Of a DNA stretch of 62,150 nucleotides, positions 1 through 62,150 are shown one piece after another. The notes under the pieces were generated by a model that saw only the letters and a list, made by a program, of their open reading frames with translations, had not been told where the DNA came from and made no database searches. The stretch is from Lachnospiraceae bacterium (GTDB taxonomy: Bacteria > Bacillota > Clostridia > Lachnospirales > Lachnospiraceae), in assembly GCA_017465475.1 (NCBI GenBank), contig JAFTWC010000002.1, forward strand, positions 1 through 62,150, written 5' to 3'. A program made the position numbers and the translations under genes. Each line of letters begins with the position of its first letter. The first letter of the stretch is position 1.

Positions 1-275
1 ATTCCGTCGCTCAGTCGTGGGCGCGTTCGCATTTCGCAAACTTTTCCGTGCAGGCGGTGCTCCGCACCAACCCACACTTCGCGATTCCGTCGCTCAGTCG
101 TGGGCGCGTTCGCATTTCGCAAACTTTTCCGTGCAGGCGGTGCTCCGCACCAACCCACACTTCGCGACTCCGTCGCTCAGTCGTGGGCGCGTTCGCATGA
201 CTACGCAACTGCTTGTGAGCAAGCTCACGCAGTTTGCTCGTATGCTCACTTTGCCTGCACGGACATTGTCTGCAC
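1..275 (-). repeat. Modular GC-rich structured repeat, copy A (runs off window edge)
   Basis: An 83-base unit occurs twice exactly (1-83 and 84-166), followed by a third partial unit from 167. Read on the minus strand the array starts with CGTGCAGGC near 265 and is clearly the same family as the plus-strand repeat at 23557-23921. Shared blocks include ATGCGAACGCGCCCACGAC and the terminal GCCTGCACG. Each unit contains short hairpins (GCGAC/GTCGC, GGTGC/GCACC), and the first module has a longer one (CTGCGTGAGC/GCTCACAAGCAG). Open frames cross the array in several phases, but the hairpins, not a protein, explain the conservation. The left end lies outside the window, so copy number is unknown. 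Confidence 0.85.
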
Positions 276-309
276 GAAAAATGGGCTATCGCATATGCGA
301 CAGCCCATT
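276..309 (-). terminator. Rho-independent terminator after the SPFH gene
   Basis: On the minus strand AATGGGCTGTCGCAT pairs with ATGCGATAGCCCATT (one mismatch), followed by TTTTTC. It lies 13 bases past the stop of the SPFH gene. The stem sequence GGGCTGTCGCAT is nearly the same as that of the terminator at 34066-34104. Confidence 0.8.
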
Positions 310-322
310 GTCTTTCTTCCTA

Positions 323-1261
323 TTACTGTGCATCCTTGGCTCCGACTTCGGTCAGTGCCTTTACCATGCCGGCCATCCCCTGAATCTCGGACGGAATAAT
401 AATCTTGGTCGCCTTACCGTCTGCTGCCTTAGCAAAAGCCTCCAAGCTCTTTAACTGGATTACCTGAGTATTCGGTGCTGCCTCGTTTAAGAAACGGATA
501 CCGTCTGCATTTGCCTGCTGTACGCGAAGAATAGCTTCTGCCTGACCTTCTGCCTCACGAATCATAGCTTCCTTCTTCGCCTCTGCACGAAGGATTGCTG
601 CTGCCTTTTCTGCTTCTGCTTCAAGGATTGCGGATTCCTTCTTACCTTCTGCCACAAGGACAGTAGACTTCTTCTCACCTTCTGCGATAAGGATAGCCTC
701 ACGGCGTTCACGCTCTGCCTTCATCTGCTTCTCCATGGCATCCTGAATTGCTGCCGGCGGAATAATATTCTTTAACTCCACACGATTTACCTTAATACCC
801 CACGGGTCTGTTGCCACATCAAGAGATGCTCTCATCTTGGTATTGATGGTCTCACGGGAAGTAAGGGTTTCGTCAAGTTCCAAATCACCGATGATGTTAC
901 GAAGGGTGGTGGCAGTCAAATTCTCGATTGCCATAATCGGATTTTCCACACCGTATGCAAACAGCTTCGGATCCGTAATCTGATAGAACACGACGGTATC
1001 AATACGCATGGTAACGTTATCCTTGGTGATAACCGGCTGCGGTGCAAAATCCACAACCTGTTCCTTTAAAATCACACGTTTCGCAATACGATCAATTAAC
1101 GGTAGCTTTAAGTGAATACCAACAGACCACGTCGCCTGATACCCTCCAAGACGTTCCACAACGTAGGCCTGTGCCTGCGGTACGATTTTTACACAGGACG
1201 CAACAATAATTAAAAATACGACAAGCAATGCAATGATTGCAACAATGGTTTCAGAACCCAT
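323..1261 (-). CDS. SPFH/Band 7 (stomatin-like) membrane protein
   Basis: 312 residues, preceded by AAGGAGGA. One N-terminal membrane segment (about residues 5-25) is followed by an SPFH domain (about 27-200) and a long Ala/Glu/Lys-rich coiled coil (about 175-250) typical of stomatin, QmcA and paraslipin proteins. Such proteins form oligomeric scaffolds in the cytoplasmic membrane and organise proteases or membrane microdomains. It directly follows a small NfeD-like gene (36-base gap); the SPFH/NfeD pair is a widespread operon. The exact cellular role cannot be read from sequence. Confidence 0.9.
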   Translation of the reverse strand: MGSETIVAIIALLVVFLIIVASCVKIVPQAQAYVVERLGGYQATWSVGIHLKLPLIDRIAKRVILKEQVVDFAPQPVITKDNVTMRIDTVVFYQITDPKLFAYGVENPIMAIENLTATTLRNIIGDLELDETLTSRETINTKMRASLDVATDPWGIKVNRVELKNIIPPAAIQDAMEKQMKAERERREAILIAEGEKKSTVLVAEGKKESAILEAEAEKAAAILRAEAKKEAMIREAEGQAEAILRVQQANADGIRFLNEAAPNTQVIQLKSLEAFAKAADGKATKIIIPSEIQGMAGMVKALTEVGAKDAQ

Positions 1262-1296
1262 AAAATCCTCCTTTTTGCCTTTTAGGCACCCTCATT

Positions 1297-1728
1297 TTAT
1301 TCTGTTACTTTTTCTACTACTACTTTGACGCCGTCTACCGCACATACCTGTACGCGGGCACCGGCCTCAATCACTTCTTCCTTCTTACTCCGTGCAGTCC
1401 ACTCCAAACCGTTTAACAGCACCGTTCCGGTTCCGTTAAAGTTGTCAATGGATTCCGTCACTTTACACTGTTCCCCGATGAGACTGTCCACATTCGTCTT
1501 TGTACGTTTGTTGTTATAAAACTTTTTCGCAATAGGTCTTGTAACAAACAAAAGCAAAAACGAAACTGCCAAAAATACGATTAGCTGAATGACAATACTA
1601 TCCGTTGCCATGGCAACAAAAAATGTCACAAGCGCTCCCCCGGCAAACCAAATGGTGACCAAGCCTAAGGTGGCAATCTCCACCACAAGACAAAGAGCAA
1701 GAATAATCAACCATACAAACTCCGGCAT
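1297..1728 (-). CDS. NfeD-like membrane protein
   Basis: 143 residues from the chosen ATG at 1728. An ATG six codons upstream overlaps the AAGGAGGAG ribosome site that serves the internal start, so the shorter form is preferred. The N-terminal half holds three to four hydrophobic segments. The C-terminal part (about residues 85-143) is a small beta-rich OB-like NfeD domain with the motif GEQCKVTESI and a conserved GLEWTARS stretch. NfeD proteins are partners of SPFH proteins; the SPFH gene is immediately downstream. This is the short form without the N-terminal ClpP-like protease domain. Confidence 0.88.
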   Translation of the reverse strand: MPEFVWLIILALCLVVEIATLGLVTIWFAGGALVTFFVAMATDSIVIQLIVFLAVSFLLLFVTRPIAKKFYNNKRTKTNVDSLIGEQCKVTESIDNFNGTGTVLLNGLEWTARSKKEEVIEAGARVQVCAVDGVKVVVEKVTE

Positions 1729-1773
1729 AAGCTCCTCCTTTCCCATATCACAAGCATAAGCTTTCTACCGATT

Positions 1774-1802
1774 AGTATAGCGTATTTTTCCTGCTCTTGC
1801 AA
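1774..1802 (-). promoter_or_regulatory. Sigma-A promoter for the NfeD-SPFH operon
   Basis: Minus strand: TTGCAA (1797-1802), a 17-base spacer, TATACT (1774-1779), about 45 bases upstream of the NfeD start. Confidence 0.7.
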
Positions 1803-1831
1803 GTTATCTCTTATATTTTCTTCATTTTATC

Positions 1832-2521
1832 TTATAACTTCTCTATGCCCTGCTCCTTTGTACAGAAAATAATCTTCAGGTTTCCGTTTCTGCAACGAAT
1901 CTCATCCAGGAACTTTTTCTCATCCGCGTCAGCTCTCATCTGTACATCATAAGTCAGTTCGAACAAAGTGCCCATATTAGTGGTCTTCACTTTTTGAAGC
2001 TTTGCTCCCTTGGTATACTCTTTAAACAAATCATCAAAGGCACCGGAATAATTCATATCTTCCGGAATCAAAATGCGAAGCTGCTTTGTGGTATCCTTAA
2101 AACACACTGCCACCACTTTAAAGCACACAACCACAATAACACCCAGTACTGCCAGCACGGAAAACGCCAGCGTAATGTACCCCAACCCGCAAGCAAGACC
2201 GGCCGCCATTGCCATAAATACGAGAGAAATATCTTTAGACTCTCCCGGTACGCTGCGGAACTTAACAAGTGCAAACACACCTGCAATGGAAAACGCCCTG
2301 GCCACATTACTTCCTACCAACGTAATTACAAGTGCAACTACTGCCGGAAGAATCAGCATACTTACAATAAAGCTGAACGAGCGTCTGCTTTTTTCCGTAA
2401 TAAAAATATAAACTGCCGCAATAATCATTCCCACAACCACCGCTGCCAACATATAGGACAACGTATTCGATATACTGATTACTTCTGTTTGTTCTGTAAC
2501 CCCAAATAATTTTTCTAACAT
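1832..2521 (-). CDS. DUF4956 family membrane protein, partner of the VTC protein
   Basis: 229 residues. Three to four membrane helices in residues 18-140, with a conserved loop carrying ARAFSIAGVFALVKFRS, match the DUF4956 family; a soluble alpha/beta tail (about 145-229) follows. In many bacteria this family sits beside a VTC-domain gene, as here (78-base gap, same strand), so the two probably form one membrane-linked polyphosphate system. The biochemical role of DUF4956 is not known to me. The stretch after the stop (1800-1831) is AT-rich without a clear terminator. Confidence 0.8.
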   Translation of the reverse strand: MLEKLFGVTEQTEVISISNTLSYMLAAVVVGMIIAAVYIFITEKSRRSFSFIVSMLILPAVVALVITLVGSNVARAFSIAGVFALVKFRSVPGESKDISLVFMAMAAGLACGLGYITLAFSVLAVLGVIVVVCFKVVAVCFKDTTKQLRILIPEDMNYSGAFDDLFKEYTKGAKLQKVKTTNMGTLFELTYDVQMRADADEKKFLDEIRCRNGNLKIIFCTKEQGIEKL

Positions 2522-2599
2522 AATCTTTCCATCCTTATTTTCTTTTTGTTTTTCCTGCTTTTATTACATCCGGACCACTTATTCCGGTATCTTTTGCAT

Positions 2600-3376
2600 T
2601 TATGCGGTTTCTTCGCCTGACTCATTTGTCACCGCAGCTTCCGCAAGGCCTGCCTCTCTCCGTGCAGTCACATAATTGGTATATTCCGTCCCATATTTTG
2701 AAAAAGATGCCGGATAAATCTGAAATTCCGAAAGTATCTTTGTCATCCAGAGAGGCATGGCATTTTCTATCTTAACTTCCATTATCCACTCGTCTTCCGG
2801 CAACAGCTTCTCACCGTACACTCCGTAATGGAGCCCCAAGTCATACCGTCTGGTAGTAATATTCCGATCAAAGGTCACACGAAAATCCTTATTGTCCTTT
2901 CCGAACATTGCCACGCGATCATAAGACAAAAACAGTGCCGGACGCAGTTCCATATCCATCCGTTTTAAGAAATACTGCAATTCCCGTAGCACCTGGGCGT
3001 TCATATAAGACTGATGAACCGGTAACTCTCCGCTTTCCACAAAAGCATATGCCTCTGCCAGCTTTAACTTTGTACGCCGCTTGTTAACTAACCCTTTATA
3101 CTTTTTCTTAATTTCCAAAAAAACCTTATCCTCTGGTGTCACTACACCGTAACTCCGAAGACGTAACTTTTCTTTATAAACAGGCTTTTCCTGGGAACGT
3201 CTGATCAAGTCATTATGTACTGTATCATAATAGATGTTACAAATCGTATAAAACTCGCCGTCTCTGCTGTGAGCATCCGGCTCCATATACTCTAACAATC
3301 GTTCTCTGAGTTTTTTGTAACATTCATCTGTAATCCGATACTTTTTTTCATACCGGTTAAAGACCTCGATTGCCAT
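2600..3376 (-). CDS. VTC domain protein, probable polyphosphate polymerase
   Basis: 258 residues from the ATG at 3376, chosen because GGGAGG lies just upstream; a longer frame starts at 3397 without a ribosome site. The VTC domain fills the protein. The N-terminal motif RYEKKYRIT, the EIKKKYKGLVNKRR strand and several paired basic residues correspond to the positively charged tunnel in which yeast Vtc4 makes polyphosphate from ATP. It is soluble and is transcribed ahead of the DUF4956 membrane gene. Function is inferred from the family. No CotH kinase gene, another frequent neighbour, is present. Confidence 0.8.
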   Translation of the reverse strand: MAIEVFNRYEKKYRITDECYKKLRERLLEYMEPDAHSRDGEFYTICNIYYDTVHNDLIRRSQEKPVYKEKLRLRSYGVVTPEDKVFLEIKKKYKGLVNKRRTKLKLAEAYAFVESGELPVHQSYMNAQVLRELQYFLKRMDMELRPALFLSYDRVAMFGKDNKDFRVTFDRNITTRRYDLGLHYGVYGEKLLPEDEWIMEVKIENAMPLWMTKILSEFQIYPASFSKYGTEYTNYVTARREAGLAEAAVTNESGEETA

Positions 3377-3515
3377 GTCTGTCCTCCCTTCTTTCATACT
3401 CTATCATACTTTTCTTTTGTGTACAATCTGTGACAAAAGGAAGAACAAATTAGGGATACTTCCTTTTTTAAAATAATTTATTTTTGCTCTGCAAAAACAA
3501 AAAGCATCTTCATAG

Positions 3516-3578
3516 ACAAAAAGGCGGTCGACTGGTCCGACAAAGCTCTGTGCTTCTATCGACCGGCCTTACCGCCTT
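3516..3578 (-). terminator. Terminator downstream of pgi
   Basis: Minus strand AAGGCGGT pairs with ACCGCCTT and is followed by TTTTTG. A nested CGGTCGA/TCGACCG pairing in the loop is an alternative fold. It lies 66 bases after the pgi stop. Nothing else is seen in the 3377-3643 gap apart from AT-rich upstream sequence of the VTC gene. Confidence 0.65.
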
Positions 3579-3643
3579 CTTCATTTTAATTACTCTTTAA
3601 AACCATATTTCCCGTTAGACGTATTCAGTCCTTTCAAAACAAA

Positions 3644-4990
3644 TTACAGTCTCTTTAATAACTCTTCTCTTTCCTTTTCAAAGCCCGGCTTACCAAGAAG
3701 CGCAAACATGTTCTTCTTATAGCTTTCTACACCCGGCTGATCAAACGGATTTACACCGAGAAGGTAACCGCTGACACCACAAGCAAACTCGAAGAAGTAG
3801 AATAACTCACCAAGAGAATACTCGTCACGGTTTGCCACCTTAATCACAAGATTCGGTACTCCGCCGTCGGTGTGCGCAAGCTTGGTTCCCTTCATGGCAC
3901 TCTTATTGATGAAATCAATGCTCTTACCGGTCAGGTAATTCAGACCATCCAAATCCACCGGCTCTTCCTCAATGAGAAGCTCATGGGTCGGAGTCTCAAG
4001 CTCCATAACCGTCTCAAACATGGTGCGCTGACCATCCTGAATAAACTGTCCCATGGAGTGAAGATCTGTGGTAAGATCCACGGATGCCGGGAAAATACCC
4101 TTCTGATCCTTACCTTCACTCTCTCCGTAAAGCTGCTTCCACCACTCTGCCACATAATGGAAATTCGGCTCATAGTTTGCTAAAATCTCGATGCTCTTTC
4201 CCTTTCTTAAAAGCACATTTCTTACTGCTGCATACTGAAGAGACGGGTTTTCTGCATACGGCGCATTAAGACAAACCTGACGCATCGCCGCTGCACCTTC
4301 CATCAACGCATCAATATCCGCACCGCTGGCTGCAATCGGTAACAAACCAACTGCGGTCAGTACAGAGAAACGTCCTCCTACATCATCCGGAACAACAAAG
4401 CTCTCATAACCTTCCTCGGTTGCAAGCTTCTTTAACGCTCCTCTTGCCTTGTCGGTAGTAGCATAAATTCTCTTTGCAGCCTCTGCCTTTCCATACTTTT
4501 TCTCAAGAACCTTCTTAAAAATACGGAATGCAATCGCCGGCTCCGTAGTGGTACCGGACTTACTGATAATATTTACAGAGAAATCACGGTCTCCGATTAC
4601 TTCCAAAAGATGTGCCAAATAGGTACTGCTGATATTATTACCCGCAAAATAAATCTCCGGGGTCTTTCTGATTTCTTTGGACACGGAATTGTAGAAGCTG
4701 TGTCTTAAAAACTCAATGGCAGCGCGTGCTCCCAAATAGGAACCACCGATACCGATAACTACCAACACCTCGGAATCGGAACAAATCTTTTCTGCTGCTT
4801 TCTTAATCCGTGCAAATTCATCCTTATCATACTCCACCGGTAAATCAATCCATCCAAGGAAATCATTTCCTGCTCCGGACTTTTCAAGCAAACTCTTCTT
4901 TGCCGCCAATACCGGCTGCTCCATCATTTCTACTTCATTCCCGCGCACGAATACATTTGCCGCGGAGGCATCAAACGTAACTCTACTCAT
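3644..4990 (-). CDS. pgi: Glucose-6-phosphate isomerase
   Basis: 448 residues, the usual length of the short clostridial/bacillar form. It interconverts glucose 6-phosphate and fructose 6-phosphate in the cytoplasm (glycolysis and gluconeogenesis). Seen motifs: [22 protein letters not shown] (sugar phosphate loop), [13 protein letters not shown], and [10 protein letters not shown]. The ATG at 4990 is chosen because AAAGGA is 8 bases upstream; the ATG three codons earlier overlaps the ribosome site. The gene has its own promoter and terminator, so it is a single-gene unit. Confidence 0.97.
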
Positions 4991-5006
4991 CTGTAACATC
5001 CTTTCT

Positions 5007-5029
5007 CTTCGGTAAATGCATTACCGAAG
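5007..5029 (-). promoter_or_regulatory. Perfect hairpin in the pgi 5' leader
   Basis: CTTCGGTAA and TTACCGAAG flank a 5-base loop, directly upstream of the pgi ribosome site. There is no U-run, so it is not a terminator. It may be an operator or an RNA stem affecting translation or stability. Confidence 0.5.
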
Positions 5030-5060
5030 CAGCAATCACATTAATACTTTGATTACCATG

Positions 5061-5089
5061 ATTATACTATATTCTTTTCCAATTTTCAA
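5061..5089 (-). promoter_or_regulatory. Sigma-A promoter of pgi
   Basis: Minus strand: TTGAAA (5084-5089), a 17-base spacer, TATAAT (5061-5066). Confidence 0.7.
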
Positions 5090-5119
5090 TAATAGAAATC
5101 ATGTCCGTTCTTTCCTTGT

Positions 5120-6037
5120 TTATGCCAAATACTCGGCAATCACTTCACTTAAAAGCATCTCATAGGTCATCTCGATGTTTTCTGTTGTTGCAGCAGCTTC
5201 TTCTCTTACAGGTTCCTCTTCTTTCATAATTTCTCCCGGAATCTCCTTGTTCCTTTGTTGCGCAAGCTGTCTGGCTTCTAATTGTCTGCGTTCCCTAAGC
5301 AACTCTTCCGTCAGTCTTCGTTTCTCTTCCTGGGCTTTCCCGTTTTTTCTTCCTCTCACATGCTTACTGCTTACCTGTCTTTCTTTTACCCTTCTCACTT
5401 TTTGGGCCTTTTTACACGTTTTTTCTTCCGTCCGATGCAGCTTTTTATTTGCTTTCTCTTCCTTACGCTCTGCTTTTTTCTGACGTCTAATTTCTTTCGT
5501 CGAAGGTTCTTCTGACAGATCTAAACAAACCGCTCCGGATGCCCATCTGTTTTCTATGTAATCTCTTATAGAGAGTCGTACCCGTCTGCGCTTCTCTTTT
5601 AAGCCCATAATCAAATCCGCTGCTATCATTAAAAAAATAAGTACACCACTAAAAAAAAGAGGTTGAAAAACGGTCTTGTTTTCACACCCCGATAATACAC
5701 AGGAAAACGCCACTAAAACACCGCACAGCAAAACAAGAAGCAGGGATTGGTCCGCTAAAATCTCTAAAGCCCCCAGACGAATTCCCAGTACTCTTCTCTC
5801 TGCCAAACGACATTCCGTATAAATCATGGCACTCTTGATGCCCACTTCCTCGTTTTTCCTTTTTTCCAAATCAGTTCTTATAAAAGCAATCGTTTTATTC
5901 TTTGTTTCCGCAAAAGCTTTACAGGCCTGTCCTATCCCGGCATAATAAAAAAGTAAGCACCACTTGCACAATACTCCCACTCCGGCCACAGCTCCGATTA
6001 AAATAATCCCGTACCCTTGTTCCAAAAACGTTTTCAT
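5120..6037 (-). CDS. Unknown membrane protein with long charged tail
   Basis: 305 residues from the ATG at 6037 (AAAGGAG just upstream; the longer frame to 6094 lacks a ribosome site). One hydrophobic segment lies at about residues 9-35 and two more at about 95-150. After residue 170 the protein is a low-complexity, Lys/Arg/Glu/Gln-rich region, probably helical and cytoplasmic, ending in a more ordinary acidic segment. I do not recognise a family. It has its own promoter and no obvious functional partner. The tail could bind nucleic acid or another protein, but nothing in the sequence proves this. Confidence 0.7.
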   Translation of the reverse strand: MKTFLEQGYGIILIGAVAGVGVLCKWCLLFYYAGIGQACKAFAETKNKTIAFIRTDLEKRKNEEVGIKSAMIYTECRLAERRVLGIRLGALEILADQSLLLVLLCGVLVAFSCVLSGCENKTVFQPLFFSGVLIFLMIAADLIMGLKEKRRRVRLSIRDYIENRWASGAVCLDLSEEPSTKEIRRQKKAERKEEKANKKLHRTEEKTCKKAQKVRRVKERQVSSKHVRGRKNGKAQEEKRRLTEELLRERRQLEARQLAQQRNKEIPGEIMKEEEPVREEAAATTENIEMTYEMLLSEVIAEYLA

Positions 6038-6085
6038 ACATACTCCTTTCTTCGTTGCCTTCTTTTCTCCGGCTCCGCTGATAGC

Positions 6086-6136
6086 AGTATACAATATTTT
6101 ACATTTTTTGGAAATTGGTTTTTACAACATTTTACA
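6086..6136 (-). promoter_or_regulatory. Promoter with paired 14-base direct repeats
   Basis: TACAATATTTTACA (6090-6103) and TACAACATTTTACA (6123-6136) agree at 13 of 14 bases and are 33 bases apart, about three helical turns. On the minus strand a candidate promoter TTTCCA (6109-6114), 17 bases, TATACT (6086-6091) overlaps the first copy. The arrangement suggests binding of a dimeric regulator to direct repeats upstream of the unknown membrane protein gene. Confidence 0.4.
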
Positions 6137-6161
6137 AGAACCGGTTTCATAATTCGACATC

Positions 6162-6953
6162 TTATTTTCTATTTCGCCTTTTCCGGTAAGCCTCGTATAC
6201 AAATAATGAGGTAGCCACTGCCGCATTTAATGACTCACTCTTTCCTTCCATCGGTATTTTCACAAGGCAATTCGCTGCCTTCGCCGCATCCTCCGTCAAA
6301 CCGTTTGCCTCATTTCCGATTAAAATAACAGTCCTTCCGTTATACTCCGGTTCATCATAATACCTGGTACCGGAAAGATGTGCGGCATAAATACACGCTC
6401 CCTTTTGCTTTAATTCTTCCAAGGTCCCCAAAAAGTCCTCCGTATACATGTGAGGCACACGAAAAATAGCTCCCATAGTGGCACGTACCACCTTCGGATT
6501 ATACATATCCACGGAATTCCCGCTTAAAATCACGCCGGTAACTCCGGCCGCCTCCGCAGTACGAAGTATGGTTCCCAAGTTCCCCGGATCACGCAAATCC
6601 TCCAATGCGATCCATGTTGCCTCCTCCTTTTTTAACAATGCATCAAAATCATATCGGGGAATCTGTACTGTAGCCACTACTCCCTGAGGCTCCATGGTTT
6701 CAGCCATGGCTTTCATCACGTTTTCGGACACCACTTCGTAGGTCACATCCTCCAGGACCTCTTTTTGAGCCGGAACGCTTAAATACTCTTCCGTAACAAA
6801 CACCTCACGAATCGCCTCCGGTGCATCCCGAAGTACTTCTTGAAGCAACTTTCGTCCTTCTATTACAAACAATCCCTGATTTTTTCTTTCCTTCCCCTTT
6901 TTTTGCAATAGCGTTATATTTTTTACCCGCGGGTTTGCCGTACTGCTTATCAT
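6162..6953 (-). CDS. SpoU/TrmH family RNA 2'-O-ribose methyltransferase
   Basis: 263 residues, AGGAGG upstream. The N-terminal substrate-binding domain (about 1-100, starting with ISSTANPRVK) and the C-terminal SPOUT domain show the usual motifs: ALEDLRDPGNLGTILRTAEA (motif 1), LIGNEANGLT (motif 2) and KIPMEGKSESLNAAVA (motif 3), which form the knot that binds S-adenosylmethionine. It resembles the YsgA/RlmB group that methylates ribose in 23S rRNA or tRNA. The exact target nucleotide cannot be told. Confidence 0.92.
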   Translation of the reverse strand: MISSTANPRVKNITLLQKKGKERKNQGLFVIEGRKLLQEVLRDAPEAIREVFVTEEYLSVPAQKEVLEDVTYEVVSENVMKAMAETMEPQGVVATVQIPRYDFDALLKKEEATWIALEDLRDPGNLGTILRTAEAAGVTGVILSGNSVDMYNPKVVRATMGAIFRVPHMYTEDFLGTLEELKQKGACIYAAHLSGTRYYDEPEYNGRTVILIGNEANGLTEDAAKAANCLVKIPMEGKSESLNAAVATSLFVYEAYRKRRNRK

Positions 6954-7039
6954 ATCCCATTCCTCCTAATTCTCTTTTATTCGCATTTTTAGCATGTTCA
7001 ACAAATAGTCTGTCATGCTCACACTTCTACACGTAAGGA

Positions 7040-7062
7040 AGGGGCCCGCTCATGCCGGCCCC
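7040..7062. terminator. GC-rich hairpin after the LacI-GGDEF gene
   Basis: AGGGGCC pairs with GGCCCCT around a 10-base loop, just past the stop at 7069 (minus strand). The U-run is poor on the minus strand and better on the plus strand (TCATTTTT), so its terminator strength is uncertain. Confidence 0.5.
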
Positions 7063-7068
7063 TCATTT

Positions 7069-8988
7069 TTATTGTTCTGCATAACTTTTTCGATTTTTAC
7101 GATTCCGCTTCTTCACTTCATACATAAGTTCATCCGCTTCTTTTACGTAATCATCCAACTCTAACTTGCTCTTTGAATCGGTCAACACATAACCGATACT
7201 TGCTTCTATCAGATACGGAAGACCTGAGTTATCATTTACCTGCTTAAGTTCATCTTCCAACACCTTCTTAAAGGCTTCCGCGCCTTCTTTTCCGTCTACC
7301 GTACCGATAATAAGGAACTCATCACCACCGTAACGAACGGCAATTTTATCATCTGCGGCACATTTTTTCAACACACCGGAGAACAAAATCAGCGCATTAT
7401 CTCCTTGAGAATGACCGTAAATATCGTTAATTTCCTTCAAACGGTCCATGTCCATAAACATAACCATAAGCGGCTTACCGTATACTTTACTCTTTTCATA
7501 CATGGTGTAGCCGTCACGCATATAGCCAAACCGGTTATACATATCCGTAAGGGCGTCCTTCACATAAACACTATCCAGACGCTTGTTCATCTTACGAAGA
7601 TTTTCTAAATTTCGAAGATTACTGTAAGCATTTGCAATAGCCGAAGCTGTATATAATAACATCCTACGCCCCAGCATCCCGCTACCGTCTACTACACACA
7701 TATAGCCTAAGTTTGCACCGTTCTTCTGCAACGGAACAAACAAATACTCATAACATTTTTCCTCTTCCTGCAACAAGTAATCCGGCACTAAATCTTTGCT
7801 ACGAATCAACTGTGCTTCCGGTTGTTCTACATTATGCTTCATTCCGCTCAGCACATATACTTCGTCGTTATAGCCTCGTTCCCATTTGAACTCAATCGGC
7901 TCCGTACCGTAATAAACCTCCTGATTAATACACATGCAATAGCCGTAAATATCGTTTTTCCGCATGCTGTCAAGGAGATAATAGTTGAATAATCCTTCTC
8001 CGTCTGAAAGAGCGAGAAATTGACGAATTTCATTCAGTCTCTCGTAATAATTACTTTCCTCTTTTACTCTGAAATAAATCTGACGTTGCAGCTGACGGGT
8101 ATCAAACTGTACTAATTCTTCCGGTGCATAACATCCACAGCTGCCGTGCAACACCAGCTTTTGTTCATAATTTACGATATCTTCCACTTTTTCACCGGCC
8201 ATAATACGGAGTAAAACATCACAACTGGAGTAGCCCATTTCAAAACCGTTTTTATCTACAGTGGTAATCATCGGTGTGAATGCTTTCGAACTCTCACTGT
8301 GGTCGTAACCGGTAATCAAGAATGCCTCCGGCGGATACAGTCCGTCTTCTTCCGCCGCCTGACAATACCCCAATGCCATAGCATCATTGGCACACACCAC
8401 AGCATCCGGCGTCGCAATTCCTAGTTCTTTAAACTCTGCATATGCCTTGTGCCCATCGGAATCAAGGAAACTGTAATCCCGAATTCTTCGCTCCTCTATC
8501 GGAATGCCATGGGCTATAAGAGCATCCTTAAATGCCTTCTTACGTATCGCATTGTCCGGATGTAAGGTAGAACCTCCTACATAATTCAAGGTGCGACACC
8601 CATGCTCCACAATCAGATGCTCCACCATTTGGTACTGCGCTTTATAACCGTCCGGTAAAACGGATATAATTCCGTCCATTTCACAATCCAGAGAAACCAT
8701 CGGTTTTCCGCAATGTAACAACTCAGAATGGTATCTCTTAATCATCTCATAGCCTTCCACCACATTGGCCGAGAAAATAAAGCCTTCAAAATCATTATAA
8801 TCCGGTAACGCAAAAATATTAAAGTTGCCGAAATTCTCCGGGGAATCTATGCCGAAACCGGGAAAACACAAAAATACGTATAAATCCAAACCGCAACCGT
8901 TAAGACGTGCCTTAATACCGCTAATGGTATCCTCCAAAAGCTCTCCGTCCCAGGTTGCCGCAATCAAAGCAATTTTTCGCTTTCCCAT
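7069..8988 (-). CDS. LacI-type sugar-receptor domain fused to diguanylate cyclase
   Basis: 639 residues from the ATG at 8988 (AAAGGGGG upstream). Residues about 1-290 form a periplasmic-binding-protein-like domain of the LacI/ribose-receptor type (KRKIALIAATWDGEL, VLPDGYKAQYQMVEHLI, ITGYDHSES), but there is no DNA-binding HTH before it and no signal peptide, so it is cytoplasmic. A central region (about 300-470) looks like a GAF-type or linker domain. The C-terminal GGDEF domain has an intact RYGGDEF motif at about 554 and a LTDMYNRFG start, so it should make c-di-GMP from GTP. No RxxD inhibitory site is seen upstream of it. A small metabolite probably tunes cyclase activity. Confidence 0.88.
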   Translation of the reverse strand: MGKRKIALIAATWDGELLEDTISGIKARLNGCGLDLYVFLCFPGFGIDSPENFGNFNIFALPDYNDFEGFIFSANVVEGYEMIKRYHSELLHCGKPMVSLDCEMDGIISVLPDGYKAQYQMVEHLIVEHGCRTLNYVGGSTLHPDNAIRKKAFKDALIAHGIPIEERRIRDYSFLDSDGHKAYAEFKELGIATPDAVVCANDAMALGYCQAAEEDGLYPPEAFLITGYDHSESSKAFTPMITTVDKNGFEMGYSSCDVLLRIMAGEKVEDIVNYEQKLVLHGSCGCYAPEELVQFDTRQLQRQIYFRVKEESNYYERLNEIRQFLALSDGEGLFNYYLLDSMRKNDIYGYCMCINQEVYYGTEPIEFKWERGYNDEVYVLSGMKHNVEQPEAQLIRSKDLVPDYLLQEEEKCYEYLFVPLQKNGANLGYMCVVDGSGMLGRRMLLYTASAIANAYSNLRNLENLRKMNKRLDSVYVKDALTDMYNRFGYMRDGYTMYEKSKVYGKPLMVMFMDMDRLKEINDIYGHSQGDNALILFSGVLKKCAADDKIAVRYGGDEFLIIGTVDGKEGAEAFKKVLEDELKQVNDNSGLPYLIEASIGYVLTDSKSKLELDDYVKEADELMYEVKKRNRKNRKSYAEQ

Positions 8989-9040
8989 TGGTTTCCCCCT
9001 TTCAAACACAAACTGTGTACAGGTAGATATTCTTATACTT

Positions 9041-9069
9041 ATTTTACTCCTTATTCCGCTTTTCGTCAA
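9041..9069 (-). promoter_or_regulatory. Promoter of the LacI-GGDEF gene
   Basis: Minus strand: TTGACG (9064-9069), 17 bases, TAAAAT (9041-9046). It is divergent from the plus-strand promoter at 9095-9123. Confidence 0.6.
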
Positions 9070-9094
9070 ACACTTTTTTTATCTATCTGTCTTC

Positions 9095-9123
9095 TTGCAC
9101 TTTCTGTTTGTATATTGTATAAT
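9095..9123 (+). promoter_or_regulatory. Promoter of the radical SAM-DUF4364 operon
   Basis: TTGCAC (9095-9100), 17 bases, TATAAT (9118-9123), about 53 bases before the start codon. Confidence 0.7.
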
Positions 9124-9176
9124 ACCACTTGTGATTCCGTTTAATTTCAACAGTTTTTTCTACAAAAGGAGTAACT

Positions 9177-10094
9177 ATGGTTACCGCAAACGATTATTAC
9201 AAATCCCGCTTCGGCGGAAAAGTTTATCGCATTTCCTTAAACGGAGGGATGTCTTGCCCTAATCGTGACGGTACATTGGATACCCGGGGATGTATTTTTT
9301 GCAGCAAGGGAGGTTCCGGCGATTTTGCTTCTTCCGCGACATTAAGCATCTCCGAACAACTAGCCGACGCCAAAGCACGTATATGCGCAAAACTCCCGAA
9401 GGAGAAGGGAGGTTTTGCCGGATATTTAGCCTATTTCCAGGCATTTACCAATACCTATGCGCCGATTTCTTATTTGGAACGCATTTATTGCGAGGCACTT
9501 TCCGACCCGGAAGTTGTGGGGCTTTCCATTGCTACTCGTCCGGATTGCCTGTCATCGGAATGTATTGCTCTGTTAGAAAAACTGAAGCAACAAAAACCGA
9601 TTTATATAGAGCTGGGATTACAAACCATCCACGAGGAATCTGCCCGTTTTATCCGGCGGGGATATCCCCTTGCCACCTATGACGATGCCGTAGCCCGTTT
9701 GCAGGCTGCCGGTATCCCTGTTATTACCCATGTAATCCTTGGCCTGCCGAAAGAAACGCACGAAGATATGCTTGCCACCGTGTCCCATGTAGTCAAAGCC
9801 AATGTACACGGTATCAAGTTGCAATTACTACACATATTGAAAGACACCGATTTGGCGGACTACTATGCTACTGCAGATACTTCCGAGTTTGCCTGCATGA
9901 CATTGGATTCCTATCTCGCTGTCCTTACGCGCATTCTTCCGCTTATCCCGGAGGATACCGTCATCTACCGGCTTACGGGAGACGGTCCGAAACGAACACT
10001 TCTTGCCCCTTTATGGAGCGGTGACAAAAAAATTGTATTGAATACCATACGACAACACTTAGAAAGGAGCTTCCCATGCAATCCGAAATGCTGA
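9177..10094 (+). CDS. TIGR01212/YhcC family radical SAM protein
   Basis: 305 residues, AAAAGGAG upstream. The N-terminal cluster motif CPNRDGTLDTRGCIFC binds the 4Fe-4S cluster; the family hallmark FGGKVYRISLNGG precedes it, and GLQTIHEESARFIRRGY and a LPKETHEDM stretch follow. Members resemble Elp3-type enzymes and are suspected to act on RNA or a small molecule, but the reaction is not established as far as I know. Its last 19 bases overlap the next gene, implying translational coupling. Confidence 0.9.
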   Translation: MVTANDYYKSRFGGKVYRISLNGGMSCPNRDGTLDTRGCIFCSKGGSGDFASSATLSISEQLADAKARICAKLPKEKGGFAGYLAYFQAFTNTYAPISYLERIYCEALSDPEVVGLSIATRPDCLSSECIALLEKLKQQKPIYIELGLQTIHEESARFIRRGYPLATYDDAVARLQAAGIPVITHVILGLPKETHEDMLATVSHVVKANVHGIKLQLLHILKDTDLADYYATADTSEFACMTLDSYLAVLTRILPLIPEDTVIYRLTGDGPKRTLLAPLWSGDKKIVLNTIRQHLERSFPCNPKC

Positions 10095-10621
10095 TGCTTT
10101 ACAAGCTTATGATTCTTTATATTCTGGACCGCATAGATTTTCCCATGACCGATTCCCAGCTTACGGACTTCTTCATCGGAAAAAACTACACGGACTACTT
10201 TACCTTACACGAAACCATTAACGACATGACGGAAGACGGTTTCATTGCCAAGGAAGTAGTACGGAATAAAACCCTGTATCACATCACAGAGTCGGGAGGA
10301 GAAGCACTTTCTTTCTTTTTTAAAGATATTTCTCCGGCAGCCAGAGCGGATATCGACGAATATCTTTCCGCACAACGCTACCAACTGAAAGAAGAACAGT
10401 CCACACCGGCCGACTATTACGAGATTAAACATTCCGAGTATCTGACGGAATGCAAAATTTTAGACAGGGATTCTGTATTGTTGGATTTGCAGATTACCGT
10501 CTCCAACGAAGCCGAGGCAGAGCGCCTTTGCAATAATTGGAAAGAGAACAGCACGGACATTTATACTTATATCATTACCAAGCTTCTTGCAAGCGGCAGT
10601 AAAGATTCCGGCGAACAATAA
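10076..10621 (+). CDS. DUF4364 family protein
   Basis: 181 residues. The start ATG lies inside the end of the radical SAM gene, with GAAAGGAG upstream. The N-terminal half (about 1-90) looks like a winged helix (LYKLMILYILDRIDFPMTDSQL, then a wing ending KTLYHITESG). The remainder is an alpha/beta domain. The family is common in clostridia and has no known function to me; a DNA- or RNA-binding role is inference. It forms a two-gene operon with the radical SAM gene. Confidence 0.82.
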   Translation: MQSEMLMLYKLMILYILDRIDFPMTDSQLTDFFIGKNYTDYFTLHETINDMTEDGFIAKEVVRNKTLYHITESGGEALSFFFKDISPAARADIDEYLSAQRYQLKEEQSTPADYYEIKHSEYLTECKILDRDSVLLDLQITVSNEAEAERLCNNWKENSTDIYTYIITKLLASGSKDSGEQ

Positions 10622-10630
10622 GATACGGTA

Positions 10631-10668
10631 AAAGGTGCCGTCCCGGTTTTCCCGGGATGACACCTTTC
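10631..10668. terminator. Bidirectional terminator between convergent genes
   Basis: AAAGGTGCCGTCCCGG pairs with CCGGGATGACACCTTT (one mismatch), with T-runs on both sides. It ends the DUF4364 transcript (plus) and the tig-clpP-clpX-lon-engB transcript (minus). Confidence 0.88.
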
Positions 10669-10671
10669 TTT

Positions 10672-11277
10672 TTACGCTTCTGCCGACTCTGCCTTCGGAA
10701 GCAATTCTTCGATTTTTTGCCAGATTTCCTCTCTTCCCTGCTTCGTCTCCGCGGAAAAAGGAATCAGGACGCCCTCCTTCGGCATTTTAAGACAAGTCTT
10801 TATCAGCTTCGTCTGCTTCGCTATCTGACTTCTGTTAATTTTATCCAGCTTTGTGGCAATGACAATGGGCTGAAATCCGTTGTGTACAATCCAGTCATAC
10901 ATATCCCTGTCATTTTCCGATGGTTCATGGCGAATATCCACCAAAAGGAAAATCAATTTCAACTGTTCCGACTTCTTCAGATACCGCTCAATCATCTTTC
11001 CCCATTTTGCACGAAGCTCCATGGAAACCTTTGCATAGCCGTAGCCCGGAAGGTCCACGAAATAAAGCTGTTCATTAATATTATAAAAGTTAATGGTCTG
11101 GGTCTTTCCCGGCTGCGAAGATGTTCTTGCATAAGACTTCCGGTTCATCAAACCGTTAATCAGGGAAGACTTCCCCACATTTGATTTTCCGGCAAAGGCA
11201 AACTCCGGCAACAAATTCTCCGGTAATTTACTGGTAATACCGCATACCGTTTCCAGATTTACTTTTGTTACATTCAT
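10672..11277 (-). CDS. engB: Ribosome biogenesis GTP-binding protein EngB (YsxC/YihA)
   Basis: 201 residues, the family length. It is an essential GTPase of late 50S subunit assembly. Visible: G1 GKSNVGKSS, switch region with TSSQPGKTQT, G3 DLPGYGYA and G4 TKLDK. It is the last gene of the operon, 53 bases after lon, a linkage seen in many Firmicutes. AAAAGGAG precedes the start. Confidence 0.96.
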   Translation of the reverse strand: MNVTKVNLETVCGITSKLPENLLPEFAFAGKSNVGKSSLINGLMNRKSYARTSSQPGKTQTINFYNINEQLYFVDLPGYGYAKVSMELRAKWGKMIERYLKKSEQLKLIFLLVDIRHEPSENDRDMYDWIVHNGFQPIVIATKLDKINRSQIAKQTKLIKTCLKMPKEGVLIPFSAETKQGREEIWQKIEELLPKAESAEA

Positions 11278-11330
11278 GGTTCTCTCCTTTTCCTTCCCTG
11301 CAAAAGAAACTCCCTGTTCCTTCTGTTTTC

Positions 11331-13643
11331 CTATACAAGAGCCTCAGCCAGCACTTCTTCCATATGGTCCACAAAAACCACCGTGAGCCCCTTTGTAATC
11401 TCTTCTTCAAACTCAGCCACATCCGCCTCGTTCTTTACCGGTACCAACACCTTCTTCACACCGGCCTTTTTCGCCGCCAGAAGCTTTTCTTTCAATCCGC
11501 CGATTGGAAGCACTCTGCCCCGAAGGGTTACTTCACCGGTCATGGCAACATCCCAACGTACCTTCTTCCCGGTCACTGCAGAATAGATGGCAGTAGCCAT
11601 AGTAATACCTGCAGACGGACCGTCCTTCGGTACGGCACCTTCCGGAACGTGTATATGCAACTGGTGCTTTTCAAAATAATCCTTTGCCAGTGTCTTTCCG
11701 CATACGGAACGTACATAGGTTAAGGCAATCTGGGCCGATTCCTTCATGACATCTCCCAGCTTACCGGTTAATGTAATACCTCCCTTGCCCGGCATTACAT
11801 TCACTTCGATTTCAAGGGTGTCCCCGCCTACGCTGGTCCAGGCAAGTCCACGGACGATACCGACTTGAGCTTTCTTTGCCACGGAATCCTTGCGGTATTT
11901 TTGTTTGCCCAAATACGCAAACAAGTCTTTGTCAGTAATTTTCACCGGAAGCTCCGGTTTTTCTTCCGCAGCATCCAGATTCCATACGGCTTTTCTGCAA
12001 AGCTCACCGATTCTTTGTTCCAGCCTACGCACACCGGCTTCCTTCGTGTAACCGCTGATTACCCCGCGAAGAGCGCTATCCGTCACCTTCAGTTCCTTCG
12101 TACTCAGGCCGTTTTTCGTCAGTTGCTTCTTTAGCAAGTGTTTCTTCGCAATAAAGAACTTCTCACTTTCCGTGTAGCTGGAAAGCTCAATCACTTCCAT
12201 ACGGTCTAACAGCGGACGCGGAATGGTCTCCAATGTATTTGCGGTAGCAATAAATAACACTTCCGACAAATCCAGCGGTAAATCCAGGTAATGATCCATA
12301 AACCGTGCATTCTGCTCCGGATCAAGAACCTCTAATAACGCAGCACTTGGGTCCCCCTTGTAATCGTTTGCCACTTTATCGATTTCATCCAACAGCATAA
12401 GCGGATTTTTAACTCCGGCCTGCTTGATTCCGGCTGCAATTCTTCCCGGCATTGCACCGATATAGGTACGTCTGTGCCCTCTGATTTCCGCTTCGTCGCG
12501 AACACCGCCGAGACAAACTCTGACATACTTCTTTCCTAACGCCTCTGCCACGGAATGCGCCACAGATGTTTTACCGGTTCCCGGCGGTCCCACAAGACAC
12601 AAAATCGTTCCGCTTGCCGTCCCGGTCCGTCTCCGTACCGCAAGATACTGTAAAATTCGTTCCTTCACTTTTTCCATTCCGTAATGGTCACGTTCCAGAA
12701 TCTTTTTCGCATCCGAAAGCTCAAATTCTTCCTTTGTGGCCTTATCCCACGGCATGGAAAGTAAGGTTTCGATATACGTCCGGGCTACCGCACCCTCGGA
12801 TGCCGCCCCTCCCAGTCTCTTATATCGCTCGATTTCTTTCAAAATCGCTTCTTTTATTTCAACAGAAGCTTCCAGCTCTTCTGCTTTTCTCGCAAACTCA
12901 TCCGCTTCGTTACTGTCCCCCAGTTCTTCACGGATTACTTTCATCTGCTCTCTGAGAACATATTCCTTCTGGTTTTTATCCACTTTTGCCTTGACCTTCG
13001 TCTGCAATTCCTTGCGAATCCGAAGTTCTTCAATTTCATTGGCAAGAATCTGTGCCAGCAATTCAAATCTCGGAAAAAACTCCGCCTCTTCCAATAATGT
13101 CTGTCTCTGGGTGGTAGTAAACGGAAGCATTGCAATAATTTGTTCCATCAAACGATCCAAATCCGTTGCCCCGAACAGCTGCTCCGATACGTCTTTTCCT
13201 ATTTTCGTATTCACAGAAAAATAAACATCCAGTAAATCATGGAGAGTTCCCAGCATTGCACGCTTTTCCACCGTTGCGTAGCGTTCCGATGTTTCCATCT
13301 CCGCCACCGTTATTTGAGCGGAAAAATAAGGGGAGACACTTACCAAATAGTCAAGCTCTCCTCGCTTCTCACCTGTAATCAGCACCCGGACCAGATTTCC
13401 CGGAAGCTTAATAATTTGCTTTATTCTGGCGATACATCCCACCTGATACAAATCATCGATGGTAGGCTCATCTACCGATGCATCCTTTTGCATCACCGCA
13501 AAAATCATCTGATCCGACTTCATAGCCTGTTCAATGGCTTGAATACTGATCTTACGATTCACATCAAAATGAAGTAACATGCCCGGTAGCACTGCGACAT
13601 TCCGCAGTGCTACAAGCGGCATTACCTTAATCTCATTACTCAT
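11331..13643 (-). CDS. lon: ATP-dependent protease Lon (LonA)
   Basis: 770 residues from the second of two adjacent ATGs, which is better spaced from AAAGGTG. Domain order: N-terminal LON substrate domain (about 1-200), long helical linker, AAA+ ATPase with Walker A GPPGTGKTS and Walker B LLDEIDK, and C-terminal serine protease with catalytic Ser in PKDGPSAG and Lys in IGGLKEKLLAA. It degrades damaged and regulatory proteins in the cytoplasm. It lies downstream of clpX (19-base gap) within the tig-clpP-clpX-lon-engB unit. Confidence 0.97.
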   Translation of the reverse strand: MSNEIKVMPLVALRNVAVLPGMLLHFDVNRKISIQAIEQAMKSDQMIFAVMQKDASVDEPTIDDLYQVGCIARIKQIIKLPGNLVRVLITGEKRGELDYLVSVSPYFSAQITVAEMETSERYATVEKRAMLGTLHDLLDVYFSVNTKIGKDVSEQLFGATDLDRLMEQIIAMLPFTTTQRQTLLEEAEFFPRFELLAQILANEIEELRIRKELQTKVKAKVDKNQKEYVLREQMKVIREELGDSNEADEFARKAEELEASVEIKEAILKEIERYKRLGGAASEGAVARTYIETLLSMPWDKATKEEFELSDAKKILERDHYGMEKVKERILQYLAVRRRTGTASGTILCLVGPPGTGKTSVAHSVAEALGKKYVRVCLGGVRDEAEIRGHRRTYIGAMPGRIAAGIKQAGVKNPLMLLDEIDKVANDYKGDPSAALLEVLDPEQNARFMDHYLDLPLDLSEVLFIATANTLETIPRPLLDRMEVIELSSYTESEKFFIAKKHLLKKQLTKNGLSTKELKVTDSALRGVISGYTKEAGVRRLEQRIGELCRKAVWNLDAAEEKPELPVKITDKDLFAYLGKQKYRKDSVAKKAQVGIVRGLAWTSVGGDTLEIEVNVMPGKGGITLTGKLGDVMKESAQIALTYVRSVCGKTLAKDYFEKHQLHIHVPEGAVPKDGPSAGITMATAIYSAVTGKKVRWDVAMTGEVTLRGRVLPIGGLKEKLLAAKKAGVKKVLVPVKNEADVAEFEEEITKGLTVVFVDHMEEVLAEALV

Positions 13644-13665
13644 CATATCACCTTTACTTTATCCG

Positions 13666-14964
13666 TTACGCACTCTCATCAGCGCTTCTCTGACCGGACT
13701 TTTTAGAAGTTTTCCTTCTCTGTTCTGCTATTTCAAGTGCAGGTCCCTCGGAACCTTCCGCTGCTTCCTTGGTAACGATACATTTTAAGATGCTTTCATC
13801 CGAAGGTACACGATACATGGTATCCATCATAATGTTTTCCATGATGGCACGCAAACCTCTTGCCCCGGTTTTCTGCTCCACCGCACGTCTTGCGATGACA
13901 CGGAGTGCATCCTCTTCAAACTCCAACTCCACACCATCCAGCTCCAAAATACGCTGATACTGTTTTGTCAAAGCATTCTTCGGCTCCTGCAAAATACGAA
14001 CCAATGCATCTTCATCCAGAATATCCAGTGCAACCGTCACCGGCACACGACCGATAAACTCCGGTATCATACCGAACTTCACCAAATCCTGCGGCATTAC
14101 CTGACGGAACATATCACCGATTTTCAGTTCTAAACCGTCACCGATTTCCGCATTGAATCCCATGGACTTATGTCCGGTACGAGCCTCCACGATTTTCTCC
14201 AAACCGTCAAACGCACCGCCGCAAATAAACAAAATATTTGTAGTGTTAATTTGCAGTAACTCCTGGTGCGGGTGCTTTCTTCCGCCCTGCGGCGGCACGG
14301 AAGCAACCGTTCCTTCCAAAATCTTAAGCAATGCCTGCTGTACGCCTTCACCGGAAACATCACGGGTGATGGATACATTTTCGGACTTACGGGTAATTTT
14401 GTCAATCTCATCGATATAAATAATACCGTGCTCGGCACGCTCAATATCAAAATCCGCTGCCTGAATCAGCTTAAGTAAGATGTTCTCCACATCTTCACCC
14501 ACATAGCCGGCCTCCGTAAGTGCTGTGGCGTCCGCAATGGCAAACGGCACATTCAAAAGCTTTGCCAGAGTCTGGGCAAGATATGTCTTACCGCTACCGG
14601 TAGGTCCAATCATCAAAATATTGGACTTTTGAAGTTCCACATCCATGCTCGGCTGCATTAACACACGCTTATAATGATTGTATACCGATACAGCAAGTAC
14701 CTTCTTGGCATCTTCCTGTCCGATCACATATTCATCCAAAAACGCCTTGATTTCCATCGGCTTTAACAAATTAATGCCGCCTACGGTATCCTCCTGAAAG
14801 GAGTCGTCTTTTTCGAATTCTTCCTCTACCAGTTCTGCACAAAGTTCAATACATTCATCACAGATAAATACTCCGGAAGGACCGGAAATCATCTTTCTGA
14901 CCTGCTTTTGCGCTTTTCCGCAGAAGGAACAACAAACCTGTCTGTCATCTGTCTTATTTGCCAC
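13666..14964 (-). CDS. clpX: ClpX ATPase subunit of Clp protease
   Basis: 432 residues starting with GTG at 14964; AGGTGA sits upstream at good spacing. The N-terminal zinc-binding domain shows CSFCGK and CDECIELC. The AAA+ domain has Walker [13 protein letters not shown], Walker [11 protein letters not shown], the [18 protein letters not shown] pore region and an IGF-type loop for docking to ClpP (in the region near [10 protein letters not shown]). It unfolds substrates for ClpP, encoded just upstream (31-base gap). Confidence 0.97.
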
Positions 14965-14995
14965 TTTGTTTCACCTCAACTATTCACGTCTCATA

Positions 14996-15577
14996 TTAAC
15001 GGCTGGTGATAACACTGTCGATTAACCCATATGCCACAGCCTCTTCCGCAGTCATATAGTTATCACGTTCCGTATCTACCGCAATCACCTCAATCGGCTT
15101 TCCGGTATTTGCCGCAAGAATCTCATTCAACTTCTGTCTGGTTCTCAAAATATTCTTCGCAGCAATCTCAATTTCCGTCGCCTGGCCTCTTGCTCCGCCG
15201 GACGGCTGATGAATCATCACTTCCGCATTCGGGAGTGCAAATCTCTTTCCTTTCGTTCCGCCTGCAAGTAAAAATGCACCCATGCTGGCAGCCATACCGA
15301 TACAAATCGTAGAAACATCGCACTTAATGTACTGCATGGTATCATAAATGGCCATACCTGCAGTTACAGAACCACCCGGACTGTTAATATAGAGACTGAT
15401 GTCTCTCTTCGGGTCTTCACTCTCTAAAAATAAAAGCTGGGCAACCACAAGGCTCGCCGTTACATCATTCACTTCTTCACCCAGAAAAATAATACGATCT
15501 TTTAACAATCTGGAATAGATATCGTAAGTCCGCTCACCCTTCGCGGTTTGTTCCAGTACATAAGGTACTAAACTCAT
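14996..15577 (-). CDS. clpP: ClpP protease subunit
   Basis: 193 residues. The catalytic triad is visible: Ser in GMAASMGA, His in VMIHQPSGG and Asp in DTERDNYM. It forms the 14-mer proteolytic chamber used with ClpX. AAAGGAG is upstream. It lies between tig and clpX, the standard order. Confidence 0.98.
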
Positions 15578-15636
15578 ATGATAAAACTCCTTTCTGTCAA
15601 CGAAGGGATGCCCATACGGAACATCCCTTATGTGAG

Positions 15637-16929
15637 TTATTTCTTACTTTCTTTTGCAGCGTCGCGTACAAAGTCAACTGCCTTCTGTACTGCAACATCC
15701 ATCTTAATCTGTTCTTTTTCCTTCTCGCCTACAAGCTCAACAAGCTTATCCTTTTCCATACGATAGCTCTGTGCCATGGTCTCGAATTCCTTATCAAGCT
15801 CTTCCTCGGAAACTTCGATGTTCTCAGCCTTTACAATTGCCTCAAGAACAAGTCTGCACTGAATTCTCTTTAATGCCTGCGGCTTTAAGTTCTCCATAAA
15901 GCTGTTTGCGGTCATGCCGGTAAACTTGAAGTACTGCTCTAAGTTAAGTCCCTGCATCTGTAATCTCTGTGCATACTCCTCAGCCATCTGACGGGTCTGG
16001 GTATCAATCATTGCCTCCGGAATCTCCATGGTTGCTTCCTCAATAATCTTATCAACCACTGCATCTTCCTTTGCAAACTTTGCTTCCTTTTCCTTCTTCT
16101 CAAGAAGATTCTTCTTAATATCTTCCTTGTACTCAGCAAGAGTATCAAACTCGGAAACATCTACAGCAAACTCATCATCTAACTCCGGAAGTTCCTTCGC
16201 GGTAATCGCCTTAATATTTACCTTAAACATTGCCGGCTTACCTGCAAGCTCTGCTGCATGGTACTCGGTCGGGAATGTAACATTTACTTCAACTTCATCA
16301 CCGATGTTCTTACCGATTAACTGCTCCTCAAAGGTATCGATGAAGGAGTGGGAACCGATTACAAGCTTATAATCCTCACCCTTTCCGCCTGCAAACGGGG
16401 TACCGTCTACAAAACCTTCGAAATCAATCACAGCCTCATCACCATCTGCTACCGGTCTGTCTTCCACGGTGATAATTCTTGCATTCTGCTCTCTTACGCG
16501 GTTAAGCTCTGCATCCACCTCTTCGTCTGCAACGGTAAGATCTGCCTTCGGAACGGTAACACCCTTATACTTACCAAGGGTTACTTCCGGCTTCACTGCT
16601 ACTTCTGCGGTAAAGATAAACTCCTTACCCTTTTCTACCTGAACAAGGTCGATTTCCGGTCTGGAAACAATATCAAGACCGCTTTCAACAGCTGCCTGCT
16701 CGTAAGCACCCGGAATCACTTCGTTTGCTGCATCTTCATAGAAGATACTTGCACCGTACATCTTCTCAATCATTGCTCTCGGTGCCTTACCCTTACGAAA
16801 ACCCTGTACGGACAATTTATTCTTATTCTTCTGATATGCCGTCTCCATTGCCTTCTCAAACTCTTCTGCTGCAACCTCGATGGTAAGCTTTACCATGCTC
16901 TTGCCTAATTCTTCAACTTTGAAACTCAT
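15637..16929 (-). CDS. tig: Trigger factor, ribosome-associated chaperone
   Basis: 430 residues, AAGGAGG upstream. The N-terminal ribosome-binding domain has the GFRKGKAPR signature loop that docks at the exit tunnel. A PPIase (FKBP-like) domain follows (about 150-240, with [21 protein letters not shown]), then a helical C-terminal chaperone domain. It binds nascent chains and catalyses proline isomerisation. It is the first gene of the operon that continues into clpP-clpX-lon-engB. Confidence 0.97.
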
Positions 16930-16962
16930 TTCAAAATGTCCTCCTTAAAATCGTATCGTTTT

Positions 16963-16991
16963 ATTATAACACAAAGCCCCGGTTCTGTAAA
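16963..16991 (-). promoter_or_regulatory. Promoter of the tig-clpP-clpX-lon-engB operon
   Basis: Minus strand: TTTACA (16986-16991), 17 bases, TATAAT (16963-16968). It overlaps the stop codon of glmM. Confidence 0.65.
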
Positions 16992-18307
16992 GTCTCAACT
17001 ACCGCGTCTGTGTATTTGATGCATAATTCATCTGTTTTTGCTTCCACCATTACACGTACCAAAGGTTCCGTTCCGCTTTCTCTTACTAAAATACGGCCTT
17101 CGTTTCCGAGAAGCTTTGCAACCTCTTCAACCTTCGCCCGTACCTCTGCGTCTGCCTGTGCTTCCTTTTTATCTGTCACTCGCACATTCACAAGACGCTG
17201 CGGATATATGGTCAAACCGGATACCAAATCGGAAAGGCCCTTTCCCGATTCCGTCATTACTTCCATCACCTTTAGAGATGTCAGTACCCCGTCGCCGGTG
17301 GTAGCATGTTTCATAAAAATGATATGACCGGAATTTTCTCCGCCGATGACATGACCGTTTTGCATCATATTCTCATGTACATATTTATCGCCCACCGCTG
17401 TTTTTTCATAACGGATTCCCAGCTCATCAAATGCAAGGTATAATCCGATATTTGACATGACCGTAGTCACCACCGTATTGTTCGAAAGCTCTCCGCGCTC
17501 TTTCATGTGCTTTCCGCACAAATACATAATGTGGTCACCTTCCACCAGATTACCGTTTCCGTCTACCGCAAGGCAACGGTCCGCATCTCCGTCATACGCA
17601 AAGCCCACATCCAGTTTCTTCTCAACAACAAGCTTTTGTAAACCTTCGATATGAGTAGAACCACAATTTGTATTAATATTTAATCCATCCGGTTCGGAAT
17701 TGATGACATAGGTTTCCGCTCCCAATGCTTCAAACACTTCTTTTGCCACCGTAGTTGCGGAACCGTTTGCCAAATCAAGACCCACCTTCATTCCTTTATA
17801 AGAACCGGTGGTCAAGGAAGCAAGATAATCAATATAACGATCTCTTCCCGCCGTAAAGTCAACCGTCTTTCCGATGGCATCTCTTCTCGCATAAGGAACT
17901 TCTTCCGTTTTACCGTCGATGTAGTCTTCAATCAACTGTTCGATATCTGCTTCCAGCTTATAGCCCTGACCGTTAATCACCTTAATACCGTTGTCATAAA
18001 ACGGATTATGACTGGCTGTAATCATAATACCGCAGTCAAAGCCTTCTTTTCTGACCACATAAGATACGGCAGGCGTCGGAATCACGTGAAGCAAATAAAC
18101 ATCTGCTCCGCTTGCTGTCAACCCTGCCACCAAAGAATATTCAAACATGGAACCGGAACGTCTTGTGTCCTTTCCGATTACAATCCGCGCTTTATGTTCT
18201 TTCCCGTAATAATATCCGAGAAAACGCCCTACGCGAAAGGCATGCTCTACCGTCAGGTTCACATTGGCTTCGCCACGAAACCCGTCTGTACCAAAATATT
18301 TACCCAT
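16964..18307 (-). CDS. glmM: Phosphoglucosamine mutase
   Basis: 447 residues from the ATG at 18307 (GGAGG four bases upstream; the frame extends to 18331 without a ribosome site). It converts glucosamine 6-phosphate to glucosamine 1-phosphate for UDP-GlcNAc and peptidoglycan synthesis. Motifs: N-terminal GKYFGTDGFRG, active serine in TASHNPF, metal loop DGDADR, sugar loop GGENSGH, and phosphate loop RESGTEPLVRVM. It has no codirectional partner closer than the tig operon. Confidence 0.97.
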   Translation of the reverse strand: MGKYFGTDGFRGEANVNLTVEHAFRVGRFLGYYYGKEHKARIVIGKDTRRSGSMFEYSLVAGLTASGADVYLLHVIPTPAVSYVVRKEGFDCGIMITASHNPFYDNGIKVINGQGYKLEADIEQLIEDYIDGKTEEVPYARRDAIGKTVDFTAGRDRYIDYLASLTTGSYKGMKVGLDLANGSATTVAKEVFEALGAETYVINSEPDGLNINTNCGSTHIEGLQKLVVEKKLDVGFAYDGDADRCLAVDGNGNLVEGDHIMYLCGKHMKERGELSNNTVVTTVMSNIGLYLAFDELGIRYEKTAVGDKYVHENMMQNGHVIGGENSGHIIFMKHATTGDGVLTSLKVMEVMTESGKGLSDLVSGLTIYPQRLVNVRVTDKKEAQADAEVRAKVEEVAKLLGNEGRILVRESGTEPLVRVMVEAKTDELCIKYTDAVVETLQNRGFVL

Positions 18308-18402
18308 AGTGCCTCCGTAGCTTTCGTTCATTCACATATGCAATACTCTAACATACTTGAAAATGAAATGCAAGCAACAAAATGAGGTTTTTCCATATTT
18401 CT

Positions 18403-19542
18403 TTAACGTCCGCTTACTCTGCGCTCCGAATATGTCGAAAAATCACTGCGGCGGAATCCCACACGGTTTCTTCCGGAATTTTTAGCCCTGTACAACTCCT
18501 TGTCTGCCCGACGATACATTCCTCCGAAACTGATTTCACCGCTGCATCGATCCGTTGCCACACCAATACTTACCGTAACATTACGATACTTGGCATCCTC
18601 CGCATGAGGCATTCCTGCCGCCTCCACATTATGTCGTATCTGCTCTGCCAAAGCATATGCATCCTGCTCTCCAAGCCCGTGAACAAACACTAAAAACTCC
18701 TCTCCTCCGATTCTGGATACAAATGCATGCTCCCCTTTTATAGTACGACGAACAATATCGGCAACTCTGCAAAGACAGGCGTCTCCTGCCGGATGTCCAA
18801 AGCAGTCATTATACTTTTTAAAATGATCCACATCAATCACCATAACAGCGACCGCGCGGTTCACCTCCTCCAAAGCAGGCCATACGGACATAATTCTCCG
18901 CATCATTCCTCTCCGGTTCGTTATCTTAGTAAGCGGATCCATCTCAGCCGCTTTCACTTCCTGAATATACTTTCTACGGTATTCTTCTGCCTGTCGGTGT
19001 CCCTTCTGTACTTCGTATGCTACAACACCGGCTATCATATGTACCGCTGCAAACACAACCGCATGATGCGGAGCCAGTGCTTTTTCACACAACAATGCCA
19101 CCGGCATCAGACATTCGATTCCGGCACACAATGCGTACTCTCCTTTATTATACAATAACACACAGGAATTTAACAGAACCACAAGAGCATACATCAAAAA
19201 AGACCCTGTACTCTTCCACAAAGAATAAGAAATATATGTAAGAAAACCGGTATTGGCTATCATATACAACATTTGAAACAGCCATAATTCACTCTTTTTG
19301 CTTTTTCTCTTTAATAAATGGAACGCAAAACAGGAAAAAGCCACAGAACCAACCGCATATAACGTTACTGCAACAAAACTCTTCTCCGGTAACGCAAAGG
19401 TATTGTCTTTATGCAGTACAATAACTCCGGTACAGGACAATGCCGCCAATAAAAGGGTAACGAAAAAAATACGCTGCACATTTTTCCGTTCCAGCGTGCA
19501 CTTTTGTCTGTCTGTTCCGTTTTTGGAAAAGACGTGCCCCAT
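18403..19542 (-). CDS. Membrane-bound diguanylate cyclase (GGDEF)
   Basis: 379 residues from the ATG at 19542 (GGAGGG upstream; a longer frame to 19596 lacks a ribosome site). The N-terminal part (about 25-195) has about six hydrophobic helices without a recognised sensor family. A short linker leads to a GGDEF domain (about 210-370) beginning DPLTKITNRRG, with catalytic IGGEEF at 279-283 and IDVDHFKKYND. This should make c-di-GMP. No RxxD inhibitory site is seen. It has its own promoter. Confidence 0.92.
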   Translation of the reverse strand: MGHVFSKNGTDRQKCTLERKNVQRIFFVTLLLAALSCTGVIVLHKDNTFALPEKSFVAVTLYAVGSVAFSCFAFHLLKRKSKKSELWLFQMLYMIANTGFLTYISYSLWKSTGSFLMYALVVLLNSCVLLYNKGEYALCAGIECLMPVALLCEKALAPHHAVVFAAVHMIAGVVAYEVQKGHRQAEEYRRKYIQEVKAAEMDPLTKITNRRGMMRRIMSVWPALEEVNRAVAVMVIDVDHFKKYNDCFGHPAGDACLCRVADIVRRTIKGEHAFVSRIGGEEFLVFVHGLGEQDAYALAEQIRHNVEAAGMPHAEDAKYRNVTVSIGVATDRCSGEISFGGMYRRADKELYRAKNSGRNRVGFRRSDFSTYSERRVSGR

Positions 19543-19605
19543 TGCGTACCCTCCATTTACACCAATACATTGTAGCCACATTTCATTGCAAACCACTACA
19601 TATAG

Positions 19606-19635
19606 ATTATACCATTCTTTCTTTTAAATATGCAA
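19606..19635 (-). promoter_or_regulatory. Promoter of the membrane GGDEF gene
   Basis: Minus strand: TTGCAT (19630-19635), 18-base spacer, TATAAT (19606-19611). Confidence 0.6.
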
Positions 19636-19734
19636 CCCCTTTTTTTACAATTTTCTTTCATTTTCTTATATTTTTTACCTTTTTGGAATGGGTTTTTGGC
19701 ATTTCACATAGAATAAATAAAAAAAGGCATTGCC

Positions 19735-21033
19735 ATGTCCGTTTTCTATCACATTCTTTCCACCCTGAACCAGTTTTTATGGAACGGCCCGATTCTTATT
19801 CTTTTACTGTTCACTCACTGTTTTTTTACCGTTCGTCTCGGTTTCATTCAGCGTCATCTGCCTTCTGCACTTATGCTGTCAGGGGACGGAGAAAAAAAAC
19901 AGGGATTTCGTTCTCTCACCACTGCGTTGGCTGCCACACTGGGTACCGGAAATATTGTGGGAGTTTCTTCTGCCATTGCTCTGGGTGGACCGGGAGCCGT
20001 GTTTTGGTGTTGGCTCACCGGTCTTTTGGGCATGGCCACTTCCTACGCAGAATGCTATCTTTGTATGAGCCATCGTAAAGCAGATTCCACCGGCACCTTT
20101 CGGGGAGGTATCATGTATGTGTTGGAACACGGCATAAAAAGTAAAACCGCAGGGTGTGTGTTTGCCTTTCTTTTACTCATTGCTTCTTTTGGCATCGGCT
20201 GTTCCACCCAGGCAGGAACCGTTACAGAGACGGTTGCTTCCCTCACCGGTCTTTCTCCGTACATTACCGGAATCCTTCTCGTATTCTGTGTAGGCTATGT
20301 TATTTTGCATGGTTCCGCTGCCGTCACCAAGCTTTGCAGCCGGTTGGTTCCTGCCATGGCCCTTCTTTACTTAGCGGCATGCGTGCTTATTTTATGTCTG
20401 AACCACGAATATCTGCTTCCGGCCCTTCGTAAAATTATTTCTTCGGCTTTTACCCCTACCGCCGCACTGGGAGGAATTACCGGCGGTTCCTTTCTTTTGT
20501 CGGCCCGTTACGGAATCGCCAGAGGACTTTTCACCAACGAAGCAGGCATCGGAACTGCTCCTCTTGCTTTTGTGGAAGACAAAGAAAGCAGCCCTCAAAA
20601 GGCTGCTTTACTATCCATGTCCGCTGTGTTTTGGGACACTGTTATTCTTTGTGCATTGACCGGCATCGTCATTGTCAGTACGTTACTGCGCAATCCCTCT
20701 CTGGTGCATTCCTATACACCTACAACACTGACTTCTGCCGCATTTTCTTTATTGCCTTGCGGGGAACTGCTTCTCGGCATTTCTTTAATTGCATTTGCCT
20801 ACGCCACACTCATCGGTTGGTCCTACTTCGGCGCCCAGGCGATACATTATCTGTTCGGAGAAAAGTCCCTGACTACCTACCGCCTCTGTTACCTGGGCAT
20901 GATTTTTCTCGGTTCGGTTCTTTCTCTTCCTCTTATTTGGGAGCTCACCGATTTTTTAAATGCCTGTATGGTCCTTCCCAATGTATTTGCCCTTCTTTTT
21001 CTGCATAAAACAATTTCACCGCCAAAAAAATAA
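19735..21033 (+). CDS. Sodium:alanine/glycine symporter family (AGCS) transporter
   Basis: 432 residues with about ten membrane helices. Family signatures: ALAATLGTGNIVGVSSAIALGGPGAVFW near residue 70-95, an AECYLC segment after it, and GIARGLFTNEAGIGTAP in the middle, which match the AlsT/AgcS group that imports alanine or glycine with Na+. It is convergent with the DJ-1 gene, leaving only 15 bases between stops and no room for a separate terminator. Confidence 0.92.
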   Translation: MSVFYHILSTLNQFLWNGPILILLLFTHCFFTVRLGFIQRHLPSALMLSGDGEKKQGFRSLTTALAATLGTGNIVGVSSAIALGGPGAVFWCWLTGLLGMATSYAECYLCMSHRKADSTGTFRGGIMYVLEHGIKSKTAGCVFAFLLLIASFGIGCSTQAGTVTETVASLTGLSPYITGILLVFCVGYVILHGSAAVTKLCSRLVPAMALLYLAACVLILCLNHEYLLPALRKIISSAFTPTAALGGITGGSFLLSARYGIARGLFTNEAGIGTAPLAFVEDKESSPQKAALLSMSAVFWDTVILCALTGIVIVSTLLRNPSLVHSYTPTTLTSAAFSLLPCGELLLGISLIAFAYATLIGWSYFGAQAIHYLFGEKSLTTYRLCYLGMIFLGSVLSLPLIWELTDFLNACMVLPNVFALLFLHKTISPPKK

Positions 21034-21048
21034 CCCTGTCAAACACAA

Positions 21049-21594
21049 TTAATATTGAATGGCTTTCAGCAACTCTTCTGCCGTTTCTTCCCCAACCAGC
21101 ACGGATACCAATGCTGCGCCGAAAGAAATGGCAGTTCCCATTCCGCGACTGGTAATAATGGTGCCATCCATAACTACCGCATCCGGCAGTGCCTTGGCAC
21201 CCACTAATTTTTCTTCAAATCCCGGATAACAGGTGGCATGTCTTCCCTCCAACAAGCCATTCATTCCCAACACACTCGGTGCCGCACAAATGGCCGCCAA
21301 ATATTTCTTCTGTTCCTGATAGGAAAGCAATACCTTTTTTAATCCTTCATGCGCCATTAAATGATTCGTTCCCGGCATACCGCCCGGAAGCACTGCCATA
21401 GCACCGTCTTCATAGGAAAACTCCGAAAACAGACCGTCTGTCACCACCGGAATGTTATGTGCACCGTTCACAATCTTGTCCGTTCCCACAGACACCATCA
21501 CTGTGTCCACATTTACACGACGAAGCATATCCACTACCGTTAATGCTTCGATTTCTTCAAATCCTTCCGCAAAAAACACATATACCTTACTCAT
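21049..21594 (-). CDS. DJ-1/PfpI family protein (class I glutamine amidotransferase-like)
   Basis: 181 residues. The nucleophile-elbow Cys is in AAICAAPSVLG (about residue 103), with an acidic residue in the FFAEGFEEIE strand, as in bacterial DJ-1/YajL/ThiJ proteins. These act in defence against glyoxal-type damage or as chaperone-like stress proteins; the specific activity is not settled by sequence. Three bases separate it from the upstream esterase gene, so the two are cotranscribed. Confidence 0.9.
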   Translation of the reverse strand: MSKVYVFFAEGFEEIEALTVVDMLRRVNVDTVMVSVGTDKIVNGAHNIPVVTDGLFSEFSYEDGAMAVLPGGMPGTNHLMAHEGLKKVLLSYQEQKKYLAAICAAPSVLGMNGLLEGRHATCYPGFEEKLVGAKALPDAVVMDGTIITSRGMGTAISFGAALVSVLVGEETAEELLKAIQY

Positions 21595-21597
21595 TTC

Positions 21598-22722
21598 TTA
21601 CACCTCTTCGTTTTGTAATTCTGCAATTTTGTTATAAATCATCTCCGCGGTTGCCCTATGACCTAAAACCCCCGGATGCGATCTTGCTCCGATTTGCTCA
21701 TCCTTTATTTCATTCAACGTTATGTAGTGTATCTTCTTATCGTTACTTTCTTTCACATACGCTGTAATACCTTCTTTAATGGCCGACTCCACAACAGTCC
21801 CCATCATTCCGTACGCCCATATAATTTGTGCAGTTCCGTTATTCTTTCGAACCATCCGCAAAAAGTCCGTTACCGCACCCTGCACTTTTAACAAGCATTC
21901 TTTTGCCGGTGCCCCTGTCTCATCCGCTACCATTTTATTCTTTCTTCCGGTGGCCTCATCCTGCCATTCCGGATTATGAAATGCTCCTCCGTCATTGGTA
22001 CCCAGATTGATTACAATATAATCCGGCTGCCAGGATGAAAAATCATGGGCTTCCTGCGCTCCCGATTCTACGTTTCGTTTACCGGTAAGCACTCCGCAAA
22101 CCTGTTCATAATACATCGGAATCACATGATCTAAGTTGTTGTCATAGGCACAATACACTCCGTATCCGCTTTGGGAAAAAACGCGACAGTCCGCGTTCAA
22201 ACGCTCCGCCACCATATGCGGATATGCCTGTGTTGCAGAAAACCACATAGCAACCCAATCCTGCTCTTCTGTACTTCCGTAACTTCCTTCACCGGACGTA
22301 ATACTGTCCCCGATAAACTCGATCCGGCACTTCGGCTCCGGCACCTTGCAAAACGTACCGTCTCCGTAAAATGCATGAATTGCCAAATAGGCCTCTTCAT
22401 CTCCCGGCATGGCTTGTACTTCTTTCACCACTTTTACATGATTGACTTTCTTCATCTGTAAATTACGGAACAGACATACCTTCTGTCTTCCTTTTTGTAA
22501 CATCTGTCTGGTTAACAACGCTCCGTTTACATATACCGCAATCCACTGCTCATAGCAGGAATAGTCCGACTCAAACTCACACCACAGCTCCGTTCCTTCA
22601 TAGCAAAGCTCCACCCCGGACCCGGTCCAAAACAATACCAACGGATTTCTGCTCTTTCCGGTTCTTCCCAACACCCGAAATTCTTCAATTTCACCCGGTA
22701 AGTATTTTATTTCCTTTTCCAC
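21598..22722 (-). CDS. SGNH-hydrolase esterase, CE2-like
   Basis: 374 residues from a GTG at 22722 preceded by AAAAGGAGG; the frame continues upstream into the preceding gene but without a ribosome site. The N-terminal beta-sandwich (about 1-125) is followed by an SGNH domain with the Ser block EFIGDSITSGEG, the Asn block NLGTNDG and the His block SHPGVLGH. This layout fits carbohydrate esterase family 2 or related deacetylases. No signal peptide is visible, so an intracellular substrate (an imported acetylated sugar) is likely. Confidence 0.85.
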   Translation of the reverse strand: MEKEIKYLPGEIEEFRVLGRTGKSRNPLVLFWTGSGVELCYEGTELWCEFESDYSCYEQWIAVYVNGALLTRQMLQKGRQKVCLFRNLQMKKVNHVKVVKEVQAMPGDEEAYLAIHAFYGDGTFCKVPEPKCRIEFIGDSITSGEGSYGSTEEQDWVAMWFSATQAYPHMVAERLNADCRVFSQSGYGVYCAYDNNLDHVIPMYYEQVCGVLTGKRNVESGAQEAHDFSSWQPDYIVINLGTNDGGAFHNPEWQDEATGRKNKMVADETGAPAKECLLKVQGAVTDFLRMVRKNNGTAQIIWAYGMMGTVVESAIKEGITAYVKESNDKKIHYITLNEIKDEQIGARSHPGVLGHRATAEMIYNKIAELQNEEV

Positions 22723-22744
22723 ACCAATACCTCCTTTTGATTCC

Positions 22745-23197
22745 TTAATCATGTTGTCCCCGCGCCCTGCGTACCAAAATCCGTTCCAATACCGCACGAT
22801 AGGTTTCGATAATTCTTGCATCTGCGTACGCACACCGGTTTGCTATAAACTGATAAGTTTTAAAACCAAAGCACACCGTAATACCTAAAATCCCGATTAA
22901 CAATAGTTCCGTCTGCAACTCCAGACTCATTAATGCAAACCACGCACCCAAATATACAAAAAACGCAAGAGAATACGTTCTTCCCACCTGGAATGCCTGA
23001 TACATAACTTCGTTTAACCGCATCTGCATCCCCACTATCTTATCCGAATCCAACCGATTGCAATACTCATAAATCTCCTCATACAATTCTTTACTGTTTT
23101 TCACTTCCGGTCCGCAGTATTGTTTTACAAAATCCACCAACCCTTTGTATCTTGTGTCACCCAATTCCTTCCGAAGAAGTTTTTTAAAAATATTCAT
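22745..23197 (-). CDS. Small membrane protein of unknown function
   Basis: 150 residues. A charged N-terminal region (about 1-70) is followed by two hydrophobic helices (about 75-112) and a basic C-terminus. I do not recognise a family. AGGAG lies 15 bases upstream of the ATG, which is long, so the start is uncertain. It is transcribed ahead of the SGNH esterase and DJ-1 genes with a 22-base gap to the esterase GTG. Confidence 0.65.
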   Translation of the reverse strand: MNIFKKLLRKELGDTRYKGLVDFVKQYCGPEVKNSKELYEEIYEYCNRLDSDKIVGMQMRLNEVMYQAFQVGRTYSLAFFVYLGAWFALMSLELQTELLLIGILGITVCFGFKTYQFIANRCAYADARIIETYRAVLERILVRRARGQHD

Positions 23198-23480
23198 ACT
23201 AATCTATATTCACTCCTGTCATATTACAAAGTCTGCTACGAGAGTATATGCAATTAAAGCTCCATACTCTCAAACAATAACTTCCACCATATCCATTTTA
23301 AATCTTTTTCGACAGAATTACAATACGCATCTTCTCAGTTTTCCTATTTTTCCCTCTTCGTAGACAAATTAACAAATTGTTCATAAACTATCCACACCAA
23401 AAACATATATGACCAATATACTAACATCATAAGATAAAACAACATTTACATTGCTTACAAGTTACTACTTTTTCATATTT

Positions 23481-23555
23481 AAGCCCGGCATAACCCCTCC
23501 CCATTTCGGGCTTCTCCTCTGAATACCTCCGTGCGCATGCGGAGGTATATTTTTT
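23481..23555 (+). ncRNA. Candidate C-rich small RNA
   Basis: On the plus strand AAGCCCG pairs with CGGGCTT around a 19-base loop rich in C (ACCCCTCCCC). Then comes ATACCTCCG pairing with CGGAGGTAT and an A-T6 tail, which is a good terminator. No protein gene precedes it on this strand, so the terminator needs some short transcript. A weak TTGCTT/CATATT promoter may precede it. C-rich single-stranded loops in Firmicutes small RNAs often pair with Shine-Dalgarno sites; that role is inference. The rest of 23198-23480 is AT-rich with nothing clear. Confidence 0.4.
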
Positions 23556-23556
23556 G

Positions 23557-23921
23557 CGTGCAGGCAAAGTGAGCATGCGAGCAAACTGCGGAAGCTTGCT
23601 TCCAAGCAGTTGCGCAGTCATGCGAACGCGCCCACGACTGAGCGGCTATGCCGCGAAGTGAGGGCTGATGCGAAGCATCGCCTGCACGCAATCATTTTGC
23701 ACAACATGCGAACGCGTCCACGACGTAGTGGCGAAGCAAAAGCGAAGCCACGGAGTTGGGGGCTGCACGAAGTGCATCGCCTGCACGAAAACTACATGCG
23801 AGCAAACTGCGGAAGCTTGCTTCCAAGCAGTTGCACAACATGCGAACGCGCCCACGACGTAGTGGCGAAGCAAAAGCGAAGCCACGGAGTTGGGGGCTGT
23901 ACGAAGTGCATCGCCTGCACG
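23557..23921 (+). repeat. Modular GC-rich structured repeat, copy B
   Basis: The element begins CGTGCAGGC and ends GCCTGCACG, so its ends are inverted repeats of 9 bases. Inside, the block ATGCGAACGCG(C/T)CCACGAC occurs three times (near 23620, 23706, 23840) and the block GAGCAAACTGCGGAAGC twice. Three hairpin types recur: CTGCGGAAGC/GCTTCCAAGCAG, GCGGC/GCCGC or GTGGC/GCCAC, and GATGC/GCATC or TGCAC/GTGCA. Compared with copy A at 1-275 (opposite strand) the stems differ but pairing is kept. It occupies the long gene-free stretch upstream of upp. Confidence 0.85.
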
Positions 23922-24016
23922 CAATCATTTTGCACAGTCAACTTTTTCTTCCCTTTCTCGACCAAATCTGCTATACTGTTATCAGTGATAATTTCATTTT
24001 CGAAAGGAGCGTTTCT

Positions 24017-24646
24017 ATGTCAACAGTTACCATTATGGACCACCCGTTAATCCAGCACAAAATCGGCATTATGCGGGACAAGCATACCTCTACCAAAGAG
24101 TTTCGCGCCTTAGTTGCCGAAATTGCCATGTTAATCTATTATGAAGCAAGCCGTAACCTCCCACTGGCGGACAAAGAAATCGAAACTCCGTTAGTAAAAA
24201 CCACAGTAAAAGAAATCGCAGGAAAGAAGCTTTGTGTGGTTCCGATTTTGCGTGCAGGACTTCATATGGCAGACGGCATCTTAAATCTGACTCCGAATGC
24301 AAAAGTGGGTCACATCGGTCTTTACCGCAATGAAGAAACCTTAGAGCCGGTAGAATATTTCTGTAAGCTTCCGTCGGATGCCGCAGATCGTGAAATCTTT
24401 GTGGTAGACCCGATGCTTGCCACCGGCGGTTCCGCTATTGCTGCCATCGATTTATTAAAGAAGCGCGGCATCAAAAAAATTCGTTTCCTTTGCCTGATTG
24501 CCGCACCGGAGGGGATTGAAAAGTTACAGGAAGCTCACCCGGACGTCAACATTTTTGTCGGTGCAAAGGATGAGCGTCTCAACGATAAGGGCTACATCTT
24601 ACCGGGTCTCGGCGATGCCGGTGACCGTATCTACGGTACGAAATAA
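24017..24646 (+). CDS. upp: Uracil phosphoribosyltransferase
   Basis: 209 residues, exactly the family length, from the ATG at 24017 with GAAAGGAG upstream; the open frame further upstream runs through the repeat and is not coding. It makes UMP from uracil and PRPP (pyrimidine salvage, cytoplasm). The PRPP loop [11 protein letters not shown] and the C-terminal uracil-binding GLGDAGDR are visible. It stands alone, between the structured repeat and its own terminator. Confidence 0.97.
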
Positions 24647-24673
24647 CCATAGGTAACACTCCCTACAAAAGAA

Positions 24674-24706
24674 AGAAGAGATCCTGCACAGATCTCTTCT
24701 TTTTCT
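24674..24706. terminator. Terminator of upp
   Basis: AGAAGAGATC pairs with GATCTCTTCT (7-base loop) followed by TTTTCTT on the plus strand. The minus side is also T-rich, so it may stop the convergent galM transcript as well. Confidence 0.85.
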
Positions 24707-24743
24707 TATAATTCTTCTAACCTAACGTTTCTTTCATTTTTTG

Positions 24744-25808
24744 TTACTTTTCCACCGTAAACTTATATACGGTCATGGATTCTACTTCTTCGTATGCCTT
24801 TACCACCGGAGACTTGAAGCTGTCGATGTTCATGGCATTCGGGAAGTACTGGGTCTCAAAGCAGACACCGTGACGCTTTCCGTAGGTGCAACCGCCCTTC
24901 CCCTTTAAGCCGTCGCGGATAAAGTTACCGGAGTAGAGCTGCATACCCGGAAGATCCGTAAACACTTCCATCACACGACCGCTCTTCTTATCGTAAAGTT
25001 CTGCTACATATTCCGCTTCTTCCCCGGTATTATTTAATGCGAAGTTGTGGTCATAGCCGCCGCCAAGGCGAATTGCTTCACAAGAGGTATCGTTGATGCC
25101 GTCAGAAAGCGGCTTTCTTACTCTGAAATCTAACGGGGTACCGGTTACATCCGCAAGTTCGCCGGTCGGAATGAGTTTTGCATCCGTAGCCGTAAACGCA
25201 TCTGCATCAATGTATACTTCCTGGTCCGTTACAAGACCTGTGTTATGTCCTGCCAAGTTAAAGTAGGAATGATTGGTTAAGTTTACGATGGTTGCCTTAT
25301 CGGATACCGTCAAGTACTCAATGGCAAGCTCATTCTCATCCGTTAAGGTATATGTCACTGTAATGTCAAGATTTCCCGGGAATCCCTGCTCCATATCCGG
25401 GCTGAGACGGGAAAATTCAATACTTAAGCCGCCCTCTTCCACAAAGGTCTCTGCCTCATACATATACTTATCATAGCTGACAGATCCGCCGTGTAAGCAG
25501 TTTCCGCTGTCATTATCTTCTACTTCATATTGTTTTCCGTCAATTGTAAACTTCGCACCGCCGATACGGTTACCGCATCTGCCGATAAAGGAACCGAAAT
25601 AGGTCGGATTTTCCTCATACTCCGCAAGGGTATCAAAGCCTAACACTACGTCTTCCAACTTACCGTTCTTATCCGGCACCCAAAGTTCCACAAGCACCGC
25701 ACCGAAATCGGAAAATACCGCCTTCATACCGTTCTTATTTTCCAAAATATAAAGCTTTGCTTCTTCGCCCTTCTTTGTCTTACCGAAACTCTTGGTTGTA
25801 ATTCCCAT
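24744..25808 (-). CDS. galM: Aldose 1-epimerase (galactose mutarotase)
   Basis: 354 residues from the ATG at 25808 (AAAGGAG upstream; the long frame to 25928 crosses the promoter). It interconverts alpha and beta anomers of galactose/glucose. Motifs: IGRCGNRIGGAKF, the catalytic His in LTNHSYFNLAG, DHNFALN and FETQYFPNAMN with the region around the catalytic Glu. No signal peptide. It has its own promoter and no Leloir-pathway neighbours here. Confidence 0.95.
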   Translation of the reverse strand: MGITTKSFGKTKKGEEAKLYILENKNGMKAVFSDFGAVLVELWVPDKNGKLEDVVLGFDTLAEYEENPTYFGSFIGRCGNRIGGAKFTIDGKQYEVEDNDSGNCLHGGSVSYDKYMYEAETFVEEGGLSIEFSRLSPDMEQGFPGNLDITVTYTLTDENELAIEYLTVSDKATIVNLTNHSYFNLAGHNTGLVTDQEVYIDADAFTATDAKLIPTGELADVTGTPLDFRVRKPLSDGINDTSCEAIRLGGGYDHNFALNNTGEEAEYVAELYDKKSGRVMEVFTDLPGMQLYSGNFIRDGLKGKGGCTYGKRHGVCFETQYFPNAMNIDSFKSPVVKAYEEVESMTVYKFTVEK

Positions 25809-25857
25809 ACAATCTCCTTTCCGGGAGCCGGACTGCCGCCGTTCTCCGCATAAAAAT

Positions 25858-25886
25858 ATGATACTCCAAGCAGGGACCGATGTCAA
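25858..25886 (-). promoter_or_regulatory. Promoter of galM
   Basis: Minus strand: TTGACA (25881-25886), 17 bases, TATCAT (25858-25863). The spacer lies within a long inverted repeat (AGGGACCGA/TCGGTCCCT, outer limits about 25872-25920) that could act as an operator or as a hairpin ending the upstream HMA transcript. Confidence 0.6.
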
Positions 25887-25946
25887 GAATTTCGCATAAG
25901 CAAATCTCTCTTTCGGTCCCTGTCTCATTTCATTTTCACTTGTTCG

Positions 25947-26204
25947 CTACTTCTTAAAAAGTCCTAACAAACCTTTCTTTCCATACGGTTCTCTGGAAAT
26001 TCCGGTCAGTTCGTAGCCTGCACTTGCTACTGCCTCCTTCAACTTCTCATCCTCAATATCCTCCTTGGAAAGAATCACGGTTTCTTTGTTCTCATGGGAA
26101 GAAGTCACCTTTTCCACGGAAAACATCTTACGAACCACATCATCCATATGAGCTTCACACTTTACACATTTCATTCCTTCTACACCAAGGGTAATTTTCA
26201 TCAT
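25947..26204 (-). CDS. Stand-alone heavy-metal-associated (HMA) domain protein
   Basis: 85 residues, GGAGG upstream. The CxxC metal site is in GMKCVKCEAHM near residue 13, typical of copper chaperones such as CopZ. After the HMA fold comes a short basic tail ending in GLLGLFKK. It is 18 bases downstream of the P-type ATPase gene, so it likely carries Cu(I) to or from that pump. Spacing of Lys/Cys differs from canonical CopZ, so copper specificity is inferred from context. Confidence 0.85.
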   Translation of the reverse strand: MMKITLGVEGMKCVKCEAHMDDVVRKMFSVEKVTSSHENKETVILSKEDIEDEKLKEAVASAGYELTGISREPYGKKGLLGLFKK

Positions 26205-26222
26205 AATTGTATCCTCCGTTTG

Positions 26223-28742
26223 TTATTTTATTGCAAGGACCTTATAATCCTCGTTTTCAATTGTTTTTTTAATTATACCGTTTTCTACGGCTGACTTTAA
26301 TACTACATCCACGGTTCCGGTCTTATGGTCTGCCTCTGCGGATTCCACCTGCGGAAGTGTCTCCAAAGCTTTCTTAACTCTGGCCTCGCAATGTTCACAC
26401 ATCATCCCTTTCACCTTCACGGTTCTCCGCAGCTCATCCGGCAGGTTTCTTTGTTTTTTCTCCCGCCGTTTGTGGTCTCTTTTGGTACTGTATAATTTAA
26501 AAAGATTTAAACGCAACGCATTGGACACCACACAAAAGCTGGATAAACTCATGGCCGCCGCACCAAACATCGGATTTAACTGCCAGCCCAACACCGGAAT
26601 AAATACACCGGCCGCCAACGGAATACCAATGGCATTGTAAATAAAGGCCCAAAACAGATTTTCATGAATATTGCGTAACGTTGCCCGACTCAGACGTATT
26701 GCCGCCGGCACATCCGAAAGCCTGTTTTTCATAAGCACAATATCTGCCGCATCCACCGCCACGTCCGCCCCCGCTCCGATGGCAATTCCGATATCCGCTC
26801 TGGTAAGGGCAGGGGCATCATTGATTCCGTCACCCACCATTGCCACTTTACCGCTTTGTTTCAGTTTCCGAATAACACTTTCCTTCCCCTCCGGCAATAC
26901 CCCTGCAATCACTTCGTCCACACCTGCCTGTGCACCGATTGCCTTTGCCGTTTGTTCATTATCTCCGGTCAACATTACCACATGGATGCCCATGTTCTGC
27001 AGCTCTTTGATTGCCCGTGGACTATCTTCTTTTATTACATCCGCCACCGCAATTATTCCCGCAAACCGCTTCCCTTCTGCAAAATACAGCGGGGTTTTTC
27101 CCATGGTTGCCAGGCTCTCTGCCTGTTCTTTCATTTCTTGCCCAACCGGAATCCACTGAGAGAGATATCCTGTATTTCCTCCGCGCAGTGTAACATCACC
27201 GCGCTTGGCCGCAAGGCCGTTTCCCGGAAAAACCTGAAACTCCGTCACTTCATTGGCTGTCAGTCCGTTTTCTCCTGCCTTTACAAGAATGGCACGGGCC
27301 AAAGGATGTTCACTTTTACATTCCAAATCCAATGCCAACTGTAACAACTCTTTTTCGCTATATCCTTCCGCCGGTAAAAGATCCGTTACCCGAGGTTCTC
27401 CCGCCGTAATGGTGCCTGTTTTATCCAATGCCACAGCTGCCACTTTTCCGGCTTCTTCCAACGACACCGCCGTTTTAAACAAAATTCCGTTTTTCGCTCC
27501 CTTACCGCTGCCTACCATAATAGCCACCGGCGTAGCAAGACCAAGTGCGCAAGGGCAGCTGATTACCAACACCGAAATTCCCCGGGCCAAAGAAAATCCG
27601 AAGGACTGCCCCGCAAGTAACCACACCACCATGGTTACCAGTGCAATTCCGATTACCACAGGCACAAACACTCCGGATACTTTGTCCGCCACCTTTGCAA
27701 TCGGTGCTTTTGTGGCTGCCGCATCACTTACCATTTTTATAATTTGAGACAGCGTGGTATCTTCTCCCACTCTTGTGGCAATACACCGAATGTATCCTGA
27801 TTGATTTATGGTTGCTGCCGAAACCAAATCTCCTTCTTTCTTGTCTGCAGGAATACTTTCTCCGGTTAGTGCCGCTTCATTTATCGCACAATTGCCGTAA
27901 ATGATTTCTCCGTCCACAGGAACCGCCTCCCCCGGACGAACCACAAAGATGTCTCCCTTTTTTACCTGTTCTACAGAAACGGTCTGCTCTTTATCCTCTA
28001 TCCACAATGTAGCCGTTTTCGGGGTCAAACGCATCAAGCCCTTTAATGCATCTGTTGTTTTCCCTTTGGAACGGGCTTCTAACATCTTACCCACCGTAAT
28101 CAAGGCAAGAATCATGGCTGCCGATTCGAAATAAAACTCGTGAATGTAACTGTGAGCCCTTTCAAACTCTCCGGCCGCCTGAGCCCCGGTCATGGCAAAC
28201 AGAGCAACCACACTATATCCGAAGGATGCCGCAGAACCCAATGCCACCAATGTATCCATATTCGGTGCCCGATGTAGGATTCCCTTCACACCGTTTTCAA
28301 AAAACTTTTTATTGATTATCATGACGATTGCCGCCAAAATCATCTGTACCAATCCGATTGCAACCGGATTGTGTTCAAAAAAGCCGGGAACCGGCCAGCC
28401 CCACATGCAATGTCCCATGGACACATACATAAGCACCAGCAAAAAGCCCACCGAAGCAATCAGTCTCCTACGAAGTACCGGTGTTTCACGATCCGCCAAT
28501 GCGTCCTCCGATTTCGACGCTGCATTTCTTTCCAGAGATTCCTTTCCTTTTACCTCTGCATGATATCCGGCCTTTTCCACTGCTGAAATAACAGCTTCCT
28601 CGGATGCCGACCCTTCTACGCCCATAGAATTGGTAAGCAGACTTACCGAACATGCACTGACACCATCTACGGCAGAAACCGCTTTTTCTACCCGGGCACT
28701 GCAAGCCGCACAACTCATTCCTGTTACTGTATACTGCTGCAT
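26223..28742 (-). CDS. copA: Copper-exporting P1B-type ATPase with HMA domains at both ends
   Basis: 839 residues from the ATG at 28742 (GGAGG upstream). N-terminal HMA domain (GMSCAACSARV), eight membrane helices, CPC metal-transport motif in ISCPCALGLATP, phosphorylation motif DKTGTIT, and hinge GDGINDAPAL: all the P1B-1 Cu(I) exporter features. Unusually, after the last helices an extra C-terminal HMA domain (about 770-839, GMMCEHCEARV) is fused. Expression is probably controlled by the inverted repeat covering its transcription start. Confidence 0.95.
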   Translation of the reverse strand: MQQYTVTGMSCAACSARVEKAVSAVDGVSACSVSLLTNSMGVEGSASEEAVISAVEKAGYHAEVKGKESLERNAASKSEDALADRETPVLRRRLIASVGFLLVLMYVSMGHCMWGWPVPGFFEHNPVAIGLVQMILAAIVMIINKKFFENGVKGILHRAPNMDTLVALGSAASFGYSVVALFAMTGAQAAGEFERAHSYIHEFYFESAAMILALITVGKMLEARSKGKTTDALKGLMRLTPKTATLWIEDKEQTVSVEQVKKGDIFVVRPGEAVPVDGEIIYGNCAINEAALTGESIPADKKEGDLVSAATINQSGYIRCIATRVGEDTTLSQIIKMVSDAAATKAPIAKVADKVSGVFVPVVIGIALVTMVVWLLAGQSFGFSLARGISVLVISCPCALGLATPVAIMVGSGKGAKNGILFKTAVSLEEAGKVAAVALDKTGTITAGEPRVTDLLPAEGYSEKELLQLALDLECKSEHPLARAILVKAGENGLTANEVTEFQVFPGNGLAAKRGDVTLRGGNTGYLSQWIPVGQEMKEQAESLATMGKTPLYFAEGKRFAGIIAVADVIKEDSPRAIKELQNMGIHVVMLTGDNEQTAKAIGAQAGVDEVIAGVLPEGKESVIRKLKQSGKVAMVGDGINDAPALTRADIGIAIGAGADVAVDAADIVLMKNRLSDVPAAIRLSRATLRNIHENLFWAFIYNAIGIPLAAGVFIPVLGWQLNPMFGAAAMSLSSFCVVSNALRLNLFKLYSTKRDHKRREKKQRNLPDELRRTVKVKGMMCEHCEARVKKALETLPQVESAEADHKTGTVDVVLKSAVENGIIKKTIENEDYKVLAIK

Positions 28743-28763
28743 TTCATTCCTCCATGAATAAAG

Positions 28764-28799
28764 AATACCTATGGTTAGCACTTACTAACCATAGGTATT
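28764..28799 (-). promoter_or_regulatory. Operator-like perfect inverted repeat at the copA promoter
   Basis: Arms of 15 bases (28764-28778 and 28785-28799, sequence AATACCTATGGTTAG and its complement) surround a 6-base centre. It begins at the -10 box and covers the expected transcription start, a position suited to a repressor. The inner half-sites GGTTAG/CTAACC do not match the classic CsoR, CopY or CueR boxes I know and look more like DtxR-type sites. No regulator gene is adjacent. Confidence 0.75.
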
Positions 28800-28825
28800 A
28801 TACCTCTGTCAGCCTATTTTGTCAA
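28797..28825 (-). promoter_or_regulatory. Strong sigma-A promoter of copA
   Basis: Minus strand: perfect TTGACA (28820-28825), 17 bases, perfect TATAAT (28797-28802). Confidence 0.85.
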
Positions 28826-28869
28826 CGAAGTCAACATTCCTCAAACAAGGCAGCCACATCCGTCTGTCA

Positions 28870-30984
28870 CTACCTGGTGCTTTGTCCCACTCTTTCTCTG
28901 ACATATGCTTCAATTCCGGCATGATCCGAAACCATCCGGCATCCTACATAATATGTACCATCGTTATCCGAGGAACGAATAATCACACCGTGCAGGGATT
29001 CCTCTTTCAACAGTTCAAAATTCTCTACCTCCAGTTCTACTTTTTCTCCGATGGCATCCGCTAATTCTGCTGCCTTGCAGGCAAATGCAAAGCCTCCGGC
29101 ACTGATGTTAATCATCTTACCGAACAAAGGAATCTCTTTGGAAGACAATTTAATTTCGCAAGAGTTTTCTATGGACAATCTCGGATACTTTCTACGATTC
29201 ATAACCTTCGGGCTCACACCTTCAGTCAATACTCTTACTCCTTTTCCGTTTCCCTTCTTATCCTTTACAAGCTTCACATCGTTCCATACATATACCGTAT
29301 TATTCACAACAACCCGGACTTCATATCCCACCTTAGAAGAGAACTGTTCCGCAAAGGACTCTGTCTCCTTCCCTCCGGCTATCCGGAATTCCTGTTCCAG
29401 AACTTCTGCTATCTCCGCTGCATATTCCCTCTTACTTTGTTTATCAACTACCAATACACTCATGCCCACGGCCATATCATCTACACTCATAAAGCCGCCT
29501 TCACCCAGCTCTTCTACAAGCTTGCCTACAACCGTTTCTATCTTCACCACATTCCGTGCAGTTTCTTCATACTTACTTAACATGGTTTCCGTAGTCAATT
29601 CGGACTCACGAACGCTGACCTTCATTCCTTCCATGATATCCCGAACTTCTTTCATGTTATCCACCATGTTCTTATTTGCGTTTTCCACCTGTTTCATGGC
29701 GGTATCCACTACTTGAATTTCTTCGCCCAGTTTTTTGGAATCCTCTTCAATTATTTCCACACTGGAATTGACCCCCTTCATTACGGAAAGGGTTTCAGAA
29801 ATCAATTGTAATATTGTGGTAACAGACTCCGTCATCTTATCCGAAGTTTCTTCCAATAACTGCAATGCCTCCATAATACCGGCAGAAGAATTCTGGGTTC
29901 CCATACTCAGATTACGAATTTCATCCGCAACAACAGAAAAACCTCTTCCTGCTTCGCCTGCTCTTGCCGCCTCGATGGATGCATTTAATGCCAGCAAATT
30001 GGTCTGACTGGAAATTTTTTCAATAGTACCGGTTTCTGCCTTTACCCGTTCAAACTGAGTTCTGAATTCCTGTAACACTCCCTCTACTTCCGAAGACAAC
30101 CGTGCCATAGTGTTGGTAGATTCTACTGCATTTCCCAACTCAGCAGAGCTGGCACTTGCCTGTTTTACCGACTTCTCACTTAACTCTACAATATGAGTAA
30201 TCAAATCGGCCACATTTCCCACCTGCTCATTAATATCCTCTGTCATCTCCATGGAAGAATCGATTCTTTGGCTGAGGCGATCACTTTCCGCAGACAAGTC
30301 CTCCATACTGTTCACTACTATACCGGCACTCTCTTTATTCTCCTCCGACAATTCCCGTACTACCGTAACTCCTTCTACCACATGATTGCTGGCGTCTTTC
30401 ACCTGCTCTACGGTAGCCACTACTCGGGACAAATTTGCCTTCACAGAACCGAGAAGCGCGTTATCTGAGGTAGTCATGTGTTTAATCGCAACAACATAAC
30501 TAATATAACAGAACACAATAACCCCCAACTGAATTTCAAAATTGGAAATATCGCTTGGCGTATTCATACCGTTTAAATAATTTCGCACAATAGCATACAC
30601 AAGCACTATAATATTCGCAACACCGCATCGAAGAAGTAAATCCTTGTTCTTATAAACAATTAACATACCGGTCACCGGCAACACATAAGTAAACGCAAGT
30701 GTTCCCGGCGCTGTTGCCATAATATACAAGTAAAATAGTCCGTAGCCGGCACCTACAATATTCTGATAAATTTTCGTATGCCAACCTTTTACCTTAAGTA
30801 CAACCAGACCGACGATAAACGGAATCCAGCAAATCAGCTCCATTATAACGTAAAAGGTTGGCGTTTTTAACCCTTTGACTACCTCCAGTGCATAGGTTCC
30901 CGAAAACACAATCAGCACCACAAGCCACATTGCCAGTGCTTTTTTATTCGCACTTTTTGCAAACTGCTTTTCATTATACTCCAT
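28870..30984 (-). CDS. Methyl-accepting chemotaxis receptor with C-terminal PilZ domain
   Basis: 704 residues from the ATG at 30984 (AAAGGAGG upstream). Residues about 15-185 hold six membrane helices with only short loops, so there is no large external sensor and no clear HAMP domain. A long helical signalling region follows, with the conserved tip [22 protein letters not shown]. After a short domain (about 500-590) comes a PilZ domain with R598-KYP-R602 and N626-I-S-A-G-G, the c-di-GMP-binding motifs. It probably couples c-di-GMP level to CheA. No che or flagellar genes are in the window. Confidence 0.9.
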
Positions 30985-31041
30985 AGGATTTCCTCCTTTG
31001 TATCGGAAAGCTTTCGTTCCTTTTTTCTGCTTATTTGCTTT

Positions 31042-31070
31042 ATTATAACACACAACGTGCAAATTGTCAT
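31042..31070 (-). promoter_or_regulatory. Promoter of the MCP-PilZ gene
   Basis: Minus strand: ATGACA (31065-31070), 17 bases, TATAAT (31042-31047), about 55 bases upstream of the start. Confidence 0.55.
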
Positions 31071-31131
31071 TACTTTTCTCTCTTTTCTGCGTAGTTTTTT
31101 GTTTATTCGTATAAAAATGTTTACAAAAGTA

Positions 31132-31170
31132 AAGAAACAGACGAGTACCCTTTCGTCTGTTTCTTTTTTA
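31132..31170. terminator. Terminator of degV
   Basis: AAGAAACAGACG pairs with CGTCTGTTTCTT around a 10-base loop; T-runs exist on both sides, strongest on the plus strand. It lies 15 bases after the degV stop (minus strand). Confidence 0.75.
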
Positions 31171-31180
31171 TCATATTTCT

Positions 31181-32035
31181 TTACATCTCCACAAACAAAA
31201 CACCTAAAGTTCCCGGTCCGCAATGACTGGAAACCACTCCTCCTGCTCTTGTTATGTAAATCGTTTCAAAATGTTGTAACGATTCCAAATACGTTTTTAC
31301 TTCCTCCACAATCTCACCCGAAATACCGGAATGGGTAATAAACACTCGCTTCTTCTCTGCTTTTCGCAAAGCATCCTCCATATCCTTCACATAAGCCATT
31401 ACTGTCTTTTTGCTGGCTCCGCGATACTTTTGTCCCACACCCATTTTCCCGTTTTCCACCTCAATACGCGGTTTAAGTTTTAACGTATTTCCGAGAAGTG
31501 CCGTCACCGCACTGCAGCGTCCCCCTCTTTGCAGATACGTCAGTGTATCCACAATAAAGCTCGCTCTGACACGTTCCCGGTACCGCTTCATCTCAGCTTC
31601 CAGTTCCCTTAAAGATATTCCGCCTTTTACCAATTTCGCCGCATACAAAACCTGCAAACCGATTCCGGTAGAAAGATTCATGGAATCCATGATACACGTA
31701 TGTTCTTCGTACTCCAATTCCTCTGCCGCCAAACGCATCACCTGACAGGTGGAACTCATCTGTTCACTGATTCCGAAAAAAATAATATCTTCTCCCGCCT
31801 CAGCAAAAGGACGCAAAAACTCAATGGCTGCCTCCGGTCCCGGTGCCGCTGTTTTTGGTGTTGTTTTATTTGCATCCGCCCATTCGTAAATTGCATCCGG
31901 TGTCGTCTCCACGCCGTCCAGATAACAAGTATCCTCCATAACAATATTTAACGGAAGAACCGTAATTCCATATTCCTGTATCAACTCTTGTGACAAATCG
32001 CAAGTACTGTCTGCCAAAATCCGAATCTGTCTCAT
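31181..32035 (-). CDS. DegV family fatty-acid-binding protein
   Basis: 284 residues from the ATG at 32035 (AAAGGAG upstream). DegV motifs: RILADSTCDLS at the N-terminus, TTPKTAAPGPE with the TS/TA-P loop, MDSMNLSTGIG and YLQRGGRCS. Family members bind fatty acids and, as FakB, present them to the kinase FakA for phosphorylation before phospholipid synthesis. No fakA gene is in this window, so a FakB role is inferred from the family. Confidence 0.92.
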   Translation of the reverse strand: MRQIRILADSTCDLSQELIQEYGITVLPLNIVMEDTCYLDGVETTPDAIYEWADANKTTPKTAAPGPEAAIEFLRPFAEAGEDIIFFGISEQMSSTCQVMRLAAEELEYEEHTCIMDSMNLSTGIGLQVLYAAKLVKGGISLRELEAEMKRYRERVRASFIVDTLTYLQRGGRCSAVTALLGNTLKLKPRIEVENGKMGVGQKYRGASKKTVMAYVKDMEDALRKAEKKRVFITHSGISGEIVEEVKTYLESLQHFETIYITRAGGVVSSHCGPGTLGVLFVEM

Positions 32036-32073
32036 TTGTTCGCTCCTTTCAAGTGATTCTTCACCAAAGAATA

Positions 32074-32102
32074 ATTTTACACGAAGAACAAACAAAATGC
32101 AA
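32074..32102 (-). promoter_or_regulatory. Promoter of degV
   Basis: Minus strand: TTGCAT (32097-32102), 17 bases, TAAAAT (32074-32079). Confidence 0.6.
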
Positions 32103-32142
32103 TGCAAACAAACCACCTGTGATAAATTTTACATAATTTTAA

Positions 32143-32172
32143 TAAAGGAGCGTCACATTCCTGTAACGCTCC
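32143..32172 (-). terminator. Terminator of the Na/Pi cotransporter gene
   Basis: Minus strand GGAGCGT pairs with ACGCTCC (with an inner TACA/TGT pairing), then TTTATT. It lies 7 bases past the stop. Confidence 0.7.
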
Positions 32173-32178
32173 AAAAAA

Positions 32179-33942
32179 TTATAACGTATATTGTTTCCGA
32201 TATTCCATATATCTCTGATGGAACGGTGTATTCTCACCCTTAGCCAGCTTATGAATATACTTATGCATCTCAAAATCATGCTCTCCGGTCTGAATAAGAC
32301 ATGCCGCAATATTGGAACAATGGTCTGCCACTCGTTCAAAATTCGTTGTCAAATCCGAAAGTACAAAACCGAGTTCAATGGTACACTTTCCTTCTCTCAA
32401 ACGGTTCACATGGCGCATTTTCAACTCATCCTTCAAGTCATCCACCACTTCTTCCAGCGGCTCAACCAAAACAGCTTCCTTTAAGTCCTCCTTGACAAAG
32501 CTATCCATGGAAAGTCGAAGGATCTCACGAACTGCGTCCGCAAAGGTATTGATTTCCTTTTCAGCATCAGCCGAGAATGCCATATTTTTCTGTTGCATTT
32601 CCTCCGCACCTTCCACAATATTCACCGCATGGTCGGAAATACGTTCCATATCTCCGATACTGTGAAGTAACATGGAAAGAGTCGCACTGTCCTTTACGGA
32701 AAGATCTCTGCTGCTAAGCTTCACAAGGTATTGTCCCAGATGATCTTCAAACTGGTCCACTTCTCCTTCCAGTTCGTACACTCTTGCTGCTTCTTTTTCG
32801 TCAAAATTCTTAAGCAAGTTCAAGGAACTATCCAATGCCTCCTTAGAAAGCTCCGCCATATGATTGGCAACCACCTTACAATGTTCAACAGCCAATGCCG
32901 GAGTATCAAGGAAACGCTCGTCCAATAACTGTAACTGTTGCTCGAACTTTTCCTTTGCTTTGTCTTTCTTTTCCTTTACTGTCAGAACTGCAAGTCTCTC
33001 CAAAAGTTTAGAGAACGGCAGCAATACTAAGGTTGCAAAAATATTAAAGCAAGTGTGGATGATTGCAATTCCTGCCGGATCTGCTGCCGCATCCAGAAAC
33101 GCAAAATCCAAAAAGGCATTCAAACCATAAAATGCAACCATAAACACCGTAGTACCGATTAAATTAAAATACAGGTGTACCAATGCCGCACGCTTTGCAT
33201 TGGTCTTTGCACCGATTGCGGAAATGAGTGCCGTTACGCAAGTACCGATGTTCTGTCCCATGATAATCGGAAGTGCCGTAGCAAACGGGACCTGACCGGT
33301 AACACAAAGAGCCTGTAAAATACCCACAGATGCGGAGGAGCTCTGAATAATTGCCGTCAGAATCGCGCCTGCAACCATACCCAAAAGCGGATTAGAGAAC
33401 ACTAAGAGAATATTGGTAAATTCCGGAACATCACGAAGCGGTTTTACAGCTTCGCTCATATTGTCCATTCCAACCATCAATACCGCAAATCCCACTAATA
33501 TCATACCAATATTCTTTTTCTTCTCATCCTTAAGAAACATAATAAAAACAACACCGATAAGAGCAAGTATCGTTGTAAAATTCGTAGGCTTTAACAACTG
33601 CATAAAAATACTGTCGCCTTCGATGCTGGTAAGGCTTAAAATCCAGGAAGTAATAGTAGTACCGATATTGGCACCCATGATAATACTAATTGCCTGACCA
33701 AGCTTCATAATACCGGAGTTTACAAATCCAACCACCATAACCGTAGTCGCAGAAGATGATTGAATTACTGCTGTTACCGCTGCGCCTAACAGCACACCCT
33801 TTAACGGATTGGAAGTCAGCTTCTCCAAAATCCGTTCCAGACGTCCGCCGGACATCTTTTCCAAACCTTCGCCAAGCAAATGCATTCCGTAAAGAAACAG
33901 CGCAAGGCCGCCAATCATCAATAACACATCAAAAATATCCAT
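32179..33942 (-). CDS. Na/Pi cotransporter family protein with PhoU-like domain
   Basis: 587 residues. The two inverted Na/Pi repeats carry the QSSSATTVMVVGFV and QSSSASVGILQAL motifs in residues about 60-215, inside eight or more helices. The C-terminal half (about 340-587) is a helical PhoU-like domain that likely senses or regulates phosphate uptake. The start at 33942 is set by homology of the first helix; the only good ribosome site (AAGGAG) lies about 30 bases further upstream and better fits a short overlapping leader frame. Confidence 0.92.
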   Translation of the reverse strand: MDIFDVLLMIGGLALFLYGMHLLGEGLEKMSGGRLERILEKLTSNPLKGVLLGAAVTAVIQSSSATTVMVVGFVNSGIMKLGQAISIIMGANIGTTITSWILSLTSIEGDSIFMQLLKPTNFTTILALIGVVFIMFLKDEKKKNIGMILVGFAVLMVGMDNMSEAVKPLRDVPEFTNILLVFSNPLLGMVAGAILTAIIQSSSASVGILQALCVTGQVPFATALPIIMGQNIGTCVTALISAIGAKTNAKRAALVHLYFNLIGTTVFMVAFYGLNAFLDFAFLDAAADPAGIAIIHTCFNIFATLVLLPFSKLLERLAVLTVKEKKDKAKEKFEQQLQLLDERFLDTPALAVEHCKVVANHMAELSKEALDSSLNLLKNFDEKEAARVYELEGEVDQFEDHLGQYLVKLSSRDLSVKDSATLSMLLHSIGDMERISDHAVNIVEGAEEMQQKNMAFSADAEKEINTFADAVREILRLSMDSFVKEDLKEAVLVEPLEEVVDDLKDELKMRHVNRLREGKCTIELGFVLSDLTTNFERVADHCSNIAACLIQTGEHDFEMHKYIHKLAKGENTPFHQRYMEYRKQYTL

Positions 33943-33968
33943 CGCATGTTACGAACCGCGTCATACAC
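33918..33968 (-). CDS. Possible leader peptide overlapping the Na/Pi cotransporter start
   Basis: A GTG at 33968, 7 bases after AAGGAG, opens a 16-codon frame that ends in TGA at 33918, inside the cotransporter gene. An alternative ATG at 33964 gives an 11-codon frame ending at 33929. Either would bring ribosomes over the weak start at 33942, so the cotransporter may be translated by coupling. No homology is recognised. Confidence 0.3.
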   Translation of the reverse strand: MYDAVRNMRWIFLMCY

Positions 33969-34060
33969 GGTCTTTCTCCTTCATAAATATTTTATTACTC
34001 TTTCATTCTAACAATAGGATGTCAAAAAAGAATGTGGCTTATGTAAAATCGGTGTAAAAT

Positions 34061-34104
34061 TTTTGAACGGGGCTGTCGCATTTCACACATGCGACAGCCC
34101 CGTT
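34061..34104 (-). terminator. Terminator of the citrate operon
   Basis: AACGGGGCTGTCGCAT pairs perfectly with ATGCGACAGCCCCGTT (7-base loop), followed on the minus strand by CAAAAATTTT. It is close in sequence to the terminator at 280-309. Confidence 0.8.
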
Positions 34105-34108
34105 CTCT

Positions 34109-34777
34109 TTAAAGACCTAACTTTTCAATATTCTCAATTGTTCGAATAATATGCTCATGAGCAAGTTTTTCCGCCAATTCCTTGTCTCTGGAACGGATTG
34201 CATTTAAGATAGCCGTATGTTCCGCAGTGGAACGCTTTGCGCGTTCTTCCATGGACAGGGTAATCTTTCTGACACGCTCCACATAATGGTGAAACACGGA
34301 GAGCTCATGCTCCAAAATCTTACTTCCGCAAGCACCGTAAATCAACTTATGGAACTTACTGTCCAGTTCTACCACCTGTTCAAAATGGCCTTTACTCGTG
34401 TGGAACTCGGAAAGATAAATCACCTCTTCGATGGCATCCAATTGTTCCTCCGTCACATATTCGCAGGCCCAACGGGCACACAAGCCCTCCAAATAGGAAC
34501 GAATGGTGTAAATATCATGAATATCCTTTTCGGAAATACCGGTCACATAGGCACCCTTATTCGGAATAATATGCACCAAACCTTCCAGCTCCAACTGACG
34601 AAGCGCTTCACGTACCGGAGTTCTGCTGACACCCAATTCCGTTCCGATGGTATTCTCTTTTAATTCCTCATTCTCTTCGTATCTGCCCGACAAAATTGCC
34701 TCACGGATGTGATTAAATACACGTCCCCGCAAGGAATACTTATCATCCTTGTCGTTTTGCAGCTTGGCATCGCTCAT
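34109..34777 (-). CDS. GntR family (FCD/FadR subfamily) transcription regulator
   Basis: 222 residues from the ATG at 34777 (GAGGAGG upstream). N-terminal winged helix (about 10-80: LRGRVFNHIREAILSG, then GVSRTPVREALRQLE, the recognition helix) and C-terminal FCD ligand domain (about 90-215, with His residues FHKLIYGA and AEHTAILNAI that can bind a metal and organic acid). It lies 19 bases downstream of the isocitrate dehydrogenase gene. The palindrome at the operon promoter fits the FCD-type operator, so autoregulation in response to a carboxylic acid is likely. Confidence 0.93.
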   Translation of the reverse strand: MSDAKLQNDKDDKYSLRGRVFNHIREAILSGRYEENEELKENTIGTELGVSRTPVREALRQLELEGLVHIIPNKGAYVTGISEKDIHDIYTIRSYLEGLCARWACEYVTEEQLDAIEEVIYLSEFHTSKGHFEQVVELDSKFHKLIYGACGSKILEHELSVFHHYVERVRKITLSMEERAKRSTAEHTAILNAIRSRDKELAEKLAHEHIIRTIENIEKLGL

Positions 34778-34796
34778 AGGGCGACCTCCTCTTCTA

Positions 34797-35957
34797 TTAC
34801 ATCTTCTCGATGGTTTCCATGATGTAATCCGCAAACTGCGCACCGGTTGCTCCGGTATCACGTCCGGTCATTACAAGCTTCTTCTCGGTAATCGTACAAA
34901 TATCAAGCGCTGCATAAAGCTTATCTGCCTTATCATTGAAGCCGATATGTGCAAGAAGCATAGCAGCTGCACGAATTACGCTACACGGATCGGCATAAAT
35001 ATCTCTGCCTTCCTTTACCATACGCGGTGCAGAACCGTGAATTGCCTCAAACATTGCATACTTCTTACCGATATTGGCACTACCTGCGGTACCTACGCCG
35101 CCCTGGAACTCTGCTGCCTCGTCGGTAATAATATCGCCGTACAGGTTCGGAAGTACTACAACCTGGAAATCTCTTCTTCTCTTCTCATCCACAAGCTTTG
35201 CGGTCATAATGTCGATGTACCACTCATCTGCGGTAATATCCGGATAATCCTTTGCAATTTCACGGAAGGTCTCTAAGAACTTACCGTCGGTGGTCTTAAT
35301 GATATTTGCCTTGGTAACCGCACTGACTCTGGTCTTGCCGTTTGCCTTTGCAAATTCAAATGCTGCACGGATAATTCTCTCACATCCCTGAGAGGTAACT
35401 ACGGTAAAGTCTACACCAAGATCTTCTGTTACATGAACACCCTTACTGCCTACTGCGTAAGCGCCCTCGGTATTCTCACGATAGAAGGTCCAGTCAATCC
35501 CCTGCTCCGGAATACGAACCGGTCTTACATTTGCAAACAAATCAAGTGCCTTACGCATTGCAACGTTTGCGCTCTCTACGTTCGGCCACGGATCACCCTT
35601 CTGCGGAGTGGTGGTCGGTCCCTTCAAGATAACATCACAAGTCTTTAACTCTTCCAAAACTTCAGCCGGGATTGCAGCATTTTCTGCCACACGACGCTCA
35701 ATGGTAAGCCCTTCGATATTCTTAATGAGTACCTTACCGGATGCGATTTCGTCCTTTAATAAGTACTCCATAATTCTCTGTGCCTGACCGGTAATTGCCG
35801 GGCCGATGCCGTCACCGCCGCAAACACCGATGGTAATCTGATCTAAAGACTTGTAATCTACAAAGTCTCCCTGCTTCTTCATTTCCTCAACTCTTGCTAA
35901 CTGCTCGGTTAAAAGCTTTCCGAATGCTTCCTTTGCTGCTTCAATCTTAGCCTGCAT
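34797..35957 (-). CDS. Isocitrate/isopropylmalate dehydrogenase family enzyme, probable isocitrate dehydrogenase
   Basis: 386 residues from the ATG at 35957 (AAGGAGG upstream). Beta-decarboxylating dehydrogenase motifs: GGDGIGPAITGQAQ, substrate loop WTFYRENTEGAYA, VTKANIIK and metal-binding LPNLYGDIITDEAAE, then GSANIGKKYAMFEAIHGSAPR. An N-terminal helical extension of about 45 residues is present. Because a Re-citrate-synthase-like gene lies just upstream, it probably makes 2-oxoglutarate from isocitrate for glutamate synthesis. Isopropylmalate activity is the alternative; no leu genes are near. I cannot decide cofactor use. Confidence 0.85.
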   Translation of the reverse strand: MQAKIEAAKEAFGKLLTEQLARVEEMKKQGDFVDYKSLDQITIGVCGGDGIGPAITGQAQRIMEYLLKDEIASGKVLIKNIEGLTIERRVAENAAIPAEVLEELKTCDVILKGPTTTPQKGDPWPNVESANVAMRKALDLFANVRPVRIPEQGIDWTFYRENTEGAYAVGSKGVHVTEDLGVDFTVVTSQGCERIIRAAFEFAKANGKTRVSAVTKANIIKTTDGKFLETFREIAKDYPDITADEWYIDIMTAKLVDEKRRRDFQVVVLPNLYGDIITDEAAEFQGGVGTAGSANIGKKYAMFEAIHGSAPRMVKEGRDIYADPCSVIRAAAMLLAHIGFNDKADKLYAALDICTITEKKLVMTGRDTGATGAQFADYIMETIEKM

Positions 35958-36030
35958 GTTATTATCCTCCTTACGTAACACTTCTGTCATTTTTCTATCT
36001 TTCTGTCCGAAATACCGTATCCACCGTTCC

Positions 36031-37440
36031 TTACAGCTCTACGGTAACTTCCGGCAATTCCACACCGAATTCAGCCTTGTTGGCATCAATCATTCCTACC
36101 AACTCTGCATCGGTCATAACCGTAATACGTCCGTCTTCATATTCCTTATCTACCAATTCCTTAATTCTTACTACCAGCGGATTGGACTTATCCAGTGCAG
36201 CATCGCCCTTTAAACGGTAGAATGTATTCATCCAGTGTGCGATACCCGCAAGACCGGAAGTATTGGATACAGAAACCAGAACCGGACGATTTAAAAACTT
36301 CTCCGTATCGAAAATATTGTAAATCTCTTCGTTCTTAAGTAAACCGTCTGCATGAATTCCTGCACGGGTAACATTGAAATTCTTACCGACAAACGGTGTT
36401 CTGTGCGGAATCTTATAACCGATTTCTTTCTTATAATACTCCGCAAGTTCGGTAATCACGGTAGTATCCATACCATCTAAGGTACCCTTTAACTGTGCAT
36501 ACTCAAATACCATTGCCTCAAGCGGTGTATTACCGGTACGTTCCCCGATACCGAACAAGGAACAGTTAATACCGGATGCGCCGTACAGCCATGCGGTAGT
36601 AGAGTTGGAAACAGCCTTGTAGAAATCGTTGTGACCATGCCACTCCAAAAGCTCTGAAGGTACACCTGCGTGAGTCATCAAGCCGTAGATAATGCCCTGT
36701 ACGGAACGCGGAATCACCGCACCCGGGAAGTTTACACCGTAGCCCATGGTGTCACAGGCACGAATCTTTACCGGAATGTTGTACTCAAAGCCCAGCTTCA
36801 TCAGTTCAAAACAGAACGGAATAACAAAGCCGTAAATATCAGAACGGGTGATGTCTTCCAAATGACAACGCGGTGCCACACCGGTCTCCAGACACTCACG
36901 AACTACATTTAAGTAATGTTCCATCGCCTGACTTCTTGTCATCTTCATCTTATAGAAAATATGGTAGTCAGAACAGCTTACTAAGATACCGGTCTCTTTC
37001 ATACCGATTTCTTTTACCAGTTCAAAATCCTTCTTGCTGGCACGAATCCAGGAAGTAACCTCCGGGAACTGATACCCTCTTTCCATACATTTATAAACCG
37101 CATCTCTGTCCTTCTTACTGTAAAGAAAGAACTCACTCTGACGAATAATACCGTTCGGTCCGCCAAGGCGATGCAGGTAATCAAAAATCGTTACAATCTG
37201 TTCCGTAGTGTACGGTGCTCTGGACTGCTGTCCGTCTCGGAAGGTAGTATCCGTAATCCAGATTTCCTCCGGGAAGCAGTGCGGAACAATACGATCATTA
37301 AATGCAATCTTCGGAACCTCGTTGTACGGGAATAAGTTCCGGAATACGTTCGGTGTTTTCACATCTACAAGCTCATACATATGCTCTTCTAAGGAAAGCA
37401 AATTGTTATGAGGATTGCGATATACTTTTCTGTTTTCCAT
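36031..37440 (-). CDS. Re-type citrate synthase-like enzyme (HMG-CoA lyase/isopropylmalate synthase fold)
   Basis: 469 residues from the ATG at 37440 (AAAGGAG upstream). A TIM-barrel condensing enzyme: WITDTTFRDGQQSR with the catalytic Arg and metal-binding Asp, the ACDTMGYG strand, HGHNDFYKAVSN with metal-binding His-x-His, and GERTGNTPLEAM. The C-terminus lacks the LeuA regulatory domain, and the sequence resembles the clostridial Re-citrate synthase that condenses acetyl-CoA and oxaloacetate. With isocitrate dehydrogenase next to it, it starts the oxidative branch to glutamate. Homocitrate or isopropylmalate synthase activity cannot be excluded by sequence. Confidence 0.82.
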   Translation of the reverse strand: MENRKVYRNPHNNLLSLEEHMYELVDVKTPNVFRNLFPYNEVPKIAFNDRIVPHCFPEEIWITDTTFRDGQQSRAPYTTEQIVTIFDYLHRLGGPNGIIRQSEFFLYSKKDRDAVYKCMERGYQFPEVTSWIRASKKDFELVKEIGMKETGILVSCSDYHIFYKMKMTRSQAMEHYLNVVRECLETGVAPRCHLEDITRSDIYGFVIPFCFELMKLGFEYNIPVKIRACDTMGYGVNFPGAVIPRSVQGIIYGLMTHAGVPSELLEWHGHNDFYKAVSNSTTAWLYGASGINCSLFGIGERTGNTPLEAMVFEYAQLKGTLDGMDTTVITELAEYYKKEIGYKIPHRTPFVGKNFNVTRAGIHADGLLKNEEIYNIFDTEKFLNRPVLVSVSNTSGLAGIAHWMNTFYRLKGDAALDKSNPLVVRIKELVDKEYEDGRITVMTDAELVGMIDANKAEFGVELPEVTVEL

Positions 37441-37441
37441 A

Positions 37442-37449
37442 TGTATACA
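37442..37449. promoter_or_regulatory. Second GntR-type half palindrome over the ribosome site
   Basis: TGTATACA, the same 8-base core as the main operator, lies between the ribosome site and start codon of the Re-citrate synthase gene, 37 bases from the first site centre to centre. Confidence 0.45.
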
Positions 37450-37474
37450 CGCTCCTTTATAATCCACTATCGAG

Positions 37475-37490
37475 TAATTGTATACAATTA
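37475..37490. promoter_or_regulatory. GntR-type operator in the citrate operon promoter
   Basis: TAATTGTATACAATTA is a perfect 16-base palindrome with the TnGTATACnA pattern of FCD-type GntR sites. It overlaps the -10 box, so binding would repress transcription. The operon encodes such a regulator as its last gene. Confidence 0.75.
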
Positions 37491-37505
37491 TACGTTTAAT
37501 GTCAA
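37477..37505 (-). promoter_or_regulatory. Promoter of the citrate synthase-isocitrate dehydrogenase-gntR operon
   Basis: Minus strand: TTGACA (37500-37505), 17 bases, TACAAT (37477-37482). Confidence 0.7.
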
Positions 37506-37545
37506 GAGGAAAAGCAGAATTTCACTACATTGTAAAACCAAACGC

Positions 37546-38025
37546 TTACTTTGAAAACTCCTTCAACCGCTCCGCAATGGTTTTATTGTAATTTTCCACT
37601 GTTCGTTCATATTCTTCTTCCATATACTTGGAATGAAGTAAAAAGTCTGCGGTTGCCAGATTGTTGGCAATCGGAATGTCATATACCAACGCAATGCGAA
37701 GAAGTGCCTTTACGTCCGGGTCATGAGGCTGTGCAGCTAACGGATCCCAGAAGAACACAACAAAATCCACATTTCCTTCTACAATGCGGGAACCGATTTG
37801 CTGGTCACCGCCTAACGGGCCGCTGTTGTACCCTTTTACCGGCAGTCCGGTCTTTTCGGCAATGAGACGTGCCGTAGTACCGGTACCGCAAAGGAAATGT
37901 CTCTGCAAAATCTCCTTGTTCCGTTCACACCATGCCACCAGTTCCTGCTTCTTCCCGTCATGGGCAATCAGTGCAATTCTCTTCTGCTTTCCGATGGTAA
38001 ACTTAATAAAATCCGATGCTTCCAT
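37546..38025 (-). CDS. mgsA: Methylglyoxal synthase
   Basis: 159 residues, GAGGAG upstream. It converts dihydroxyacetone phosphate to methylglyoxal and phosphate, a bypass of lower glycolysis under phosphate limitation. Motifs: IALIAHDGKKQEL, CGTGTTARLIAE, SGPLGGDQQIG (catalytic Asp) and FFWDPLAAQPHDPDVKAL. It is followed after a 105-base gap by the citrate operon and preceded by an unknown membrane protein gene (47-base gap). Confidence 0.96.
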   Translation of the reverse strand: MEASDFIKFTIGKQKRIALIAHDGKKQELVAWCERNKEILQRHFLCGTGTTARLIAEKTGLPVKGYNSGPLGGDQQIGSRIVEGNVDFVVFFWDPLAAQPHDPDVKALLRIALVYDIPIANNLATADFLLHSKYMEEEYERTVENYNKTIAERLKEFSK

Positions 38026-38072
38026 ATTTAATCTCCTCTTCTTTTTATTTCAAAATTGTACTATGTACTATT

Positions 38073-39290
38073 CTACTTTCGATTTTTTCTTCCCCTTTTT
38101 TCCACTTCTGTTTTCTCCAGTTCTTCCCTTTTCTTGTAGGCAAAGTCCCGGTATTCCATCGGAAGAAGTCCGGAAGTAATGATAGCGGAAAGTGTGGTTT
38201 CAAATTCTCCGTAAGGCACATTCGGAGATGCCATAGACGTCAAAATATATTCCACCTCTTCTTTATACTCGTTCAGTGTTAATATGCCGTCTTTCCATAA
38301 GAAAGTATTTGTAAACACATCTTTATAATAGGGACTGATATTCTCCCCCTGCAACCTTCTGTCGGAAATTTCAATGCGGAAGGGAAACAGTTTTCTCAAC
38401 TCATTCACCGAAGCAGACGTAAATTTAATCACTTCATCCAGCACGTACAGATTCTTTAACAGCACGGTGCGACCGCTGATTTCTTTCTTCTGATATCTTG
38501 GCAAATAGGGTGTAAACACCTTTTTCATCAAGTCCGTATCCCGCAGCTCCGTGTATTCATTGGAGGCTTTGACCGCAATCCCCCGTTCCACTTCCATGAC
38601 CTGCAATGCAGAAAGAGGACGCTCTATCATACGAGTTTTATGCTCAATTAACAGTATTTTTAATTTCCCGTCCTCCGTCCAGGCAAACCCCGGTGCCTGC
38701 CGCACCCGTTCCGGAATGCACAAATCGATAATAACGGGAACATGCTCCTGTTTTACCTTATAGCGCACCAGCAAACGTTTTAATTTTTCTTCCGTCATAG
38801 CCACCAGCGCATTATCTCCGAAGTCTTCCTCATCCTCCCGTTCCCTTTGTAACTGTTCCGCTTTTTCTTTCTCGGCTTTTTTCTTTGTTTTTTTCTTTTT
38901 CTTTCCTAATTCCTCAAACTCTTCCAATTCTTCCGGCCGAATTTCGTTTACCCATTTTTCTCCGGGTTCCTCCCTGTTTTCTCCTGAATCTGCTACATCC
39001 TTTGCGGCAGTCCGGCTCAACTTTTCGCTGCGTCCGGAAAAACTTCTTCCTTCTTTTCCCCTATTGCGTCCGATGGTCTCATCTTTTTTCACCACCAGTA
39101 CTGCATTTTTCGCCATAGCTGCCGTAATAATGGTGGTAGCTACCGCCAGCAACCCCGGCAAAGGCAACTGCAAGACCAGTGCCGCCCCAAAAAGCGCCAA
39201 CGTCACCAGTGCCAGCACTGCCACGGAAATTAAAAAGCCTTTCGTCTTTGCATCCCCGTGACGCAATGTATTCCATAGTTTCCGAAGCAT
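38073..39290 (-). CDS. Unknown membrane-anchored protein with large cytoplasmic domain
   Basis: 405 residues; a G-rich ribosome site (GGGGGGA) precedes the ATG. Two hydrophobic helices (about 18-62) are followed by a charged, Lys/Glu-rich linker (about 75-155) and a mixed alpha/beta domain (about 160-390) without motifs I know. The C-terminus is very basic. It lies between nrdG and mgsA on the same strand with short gaps, so it may be cotranscribed. No function is claimed. Confidence 0.75.
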   Translation of the reverse strand: MLRKLWNTLRHGDAKTKGFLISVAVLALVTLALFGAALVLQLPLPGLLAVATTIITAAMAKNAVLVVKKDETIGRNRGKEGRSFSGRSEKLSRTAAKDVADSGENREEPGEKWVNEIRPEELEEFEELGKKKKKTKKKAEKEKAEQLQREREDEEDFGDNALVAMTEEKLKRLLVRYKVKQEHVPVIIDLCIPERVRQAPGFAWTEDGKLKILLIEHKTRMIERPLSALQVMEVERGIAVKASNEYTELRDTDLMKKVFTPYLPRYQKKEISGRTVLLKNLYVLDEVIKFTSASVNELRKLFPFRIEISDRRLQGENISPYYKDVFTNTFLWKDGILTLNEYKEEVEYILTSMASPNVPYGEFETTLSAIITSGLLPMEYRDFAYKKREELEKTEVEKRGRKNRK

Positions 39291-39335
39291 GTGCCGTCCC
39301 CCCTCTCCTCGGTTAAGTTCATTGTAATAAACGTC

Positions 39336-39863
39336 TTACACTTCTAAATCATACAACATAATTTGTCCCGCCGCAAGGGATTCCTGTACCAAAATCGTCC
39401 GTTGATTGGCAGACCCCTTAAACCGGAGGTTCAAGCTTTTTTGCTCTTCTATAAACTCTCCGTCCACCAACACATCAATCATGGATAACATCTCTTTCGT
39501 GGTCTCCCACTCCCGCATCATCCCATGCAACATATCTTTCTCAAAATCATACCCGGAAAAGGCCCAAATATCCTTTTCCGGCACACGTTCTTTTACCTTC
39601 TTTAAAAACGGTACCAAGGCTTTTTGATTATCCCGTTCGAAAGGTTCACCGCCAAGCAGTGTCAATCCTTTTACGTAGGGCTTTTCTAAATAGGAAAGAA
39701 TCCGTTCTTGTGTCTCCTCCGTAAAAGGAGTCCCGTAGGCAAAATCCCAGGCTTCTTTGTTAAAGCAGTTTTTACAGCGGTGAGTACAACCGCTGACAAA
39801 CAAAGAAACTCTGACACCGGGACCGTTGGCGATATCATATTGTTTGATGTCGGCATAATTCAT
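39336..39863 (-). CDS. nrdG: Anaerobic ribonucleotide reductase activating protein
   Basis: 175 residues. A radical SAM enzyme with CTHRCKNC (CxxxCxxC) binding a 4Fe-4S cluster and a TLLGGEPF motif for S-adenosylmethionine. It makes the glycyl radical on NrdD. The N-terminal YDIANGPGVRVSLFVSGC is typical of NrdG. It follows nrdD after a 31-base gap. Confidence 0.96.
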   Translation of the reverse strand: MNYADIKQYDIANGPGVRVSLFVSGCTHRCKNCFNKEAWDFAYGTPFTEETQERILSYLEKPYVKGLTLLGGEPFERDNQKALVPFLKKVKERVPEKDIWAFSGYDFEKDMLHGMMREWETTKEMLSMIDVLVDGEFIEEQKSLNLRFKGSANQRTILVQESLAAGQIMLYDLEV

Positions 39864-39894
39864 AATACAAACGCTCCTTTGCGCTTAGGTCAAA

Positions 39895-42021
39895 TCAAAT
39901 ATGCAATACACGGGAATTGATTTCCTTTGTTTTCCCCACGTTCCAGAAATTTTCACCCAGATAGCCGCAGGTTCTTCTCGCCACATTCATTTTAGAGTGA
40001 TCTTTGTTTCCGCACTGCGGACACTCCCACTCCAGATTTTCATTGATTACAATTTCTCCGTCAAATCCACATACGTGACAATAATCGGATTTGGTGTTAA
40101 ACTCCGCATACTGAATATGGTCGTAAATATAACGTACCAATTCCTCCAATGCTTCCAAATTGTGACGCATATTCGGAATCTCCACGTAAGATATCGCACC
40201 GCCGGAGGAAATCACCTGGAAGGATGCCTCAAAATCAAACTTAGAGAAAGCATCGATTTTTTCTCTTACGTCCACATGGTAGGAGTTGGTATAATACCCC
40301 TTATCCGTGATATCCTTAATTTCGCCGAACCGCTTCTTATCAATATTGGCAAAACGGTAGCACAAGGACTCTGCCGGCGTTCCGTAAAGACCGAAGGCAA
40401 TCCCTGTGGTTTCTTTCCAGGTATCAGTAGCTTTCCGTAACCGCTTCATGAGCTTCATGGCAAACTCCGTACCGCCTTCTTCCGTGTGACTGACGCCGGT
40501 CATCAGCTTCGTCACCTCGTACAAACCGATATATCCGAGAGAAATGGTAGAATATCCGCCGTGAAGAAGCTTATCTATCTTTTCTCCCTTTTTCAAACGG
40601 GCAATTGCTCCGTACTGCCAATGTACCGGAGAAACGTCAGACAGGGTTCCCTCTAGCGCACGATGTCTGCACATCAATGCCTCAAAGCAGAGAGCCAGAC
40701 GTTCTTCCAATAATTGCCAGAAATATTCTTCATCGCCCTTTGCCAAAATACCGATTTGCGGAAGATTTAAACTTACCACACCTTGATTAAAGCGTCCTTC
40801 AAATTTATATTCTCCGTTTTCGTCTTTCCACGGGGTCAGAAAGCTTCTGCATCCCATACAGCTGAACACATTGCCTTCGTAGTTTTCTCTCATTTTCTTT
40901 GCAGAAATATAGTCCGGATACATCCGCTTTGCAGAACACCGTACTGCCAGTTTCGTAATATAATCATATTCCCCGCCACGGAGACAATTATGCTCATCCA
41001 AAACATAAATCAACTTCGGAAACGCCGGTGTCACATAGACACCTTTCTCGTTTTTGATTCCTTCCAGACGCTGACGCAAAATCTCCTCAATAATCATAGC
41101 ATTTTCTTCGATATAAGGATCATTCTTATCCAGATTCAAAAACAAAGTCACAAACGGAGACTGACCGTTGGTGGTCATCAGAGTATTAATCTGATACTGA
41201 ATGGTCTGCACACCGGAACGAAGTTCATCGCTCAGACGCTCTGTAATTAACTTTTCCATCATCTCCGACGGCATGGTATCCCCAAACTGCTCCGTATAGC
41301 GTCTCTTATACTTTTCCCTGCTGATACGAAGGTATTTTCCCAAGTGTCTCACATCCACCGACTGTCCGCCGTACTGGCTGCTGGCCACCGCTGCAATAAT
41401 CTGGGTCACCACCGTACAGGCTACCTGGAAGCTTTTCGGACTCTCAATCAGCTTTCCGTTCATTACCGTGCCGTTATCCAACATATCTCCGATATTAATC
41501 AGACAACAGTTAAAAATCGGCTGAATGAAGTAATCGGCATCATGGAAATGAAGTACACCGTCCTCGTGGGCTTTGGAAATCACTTCCGGCAACAGAATAC
41601 GCTTAGTCAAATCCTTCGACACTTCTCCCGCAATCAGATCTCTTTGAGTAGAAGCAATATATGCATTCTTATTGGAATTTTCTTCCATGACATCTTTGTT
41701 GCTCTGCTTAATCAGACTCATAATGGAGTCATCCGTTGTATTGGCTTTTCTCACCAATTCTCTGGTATAACGGTAAATAATGTAAGTTTTTGCCAGGACA
41801 AACTTTCCTTCCTCCATCAGCTTCTGTTCAATGATGTCCTGGATTTCTTCCACCTGCATCTTACTTTTTCCTAACGCTTCGATTCCCGCAATCATCTGCT
41901 CAATCTTTTCTTCGCTGATTGCTTCATCCTTCCCCACCACATGATTTGCCTTACGAATGGCAAGTAAAATCTTATTTCTATCATAGTCCACAGTACGTCC
42001 GTCACGCTTAATCACATACAT
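39895..42021 (-). CDS. nrdD: Anaerobic (class III) ribonucleoside-triphosphate reductase
   Basis: 708 residues. It reduces NTPs to dNTPs without oxygen. Residues about 1-90 form an ATP-cone allosteric domain (MYVIKRDGRTVDYDRNKI). The barrel follows with catalytic Cys residues (FSCMGCRSFL region), then a C-terminal zinc site (CHVC and CPQC) and the glycyl radical loop RRTCGYLGENF with the radical glycine near residue 686. The activase gene nrdG is downstream. A NrdR-like box lies upstream. Confidence 0.97.
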   Translation of the reverse strand: MYVIKRDGRTVDYDRNKILLAIRKANHVVGKDEAISEEKIEQMIAGIEALGKSKMQVEEIQDIIEQKLMEEGKFVLAKTYIIYRYTRELVRKANTTDDSIMSLIKQSNKDVMEENSNKNAYIASTQRDLIAGEVSKDLTKRILLPEVISKAHEDGVLHFHDADYFIQPIFNCCLINIGDMLDNGTVMNGKLIESPKSFQVACTVVTQIIAAVASSQYGGQSVDVRHLGKYLRISREKYKRRYTEQFGDTMPSEMMEKLITERLSDELRSGVQTIQYQINTLMTTNGQSPFVTLFLNLDKNDPYIEENAMIIEEILRQRLEGIKNEKGVYVTPAFPKLIYVLDEHNCLRGGEYDYITKLAVRCSAKRMYPDYISAKKMRENYEGNVFSCMGCRSFLTPWKDENGEYKFEGRFNQGVVSLNLPQIGILAKGDEEYFWQLLEERLALCFEALMCRHRALEGTLSDVSPVHWQYGAIARLKKGEKIDKLLHGGYSTISLGYIGLYEVTKLMTGVSHTEEGGTEFAMKLMKRLRKATDTWKETTGIAFGLYGTPAESLCYRFANIDKKRFGEIKDITDKGYYTNSYHVDVREKIDAFSKFDFEASFQVISSGGAISYVEIPNMRHNLEALEELVRYIYDHIQYAEFNTKSDYCHVCGFDGEIVINENLEWECPQCGNKDHSKMNVARRTCGYLGENFWNVGKTKEINSRVLHI

Positions 42022-42137
42022 ATCAACTCTTTCCTTTCCGGCGCAATAGTCACCAGATTCAGTATAACAGATTCCCCATCGTAAGTCTACAACATTTTCA
42101 TATATCTTGTTTCTTTTTTTATTTTTTCTTTCCTCCC

Positions 42138-42153
42138 ATACTATATATTGTAT
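42138..42153 (-). promoter_or_regulatory. Candidate NrdR box upstream of nrdD
   Basis: On the minus strand ATACAATATATAGTAT resembles the NrdR consensus ACAC-ATATAT-GTGT, with the outer C/G bases altered. Only one convincing box is seen, whereas NrdR usually binds a pair. Confidence 0.4.
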
Positions 42154-42209
42154 TACACCTCTTTTTCAAAACATCAGATTAAGATTTCTTAACGTACCCT
42201 GTCGTATCA

Positions 42210-42238
42210 TTGCGAAAAATCTGTTTTCGTGGTATACT
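42210..42238 (+). promoter_or_regulatory. Promoter of the AI-2E transporter gene
   Basis: TTGCGA (42210-42215), 17 bases, TATACT (42233-42238), 38 bases before the start codon. Divergent from nrdD. Confidence 0.6.
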
Positions 42239-42275
42239 TTACCTTAGAAGGTTATTTTTGTATGGGGAGGTCTTT

Positions 42276-43751
42276 ATGAAAGAAAAGTATTCCAATCATC
42301 TTCGTTGGGCTGTCACCACCGTGTGTACCGTCAGCATCTGTTTGATTATCTTCTTTTTAATGTTTCGTTCCAACGAACTCATGGCATTCTTTAAGAAGCT
42401 GAGCAACACTCTGATGCCGGTCATTATCGGTTCCGTCATAGCCTATTTGATTAATCCGTTGGTCAACTTTCTCGACCGGATTTTTACCAAATTGCTGTTA
42501 CGTTTCAAAGTAAAAATTCAAAAAACCCAGGCCATCGCCCTTTGGCTCTCCGTTTTTCTATCCATGGCAGTATTCCTGTTCCTTGTTTACTTTTTGATTT
42601 CCTTGATTTTACCGGAACTCTATGCCAATGTTATCAATTTCGTTTCAAATTTCGATGATTATGTTACTATCATAACCAAGTGGTTTTCCGAGTTGGAAAT
42701 CTTACAGGACAACCCTAGTCTTTATGCCAACTTATCCGCTACATTAGATAAAATGTTGGACTCCGTAGAAAACTGGCTCAGTACTTCATTACTCACCAGC
42801 TTATCCGGCATTGTATCCGGTCTTACCTTCCGCATCATCGGCTTTTTTAATGTAGTGCTCGATGTTGTCGTAGGCTTAATTGTAACGATTTATATTTTAT
42901 TCAGCAAGAGAAAATATACCGCAAAGGCAAAGCGATTTGCCTACGTATTGTTTAAACCGCAGACTGCCAATACTGTACTGACCATAGCTTCCCGTTGTAA
43001 TCGGATTTTTGGAGGTTTCATTTCCGGAAAACTTTTAGACTCTCTGATTATCGGCATGATGTGTTTCATTGGTCTGAGCATTTTCAAAATGCCTTACGCA
43101 CTCCTTGTCAGCGTTATTGTGGGAATTACCAATATTATTCCGTTTTTCGGTCCTTTCATCGGTGCCATTCCGTCAGCAGTATTAATTTTACTGGCAGATC
43201 CGACCAACTTGAAACCGGTCATTATCTTTGCCATCTTTATTATCTGCCTGCAGCAGTTTGACGGTAATATTTTAGGACCTAAAATTTTAGGTGATTCCAC
43301 CGGCATTTCCGCGTTGATGGTTGTGGCATCCATATCTGTCGGCGGCGGCTTTTTCGGATTTATGGGTATGCTTTTAGGTGTTCCGGTATTTGCGGTTATC
43401 AGCTACCTGTTCCAATGTTTTATCCATTACCGGTTACGAAAGAAAGGCCTTCCTCCGGAACATGTCAACTATATCGACCTGACTTCCATCGATACCTCTG
43501 CGGGAGAACTACACTATTGTACTCCGGCTGCAAGTTCTCTTTCCGGAAAACCGGAGGAATATGTTAAGACTTATATTGCCGAAGCTCCGGAAAACGCATC
43601 TTTCTCCCAAACCGTGCAGGAACAAAAAGCAGAAAATCCGACAAAAGCCGGTAACCAGGGAAAGAAAACCGTGCAGAACAAAAAAAAGAAAAAGAAAGAA
43701 AAAAAACAGAATGAAAACAGTACAAATAGTGATTCCAAACAGGATTCATAA
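42276..43751 (+). CDS. AI-2E family (PerM-like) transporter
   Basis: 491 residues from the ATG at 42276 (GGGAGG upstream; the frame to 42210 overlaps the promoter). About eight membrane helices in the pattern of the AI-2E/UPF0118 family, with the conserved C-terminal part IPFFGPFIGAIPSAVL and DGNILGPKILGDSTGI. Some members export autoinducer-2, others are Na+/H+ antiporters, so the substrate is open. The last 75 residues are a hydrophilic Lys/Gln/Asn-rich tail, ending in a Lys cluster and GIn/Asn/Ser repeats, likely cytoplasmic and disordered. Confidence 0.9.
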   Translation: MKEKYSNHLRWAVTTVCTVSICLIIFFLMFRSNELMAFFKKLSNTLMPVIIGSVIAYLINPLVNFLDRIFTKLLLRFKVKIQKTQAIALWLSVFLSMAVFLFLVYFLISLILPELYANVINFVSNFDDYVTIITKWFSELEILQDNPSLYANLSATLDKMLDSVENWLSTSLLTSLSGIVSGLTFRIIGFFNVVLDVVVGLIVTIYILFSKRKYTAKAKRFAYVLFKPQTANTVLTIASRCNRIFGGFISGKLLDSLIIGMMCFIGLSIFKMPYALLVSVIVGITNIIPFFGPFIGAIPSAVLILLADPTNLKPVIIFAIFIICLQQFDGNILGPKILGDSTGISALMVVASISVGGGFFGFMGMLLGVPVFAVISYLFQCFIHYRLRKKGLPPEHVNYIDLTSIDTSAGELHYCTPAASSLSGKPEEYVKTYIAEAPENASFSQTVQEQKAENPTKAGNQGKKTVQNKKKKKKEKKQNENSTNSDSKQDS

Positions 43752-43772
43752 TCGCATATAATCCACATTAAT

Positions 43773-43805
43773 AAAGAAACGCAGGTGCCCGGCACCTGCG
43801 TTCTT
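43773..43805. terminator. Terminator between the AI-2E gene and scfB
   Basis: AACGCAGGTGC pairs with GCACCTGCGTT around a 3-base loop. On the minus strand TTTCTTTATT follows, ending the SCIFF operon; on the plus strand the T-run is weaker. Confidence 0.8.
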
Positions 43806-43817
43806 CATTATGTTCAA

Positions 43818-45188
43818 TTACATATCCGCTTCTGCAGCTTTTATCATAATGGCACATTCCATACGCTTGCGGAACAGTTTACATCCGTACTCATACACAC
43901 CGGTAATGTCTCCCGTTGCATGGTAAGCATTGGCTGCACAACCGCCGGAACAATAAAGTTTTGCCCAACAATCCTTACATTCCGGTCTGGAATAAGCATT
44001 ACATCCACGGAATTTTTCCTGCATGGTGGTATTCGTCACACCGTCCCACACATTTCCCATCAGGTATGCTTCATCTCCTACAAACTGGTGACACGGGTAC
44101 AAATCGCCCCAAGGGGTTACTGCCAAGTACTCCGTACCCGAACCACAGCCGGAAATACGCTTGTAAATACACGGTCCATGGGATAAATCAATCATATAAT
44201 GATAGAAGGTAAAACCTCTGCCTTCTTTTTTACGCTTAATCATTTCTTTTGCTAAAAGCTCATACTGATCAAACAGCTTCGGCAAATCTTCCTCGGTCAA
44301 CGCATACGGATCTGTGGGTGCACACACCACCGGTTCCATACTAAGCTCCGTAAATCCCAGGTCTGCCATATGGAATAAGTCATTAGTGAAGTCTACGTTG
44401 TTGTGGGTAAAGGTGCCACGCATGTAGTAGTCCTTACCGCCACGGCTTTCCACAAACTTCTGGAACTTCGGTACAATGGTATCGTAGCTTCCTTTTCCTT
44501 CATAATTCTTACGCAAACGGTCGTGGACCTCTTTTCTTCCGTCAAGACTCAGTACCACATTGTGCATTTCCTTGTTGGCAAACTCAATGACATCATCATC
44601 CACCAGTACACCGTTGGTCGTCAGGGTAAAACGGAACTTCTTATTATGAATCGGTTCCTGAGTTCTTGCATATGCCACTAATTCTTTTACCACATCCCAG
44701 TTCATTAACGGCTCACCACCGAAGAAATCCACTTCCAGATTGGTTCTGGTACCGGAATGGGCAATAAGGAAATCCAAGGCCTGCTTTCCCACCTCAAAAG
44801 ACATCAAAGCACGTTCTCCCTGATACTTTCCCTGTGCAGCAAAACAATAATTACAATTCAGGTTACAGGTATGTGCCACATGAAGACAAAGTGCCTTGAT
44901 TACATTGCTTCTGTTTTTCAACACACCTGCTTTGTCACCGTAAATATCCTTTGCAAACAGCTGACCGGATGCAATCAAAGCTTCCACATCACGAATGCAA
45001 GCACTCACTTCCTCTGCCGTAAGTCCCTGTTCTTTATACTTTTCCGTCATCTGTGCCACAATCTGCTCTGCCGGTGTGGTCTCATACAAAGAAATAATAT
45101 CATATGCCACCTCATCCACCACATGGATTGCTCCGCTGAACACATCGATTACTATGTTGTATCCGTTCATTTTGTACTGATGTATCAT
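43818..45188 (-). CDS. scfB: SCIFF maturase, radical SAM/SPASM thioether-forming enzyme
   Basis: 456 residues, AAAGGAG upstream. An N-terminal RiPP-recognition (PqqD-like) domain (about 1-90) binds the precursor leader. The radical SAM cluster motif is C108-NLN-C112-NY-C115, followed by FFGGEPLMNW. The C-terminal SPASM domain has many Cys residues (CGSG, YPCHQF, CNAYSRPECKDCWAKLYCSGGC) for two auxiliary 4Fe-4S clusters. Enzymes of this group install Cys thioether cross-links in the six-Cys peptide encoded just upstream. Length and motifs are normal, so the odd part is the precursor, not the enzyme. Confidence 0.96.
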   Translation of the reverse strand: MIHQYKMNGYNIVIDVFSGAIHVVDEVAYDIISLYETTPAEQIVAQMTEKYKEQGLTAEEVSACIRDVEALIASGQLFAKDIYGDKAGVLKNRSNVIKALCLHVAHTCNLNCNYCFAAQGKYQGERALMSFEVGKQALDFLIAHSGTRTNLEVDFFGGEPLMNWDVVKELVAYARTQEPIHNKKFRFTLTTNGVLVDDDVIEFANKEMHNVVLSLDGRKEVHDRLRKNYEGKGSYDTIVPKFQKFVESRGGKDYYMRGTFTHNNVDFTNDLFHMADLGFTELSMEPVVCAPTDPYALTEEDLPKLFDQYELLAKEMIKRKKEGRGFTFYHYMIDLSHGPCIYKRISGCGSGTEYLAVTPWGDLYPCHQFVGDEAYLMGNVWDGVTNTTMQEKFRGCNAYSRPECKDCWAKLYCSGGCAANAYHATGDITGVYEYGCKLFRKRMECAIMIKAAEADM

Positions 45189-45230
45189 ATAAATCTCCTT
45201 TACTGCGCGCGTACATAAATTCTCTTACAG

Positions 45231-45267
45231 AAAAAGACCACCGGATTCCTTTACCGAAATCCGGCGG
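45231..45267 (-). terminator. Attenuator-type terminator between scfA and scfB
   Basis: Minus strand CCGCCGGATT pairs with AATCCGGTGG around a 10-base loop, then TCTTTTTC. Lying between precursor and maturase genes, it would let most transcripts stop after scfA, so peptide is made in excess over enzyme. Confidence 0.7.
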
Positions 45268-45291
45268 TACATACCTTTTTATTTAGCTTAA

Positions 45292-45567
45292 TTAGCGCTC
45301 ACACGGCTGATTTGCAACACCGCAAGAAGTCTTACATGCAGACTGACAAGAAGTCTGGCACTCACCGCATCCGCCGTCGGTAAGGCTAGCGGAAAGGCTG
45401 CGGGTATTTAAGGTCTTGATACGGCTGTTGGTGTTCTCACACGGCTGATTTGCAACGCCGCAGGAAGTCTTACATGCAGACTGACAAGAAGTCTGGCACT
45501 CGCCGCATCCGCCATCGGTAAGGCTGATAGATAAATCTCTGGTATTCAGTGTATTAATTCTGCTCAT
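45292..45567 (-). CDS. scfA: Double SCIFF precursor: two tandem six-cysteine units
   Basis: 91 residues from the ATG at 45567 (AAAGGAG upstream; a frame to 45600 has no ribosome site). Residues 1-44 form a full SCIFF unit with Cys at 21, 24, 28, 32, 36 and 43. Residues 47-91 repeat it with Cys at 67, 70, 74, 78, 82 and 89, giving 12 Cys. Each unit has leader-like (RI-TLNTR-LS-SL) and core (GGCGECQTSCQSACKTSC) parts; a short NTNS linker joins them. Usual SCIFF peptides are about 45-50 residues with one unit. In both units the residue after the fifth Cys is Gly (37, 83), where the usual peptide, as I remember, has Thr. The maturase gene follows. Confidence 0.93.
   Translation of the reverse strand: MSRINTLNTRDLSISLTDGGCGECQTSCQSACKTSCGVANQPCENTNSRIKTLNTRSLSASLTDGGCGECQTSCQSACKTSCGVANQPCER
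45299..45524 (-). repeat. 138-base tandem duplication inside scfA
   Basis: The stretch from 45299 to about 45386 recurs from 45437 to about 45524, offset 138 bases (46 codons). The two differ at four positions in about 88 bases, all third-codon and synonymous (Gly, Ser, Gly, Asp). The N-terminal, leader-like parts have diverged more (Asn/Lys, Asp/Ser, Ile/Ala). Confidence 0.9.
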
Positions 45568-45607
45568 ATTTCGTACTCCTTTATGTATAATCTTCATCAT
45601 TGCATCT

Positions 45608-45637
45608 ATTATAGTCCAAAGCCACAGAATTTGTCAA
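45608..45637 (-). promoter_or_regulatory. Strong promoter of scfA
   Basis: Minus strand: perfect TTGACA (45632-45637), 18-base spacer, perfect TATAAT (45608-45613). The -35 box overlaps the stop codon of the decarboxylase gene. Confidence 0.8.
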
Positions 45638-47106
45638 CCGCTATGTTTACAGAAGTTGCAAATATCATTGACTCCTTCGTTCCGACGCTGTCCTTCTTCT
45701 GCCACCACCCGAAGACATAACCTGCCCTTGCAGCTTCCGCTTCTTTTGTGCAGCTCCACCCCCCGGTTCTGTTTTTCAGTCAACCAGGTCACCATGGGTT
45801 CCGTCACTTCTTCCCCTGCTACTACCACCGGGATTCCCGGCGGATAGGCCCAAAGATGTTCTGCCGCAATGCATCCCACAGCTTCGTTCAGACCACGCTC
45901 TTCACTTTCTGCCTGCATGGCTTCTTTGATATTCAAACGTATCGGTGCCAATCCGGGACACATTACATCCCTTATTCTTCCTTCTTTGCATTCCCCATCG
46001 ATTTTTTCTAAGGCATGCGCCAGACAAAGCAGGGATTCTTCCGTATCTCCCATTCCGGTCATGGCAATCACATATTGTTCCGCTGCCATTTCAAGCTCAA
46101 TACGATACTCCGTTCTTAATCGTTCCATAAGCTCCGGCCCTGTCAGATTTGTTTCTGCGGTAGATATCACAAGCTTACCGGGATCCTTCTCTCCGAACCC
46201 TGTAAACACCTTTAACCGTCGCAACGATTCCGTTTTCTTATAAAAAACGTCCAGCGCTTTTTCCCAGACAGCAAAGCACTCCTCTCCCCGTTCTTCCAAC
46301 AATCCCACACACCCTTCAATGGATGCCGACAGCAAATAAGAAGGGCTGCTTGTTTGAAACAGATTCACCGCTGCCTGCAATGCCTCTCCGGATACCAGCG
46401 TTCCCCTTCTGTGGAGCATGGCCGTTTGGGTCAGACAGGGCAATGTTTTATGCAAACTCTGCACTACAATATCTGCGCCGCATTCCACTGCGCCTTTTGA
46501 AAATCCTCCAAATCCAAGATGAGCTCCGTGAGCCGAATCTACCAAAACCGGTACACCATACTTGTGTGCCGTCCTGCAAATCTCCTCTATATCACTAATG
46601 ATTCCTTCATACGTAGGACTGGTTATCACCACAAGCTTCGCATCCGGCTCCTTTTGTAATACATCTTCCACCATTTCCTTTGTAATGCTTCCGAAAATCC
46701 CTGTGGCACTATCCTGTTCCGGCATAAGATACCGTACCGTTGCATTGATAAGCTCCAATCCGTTATACACAGACTTATGACAATTTCTCGCCACGATAAC
46801 AGTTCCGCCGTAAGGCACCGTAGCGTAAATTCCGGCTAAAATACCACAGGTACTTCCGTTCACCAAAGGATACGCGTCCTCACTTTTCCAAAGCTTTGCC
46901 GCCCGTCGTTTTAAGTCAAGAAAAACACCTTCCGGTTCTGCCAGATTATCAAACCCCACAATTTCCGTAATATCACAATCCGCACACAACGCAGCAAGAT
47001 ACCCGTCTGTTCCGGAAAGAGCAAGATTTCTTTTGTGCCCCGGCATATGCATGGGAATCATGGTTTTATTGTATTCTCTCAGCTTTTGAAACAACGGCTG
47101 CTCCAT
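45634..47106 (-). CDS. Orn/Lys/Arg decarboxylase family PLP enzyme
   Basis: 490 residues from the ATG at 47106, which gives the family N-terminus (PLFQKLREYNKTMIPMHMPGHKRN). The PLP site is SLHKTL with the Schiff-base Lys; VLVDSAHGAHLGF and NGSTCGILAG are also visible. It decarboxylates a basic amino acid to a polyamine precursor or other diamine; the YaaO/SpeA-like short form lacks the wing domain of E. coli enzymes. Its start lies 41 bases inside the end of sigK and has only a weak ribosome site, suggesting translational coupling. The substrate is not decidable here. Confidence 0.9.
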   Translation of the reverse strand: MEQPLFQKLREYNKTMIPMHMPGHKRNLALSGTDGYLAALCADCDITEIVGFDNLAEPEGVFLDLKRRAAKLWKSEDAYPLVNGSTCGILAGIYATVPYGGTVIVARNCHKSVYNGLELINATVRYLMPEQDSATGIFGSITKEMVEDVLQKEPDAKLVVITSPTYEGIISDIEEICRTAHKYGVPVLVDSAHGAHLGFGGFSKGAVECGADIVVQSLHKTLPCLTQTAMLHRRGTLVSGEALQAAVNLFQTSSPSYLLSASIEGCVGLLEERGEECFAVWEKALDVFYKKTESLRRLKVFTGFGEKDPGKLVISTAETNLTGPELMERLRTEYRIELEMAAEQYVIAMTGMGDTEESLLCLAHALEKIDGECKEGRIRDVMCPGLAPIRLNIKEAMQAESEERGLNEAVGCIAAEHLWAYPPGIPVVVAGEEVTEPMVTWLTEKQNRGVELHKRSGSCKGRLCLRVVAEEGQRRNEGVNDICNFCKHSG

Positions 47107-47743
47107 CGTATCCGTCCATTCCTTTCTCATACTCTTTTCGTAGTTTTCCCAATGCCTTTTTTTCAATTCTGGAAACATAGCTTCTGCTAATGTTCAGTTT
47201 ATCGGCAATTTCCCGCTGGGTAAGTTCCTTTTTTCCGTCCAATCCATACCGAAGGCTAATAATCTCCCGTTCCCGTTCCTCAAGCTGCGTTAAAAGAAAG
47301 CCGGGCAATACTGCCAATTTTTCTCTCTGCTCATACCGTTCCGTATAGTCTTCTTCCTCAGCTACAATGATTTCCAAAAGGCTGATGGCATTTCCCTCTT
47401 TATCCGTCCCGATGGGGTCGTACAAATATACTTCCTTTGCCGTCTTTTTCCCGGCCCTAAAAAACATAAGCAACTCATTTTCGATACAACGAGCTGCGTA
47501 CGTTCCCAGCCGAATCCCCTTGGAACCGTCAAAGGAATCCACAGCTTTAATAAGCCCCACTGTCCCGATGGAAAGCAAATCTTCATTGTCCCGCTCCGGT
47601 TGAGAATACTTCTTCACAATGTGTGCTACCAGACGAAGATTGTGCTCAATCAGCAAATCTCTTGCCTGTCTGTCTCCTTCGCGAAACCGTTTTACCAAAG
47701 ACTCTTCTTCTTTTGCATCAAGCGGTTTTGGAAAAGATAACAC
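47066..47743 (-). CDS. sigK: RNA polymerase sporulation sigma factor SigK-like
   Basis: 225 residues starting with GTG at 47743, GGAGG six bases upstream. Region 2 (LLIEHNLRLVAHIVKKYS, GTVGLIKAVDSFDG, TYAARCIENELLMFFR), the SigK-like linker KEVYLYDPIGTDKEGNAISL and region 4 with an HTH (TQREIADKLNISRSYVSRIEK) are all present. It aligns with mature SigK from the first residues, so the pro-sequence that is cleaved in Bacillus is missing. The gene is uninterrupted (no skin element). It controls late mother-cell genes in spore formers. Confidence 0.88.
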   Translation of the reverse strand: MLSFPKPLDAKEEESLVKRFREGDRQARDLLIEHNLRLVAHIVKKYSQPERDNEDLLSIGTVGLIKAVDSFDGSKGIRLGTYAARCIENELLMFFRAGKKTAKEVYLYDPIGTDKEGNAISLLEIIVAEEEDYTERYEQREKLAVLPGFLLTQLEEREREIISLRYGLDGKKELTQREIADKLNISRSYVSRIEKKALGKLRKEYEKGMDGYDGAAVVSKAERIQ

Positions 47744-47824
47744 GCCATGCCTCCGCCCGTTCTTTGTAACAGACTATGACGCGAAAACATGACCCGTGCC
47801 TGTCGCTTTTTAAAAAAATTTATG

Positions 47825-49063
47825 TTATCGTTCTTTATTGATTCGCAAAATCGTAAGAGGCTCCGCCTCTTTGTCCAACTTCACATATAACATCTGCTGC
47901 GGATGCGGACAGCTCTCCATCTCGTTTCCTTCCGTATCCGTAATGGAAAGTACCTTCGCAAAGCTGCTTTCCCCGTTAAAATGCATAACTTCCACCGTAT
48001 CTCCTACGCAAAACTTATTCCTCTGTTCCATGAGAAGACCACCGTCTTCCGTCACTTCAACAGGGAATCCCAGATACGTATACTCCTTATTGTAATCGTT
48101 GTTTTCATACACCTGGGCATCACTTCCCGGTGCTCCGAAGAAAAATCCCGTCGTATAACTGCGGTACGTACACTTTGAAATTTCCTCTCTGTAATACGGC
48201 AGACGCTCTCTGTACTTTTCTTCACTTTCAAAATAGTCATCTATGGCCTGACGATAGGTACGTGCCACCGTGGCTACATACAAAGCCGTCTTCATGCGAC
48301 CTTCGATTTTGAAGCTGTCGATTCCTGCCGCCACAAGCTCCGGAATATGCTCAATCATGCACAAATCCTTGGAATTGAAGATATATGTTCCCCGCTCATT
48401 TTCAAACACCGGCAGATACTCTCCCGGACGACTTTCCTCCATAATGTAGTATTTCCAACGACACGGATGAGTACATGCGCCGAGATTGGCATCCCTCCCC
48501 GTAAAATAATTACTGAGCAAACACCGCCCGGAATAAGAAATACACATGGCACCATGAATAAAAGTCTCAATTTCAAGGTCTTCCGGAATATTTCTGCGAA
48601 GCTCGGCAAGTTCTTCCATGGAAAGTTCTCTTGCCGATACCACGCGCTTTGCCCCGAGACGATGCCAGAACCGGTAGGTCCGATAGTTTACATTATTTGC
48701 CTGGGTACTGATGTGAAGCTCCATATCCGGCAAAATCTCCCGGGCGATTTCAAACACTCCCGGATCGGAAATAATAAGAGCATCCGGATTCACCTCTTTC
48801 AATTCCCGAAAATACTCCTCCACACCTTTTAAATCCCTATTGTGGGCCGTAATATTTGCCGTCACATAAACGTTCACTCCGTGAGCGTGGGCATAGGCAA
48901 TGCCTTCTTTCATATCTTCTTTTGAAAAATTATGAGCTTTTGCACGAAGTCCGTACATTTCACCGCCGATATAGACCGCATCCGCACCGTACTTCACTGC
49001 AATCTTTAATACTTCAAGGCTTCCTGCCGGCACCAAAAGTTCCGGTTTTCTTCTCTGTTCCAT
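47825..49063 (-). CDS. trhP: U32 family protein, tRNA uridine-34 hydroxylase (TrhP type)
   Basis: 412 residues from the ATG at 49063 (GCAGGAG upstream). The U32 signature is EIETFIHGAMCISYSGRC, with further Cys in LGACTHPCRW, and an N-terminal barrel (PELLVPAGSLEVLKIAVKYGADAVYIGG). TrhP proteins hydroxylate wobble uridine 34 in tRNA using prephenate-linked chemistry. The next gene upstream encodes the TrmR-type methyltransferase that converts the product to 5-methoxyuridine, which supports this over a collagenase-like protease role. Confidence 0.88.
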   Translation of the reverse strand: MEQRRKPELLVPAGSLEVLKIAVKYGADAVYIGGEMYGLRAKAHNFSKEDMKEGIAYAHAHGVNVYVTANITAHNRDLKGVEEYFRELKEVNPDALIISDPGVFEIAREILPDMELHISTQANNVNYRTYRFWHRLGAKRVVSARELSMEELAELRRNIPEDLEIETFIHGAMCISYSGRCLLSNYFTGRDANLGACTHPCRWKYYIMEESRPGEYLPVFENERGTYIFNSKDLCMIEHIPELVAAGIDSFKIEGRMKTALYVATVARTYRQAIDDYFESEEKYRERLPYYREEISKCTYRSYTTGFFFGAPGSDAQVYENNDYNKEYTYLGFPVEVTEDGGLLMEQRNKFCVGDTVEVMHFNGESSFAKVLSITDTEGNEMESCPHPQQMLYVKLDKEAEPLTILRINKER

Positions 49064-49144
49064 AACACTCCTGCTTTCTGTTCTCTCCTTGTTCTTCTGT
49101 TGCCATTTCCGTTTCTTCAACTTACACTTTATATCGCAACAGCC

Positions 49145-49813
49145 TTACTCTTTCCCGGCACAGCTTCGTTTCACACTTAACGTCACACCGTCTCCCACCG
49201 GAAGCACTACCGTTTCCAATTCTTCCATATGTTTTAACGCATACACATACTCCCGCATCCTCATATGAATGGTACGTTCTCTGCGGGGAATGGTGTACTT
49301 AGACTCTACAATAGTCCCTTCCTGTAACACATTATCCGTAATGAGAATTCCGCCCTCCGGTAACATTTTTAATAAATACGGAAGGAAATTCATATACTGC
49401 CCCTTTGCCGCATCCATAAAGATGAACGGATAACTTTCTCCCTTCTCCGAAAGGTCTTTTAATACATCAAGCGCATCCCCGCAAATCAAAGTAACCTGAT
49501 CCGCCTTCGGAATCACCGCCAGATTTTTCTTTGCTTCCTTAATCCGCATCTCTACTTTCTCGATGGTAGTAATGGTACAATTATCCGGCATATATTCACT
49601 CATAAATGCCGCAGAAAATCCGACTGCGCACCCCACTTCCAAAATCCGCTCCGGTCTTAACAAGCATAAAAGGAAACGCAGTAAAGACTGCGCTTCCTTT
49701 CTGATAATCGGCACCTCGTCCGCAAGAGCTCTTTGTTCCAATTCATCCAGATATTCCGGCAAATCACATTCCAATGCCTTAATATACTCTGACAATCGTT
49801 CACTGATAATCAT
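49145..49813 (-). CDS. trmR: O-methyltransferase, TrmR (YrrM)-type
   Basis: 222 residues. SAM-binding motif ILEVGCAVGFSAAFM, acidic TIEK strand, FIFMDAAKGQY metal-binding loop and ITDNVLQEG: a class I, metal-dependent O-methyltransferase. In Bacillus the homologue methylates 5-hydroxyuridine 34 of tRNA; trhP downstream provides that substrate. The start codon overlaps the stop of the MltG-like gene (TAATG), so translation is coupled; GGAGG precedes it. Confidence 0.9.
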   Translation of the reverse strand: MIISERLSEYIKALECDLPEYLDELEQRALADEVPIIRKEAQSLLRFLLCLLRPERILEVGCAVGFSAAFMSEYMPDNCTITTIEKVEMRIKEAKKNLAVIPKADQVTLICGDALDVLKDLSEKGESYPFIFMDAAKGQYMNFLPYLLKMLPEGGILITDNVLQEGTIVESKYTIPRRERTIHMRMREYVYALKHMEELETVVLPVGDGVTLSVKRSCAGKE

Positions 49814-50217
49814 TACGTTTCCTCCGGTATTGCCTTTGTCAAATCGGTAATCACTTCCAAAATTTCATCATAGGTCATGGACGTATTAAGCAGGAACGTT
49901 CCCTGCATAATCTTGTACTCAAACAACTGTACTTTCAAGTAGAACGTGTATTGATTGATTACTACCTTATTCATATAAAGCTTCTCGGCAATATCCATGG
50001 TGGACTCACCTTCCGCAATATGAATCTCCACATCCCGACCCGGCTCCGCCTCACACACACGATCGCCGAACACCTGATAAGAAAACTCATATACATTTGT
50101 TGCCACAAAGTAAATACCAAAGGCGACAACAACATAAAATACCAGATTTAACAATGCACCGAGAAAATGACCTAAAATATCAAGTGCAGCTTGTGTTTGT
50201 TGTGACTGCTTTGCCAT
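49813..50217 (-). CDS. MltG/YceG-like N-terminal domain protein without catalytic domain
   Basis: 134 residues. A membrane helix (about 20-42) is followed by a LysM-like domain (about 62-115: IHIAEGESTMDIAEKLYMNKVV, then a TFLLNTSMTYDEIL segment) similar to the start of endolytic murein transglycosylase MltG. The catalytic YceG domain with its Glu is absent; the gene stops where it would begin. Position between RNase J and trmR matches yrrL (mltG) in Bacillus, so it is a shortened orthologue. It may anchor to peptidoglycan or regulate a partner. Confidence 0.8.
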   Translation of the reverse strand: MAKQSQQTQAALDILGHFLGALLNLVFYVVVAFGIYFVATNVYEFSYQVFGDRVCEAEPGRDVEIHIAEGESTMDIAEKLYMNKVVINQYTFYLKVQLFEYKIMQGTFLLNTSMTYDEILEVITDLTKAIPEET

Positions 50218-50219
50218 AG

Positions 50220-51950
50220 TTACGCATCCACCTCCATAATAATCGGCAGAATCATCGGGTTACGTTTCATCTTTTTCCATAAATAATCACTTAAGGAATC
50301 CTTCATGGTATTCTTAATTTTACCCCAGTCGGACACATTTTTCGCCATGCAACGATCCAAAGCGTCCATCACCACTTCTCTTGCCTCATCCAACAAATTT
50401 TCTGATTCTCTTACATATACAAAACCTCTGGACACAATATCCGGTCCTGCAAGAATCTCGTTGGTATACTTCTGTAAGGTTAATACAATAATAATCAATC
50501 CGTTTTCGGACAAATGCTGACGGTCACGCAATACGATATTTCCCACATCGCCCACACCAAGGCCGTCTACAAAAATGCCCTGTGCTTCCACCTTATCCAC
50601 AACGTTTCCGCTCTCCTCATCCAGTTCCAGCACATCACCGGAGGATAAAATAAATACTCGTTCTTTATCCACACCCATACTTTGTGCCAACTGACCGTGA
50701 GTTACACGATGGTGATACTCACCATGCAACGGAATCGCATACTTCGGCTTTGTTAAAGCATAAATTAACTTTATTTCTTCCTGACAGGCATGACCGGAAA
50801 CGTGGGTATCCTGGGTAATCACCTTAGCTCCCTTTCTGGTCAGTTCATTAATAATCTTGGACACCTGCTTTTCATTTCCCGGAATCGGATGAGAACTTAA
50901 AATCACCGCATCTCCCGGAACAATGGAAACCTTTCTGTGAGTGGAATTTGCCATACGGGAAAGTGCCGCCATAGCCTCTCCCTGACTTCCCGTTGTAATC
51001 AGCACCAGCTTTTCATCCGGATAATTCTTAATCTGTTCAATATCAATCATAATATTGTCCGGAATATTGATATAGCCAAGTTCTGCTGCTGTAGAAATAA
51101 TATTTACCATACTGCGGCCTTCAATCACAACCTTGCGGTCATATTTTTCCGCCGTATAAATAATCTGCTGTACACGGTCTACGTTGGAGGCAAAGGTTGC
51201 CACAATCAATCTGTGGTTCATGTTCTCTGCAAAAATAGTATCAAAGGTCTTAGCCACCATTCGCTCCGACATAGTGAAACCAGGGCGTTCTACGTTCGTA
51301 GAGTCGGCTAACAATGCCAACACACCCTTCTTTCCCAATTCCGCAAAACGCTGCAAATCAATGGTATCCGAAAACATCGGTGTATAATCCACCTTAAAGT
51401 CACCGGTATGCACAATGGTTCCTACCGGAGTAAAAATCGCCAAAGCCGCTGCATCAGCGATGCTGTGATTGACACGGATAAACTCGATGCGGAACGCTCC
51501 CAGATTTACGGATTGTCCGTACTTGATCACCTTGCGCTTTGTAGTTTTCAATAAATTGTGTTCTTTTAATTTGTTATCAATAACTCCTACCGTAAGCTTC
51601 GTAGCGTACACCGGCACATTGATTTCCTTTAACACATAAGGCAACGCACCGATATGGTCCTCGTGTCCGTGGGTAATCAAAAAGCCTTTTACCTTATCAA
51701 TGTTCTCTTTCAAATAAGAAATATCAGGAATAACCAAATCGATACCCAGCATATCATCCTCCGGGAATGCCAAACCGCAATCCACAATAATAATGCTGTC
51801 TTCATACTCGTAGGCAGTAATATTCATACCGATTTGTTCCAAACCGCCCAACGGTATAATGCGGAGCTTCGGCTTCGCCACCTGCTCTTCTGCTAAAAAC
51901 TGTTCTTCTTCTAATGCAGCCACTGCTGCTCTGACTCCTCGTCTTCTCAA
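50220..51950 (-). CDS. rnj: Ribonuclease J
   Basis: 576 residues starting with TTG at 51950, preceded by GGAGGTG; the frame to 51980 has no ribosome site. A metallo-beta-lactamase fold with HGHEDHIG and further metal ligands (HTGDFKVD), a beta-CASP domain (LLADSTNVERPGFT, GSQGEAMAALSRM, SSHPIPGNEK) and an extra C-terminal domain. It is the main 5'-3' exonuclease and endonuclease of mRNA turnover and rRNA maturation in Firmicutes. The gene starts a coupled run with the MltG-like and trmR genes. Confidence 0.96.
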   Translation of the reverse strand: MRRRGVRAAVAALEEEQFLAEEQVAKPKLRIIPLGGLEQIGMNITAYEYEDSIIIVDCGLAFPEDDMLGIDLVIPDISYLKENIDKVKGFLITHGHEDHIGALPYVLKEINVPVYATKLTVGVIDNKLKEHNLLKTTKRKVIKYGQSVNLGAFRIEFIRVNHSIADAAALAIFTPVGTIVHTGDFKVDYTPMFSDTIDLQRFAELGKKGVLALLADSTNVERPGFTMSERMVAKTFDTIFAENMNHRLIVATFASNVDRVQQIIYTAEKYDRKVVIEGRSMVNIISTAAELGYINIPDNIMIDIEQIKNYPDEKLVLITTGSQGEAMAALSRMANSTHRKVSIVPGDAVILSSHPIPGNEKQVSKIINELTRKGAKVITQDTHVSGHACQEEIKLIYALTKPKYAIPLHGEYHHRVTHGQLAQSMGVDKERVFILSSGDVLELDEESGNVVDKVEAQGIFVDGLGVGDVGNIVLRDRQHLSENGLIIIVLTLQKYTNEILAGPDIVSRGFVYVRESENLLDEAREVVMDALDRCMAKNVSDWGKIKNTMKDSLSDYLWKKMKRNPMILPIIMEVDA

Positions 51951-52059
51951 AATTGCACCTCCATATTCGGTGCATCGCAAAACAAAGCTTATAAAAAGCC
52001 TTTCCGTAAGTTCCTATCACGCACGTTCCGATATTATGATTTTCTTACAAACGCATGAC

Positions 52060-52106
52060 AAAACCAGCCCCGTCGCTTTCCTCTTTTAAGAAAACGCCCG
52101 GCTTTG
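52060..52106 (-). terminator. Possible terminator after the ireB-ruvX-DUF1292 block
   Basis: Minus strand: CCAAAGCC and GGCTGG bracket an inner CGTTTTC/GAGGAAAGCG pairing, followed by TTTTG. Imperfect, so only moderately supported. The rest of 51951-52218 shows no gene; a leader of RNase J is likely. Confidence 0.4.
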
Positions 52107-52218
52107 GAAGTCATACATCCTGCTACAGAGCTCATTCTGCTCCGTTCTGTTTTACAATGCATCTATTTTACTAAAATAATTCCCTGTTTTAATGATTTCA
52201 TTCAACTCTAACATAAAA

Positions 52219-52491
52219 TTAGAGTACAAATTCCGTATCCTCTAAAAGCTCGCTGAACAAATCAGCCACTGCCTTCAGTTCCTTTTCATTCTCTACAATC
52301 TCATACACAGCTTCTGCTTCACCTTCTGCAGAAACATCCTTTAAAATCAATGCTTCCTGTTCTTCGTCTTCAATATCATCCAATACCAAAAGATAGTCCG
52401 TACCGTTAATTCGTGTTTCCTCGATTACATGAAACTTCACTTCATCGCCGTCTTCTGTTGTAAATGTAATGATATCCTGATTTCTTTCCAT
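52219..52491 (-). CDS. DUF1292 family protein
   Basis: 90 residues, acidic (many Glu/Asp), with the family start ITFTTEDGDEVKFHVIEET and a LLVLDD strand. The function of DUF1292 (YrzB in Bacillus) is not known to me. It begins directly after the ruvX stop codon and is the third gene of the conserved ireB-ruvX-DUF1292 block. Confidence 0.9.
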   Translation of the reverse strand: MERNQDIITFTTEDGDEVKFHVIEETRINGTDYLLVLDDIEDEEQEALILKDVSAEGEAEAVYEIVENEKELKAVADLFSELLEDTEFVL

Positions 52492-52932
52492 CTAATTTTC
52501 CTCTCCGACTTTATAGTTCATCCGGTCTAAATAACTCTGCAAAATCAAAACTGCTGCCAGTTTATCTACAACTTCCTTTTTCTTAACAAGACCTGCTCCG
52601 CCGGCATCCAACACACGATGGGCTTCCACTGTGGTCAACCGTTCATCCTGTAACTCCACCGGCAAACCGGTTCTGCGCTCCAGTGCCTCCGCAAATTCTT
52701 CTGCTTTCTTCGCACGTTCTCCTACGGAATTGTTCAAGTGCTTCGGATACCCTACCACGATTCGCTCAACTTCGTATTCTTTCACCAATTCTTCGATTCT
52801 CCGGTAGGTTTTCCGAAGTTGTAACTCTTGCTCTCTCCGAATGGTTTCTATCCCTTGTGCCGTAAGTAAAAGCGCATCGCTAATGGCCACTCCTACCGTT
52901 GCTGCACCAAAATCCAAGCCCATAATCCGCAT
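52492..52932 (-). CDS. ruvX: Holliday junction resolvase-like protein RuvX/YqgF
   Basis: 146 residues from the ATG at 52932 (AGAGGT upstream). RNase H-like fold with [15 protein letters not shown] (catalytic Asp), [16 protein letters not shown], the [12 protein letters not shown] strand with catalytic Glu and the C-terminal [14 protein letters not shown]. It is involved in 16S rRNA 5'-end processing and possibly junction resolution. Flanked by ireB and DUF1292 as in most Firmicutes. Confidence 0.95.
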
Positions 52933-52961
52933 GCTTCTACCTCTCACTGCTTCCTGAACAT

Positions 52962-53219
52962 TTATAGCTCGTACTTAATAAAATTACGCAAAAGTTCTTC
53001 AATAATCTCATCTCTCTCTACCTTCATGATTAAGCTTCTTGCATTCTCATGACTGGTAATGTATGTAGGGTCCCCGGACATAATGTATCCGACAATCTGA
53101 TTTACCGGATTGTAGCCCTGTTCCGTTAATGCACGATGCACTGTTGCTAAAATTTCCCGAACATTCGGTGCATCATTTTTTTCCACTTTAAAAAACTGTG
53201 TATGATTGGTTTCCTGCAT
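52962..53219 (-). CDS. ireB: IreB family regulatory protein (UPF0297)
   Basis: 85 residues with the family pattern [42 protein letters not shown]. In Enterococcus the homologue is a substrate of the Ser/Thr kinase IreK and influences cephalosporin resistance; here it is assigned by family. It leads the ireB-ruvX-DUF1292 unit. The usual alaS gene upstream is absent, mtaB lying there instead. Confidence 0.93.
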
Positions 53220-53357
53220 AGGTCTACATCCTCCTCCGTAATCATCATTGCCGAATCTGTCCCATTATTATCCATAATAATATATTTCCGGAAAAATTTC
53301 AATCCTTTTCCCGTTTTTTTCACCACTTCCCGAAAATACTACATCTCCGGATATTTT

Positions 53358-54812
53358 CTATTTCTGCTCCCCCGACACACCATCCGAATACAGTTCTTCC
53401 TTTAATTCCACACCCACTGTTTCGTTTGTTTGCAACGGGGTATCCTTCGCCTTCACATACACTTTCACATAACGCGTGGTATGCCCTGTCATATAGGTCG
53501 CTCCGTTTATCTCAGCCTCTTCTTCCAGCAAAACCTCTTCCGTTTCGCCAATAAAGGACTGCAGGTATGCGGTACGCAACGTTTCCTCAATCCGCTCCAA
53601 CCGGTCACTCCGTTCCGATTTTACCGGCTCCGCTACCTGATTTTCCATACGGTCTGCCACAGTTCCTGCCCGTCTGGAATACTTAAAAATGTGAATCTGA
53701 GAAAATTTCATTTGTTCCGCAAACCGTAACGACTGTACAAACTCTTCTTCCGTTTCCCCCGGAAATCCCACGATCATGTCTGTCGTAATGGCCGGACGGT
53801 CAAAATAACGTCGCAAATAGTCGACAGCCTGTGCGTATTCCGCCGTTGTATACTTCCGGTTCATTCGTTTTAACGTAGTATCACACCCGCTCTGTAACGA
53901 TAAGTGGAAATGCGGACACACCTTTGATAAGGTCGATAACTCTCTTACAAAGGCCTCCGTCATAATTCTCGGTTCCAACGACCCGAGACGAATCCGCTCG
54001 ATGCCTTCTATTGCCTGTACTTTTTGAATCAGTGTCAGTAACGGAAGAATTTTTTCCTTACTATCCGGTACGTTTTTCAGTGTCTCATCAAACTCGGAAA
54101 CAGAACCAACCGTCTTTTCTTCCGCATCGGCCTTGTTCATTTTTTCCGTTTCTGCCGCCGATTTCTTCTCTAATCCATAGGAAGACAAATGAATTCCCGT
54201 CAATACTACTTCTTTGTATCCTTCGTTTGCCAAGCGGGAAATCTCATCTAAAATTTCCTTTTCTCCCCGAGAACGAACCCGCCCCCTCACATAAGGAATA
54301 ATACAATAGCTGCAAAACTGGTTACAGCCGTCCTCGATTTTTATATACGCTCTGGTACGTTCGGTTACCGTTTCAATCGGCAGTTCTTCGTATGCCTTTT
54401 CCTTCCCGATGTCAAGCACCGCACAACGATGCTCTTCCCGCTGCTCCAATACTGCTTCCACCAGTTCCACTATTTTTGCCTTTTGATTATTTCCCACCAC
54501 CAGGTCGATTTCTTCCTGTTCCGTCAGCTTTTCGCCTGCTGCCTGGGCATAGCATCCCGCTGCTACAATCAGCGCTTCCGGATTCTTTTTCTTCGCACGA
54601 TGCAACATCTGTCTTGATTTTCGGTCAGCCATATTGGTTACGGAACATGTATTTACCACATAGACATCCGCTTTTGTCTCAAAAGCAGTTTCTACCGCAC
54701 CTGCCTTTAAAAACAATTCCCGCATGCCTTCCGTTTCATAGGAATTCACTTTGCAGCCCAATGTTAAAAAGGCCACTTTTTTTCCTTCTATTACACGCTT
54801 CTCTTTGTGCAT
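53358..54812 (-). CDS. mtaB: tRNA N6-threonylcarbamoyladenosine methylthiotransferase MtaB
   Basis: 484 residues, AAAAGGAG upstream. It adds a methylthio group to t6A37 of ANN-decoding tRNAs. N-terminal UPF0004 domain with Cys in TLGCKVNSYE, NTCSVTN and AAGCYAQ (auxiliary cluster), radical SAM motif CNQFCSYCIIPYVRGR, and a C-terminal TRAM-like domain. An extra stretch of about 40 charged residues (about 212-255, Lys/Glu/Ala-rich) is inserted after GIHLSSYG; it is not part of the usual family and looks disordered. Confidence 0.93.
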   Translation of the reverse strand: MHKEKRVIEGKKVAFLTLGCKVNSYETEGMRELFLKAGAVETAFETKADVYVVNTCSVTNMADRKSRQMLHRAKKKNPEALIVAAGCYAQAAGEKLTEQEEIDLVVGNNQKAKIVELVEAVLEQREEHRCAVLDIGKEKAYEELPIETVTERTRAYIKIEDGCNQFCSYCIIPYVRGRVRSRGEKEILDEISRLANEGYKEVVLTGIHLSSYGLEKKSAAETEKMNKADAEEKTVGSVSEFDETLKNVPDSKEKILPLLTLIQKVQAIEGIERIRLGSLEPRIMTEAFVRELSTLSKVCPHFHLSLQSGCDTTLKRMNRKYTTAEYAQAVDYLRRYFDRPAITTDMIVGFPGETEEEFVQSLRFAEQMKFSQIHIFKYSRRAGTVADRMENQVAEPVKSERSDRLERIEETLRTAYLQSFIGETEEVLLEEEAEINGATYMTGHTTRYVKVYVKAKDTPLQTNETVGVELKEELYSDGVSGEQK

Positions 54813-54893
54813 TCCATGGTCTCCTTTTGAAAGTTTTCGTACATTTATACACTTTTCAATAAAATTAACTAACTTTTTTATGACATTTGTATA

Positions 54894-54922
54894 TTGACAT
54901 TTTTATCAGCAAACGGTACTAT
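54894..54922 (+). promoter_or_regulatory. Promoter of the HPr-like gene
   Basis: Perfect TTGACA (54894-54899), 17 bases, TACTAT (54917-54922), about 65 bases upstream of the start. Confidence 0.7.
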
Positions 54923-54987
54923 ATAGGTATAAAGATACTTTATCATCTTAATAAGTATCTCTACTAAAAAAGAAGGAGGAGTAAATT

Positions 54988-55221
54988 ATGAAGACCGTTA
55001 AAATTTCCTTAAACTCTATCGACAAGGTAAAGGCTTTCGTAAACGAGATCACCAAGTTTGATTCTGATTTCGATTTAGTTTCCGGAAGATATGTCATCGA
55101 TGCAAAGTCCATTATGGGTATTTTCAGCTTAGACCTTTCTAAGCCGATTGACTTAAATGTTCATGCACAGGACCACTTAGATGCAATCCTTGCTGCATTG
55201 GCACCGTACATCGTTGAGTAG
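54988..55221 (+). CDS. HPr-like protein lacking the phosphocarrier histidine
   Basis: 77 residues, AAGGAGG upstream. It has the HPr fold pattern, most clearly the regulatory-serine segment DAKSIMGIFSLDL with Ser41 in the position of HPr Ser46. The active-site loop GLHARPA is replaced by SIDKVKAF (two residues shorter) and has no His, so it cannot pass phosphate in the sugar phosphotransferase system. This parallels Crh of Bacillus, which keeps only the Ser and works in catabolite repression with HPr kinase and CcpA. A Crh-like regulatory role is inference. Monocistronic, with its own terminator. Confidence 0.82.
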   Translation: MKTVKISLNSIDKVKAFVNEITKFDSDFDLVSGRYVIDAKSIMGIFSLDLSKPIDLNVHAQDHLDAILAALAPYIVE

Positions 55222-55252
55222 TCGAAAATAAAAAGGTATTGTTACAAACGGG

Positions 55253-55281
55253 GAGGATACAAAACTGTATCCTCTTTCTTT
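55253..55281 (+). terminator. Terminator of the HPr-like gene
   Basis: GAGGATACA pairs with TGTATCCTC (4-base loop), followed by TTTCTTT. Confidence 0.85.
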
Positions 55282-55294
55282 ATGCCCTTCTATC

Positions 55295-55567
55295 AGCAAA
55301 AATTGTAGTATTTGAAAAGTTTATGTGCTATTTCATTTTTTCATAGGTTTCGGATGTAAGTCTTTCTAATTACTTTGAGCAAGATGAATCAACAGGTACA
55401 CGACCGGATTCAACGCGCCGTCCGTGGCGCGTATCATCCTCACTCGGACCTCCTGTCCGAGTGCCGTTGACAACGGACAAAGTAATAAGAAAGTCTAACA
55501 TCCTACACAAAATTCAAAAATCGAAATAGCACACAAATCTTTCAAAAGGACAACTACAATTTTTGCT
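55295..55567. repeat. 273-base inverted-repeat element (MITE-like or structured RNA)
   Basis: Perfect 14-base terminal inverted repeats (AGCAAAAATTGTAG) are the tips of long imperfect arms: 55295-55377 and 55478-55567 pair over most of their length (TGTGCTATTTC, GGATGT, ATTACTTTG blocks). The 100-base centre holds three tight hairpins: ACGCGCC/GGCGCGT, CACTCGGAC/GTCCGAGTG and CCGTT/AACGG. There is no open frame. Flanking direct repeats are at most TC, so a transposition origin is not proved. It fills most of the gap between the HPr-like gene and thiI. Confidence 0.75.
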
Positions 55568-55624
55568 TCTTTGAAGTTCATATAAGAAATTCGTCGTTCC
55601 TCTTACTTTTCCCCATGTGAATAG

Positions 55625-56803
55625 CTATGCTCTTACTTCGATTACCTCTGTGGACTCAATCGCTTCTTTCATAAGGTCGTCAATTACATCCGCCAACAGT
55701 TCTTCGGATTTTTCGATTACGGATAAAATCGGCTTTGTTACCGGGTGTTTTGCCACGAAGATGGTACAGCAGTCTTCATACGGCAAAATGGAGGTTTCAA
55801 AGGTGCCGATTTTCTGCGCAATATCAATAATCTCCACTTTGTCCATACCGATTAACGGACGGAATACCGGAAGTTCACATACTGCGTTGGTGGTCAACAA
55901 GCTGTGCATGGTCTGGCTTGCCACCTGTCCGATACTTTCACCGGTAATCATGCCGAGACAATCACTCTTGTTGGCAAAATGCTCCGCAATACGCATCATG
56001 TAACGACGCATAATGATAGTCAGTTCCTCGTGCGGGCACTTCTCGTAAATGGCAAGCTGAATGTCCGTGAAATTAACAACATTTAAGCGAATCGGGCCGG
56101 TGTAACGGCTGACGATTCTCGCAAGGTCCACTACCTTTTCCTTTGCACGATCACTGGTGTAAGGCGGTGCATGGAAATAGGTTGCTTCCAATGCCACACC
56201 TCTTTTTGAAATCATATATCCTGCCACCGGACTGTCGATACCGCCGGATAACAGTAACATTGCCTTTCCCGCAGTACCTACCGGCATACCGCCCGGTCCT
56301 GCAAGCACCTTGGAATAAATATAAGCACGGCCTCTGATTTCTACCGTAATCACTTCCTGAGGCTCGTGAACATCCACGGAAAGCTCAGAAAAACGAGACA
56401 ATAAATACTCGCCCATTTTCGCACAAATCTCCGGAGAGGTAAGCGCATACTGCTTATCCGCACGTTTTGCCGCCATCTTAAAGGTAAAGTTCTTCTGCGG
56501 ATACATTTCTTCCACAAAATCTCCTACTGCCTGCTTTACCGTCTCCCATTCCGTGGTTTCCACCACCTTTACCGGACAAAAACCTGTGACACCGAATACA
56601 CGGCCCAGTGCTTCCACCGTATCTTCATAGTCATATCCTTGCGGACACTCCACAAAAATACGTCCCTGTTCTCTGACTACCGTATACTCTCCCAGCGGTC
56701 TCAAGCACTCTGCCACTCTGTTCTTTAACGCATTCTCAAAAATGTGACGATTATTTCCCTTTAATCCGATTTCACCGTACTTTATCAAAAAAGCCTGATA
56801 CAT
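55625..56803 (-). CDS. thiI: tRNA 4-thiouridine synthetase ThiI
   Basis: 392 residues from the ATG at 56803 (GGAGG upstream). N-terminal ferredoxin-like and THUMP domains (about 1-165, with FLIKYGEIGLKGNNR), then a PP-loop ATPase domain with LLLSGGIDSPVAGY that adenylates U8 of tRNA. There is no C-terminal rhodanese domain, typical of the Firmicutes form, so sulfur comes from the neighbouring cysteine desulfurase. The CC pair near the end of the PP-loop domain (YEDCCTIF) is conserved. It follows the desulfurase gene by 80 bases. Confidence 0.96.
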   Translation of the reverse strand: MYQAFLIKYGEIGLKGNNRHIFENALKNRVAECLRPLGEYTVVREQGRIFVECPQGYDYEDTVEALGRVFGVTGFCPVKVVETTEWETVKQAVGDFVEEMYPQKNFTFKMAAKRADKQYALTSPEICAKMGEYLLSRFSELSVDVHEPQEVITVEIRGRAYIYSKVLAGPGGMPVGTAGKAMLLLSGGIDSPVAGYMISKRGVALEATYFHAPPYTSDRAKEKVVDLARIVSRYTGPIRLNVVNFTDIQLAIYEKCPHEELTIIMRRYMMRIAEHFANKSDCLGMITGESIGQVASQTMHSLLTTNAVCELPVFRPLIGMDKVEIIDIAQKIGTFETSILPYEDCCTIFVAKHPVTKPILSVIEKSEELLADVIDDLMKEAIESTEVIEVRA

Positions 56804-56883
56804 ACTATCCTCCGATATTCTTTCTGCCATCTATCCGGCAAACCTTTCTATATAGCTACCTTGTTTCCTTACTCCTCATTTTC

Positions 56884-58083
56884 CTACTTACGCCAAAACT
56901 TTCGTAACTGCGGTAATAACTCCTTTAATACCTCTAAGGTATACTGAAGTTCTTCCTTCGTTGTATCTTTACAAAAACTGAACCGTACCGTAGCATCCAG
57001 TAATTCTTTCTTTACATCAATGGCCTTTAATGTTCCGCTGACTGCCGGATGATTGGAAGAACATGCCGAACCGGAAGATACATAGATCCCCTTTTCTTCC
57101 AATGCATGAAGCAGAACCTCGCTGCGCACACCTAAAAAGCCTACACTCATAATATGAGGTGCCGTTTTATAAAGCCGTTCTTCCCGTTCTGCATCAGATA
57201 AAGGCGCACCGTCTTTATTATCTACCAAATGAACAGTTACATCAGAAAGCTCCGAAAGGCCCTTGGCAAAATACTTCTTTAACTCAAACAAATGCTCCTG
57301 CAGCCCTTCCACATCTTTGCCGGCAAGTTCTGCCGCAAGCCCCAGACCGGCCACGCCCGGTACGTTTTCCGTGCCGGAACGCATTCCTTTTTGTTGTCCG
57401 CCGCCAAATAAAATCGGCTTTATTTTTGTCTTTTCTTTTACATATAAAAATCCGCATCCTTTCGGGCCGTGCAACTTATGGGCACTGACCGAAAGTAAAT
57501 CAATATTCTGCCGTTTCGGATAAATACGGAATTTCCCGTAGGCTTGAATGGCATCCACATGAAATACGATAGAAGCATTGTACTCTTTGACGGCTGCTCC
57601 CAGCGCCGTAATGTCCTGTACTGCACCCACTTCATTGTTTACCGCCATCATTGATACCAAAATCGTATCCTCACAAAGAGCTTCCTTTAACGCTTCCACC
57701 GTAACCACACCCTCAGGTCCCGGTGCCAGATAAGTCACCCGAAATCCCATCTCTTCCAGGATAAACATAGGCTCGTACACCGACGGATGCTCGAAAGAAG
57801 TGGTAATAATATGCATACCGCTGCGCTTGTTTGCAAGTGCAGTTCCGATTAGTGCCATATTATTGGACTCTGTGCCGCCGGAGGTAAAGAAAATCTCGTC
57901 CGGCTTACATTTTAAGGTTGCCGAAATCTGCTCCTTTGCCGTCTTAATATATCGCTCCGCTTCCATTCCCTTTTTATGACGGGAAGACGGATTTCCGAAA
58001 TCTTCTTTATAAACCCGTTCCATCAAAGCAAGCACATCATCATTTATTTTTGTTGTTGCCGAATTATCCAAATACGCTTCCAT
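56884..58083 (-). CDS. Cysteine desulfurase (NifS/IscS family)
   Basis: 399 residues, CAGGAG upstream. PLP enzyme: YLDNSATTK, TSGGTESNN, FEHPSVYE, PLP lysine in SVSAHKLHGPKG and the catalytic Cys loop SSGSACSS near residue 340. It takes sulfur from cysteine as an enzyme persulfide. Its position right before thiI suggests it is the dedicated sulfur donor for 4-thiouridine (NifZ-like role in Bacillus) rather than the general Fe-S cluster enzyme; this is inferred from context. Confidence 0.94.
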   Translation of the reverse strand: MEAYLDNSATTKINDDVLALMERVYKEDFGNPSSRHKKGMEAERYIKTAKEQISATLKCKPDEIFFTSGGTESNNMALIGTALANKRSGMHIITTSFEHPSVYEPMFILEEMGFRVTYLAPGPEGVVTVEALKEALCEDTILVSMMAVNNEVGAVQDITALGAAVKEYNASIVFHVDAIQAYGKFRIYPKRQNIDLLSVSAHKLHGPKGCGFLYVKEKTKIKPILFGGGQQKGMRSGTENVPGVAGLGLAAELAGKDVEGLQEHLFELKKYFAKGLSELSDVTVHLVDNKDGAPLSDAEREERLYKTAPHIMSVGFLGVRSEVLLHALEEKGIYVSSGSACSSNHPAVSGTLKAIDVKKELLDATVRFSFCKDTTKEELQYTLEVLKELLPQLRKFWRK

Positions 58084-58119
58084 GAGCTCTCCTGTTCCTT
58101 CTGTTCTGTGACAATCTGT

Positions 58120-58866
58120 CTACTTTTCTGCACACTCGATAGAAAGCATCAACATAGACAGCATAGCCAGTCCTGCTGTTTCTGTCCGTAGGATTCGTTT
58201 TCCGAGAGAAAGACACTCTGCACCATGCTCCGCGCATTGTGCTACTTCTTCTTCCGTAAAACCTCCCTCCGGTCCCACAAAAATACCGATGCTTCCCTTT
58301 GTTCCTGCTTTCTTTAAGCATTCCGCCGTAGGCTTCATGCCTTCCGCATTTTCATACAGGATTACATTATAGTCTAAATTCCCCATGGACGCAAGTGCTT
58401 CTTTCCATGTATGTATCCCGGAAACGGTAGGAATCACACCTCGTCCGGACTGCTTTGCCGCACTTTCCGCAATGGCCTGCCACCGGGTCAGCTTCTTTTC
58501 TTCCTTCCCGCCTTCTGCTTTTACGATGGTACGTTTTGTCACCACAGGTATGATTTCCGCTGCTCCAAGCTCCACTGCTTTTTGAATAATCAGTTCCATC
58601 TTATCCTTTTTCGGAAGTCCCTGAAACAGCACGAGACGCACCGGAAGCTCCGTATCGGACTTCTTCCCCTCTAAAATCGTTGCCACCAGATTCCGCTCCC
58701 TGCTTCCGGACAGCTCACAGAAATAATCCGTACCTGCACCGTCACATAAGATGAACTTTTCACCGTTCTTCATACGAAGCACGTTTTTCATGTGATTCAC
58801 ATCTTCTCCGATGATTTCAATGGTATCTCCCTGTCTCTGGGACGGTTCGATATAAAAACGATACAT
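58120..58866 (-). CDS. rsmE: 16S rRNA uridine-1498 N3-methyltransferase RsmE
   Basis: 248 residues from the ATG at 58866 (AAAGGG upstream). N-terminal PUA-like domain and C-terminal SPOUT domain with IFVGPEGGFTEEEV and SLGKRILRTETAG, the RsmE signatures. It methylates U1498 of 16S rRNA. It follows prmA by 17 bases. Confidence 0.95.
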   Translation of the reverse strand: MYRFYIEPSQRQGDTIEIIGEDVNHMKNVLRMKNGEKFILCDGAGTDYFCELSGSRERNLVATILEGKKSDTELPVRLVLFQGLPKKDKMELIIQKAVELGAAEIIPVVTKRTIVKAEGGKEEKKLTRWQAIAESAAKQSGRGVIPTVSGIHTWKEALASMGNLDYNVILYENAEGMKPTAECLKKAGTKGSIGIFVGPEGGFTEEEVAQCAEHGAECLSLGKRILRTETAGLAMLSMLMLSIECAEK

Positions 58867-58883
58867 AGTTTTCCCTTTCCGGA

Positions 58884-59885
58884 CTACTTCGCCACAATAG
58901 AAACCCAATCTCCCTGGGTTACAATTTCCACAATTTCAAAACCGTTTACTCTCAATGCCTCTTCCACTGCTTCCTGCTTCATGTTAATAATACCGGAACT
59001 GATAAAAAGCGCACCCGGCTTCATAAACTCCCGGACAACACCGGACAACGGAATAATCACATCCGCCAGAATATTGGCTACCACCACGTCAAACTTTTCA
59101 AGACCCACCGCTTTCCGAAGTGCCTCATCTCCGATGACATTTCCGTCAGTCACCTCGATAATGCCGGATTTTCCGGTAAATACAGGAAGTCCGTCCGCTC
59201 CCTTTTCACAAAGTGTCGCAGTCAGGTGGTTTACTTCCGCATTTTCCGCCGTCACCCCTACCGCAATCGGATCAATATCCACCGCTGCGGTATAGTCTGC
59301 ACCCAGCATCATGGAAATAATAGACAAAATACCGCTTCCGCAGCCCACATCAAATACAATATCGCCCTTCTTTAAATACTTTTTCAGGTTCCAGATACAA
59401 AGCTTTGTGGTCTCATGGGCACCGGTACCAAACGCGGTTCCCGGATCAATTTCCACTACCAGGTCACCATCCTTTTTCTCGGTGAGTTCTTCCCAGGTTG
59501 GCTTAATTACAATGGTATCATCCACGCGGAACGGTTTGAAAAACTCCTTCCAGTTATTAATCCAGTCCTTATCCTCTGTTTCGGACACGGTAAGCTCACC
59601 GCTCCCCACATCCACAAACTGACGAAGGTCAGAAAGCTCCACGGAAATATTTGCCTTCAACTCCTCAACATCCGTTTCCGGGTCCACATAGAAGCTTACC
59701 AATGCACTGCCGTCATCCTCCGGAAGCTCCGGCAAAATATCAATAAACATCTTCTGCTTATCCTCTTCAGAGAGCGGAACAAAGTCAGAGATTTCGATGC
59801 CTTCCACCCCTAAGTCATCCAACATGGAACTAACCAAATCCACTGCTTCTGTTGTCGTCGCTAACTGCATTTTAATCCACTTCAT
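58884..59885 (-). CDS. prmA: Ribosomal protein L11 methyltransferase
   Basis: 333 residues, AAAGGAG upstream. The C-terminal SAM domain has IDPGTAFGTGAHETT, FDVGCGSGILSI, the AVDIDPIAV acidic strand and VVANILADVI (the NPF-like motif), typical of PrmA; the N-terminal domain recognises L11. It trimethylates Lys residues of L11. Part of the dnaK-dnaJ-prmA-rsmE order common in Firmicutes. Confidence 0.96.
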   Translation of the reverse strand: MKWIKMQLATTTEAVDLVSSMLDDLGVEGIEISDFVPLSEEDKQKMFIDILPELPEDDGSALVSFYVDPETDVEELKANISVELSDLRQFVDVGSGELTVSETEDKDWINNWKEFFKPFRVDDTIVIKPTWEELTEKKDGDLVVEIDPGTAFGTGAHETTKLCIWNLKKYLKKGDIVFDVGCGSGILSIISMMLGADYTAAVDIDPIAVGVTAENAEVNHLTATLCEKGADGLPVFTGKSGIIEVTDGNVIGDEALRKAVGLEKFDVVVANILADVIIPLSGVVREFMKPGALFISSGIINMKQEAVEEALRVNGFEIVEIVTQGDWVSIVAK

Positions 59886-59938
59886 ACAAATCTCCTTTAC
59901 ATAACCGTATGCTTATCCAAACCTTCTTTGGCGTGCAG

Positions 59939-59972
59939 AAAGGTAGGACTATCTGTTTATAGCCCTACCTTT
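59939..59972 (-). terminator. Hairpin between dnaJ and prmA
   Basis: AAAGGTAGG pairs with CCTACCTTT, with an inner CTAT/ATAG on the minus strand. The following T-run is short, so it may be only a partial terminator. Confidence 0.5.
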
Positions 59973-59980
59973 CCGTTTAT

Positions 59981-61129
59981 TTACTTTCCGAATAACTTTG
60001 ATTTTTTCCCTTTGCTTCCGCCTTTTTCCGGCCCGTTTCCATCCCGTTCTCCGGAGGCTTCCGCATACTTTTCCAAAATATCCTTTTGCTCGGAGGTGAG
60101 CTTGGACGGTACCTGTACCACTAAGGTGACATAATGATCGCCTCGGATTTCCTTGTTACGCAAGGTCGGTACACCTTTTCCGCGAAGACGAATCTTCGTA
60201 TCGGTCTGGGTACCCGGCTTAATGGTATAAAGGACATCTCCGTCCACAGTACTGATGCGTACATCTCCACCCAGTGCTGCCTGGGTAAAGGACATCGGCG
60301 CGGTAGAATAAATATCATAGTCCTGACGTCTGAAAATCGGATGGGAACTTACCGCTACTTCCACAAGTAAATCACCCTGCTCGCCGCCGTTTACGCCCGG
60401 CTCACCTTTTCCGCGGATACGAATGCTCTGACCGTGGTCAATACCCGCCGGTACCGTTACCTGAATCTTCTTACGCTTTGTTACATAGCCGTTACCGTAA
60501 CAATCCGGACACTTTTCTTTGATAATCTTACCGGTACCGCGACAATCCGGACAGGCCTGCACATTACGTACCATACCGAATAAGGACTGCTGGGTATATA
60601 CCACCTGGCCCTTACCGCCACACTTACTACAGGTCTCGCTCTGGGTTCCCGGCTTTGCACCGCTTCCGCTACAGGTATCACACTTTTCCTTTAAATTAAG
60701 CTCCAGTTCCTTTTCGGTACCGAAGACTGCTTCCTCAAAGGAAATACGGATGCCGGTACGAACATTAGCGCCCTTCTGCGGACCGTTATTTGCCCGACGG
60801 CTTCTTCCGCCACCGAATAAATCACCGAAAATGTCGCCGAAAATATCACCCATATCCATGCCGGAGAAATCAAACCCGCCGGCTCCGCCACCGCCCTGTT
60901 CAAAAGCGGCATGACCGAACTGGTCGTACTGTCTTCTCTTATCCGCATCACTTAATATCGCATACGCTTCGGAAGCTTCTTTAAACTTTGCCTCTGCTTC
61001 CTTATCCCCCGGGTTCATATCCGGATGATACTTCTTTGCCGTCTGGCGGTACGCTTTCTTTATCTCATCGTCCGTGGCATTTTTGGAAACACCAAGGACT
61101 TCATAATAGTCCCGCTTGCTTTCAGCCAT
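59981..61129 (-). CDS. dnaJ: Chaperone protein DnaJ
   Basis: 382 residues from the ATG at 61129 (GGAGG upstream; the long frame to 61255 crosses the intergenic hairpin). J domain (about 5-70) with KKYHPDMN (HPD motif), Gly/Phe-rich region, four zinc-finger repeats ([32 protein letters not shown]) and C-terminal peptide-binding domains. It is the cochaperone stimulating DnaK. The C-terminus carries an extra Lys/Gly-rich tail. Confidence 0.97.
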
Positions 61130-61223
61130 CTCAAATCCTCCGTTTCGCACATTTATCCGGAACATTATGTAGCAAACCACTACACATGCCACTCTATTTG
61201 TGCATCTTCCATAAAACACTTTT

Positions 61224-61255
61224 ATGGCACAGGGGATTTTCACCCCCTGCGCCAT
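61224..61255 (-). terminator. Hairpin between dnaK and dnaJ
   Basis: ATGGCGCAGGGG pairs with CCCCTGTGCCAT (one mismatch) on the minus strand, with a weak ATAAAA tail. It may lower dnaJ expression relative to dnaK or act in RNA processing. Confidence 0.45.
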
Positions 61256-61331
61256 AGTGAATCAAATCCACGGAATAAGGGCATTGGCCTTTATCCCTCT
61301 ATTCGGAACTTAATCCTTGTTCGGATATTGC

Positions 61332-62150
61332 TTATACCTCGCGGTAATCAGCATCTACCACATCATCTGCTGCATTCTGGCTTGCACTTCCCATGTCCGG
61401 ACCTGCTGCACCCATATCCGGGCCTGCGCCAGCACCCTGCATCTGCTCATACATCTTGGTAAAGAGAGACTGCGCACTGGTCATAAGCTTTTCCTTTGCA
61501 GCCTTGATATCTTCTACTTCGCCCTCAGACATCACTTCCGGATTGCTCTTTTCTACAAGCTCCTTTAAGTGAGCAAGATCAGCCTCAACTGCACTCTTGT
61601 CATCAGCGGAAATCTTGTCGCCTACATCAGCAAGAGCCTTCTCGGTCTGGAATACCATAGAGTCTGCATCGTTGCGAACTTCTACAGCTTCCTTACGCTT
61701 CTTATCCTGAGCTTCGTACTCAGCTGCTTCTCTTACTGCCTTATCGATGTCTGCATCGGAAAGGTTAGAGCCTGCGGTAATGGTGATGTGCTGCTCTCTG
61801 CCGGTTCCGAGATCCTTAGCGGATACGTTTACGATACCGTTTGCATCGATATCGAAGGTAACCTCGATCTGCGGAACACCTCTTCTTGCCGGCGGAATAC
61901 CGTCGAGACGGAACTGTCCAAGGCTCTTGTTGTCCTTCGCGAACTGACGCTCACCCTGTACTACGTTAATATCTACTGCGCTCTGATTGTCTGCTGCAGT
62001 GGAGAAAATCTGACTCTTCTTGGTCGGGATGGTAGTATTTCTCTCAATCAATCTGGTAGCAACACCGCCCATGGTCTCAATGGAAAGAGAAAGCGGAGTT
62101 ACGTCAAGAAGAAGGATATCGCCTGCACCTGCATCGCCTGCAAGCTTACC
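61332..62150 (-). CDS. dnaK: Chaperone protein DnaK (C-terminal part; 5' end outside window)
   Basis: The last 272 codons; the gene continues past 62150. The segment begins in [17 protein letters not shown] at the end of the ATPase domain, continues through the beta-sandwich substrate domain ([21 protein letters not shown]) and helical lid, and ends in a Gly/Ala/Asp-rich tail with the DnaK terminus ([11 protein letters not shown]). It is the Hsp70 chaperone, working with DnaJ encoded just downstream. Upstream control (HrcA/CIRCE) is outside the window. Confidence 0.97.

Follow-up and report, generated by a model that had tools for sequence, protein, structure and literature searches.

In ranthipeptides, radical SAM enzymes make non-alpha thioethers, and in sactipeptides the thioethers are alpha-linked. 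In multi-core RiPP precursors, several cores are obtained from one precursor. The described systems closest to the locus studied here are the SCIFF peptides, which carry six Cys in about 45 residues and usually occur as one unit per precursor. As the SCIFF passage of PMC5300114 has it, a maturase is expected with every SCIFF precursor. In the parts of PMC8326336 and PMC8172795 that deal with the cross-link, the thioether is Cys32-Thr37 in vitro (Tte1186a, CteA) and Cys32-Thr34, at C-gamma, on co-expression in E. coli; that part of the review PMC8326336 calls the active form and the position of the cross-link open.

We analysed a window of 62,150 nucleotides, which covers positions 1 to 62,150 of contig JAFTWC010000002.1 from a Lachnospiraceae bacterium (assembly GCA_017465475.1). 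It contains a SCIFF precursor gene with two complete six-Cys units, composed as follows.

45292..45567, minus strand: tandem SCIFF precursor gene, 91 aa with 12 Cys (ORF translation and family profiles)
45436..45567, minus strand: unit 1 (residues 1-44, M1-E44), leader MSRINTLNTRDLSISLTD, then GGCGEC...NQPCE, with Cys32, Thr34 and Gly37
45424..45435, minus strand: linker NTNS (residues 45-48), codons AAC ACC AAC AGC, without a start codon
45298..45423, minus strand: unit 2 (residues 49-90, R49-E90), leader RIKTLNTRSLSASLTD, then the same GGCGEC...NQPCE, with Cys78, Thr80 and Gly83

The frame runs from the ATG at 45567 to the end of the stop codon at 45292. Its Cys residues lie at positions 21, 24, 28, 32, 36 and 43 and at 67, 70, 74, 78, 82 and 89, and Arg91 follows unit 2 as the last residue. 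An AAAGGAG motif just 5' of the ATG supports the start at 45567 against a 102-aa ORF from 45600, which is a mechanical upstream extension. The leaders RINTLNTRDLSISLTD (unit 1) and RIKTLNTRSLSASLTD (unit 2) are each followed by an identical GGCGECQTSCQSACKTSCGVANQPCE; its last 25 residues (GCGEC...NQPCE), here called the core, are the same in both units. At the DNA level, 20 of 123 nt are different between the units over 41 aligned residues, and the gene contains a 90-nt repeat of 96% identity with a spacing of 138.

The first-pass annotation had proposed a tandem SCIFF precursor with two complete six-Cys units joined by an NTNS linker. Coordinates and frame agree with it exactly, and both family profiles matched the precursor in two stretches, TIGR03973 with 151.3 bits (cut-off 50) and PF13165 with 148 bits (cut-off 27). 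Each unit alone scored 79.5-81 bits with TIGR03973, above the cut-off of 50, and six Cys in about 45 residues are found twice. In having two units the precursor departs from the usual form, which is not part of the TIGR03973 model. Given the profile scores and the conservation in other genomes described below, the double unit is not due to chance. The linker occupies residues 45-48 as had been described, and Arg49 seems better read as the opening of the second leader than as linker. A search of solved structures with the peptide gave no match up to an E-value of 10.

Four further features surround the precursor gene.

43818..45188, minus strand: ScfB, radical SAM/SPASM SCIFF maturase of the Gly37-type branch, 456 aa (TIGR03974, tree and alignment)
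45237..45268, minus strand: terminator-like hairpin between precursor and ScfB, 13 pairs, then CTTTTTCTGT
45608..45637, minus strand: sigma-70-like promoter upstream of the precursor, TTGACA-18-TATAAT, 12 of 12 matches
45634..47178, minus strand: Orn/Lys/Arg-decarboxylase-like PLP protein (OKR_DC_1, Pfam), 514 aa, SxHK at residues 241-244

ScfB starts 103 nt past the precursor stop, which places a maturase next to the precursor as in other SCIFF loci. The ordinary length claimed for it was confirmed: ScfB scored 783.6 bits with TIGR03974 (cut-off 425), and residues 1-453 aligned to 6-452 of the 453-residue chain 5wgg with 594 bits. By eye, its CX3CX2C and SPASM cysteines line up with those of 5wgg. 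We take 5wgg and 5why to be CteB, and the aligned cysteines presumably have the roles that we assume for them in that enzyme. An N-terminal PqqD/RRE-like match of ScfB reached 20.4 bits, below the Pfam cut-off of 23.4.

The promoter was the one promoter-like site found (shuffles gave a mean of 1.2 at a threshold of 9 of 12), and the region held two terminator-like hairpins (shuffles: mean 0.7). The hairpin between precursor and ScfB is a possible attenuator; by a crude test, a hairpin ahead of a T run was present in 15 of the 35 tandem loci. Promoter and hairpin, both consensus matches only, would fit production of more precursor than enzyme. At the contig start, window positions 1-198 consist of an 83-bp tandem repeat in 2.4 copies, possibly an assembly edge or a repeat array.

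We found two units in one frame in nine of the ten genomes of the genus, the window's own included. In the tenth genome, the ScfB match opens at position 209 of the model on the third base of a contig, so that the precursor lies off the contig. A pattern scan of 84,980 species genomes yielded 34 tandem records; it ignored residue 37, required an ATGA start, certain fixed letters in the core and units spaced about 119-149 nt apart, and would overlook tandems of another shape. Two units in one open frame and an ScfB, whole or partial, on the same strand were present in all 34 records. Seven of these (L060, L063, L066, L071, L079, L085 and L086) belong to the genus; their peptides are identical to the precursors of the genus genomes, and the records probably represent those genomes. 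L081 has the same precursor and maturase sequence as G408, a genome of the class sample.

SCIFF is very widespread in Clostridia, with matches in 124 of 148 genomes of the class sample and 365 of 397 of the family sample. Two of the 124 have the tandem, the window's own genome and G408. Five family-sample genomes gave at least two SCIFF matches: G000 and G008, both of the genus, and G023, G072 and G137, in which the copies lie on separate contigs. The two matches of G072 are at contig ends and have the same sequence, as in a split gene or a hidden tandem. Taken together, the tandem is a trait of the genus that recurs elsewhere, and related bacteria of gut and rumen have retained it. Among the single SCIFFs, three loci (L049, L051 and L054) lie on three contigs of G137, a draft genome with 6% contamination, and four of the family (L223, L227, L232 and L237) have CGKCQASC for CGECQTSC in the core.

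It had also been claimed that both units are in use, on the ground that their cores are identical. In the nine genus genomes none of the 25 core amino-acid columns varied in either unit, and 17 of 25 codon columns varied in unit 1 and 18 of 25 in unit 2. Because the core codons vary and the residues never do, we conclude that both units are used and under purifying selection. The claim of use stands on these silent changes with zero replacement changes between genomes; the original ground for it does not, since homogenisation is partly the cause of the likeness of the cores, which alone is no proof of use.

Homogenisation was assessed by comparing the units within and between genes, with pairing statistics that ignore kinship and the codon and base composition common to both units of one genome. 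In eight genus precursors the cores differed at 4.75 nt within a gene versus 7.77 between genomes, and 1 of 20,000 shuffled pairings was as low. The first 27 nt of the leader differed at 11.00 nt within a gene versus 11.09 between genomes, i.e. were not homogenised, and differed between genus genomes by 2.36 and 2.68 when the same unit was compared. By these distances the two leaders are distinct types, each conserved across the genus. The 18 nt preceding the core showed no within-gene likeness either (5.38 versus 5.59). This mosaic in the genus points to gene conversion limited to the core. In the 27 non-genus tandems the core differences were 4.00 within a gene versus 13.55 (0 of 20,000 shuffles as low), and those in the 18 nt preceding the core 1.85 versus 8.96; there, repeated fresh duplication or a base composition common to both units could mimic homogenisation or add to it.

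The second leader is kept in the tandems, with Thr at motif position 6 in 33 of 35, Arg or Lys at position 7 in all 35 and Leu at position 9 in 34; Ile at position 1 and Thr or Ser at position 3 were demanded by the search motif and are no evidence of retention. The retention is suggestive of use of the second leader but is no proof, and one leader could serve both cores.

In unit 1 of the window, Cys32 is the fourth Cys, followed two positions later by Thr34, and Gly stands at residue 37. Gly37 occurs in both units of all 34 tandem records, and the window has Gly37 and Gly83 where Thr37 would be the acceptor described in vitro, a residue that the TIGR03973 model does not use as a definition. 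Thr34 was present in all 173 readable single SCIFFs (181 loci given). Residue 37 was Thr in 132 of these and Gly in 41, a pool that includes loci picked for high or low score and gives no prevalence. In the class sample, 95 of 122 single SCIFFs had Thr37 and 27 had Gly37; the 122 comprise 119 distinct ones (92 Thr, 27 Gly) and the odd loci L200, L208 and L209, all with Thr. We accordingly rejected the idea that Gly37 is exclusive to tandems, and since single SCIFFs with Gly37 also exist, the tandem state is nested within the Gly37 type. The supposition that the other members of the window's family all have Thr37 was wrong as well: the 30 low-scoring members retrieved comprised 14 with Gly37, 15 with Thr37 and one cut off before residue 37.

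Glycine has no gamma carbon, so that a gamma-thioether in the Gly37 branch must go elsewhere than residue 37. With Gly at residue 37/83 and an invariant Thr34, the latter would be the simplest and likelier acceptor in this branch. The invariance of Thr34 might instead serve recognition rather than cross-linking. The argument is limited to the Gly37 branch, as SCIFFs of the Thr37 type have both Thr residues. Precursors that carry Gly37 by nature provide a test of the acceptor, since any cross-link in them must be something other than a gamma-thioether at residue 37.

The maturases of Gly37 precursors formed one clade, with 59 of 141 rows and 98% support in a FastTree tree (79 Thr37 rows; ScfB ORFs below 380 aa or 250 bits left out) and with 67 of 80 rows and 100/100 support in an IQ-TREE tree (13 Thr37 rows; L067, L130, L204, L143, the short ScfB of L211, and L224, which had no ScfB match, left out). 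Residue 37 thus follows the maturase lineage. A further tree left out most Thr37 rows and ten others, of which L110, L113, L130, L190, L201, L207 and L208 were long-branched and L067, L200 and L209 had an odd letter make-up. All tandem rows lay inside the Gly37 clade, and the tandem state changed three times on the FastTree tree, four times on the further tree and three times on the IQ-TREE tree. The AU test rejected a single clade of tandems (p 1.1e-6; 31 tandem rows versus 49); the history is one of several gains, or of a gain and losses. L065 and L076, which lie deep within a group of single-unit ScfB rows (100/98), are the clearest separate case. Gly37 rows from the window's family are interspersed with those of other families (eight changes for 12 rows, IQ-TREE), which suggests horizontal movement. 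In two loci ScfB is irregular: in L067 it lies in two overlapping frames and in L070 it begins about 1 kb after the tandem precursor, and draft error, insertion or decay are possible.

Three ScfB positions distinguish the branches (71 Gly37 versus 79 Thr37 rows). Residue 107 is Thr in 90% of the Gly37 branch and Asp in 100% of the Thr37 type, residue 111 is Asn in 89% versus Arg in 70%, and residue 331 is Tyr in 100% versus Phe in 97%. Thr107 and Asn111 flank the CX3CX2C motif.

The decarboxylase-like protein of the window gave its best score among solved chains with 2x3l (189 bits). In SxHK, the Lys binds PLP; S, H and K were present in 50 of 50 decarboxylase-like proteins. We chose 10-kb stretches around 20 of the 27 class-sample Gly37 singles, 12 of the 14 family ones and 28 Thr37 singles, 27 of which served as controls (L302, with its motif unmatched, was left out). 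With a model made from the decarboxylase-like proteins, the gene was detected in 27 of 32 stretches with a Gly37 single, in 28 of 34 with a tandem and in 0 of 27 with a Thr37 single, counts that ignore the kinship of the rows; an initial search with only the window protein as query had given 26, 27 and 0. In shorter flanks, 24 of 41 Gly37 singles had it as a neighbour, against 0 of 132 Thr37 singles (8 of 181 loci unreadable), again without regard to kinship. In the window and among the loci L267-L318 the gene lies near many SCIFF genes of the Gly37 type, in both possible orders. It was upstream on the same strand in 26 tandems and seven Gly37 singles, and downstream of ScfB on the same strand in two tandems and 19 Gly37 singles; in the Gly37 single L309 it was upstream on the opposite strand. 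The decarboxylase-like ORF of L278, mechanically called, overlaps the ScfB ORF by one base.

The gene was missing from five of the 32 Gly37 singles and six of the 34 tandem stretches. In two of these tandems the sequence ahead of the precursor core is short, some 0.3 kb in L085 and 0.7 kb in L075. The other four (L057, L058, L070 and L080) have 2.4-3.8 kb there and still lack the gene, which counts against a strict need for it. One fixed housekeeping neighbourhood was not supported by the annotated loci, whose flanks are not alike: those of L278 carry AsnA and TypA, those of L271 YmdB and RNase Y. The linked proteins fell into two groups in a decarboxylase tree of 67 rows, which left out ORFs below 390 or above 600 aa and had long branches flagged. 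One, of 29 rows, contained mostly upstream genes and two of the 20 unlinked rows; the other, of 20 rows, was entirely linked (100/100). The remaining 18 unlinked rows lay outside both. The window genome has a second, unlinked copy of the gene. Between the window and its relative L066, identity was 71% in the decarboxylase-like protein and 97% in ScfB. The accompanying gene is a new lead to the function of SCIFF.

Our preferred reading, to which we assign a probability of about two in three, is an in-frame duplication of the whole precursor in which ScfB cross-links each core, likely at Cys32-Thr34 and Cys78-Thr80, and gene conversion keeps the units the same. The gene is one ORF whose linker has no start codon, cores and leaders of the two units are conserved, the cores are kept alike, and a Gly37-branch ScfB is adjacent. 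With its N-terminal PqqD/RRE-like part ScfB would bind each leader, and it would cross-link both cores alike, most likely by the C-gamma thioethers Cys32-Thr34 and Cys78-Thr80. One translation event would then give two modified units, which gene conversion would keep the same.

Tandem precursors could yield either a dimer or two separate peptides. The gene may be a dosage device, in which a protease cuts the linker and releases two ordinary single SCIFF peptides with no new chemistry. We regard this as possible, if tentatively: the unit cores are nearly identical, and the linkers, polar stretches whose length varies between 2 and 6 residues and which stand before the Arg or His that opens the second leader, resemble a cut site or an idle spacer, but the 35 linkers share no conserved cleavage motif. 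With 13 window proteins as queries and part of six loci annotated, moreover, no peptidase gene recurred outside the genus; within it, the gene for the U32 peptidase of the window is found again at loci L063 and L079. Somewhat less probable is a single two-headed product whose cross-linked cores stay joined and work as a pair, for instance in binding a target that is itself a dimer. Such a product would agree with a tandem kept across the whole genus and in several separate groups of the maturase tree, with heads kept alike, yet linker length and letters vary within the genus (NTNSR, NTGSR, NNSR, NTH and NTR). Joined heads, identical by gene conversion, are also part of a broader and more doubtful proposal, that the Gly37 branch is a separate SCIFF subtype with its own maturase lineage, a PLP decarboxylase-like enzyme in the pathway and a bond other than Cys32-Thr37, whose precursors were repeatedly doubled.

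As to the bond, the Gly37-branch maturase might make a different one, either an alpha-thioether on Gly37/Gly83 as in a sactionine or one that uses Asn40/Gln41. A Cys-Gly alpha-thioether exists in streptosactin according to the section of PMC8172795 on that peptide, and the ScfB of the branch differs beside the CX3CX2C motif (Thr107, Asn111) and at Tyr331. We consider this improbable, given that Thr34 is invariant in both branches and suffices, and that the differing residues lie on one tree stem and are perhaps unrelated to the bond. An assembly artefact or a recent neutral duplication has a negligible probability. The window genome is a draft (81 contigs, 88.8% complete), core DNA is identical in both units of two of the 35 tandems, and other single records might be artefacts. 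Against an artefact stand the nucleotide differences between the window units and the double gene in the genus genomes and scan records, and against neutral duplication the purifying selection on both cores. For the window, an artefact is ruled out by the divergence of the units and the comparison with other genomes.

Among the matches listed in the open-access literature we found no description of a tandem, double or duplicated SCIFF, and one elsewhere is possible. The listed open-literature matches likewise held no description of SCIFF with a decarboxylase; PMC12226641 contains both sets of words. A 2026 survey of rumen isolates (PMC13289728) counts TIGR03973 clusters, and its main text is without 'SCIFF' or 'tandem'. 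As far as the open literature shows, we rate the tandem precursor as a new form of the known SCIFF family.

The window precursor resembles the SCIFF precursors (TIGR03973/PF13165; CteA/thermocellin, Tte1186a) in that each unit exceeds the cut-off, the six Cys have the family spacing and ScfB follows. It differs in having two units per ORF, Gly37, which is also found in a minority of singles, and a decarboxylase-like neighbour. Its maturase aligns over nearly the full length with ScfB/CteB (TIGR03974; 5wgg, 5why; 594 bits) but belongs to a separate Gly37 branch with residues of its own by the radical SAM motif. The ranthipeptide freyrasin (PapA/PapB) likewise has several thioether cross-links made by a radical SAM enzyme; the window ScfB scored 278.9 bits with the PapB model, below that model's cut-off of 340. 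The freyrasin passages of PMC8326336 and PMC8172795 describe six Cys-Asp bridges in one precursor and mention no tandem of leader and core. Unlike multi-core RiPP precursors, the window precursor repeats the leader with each core.
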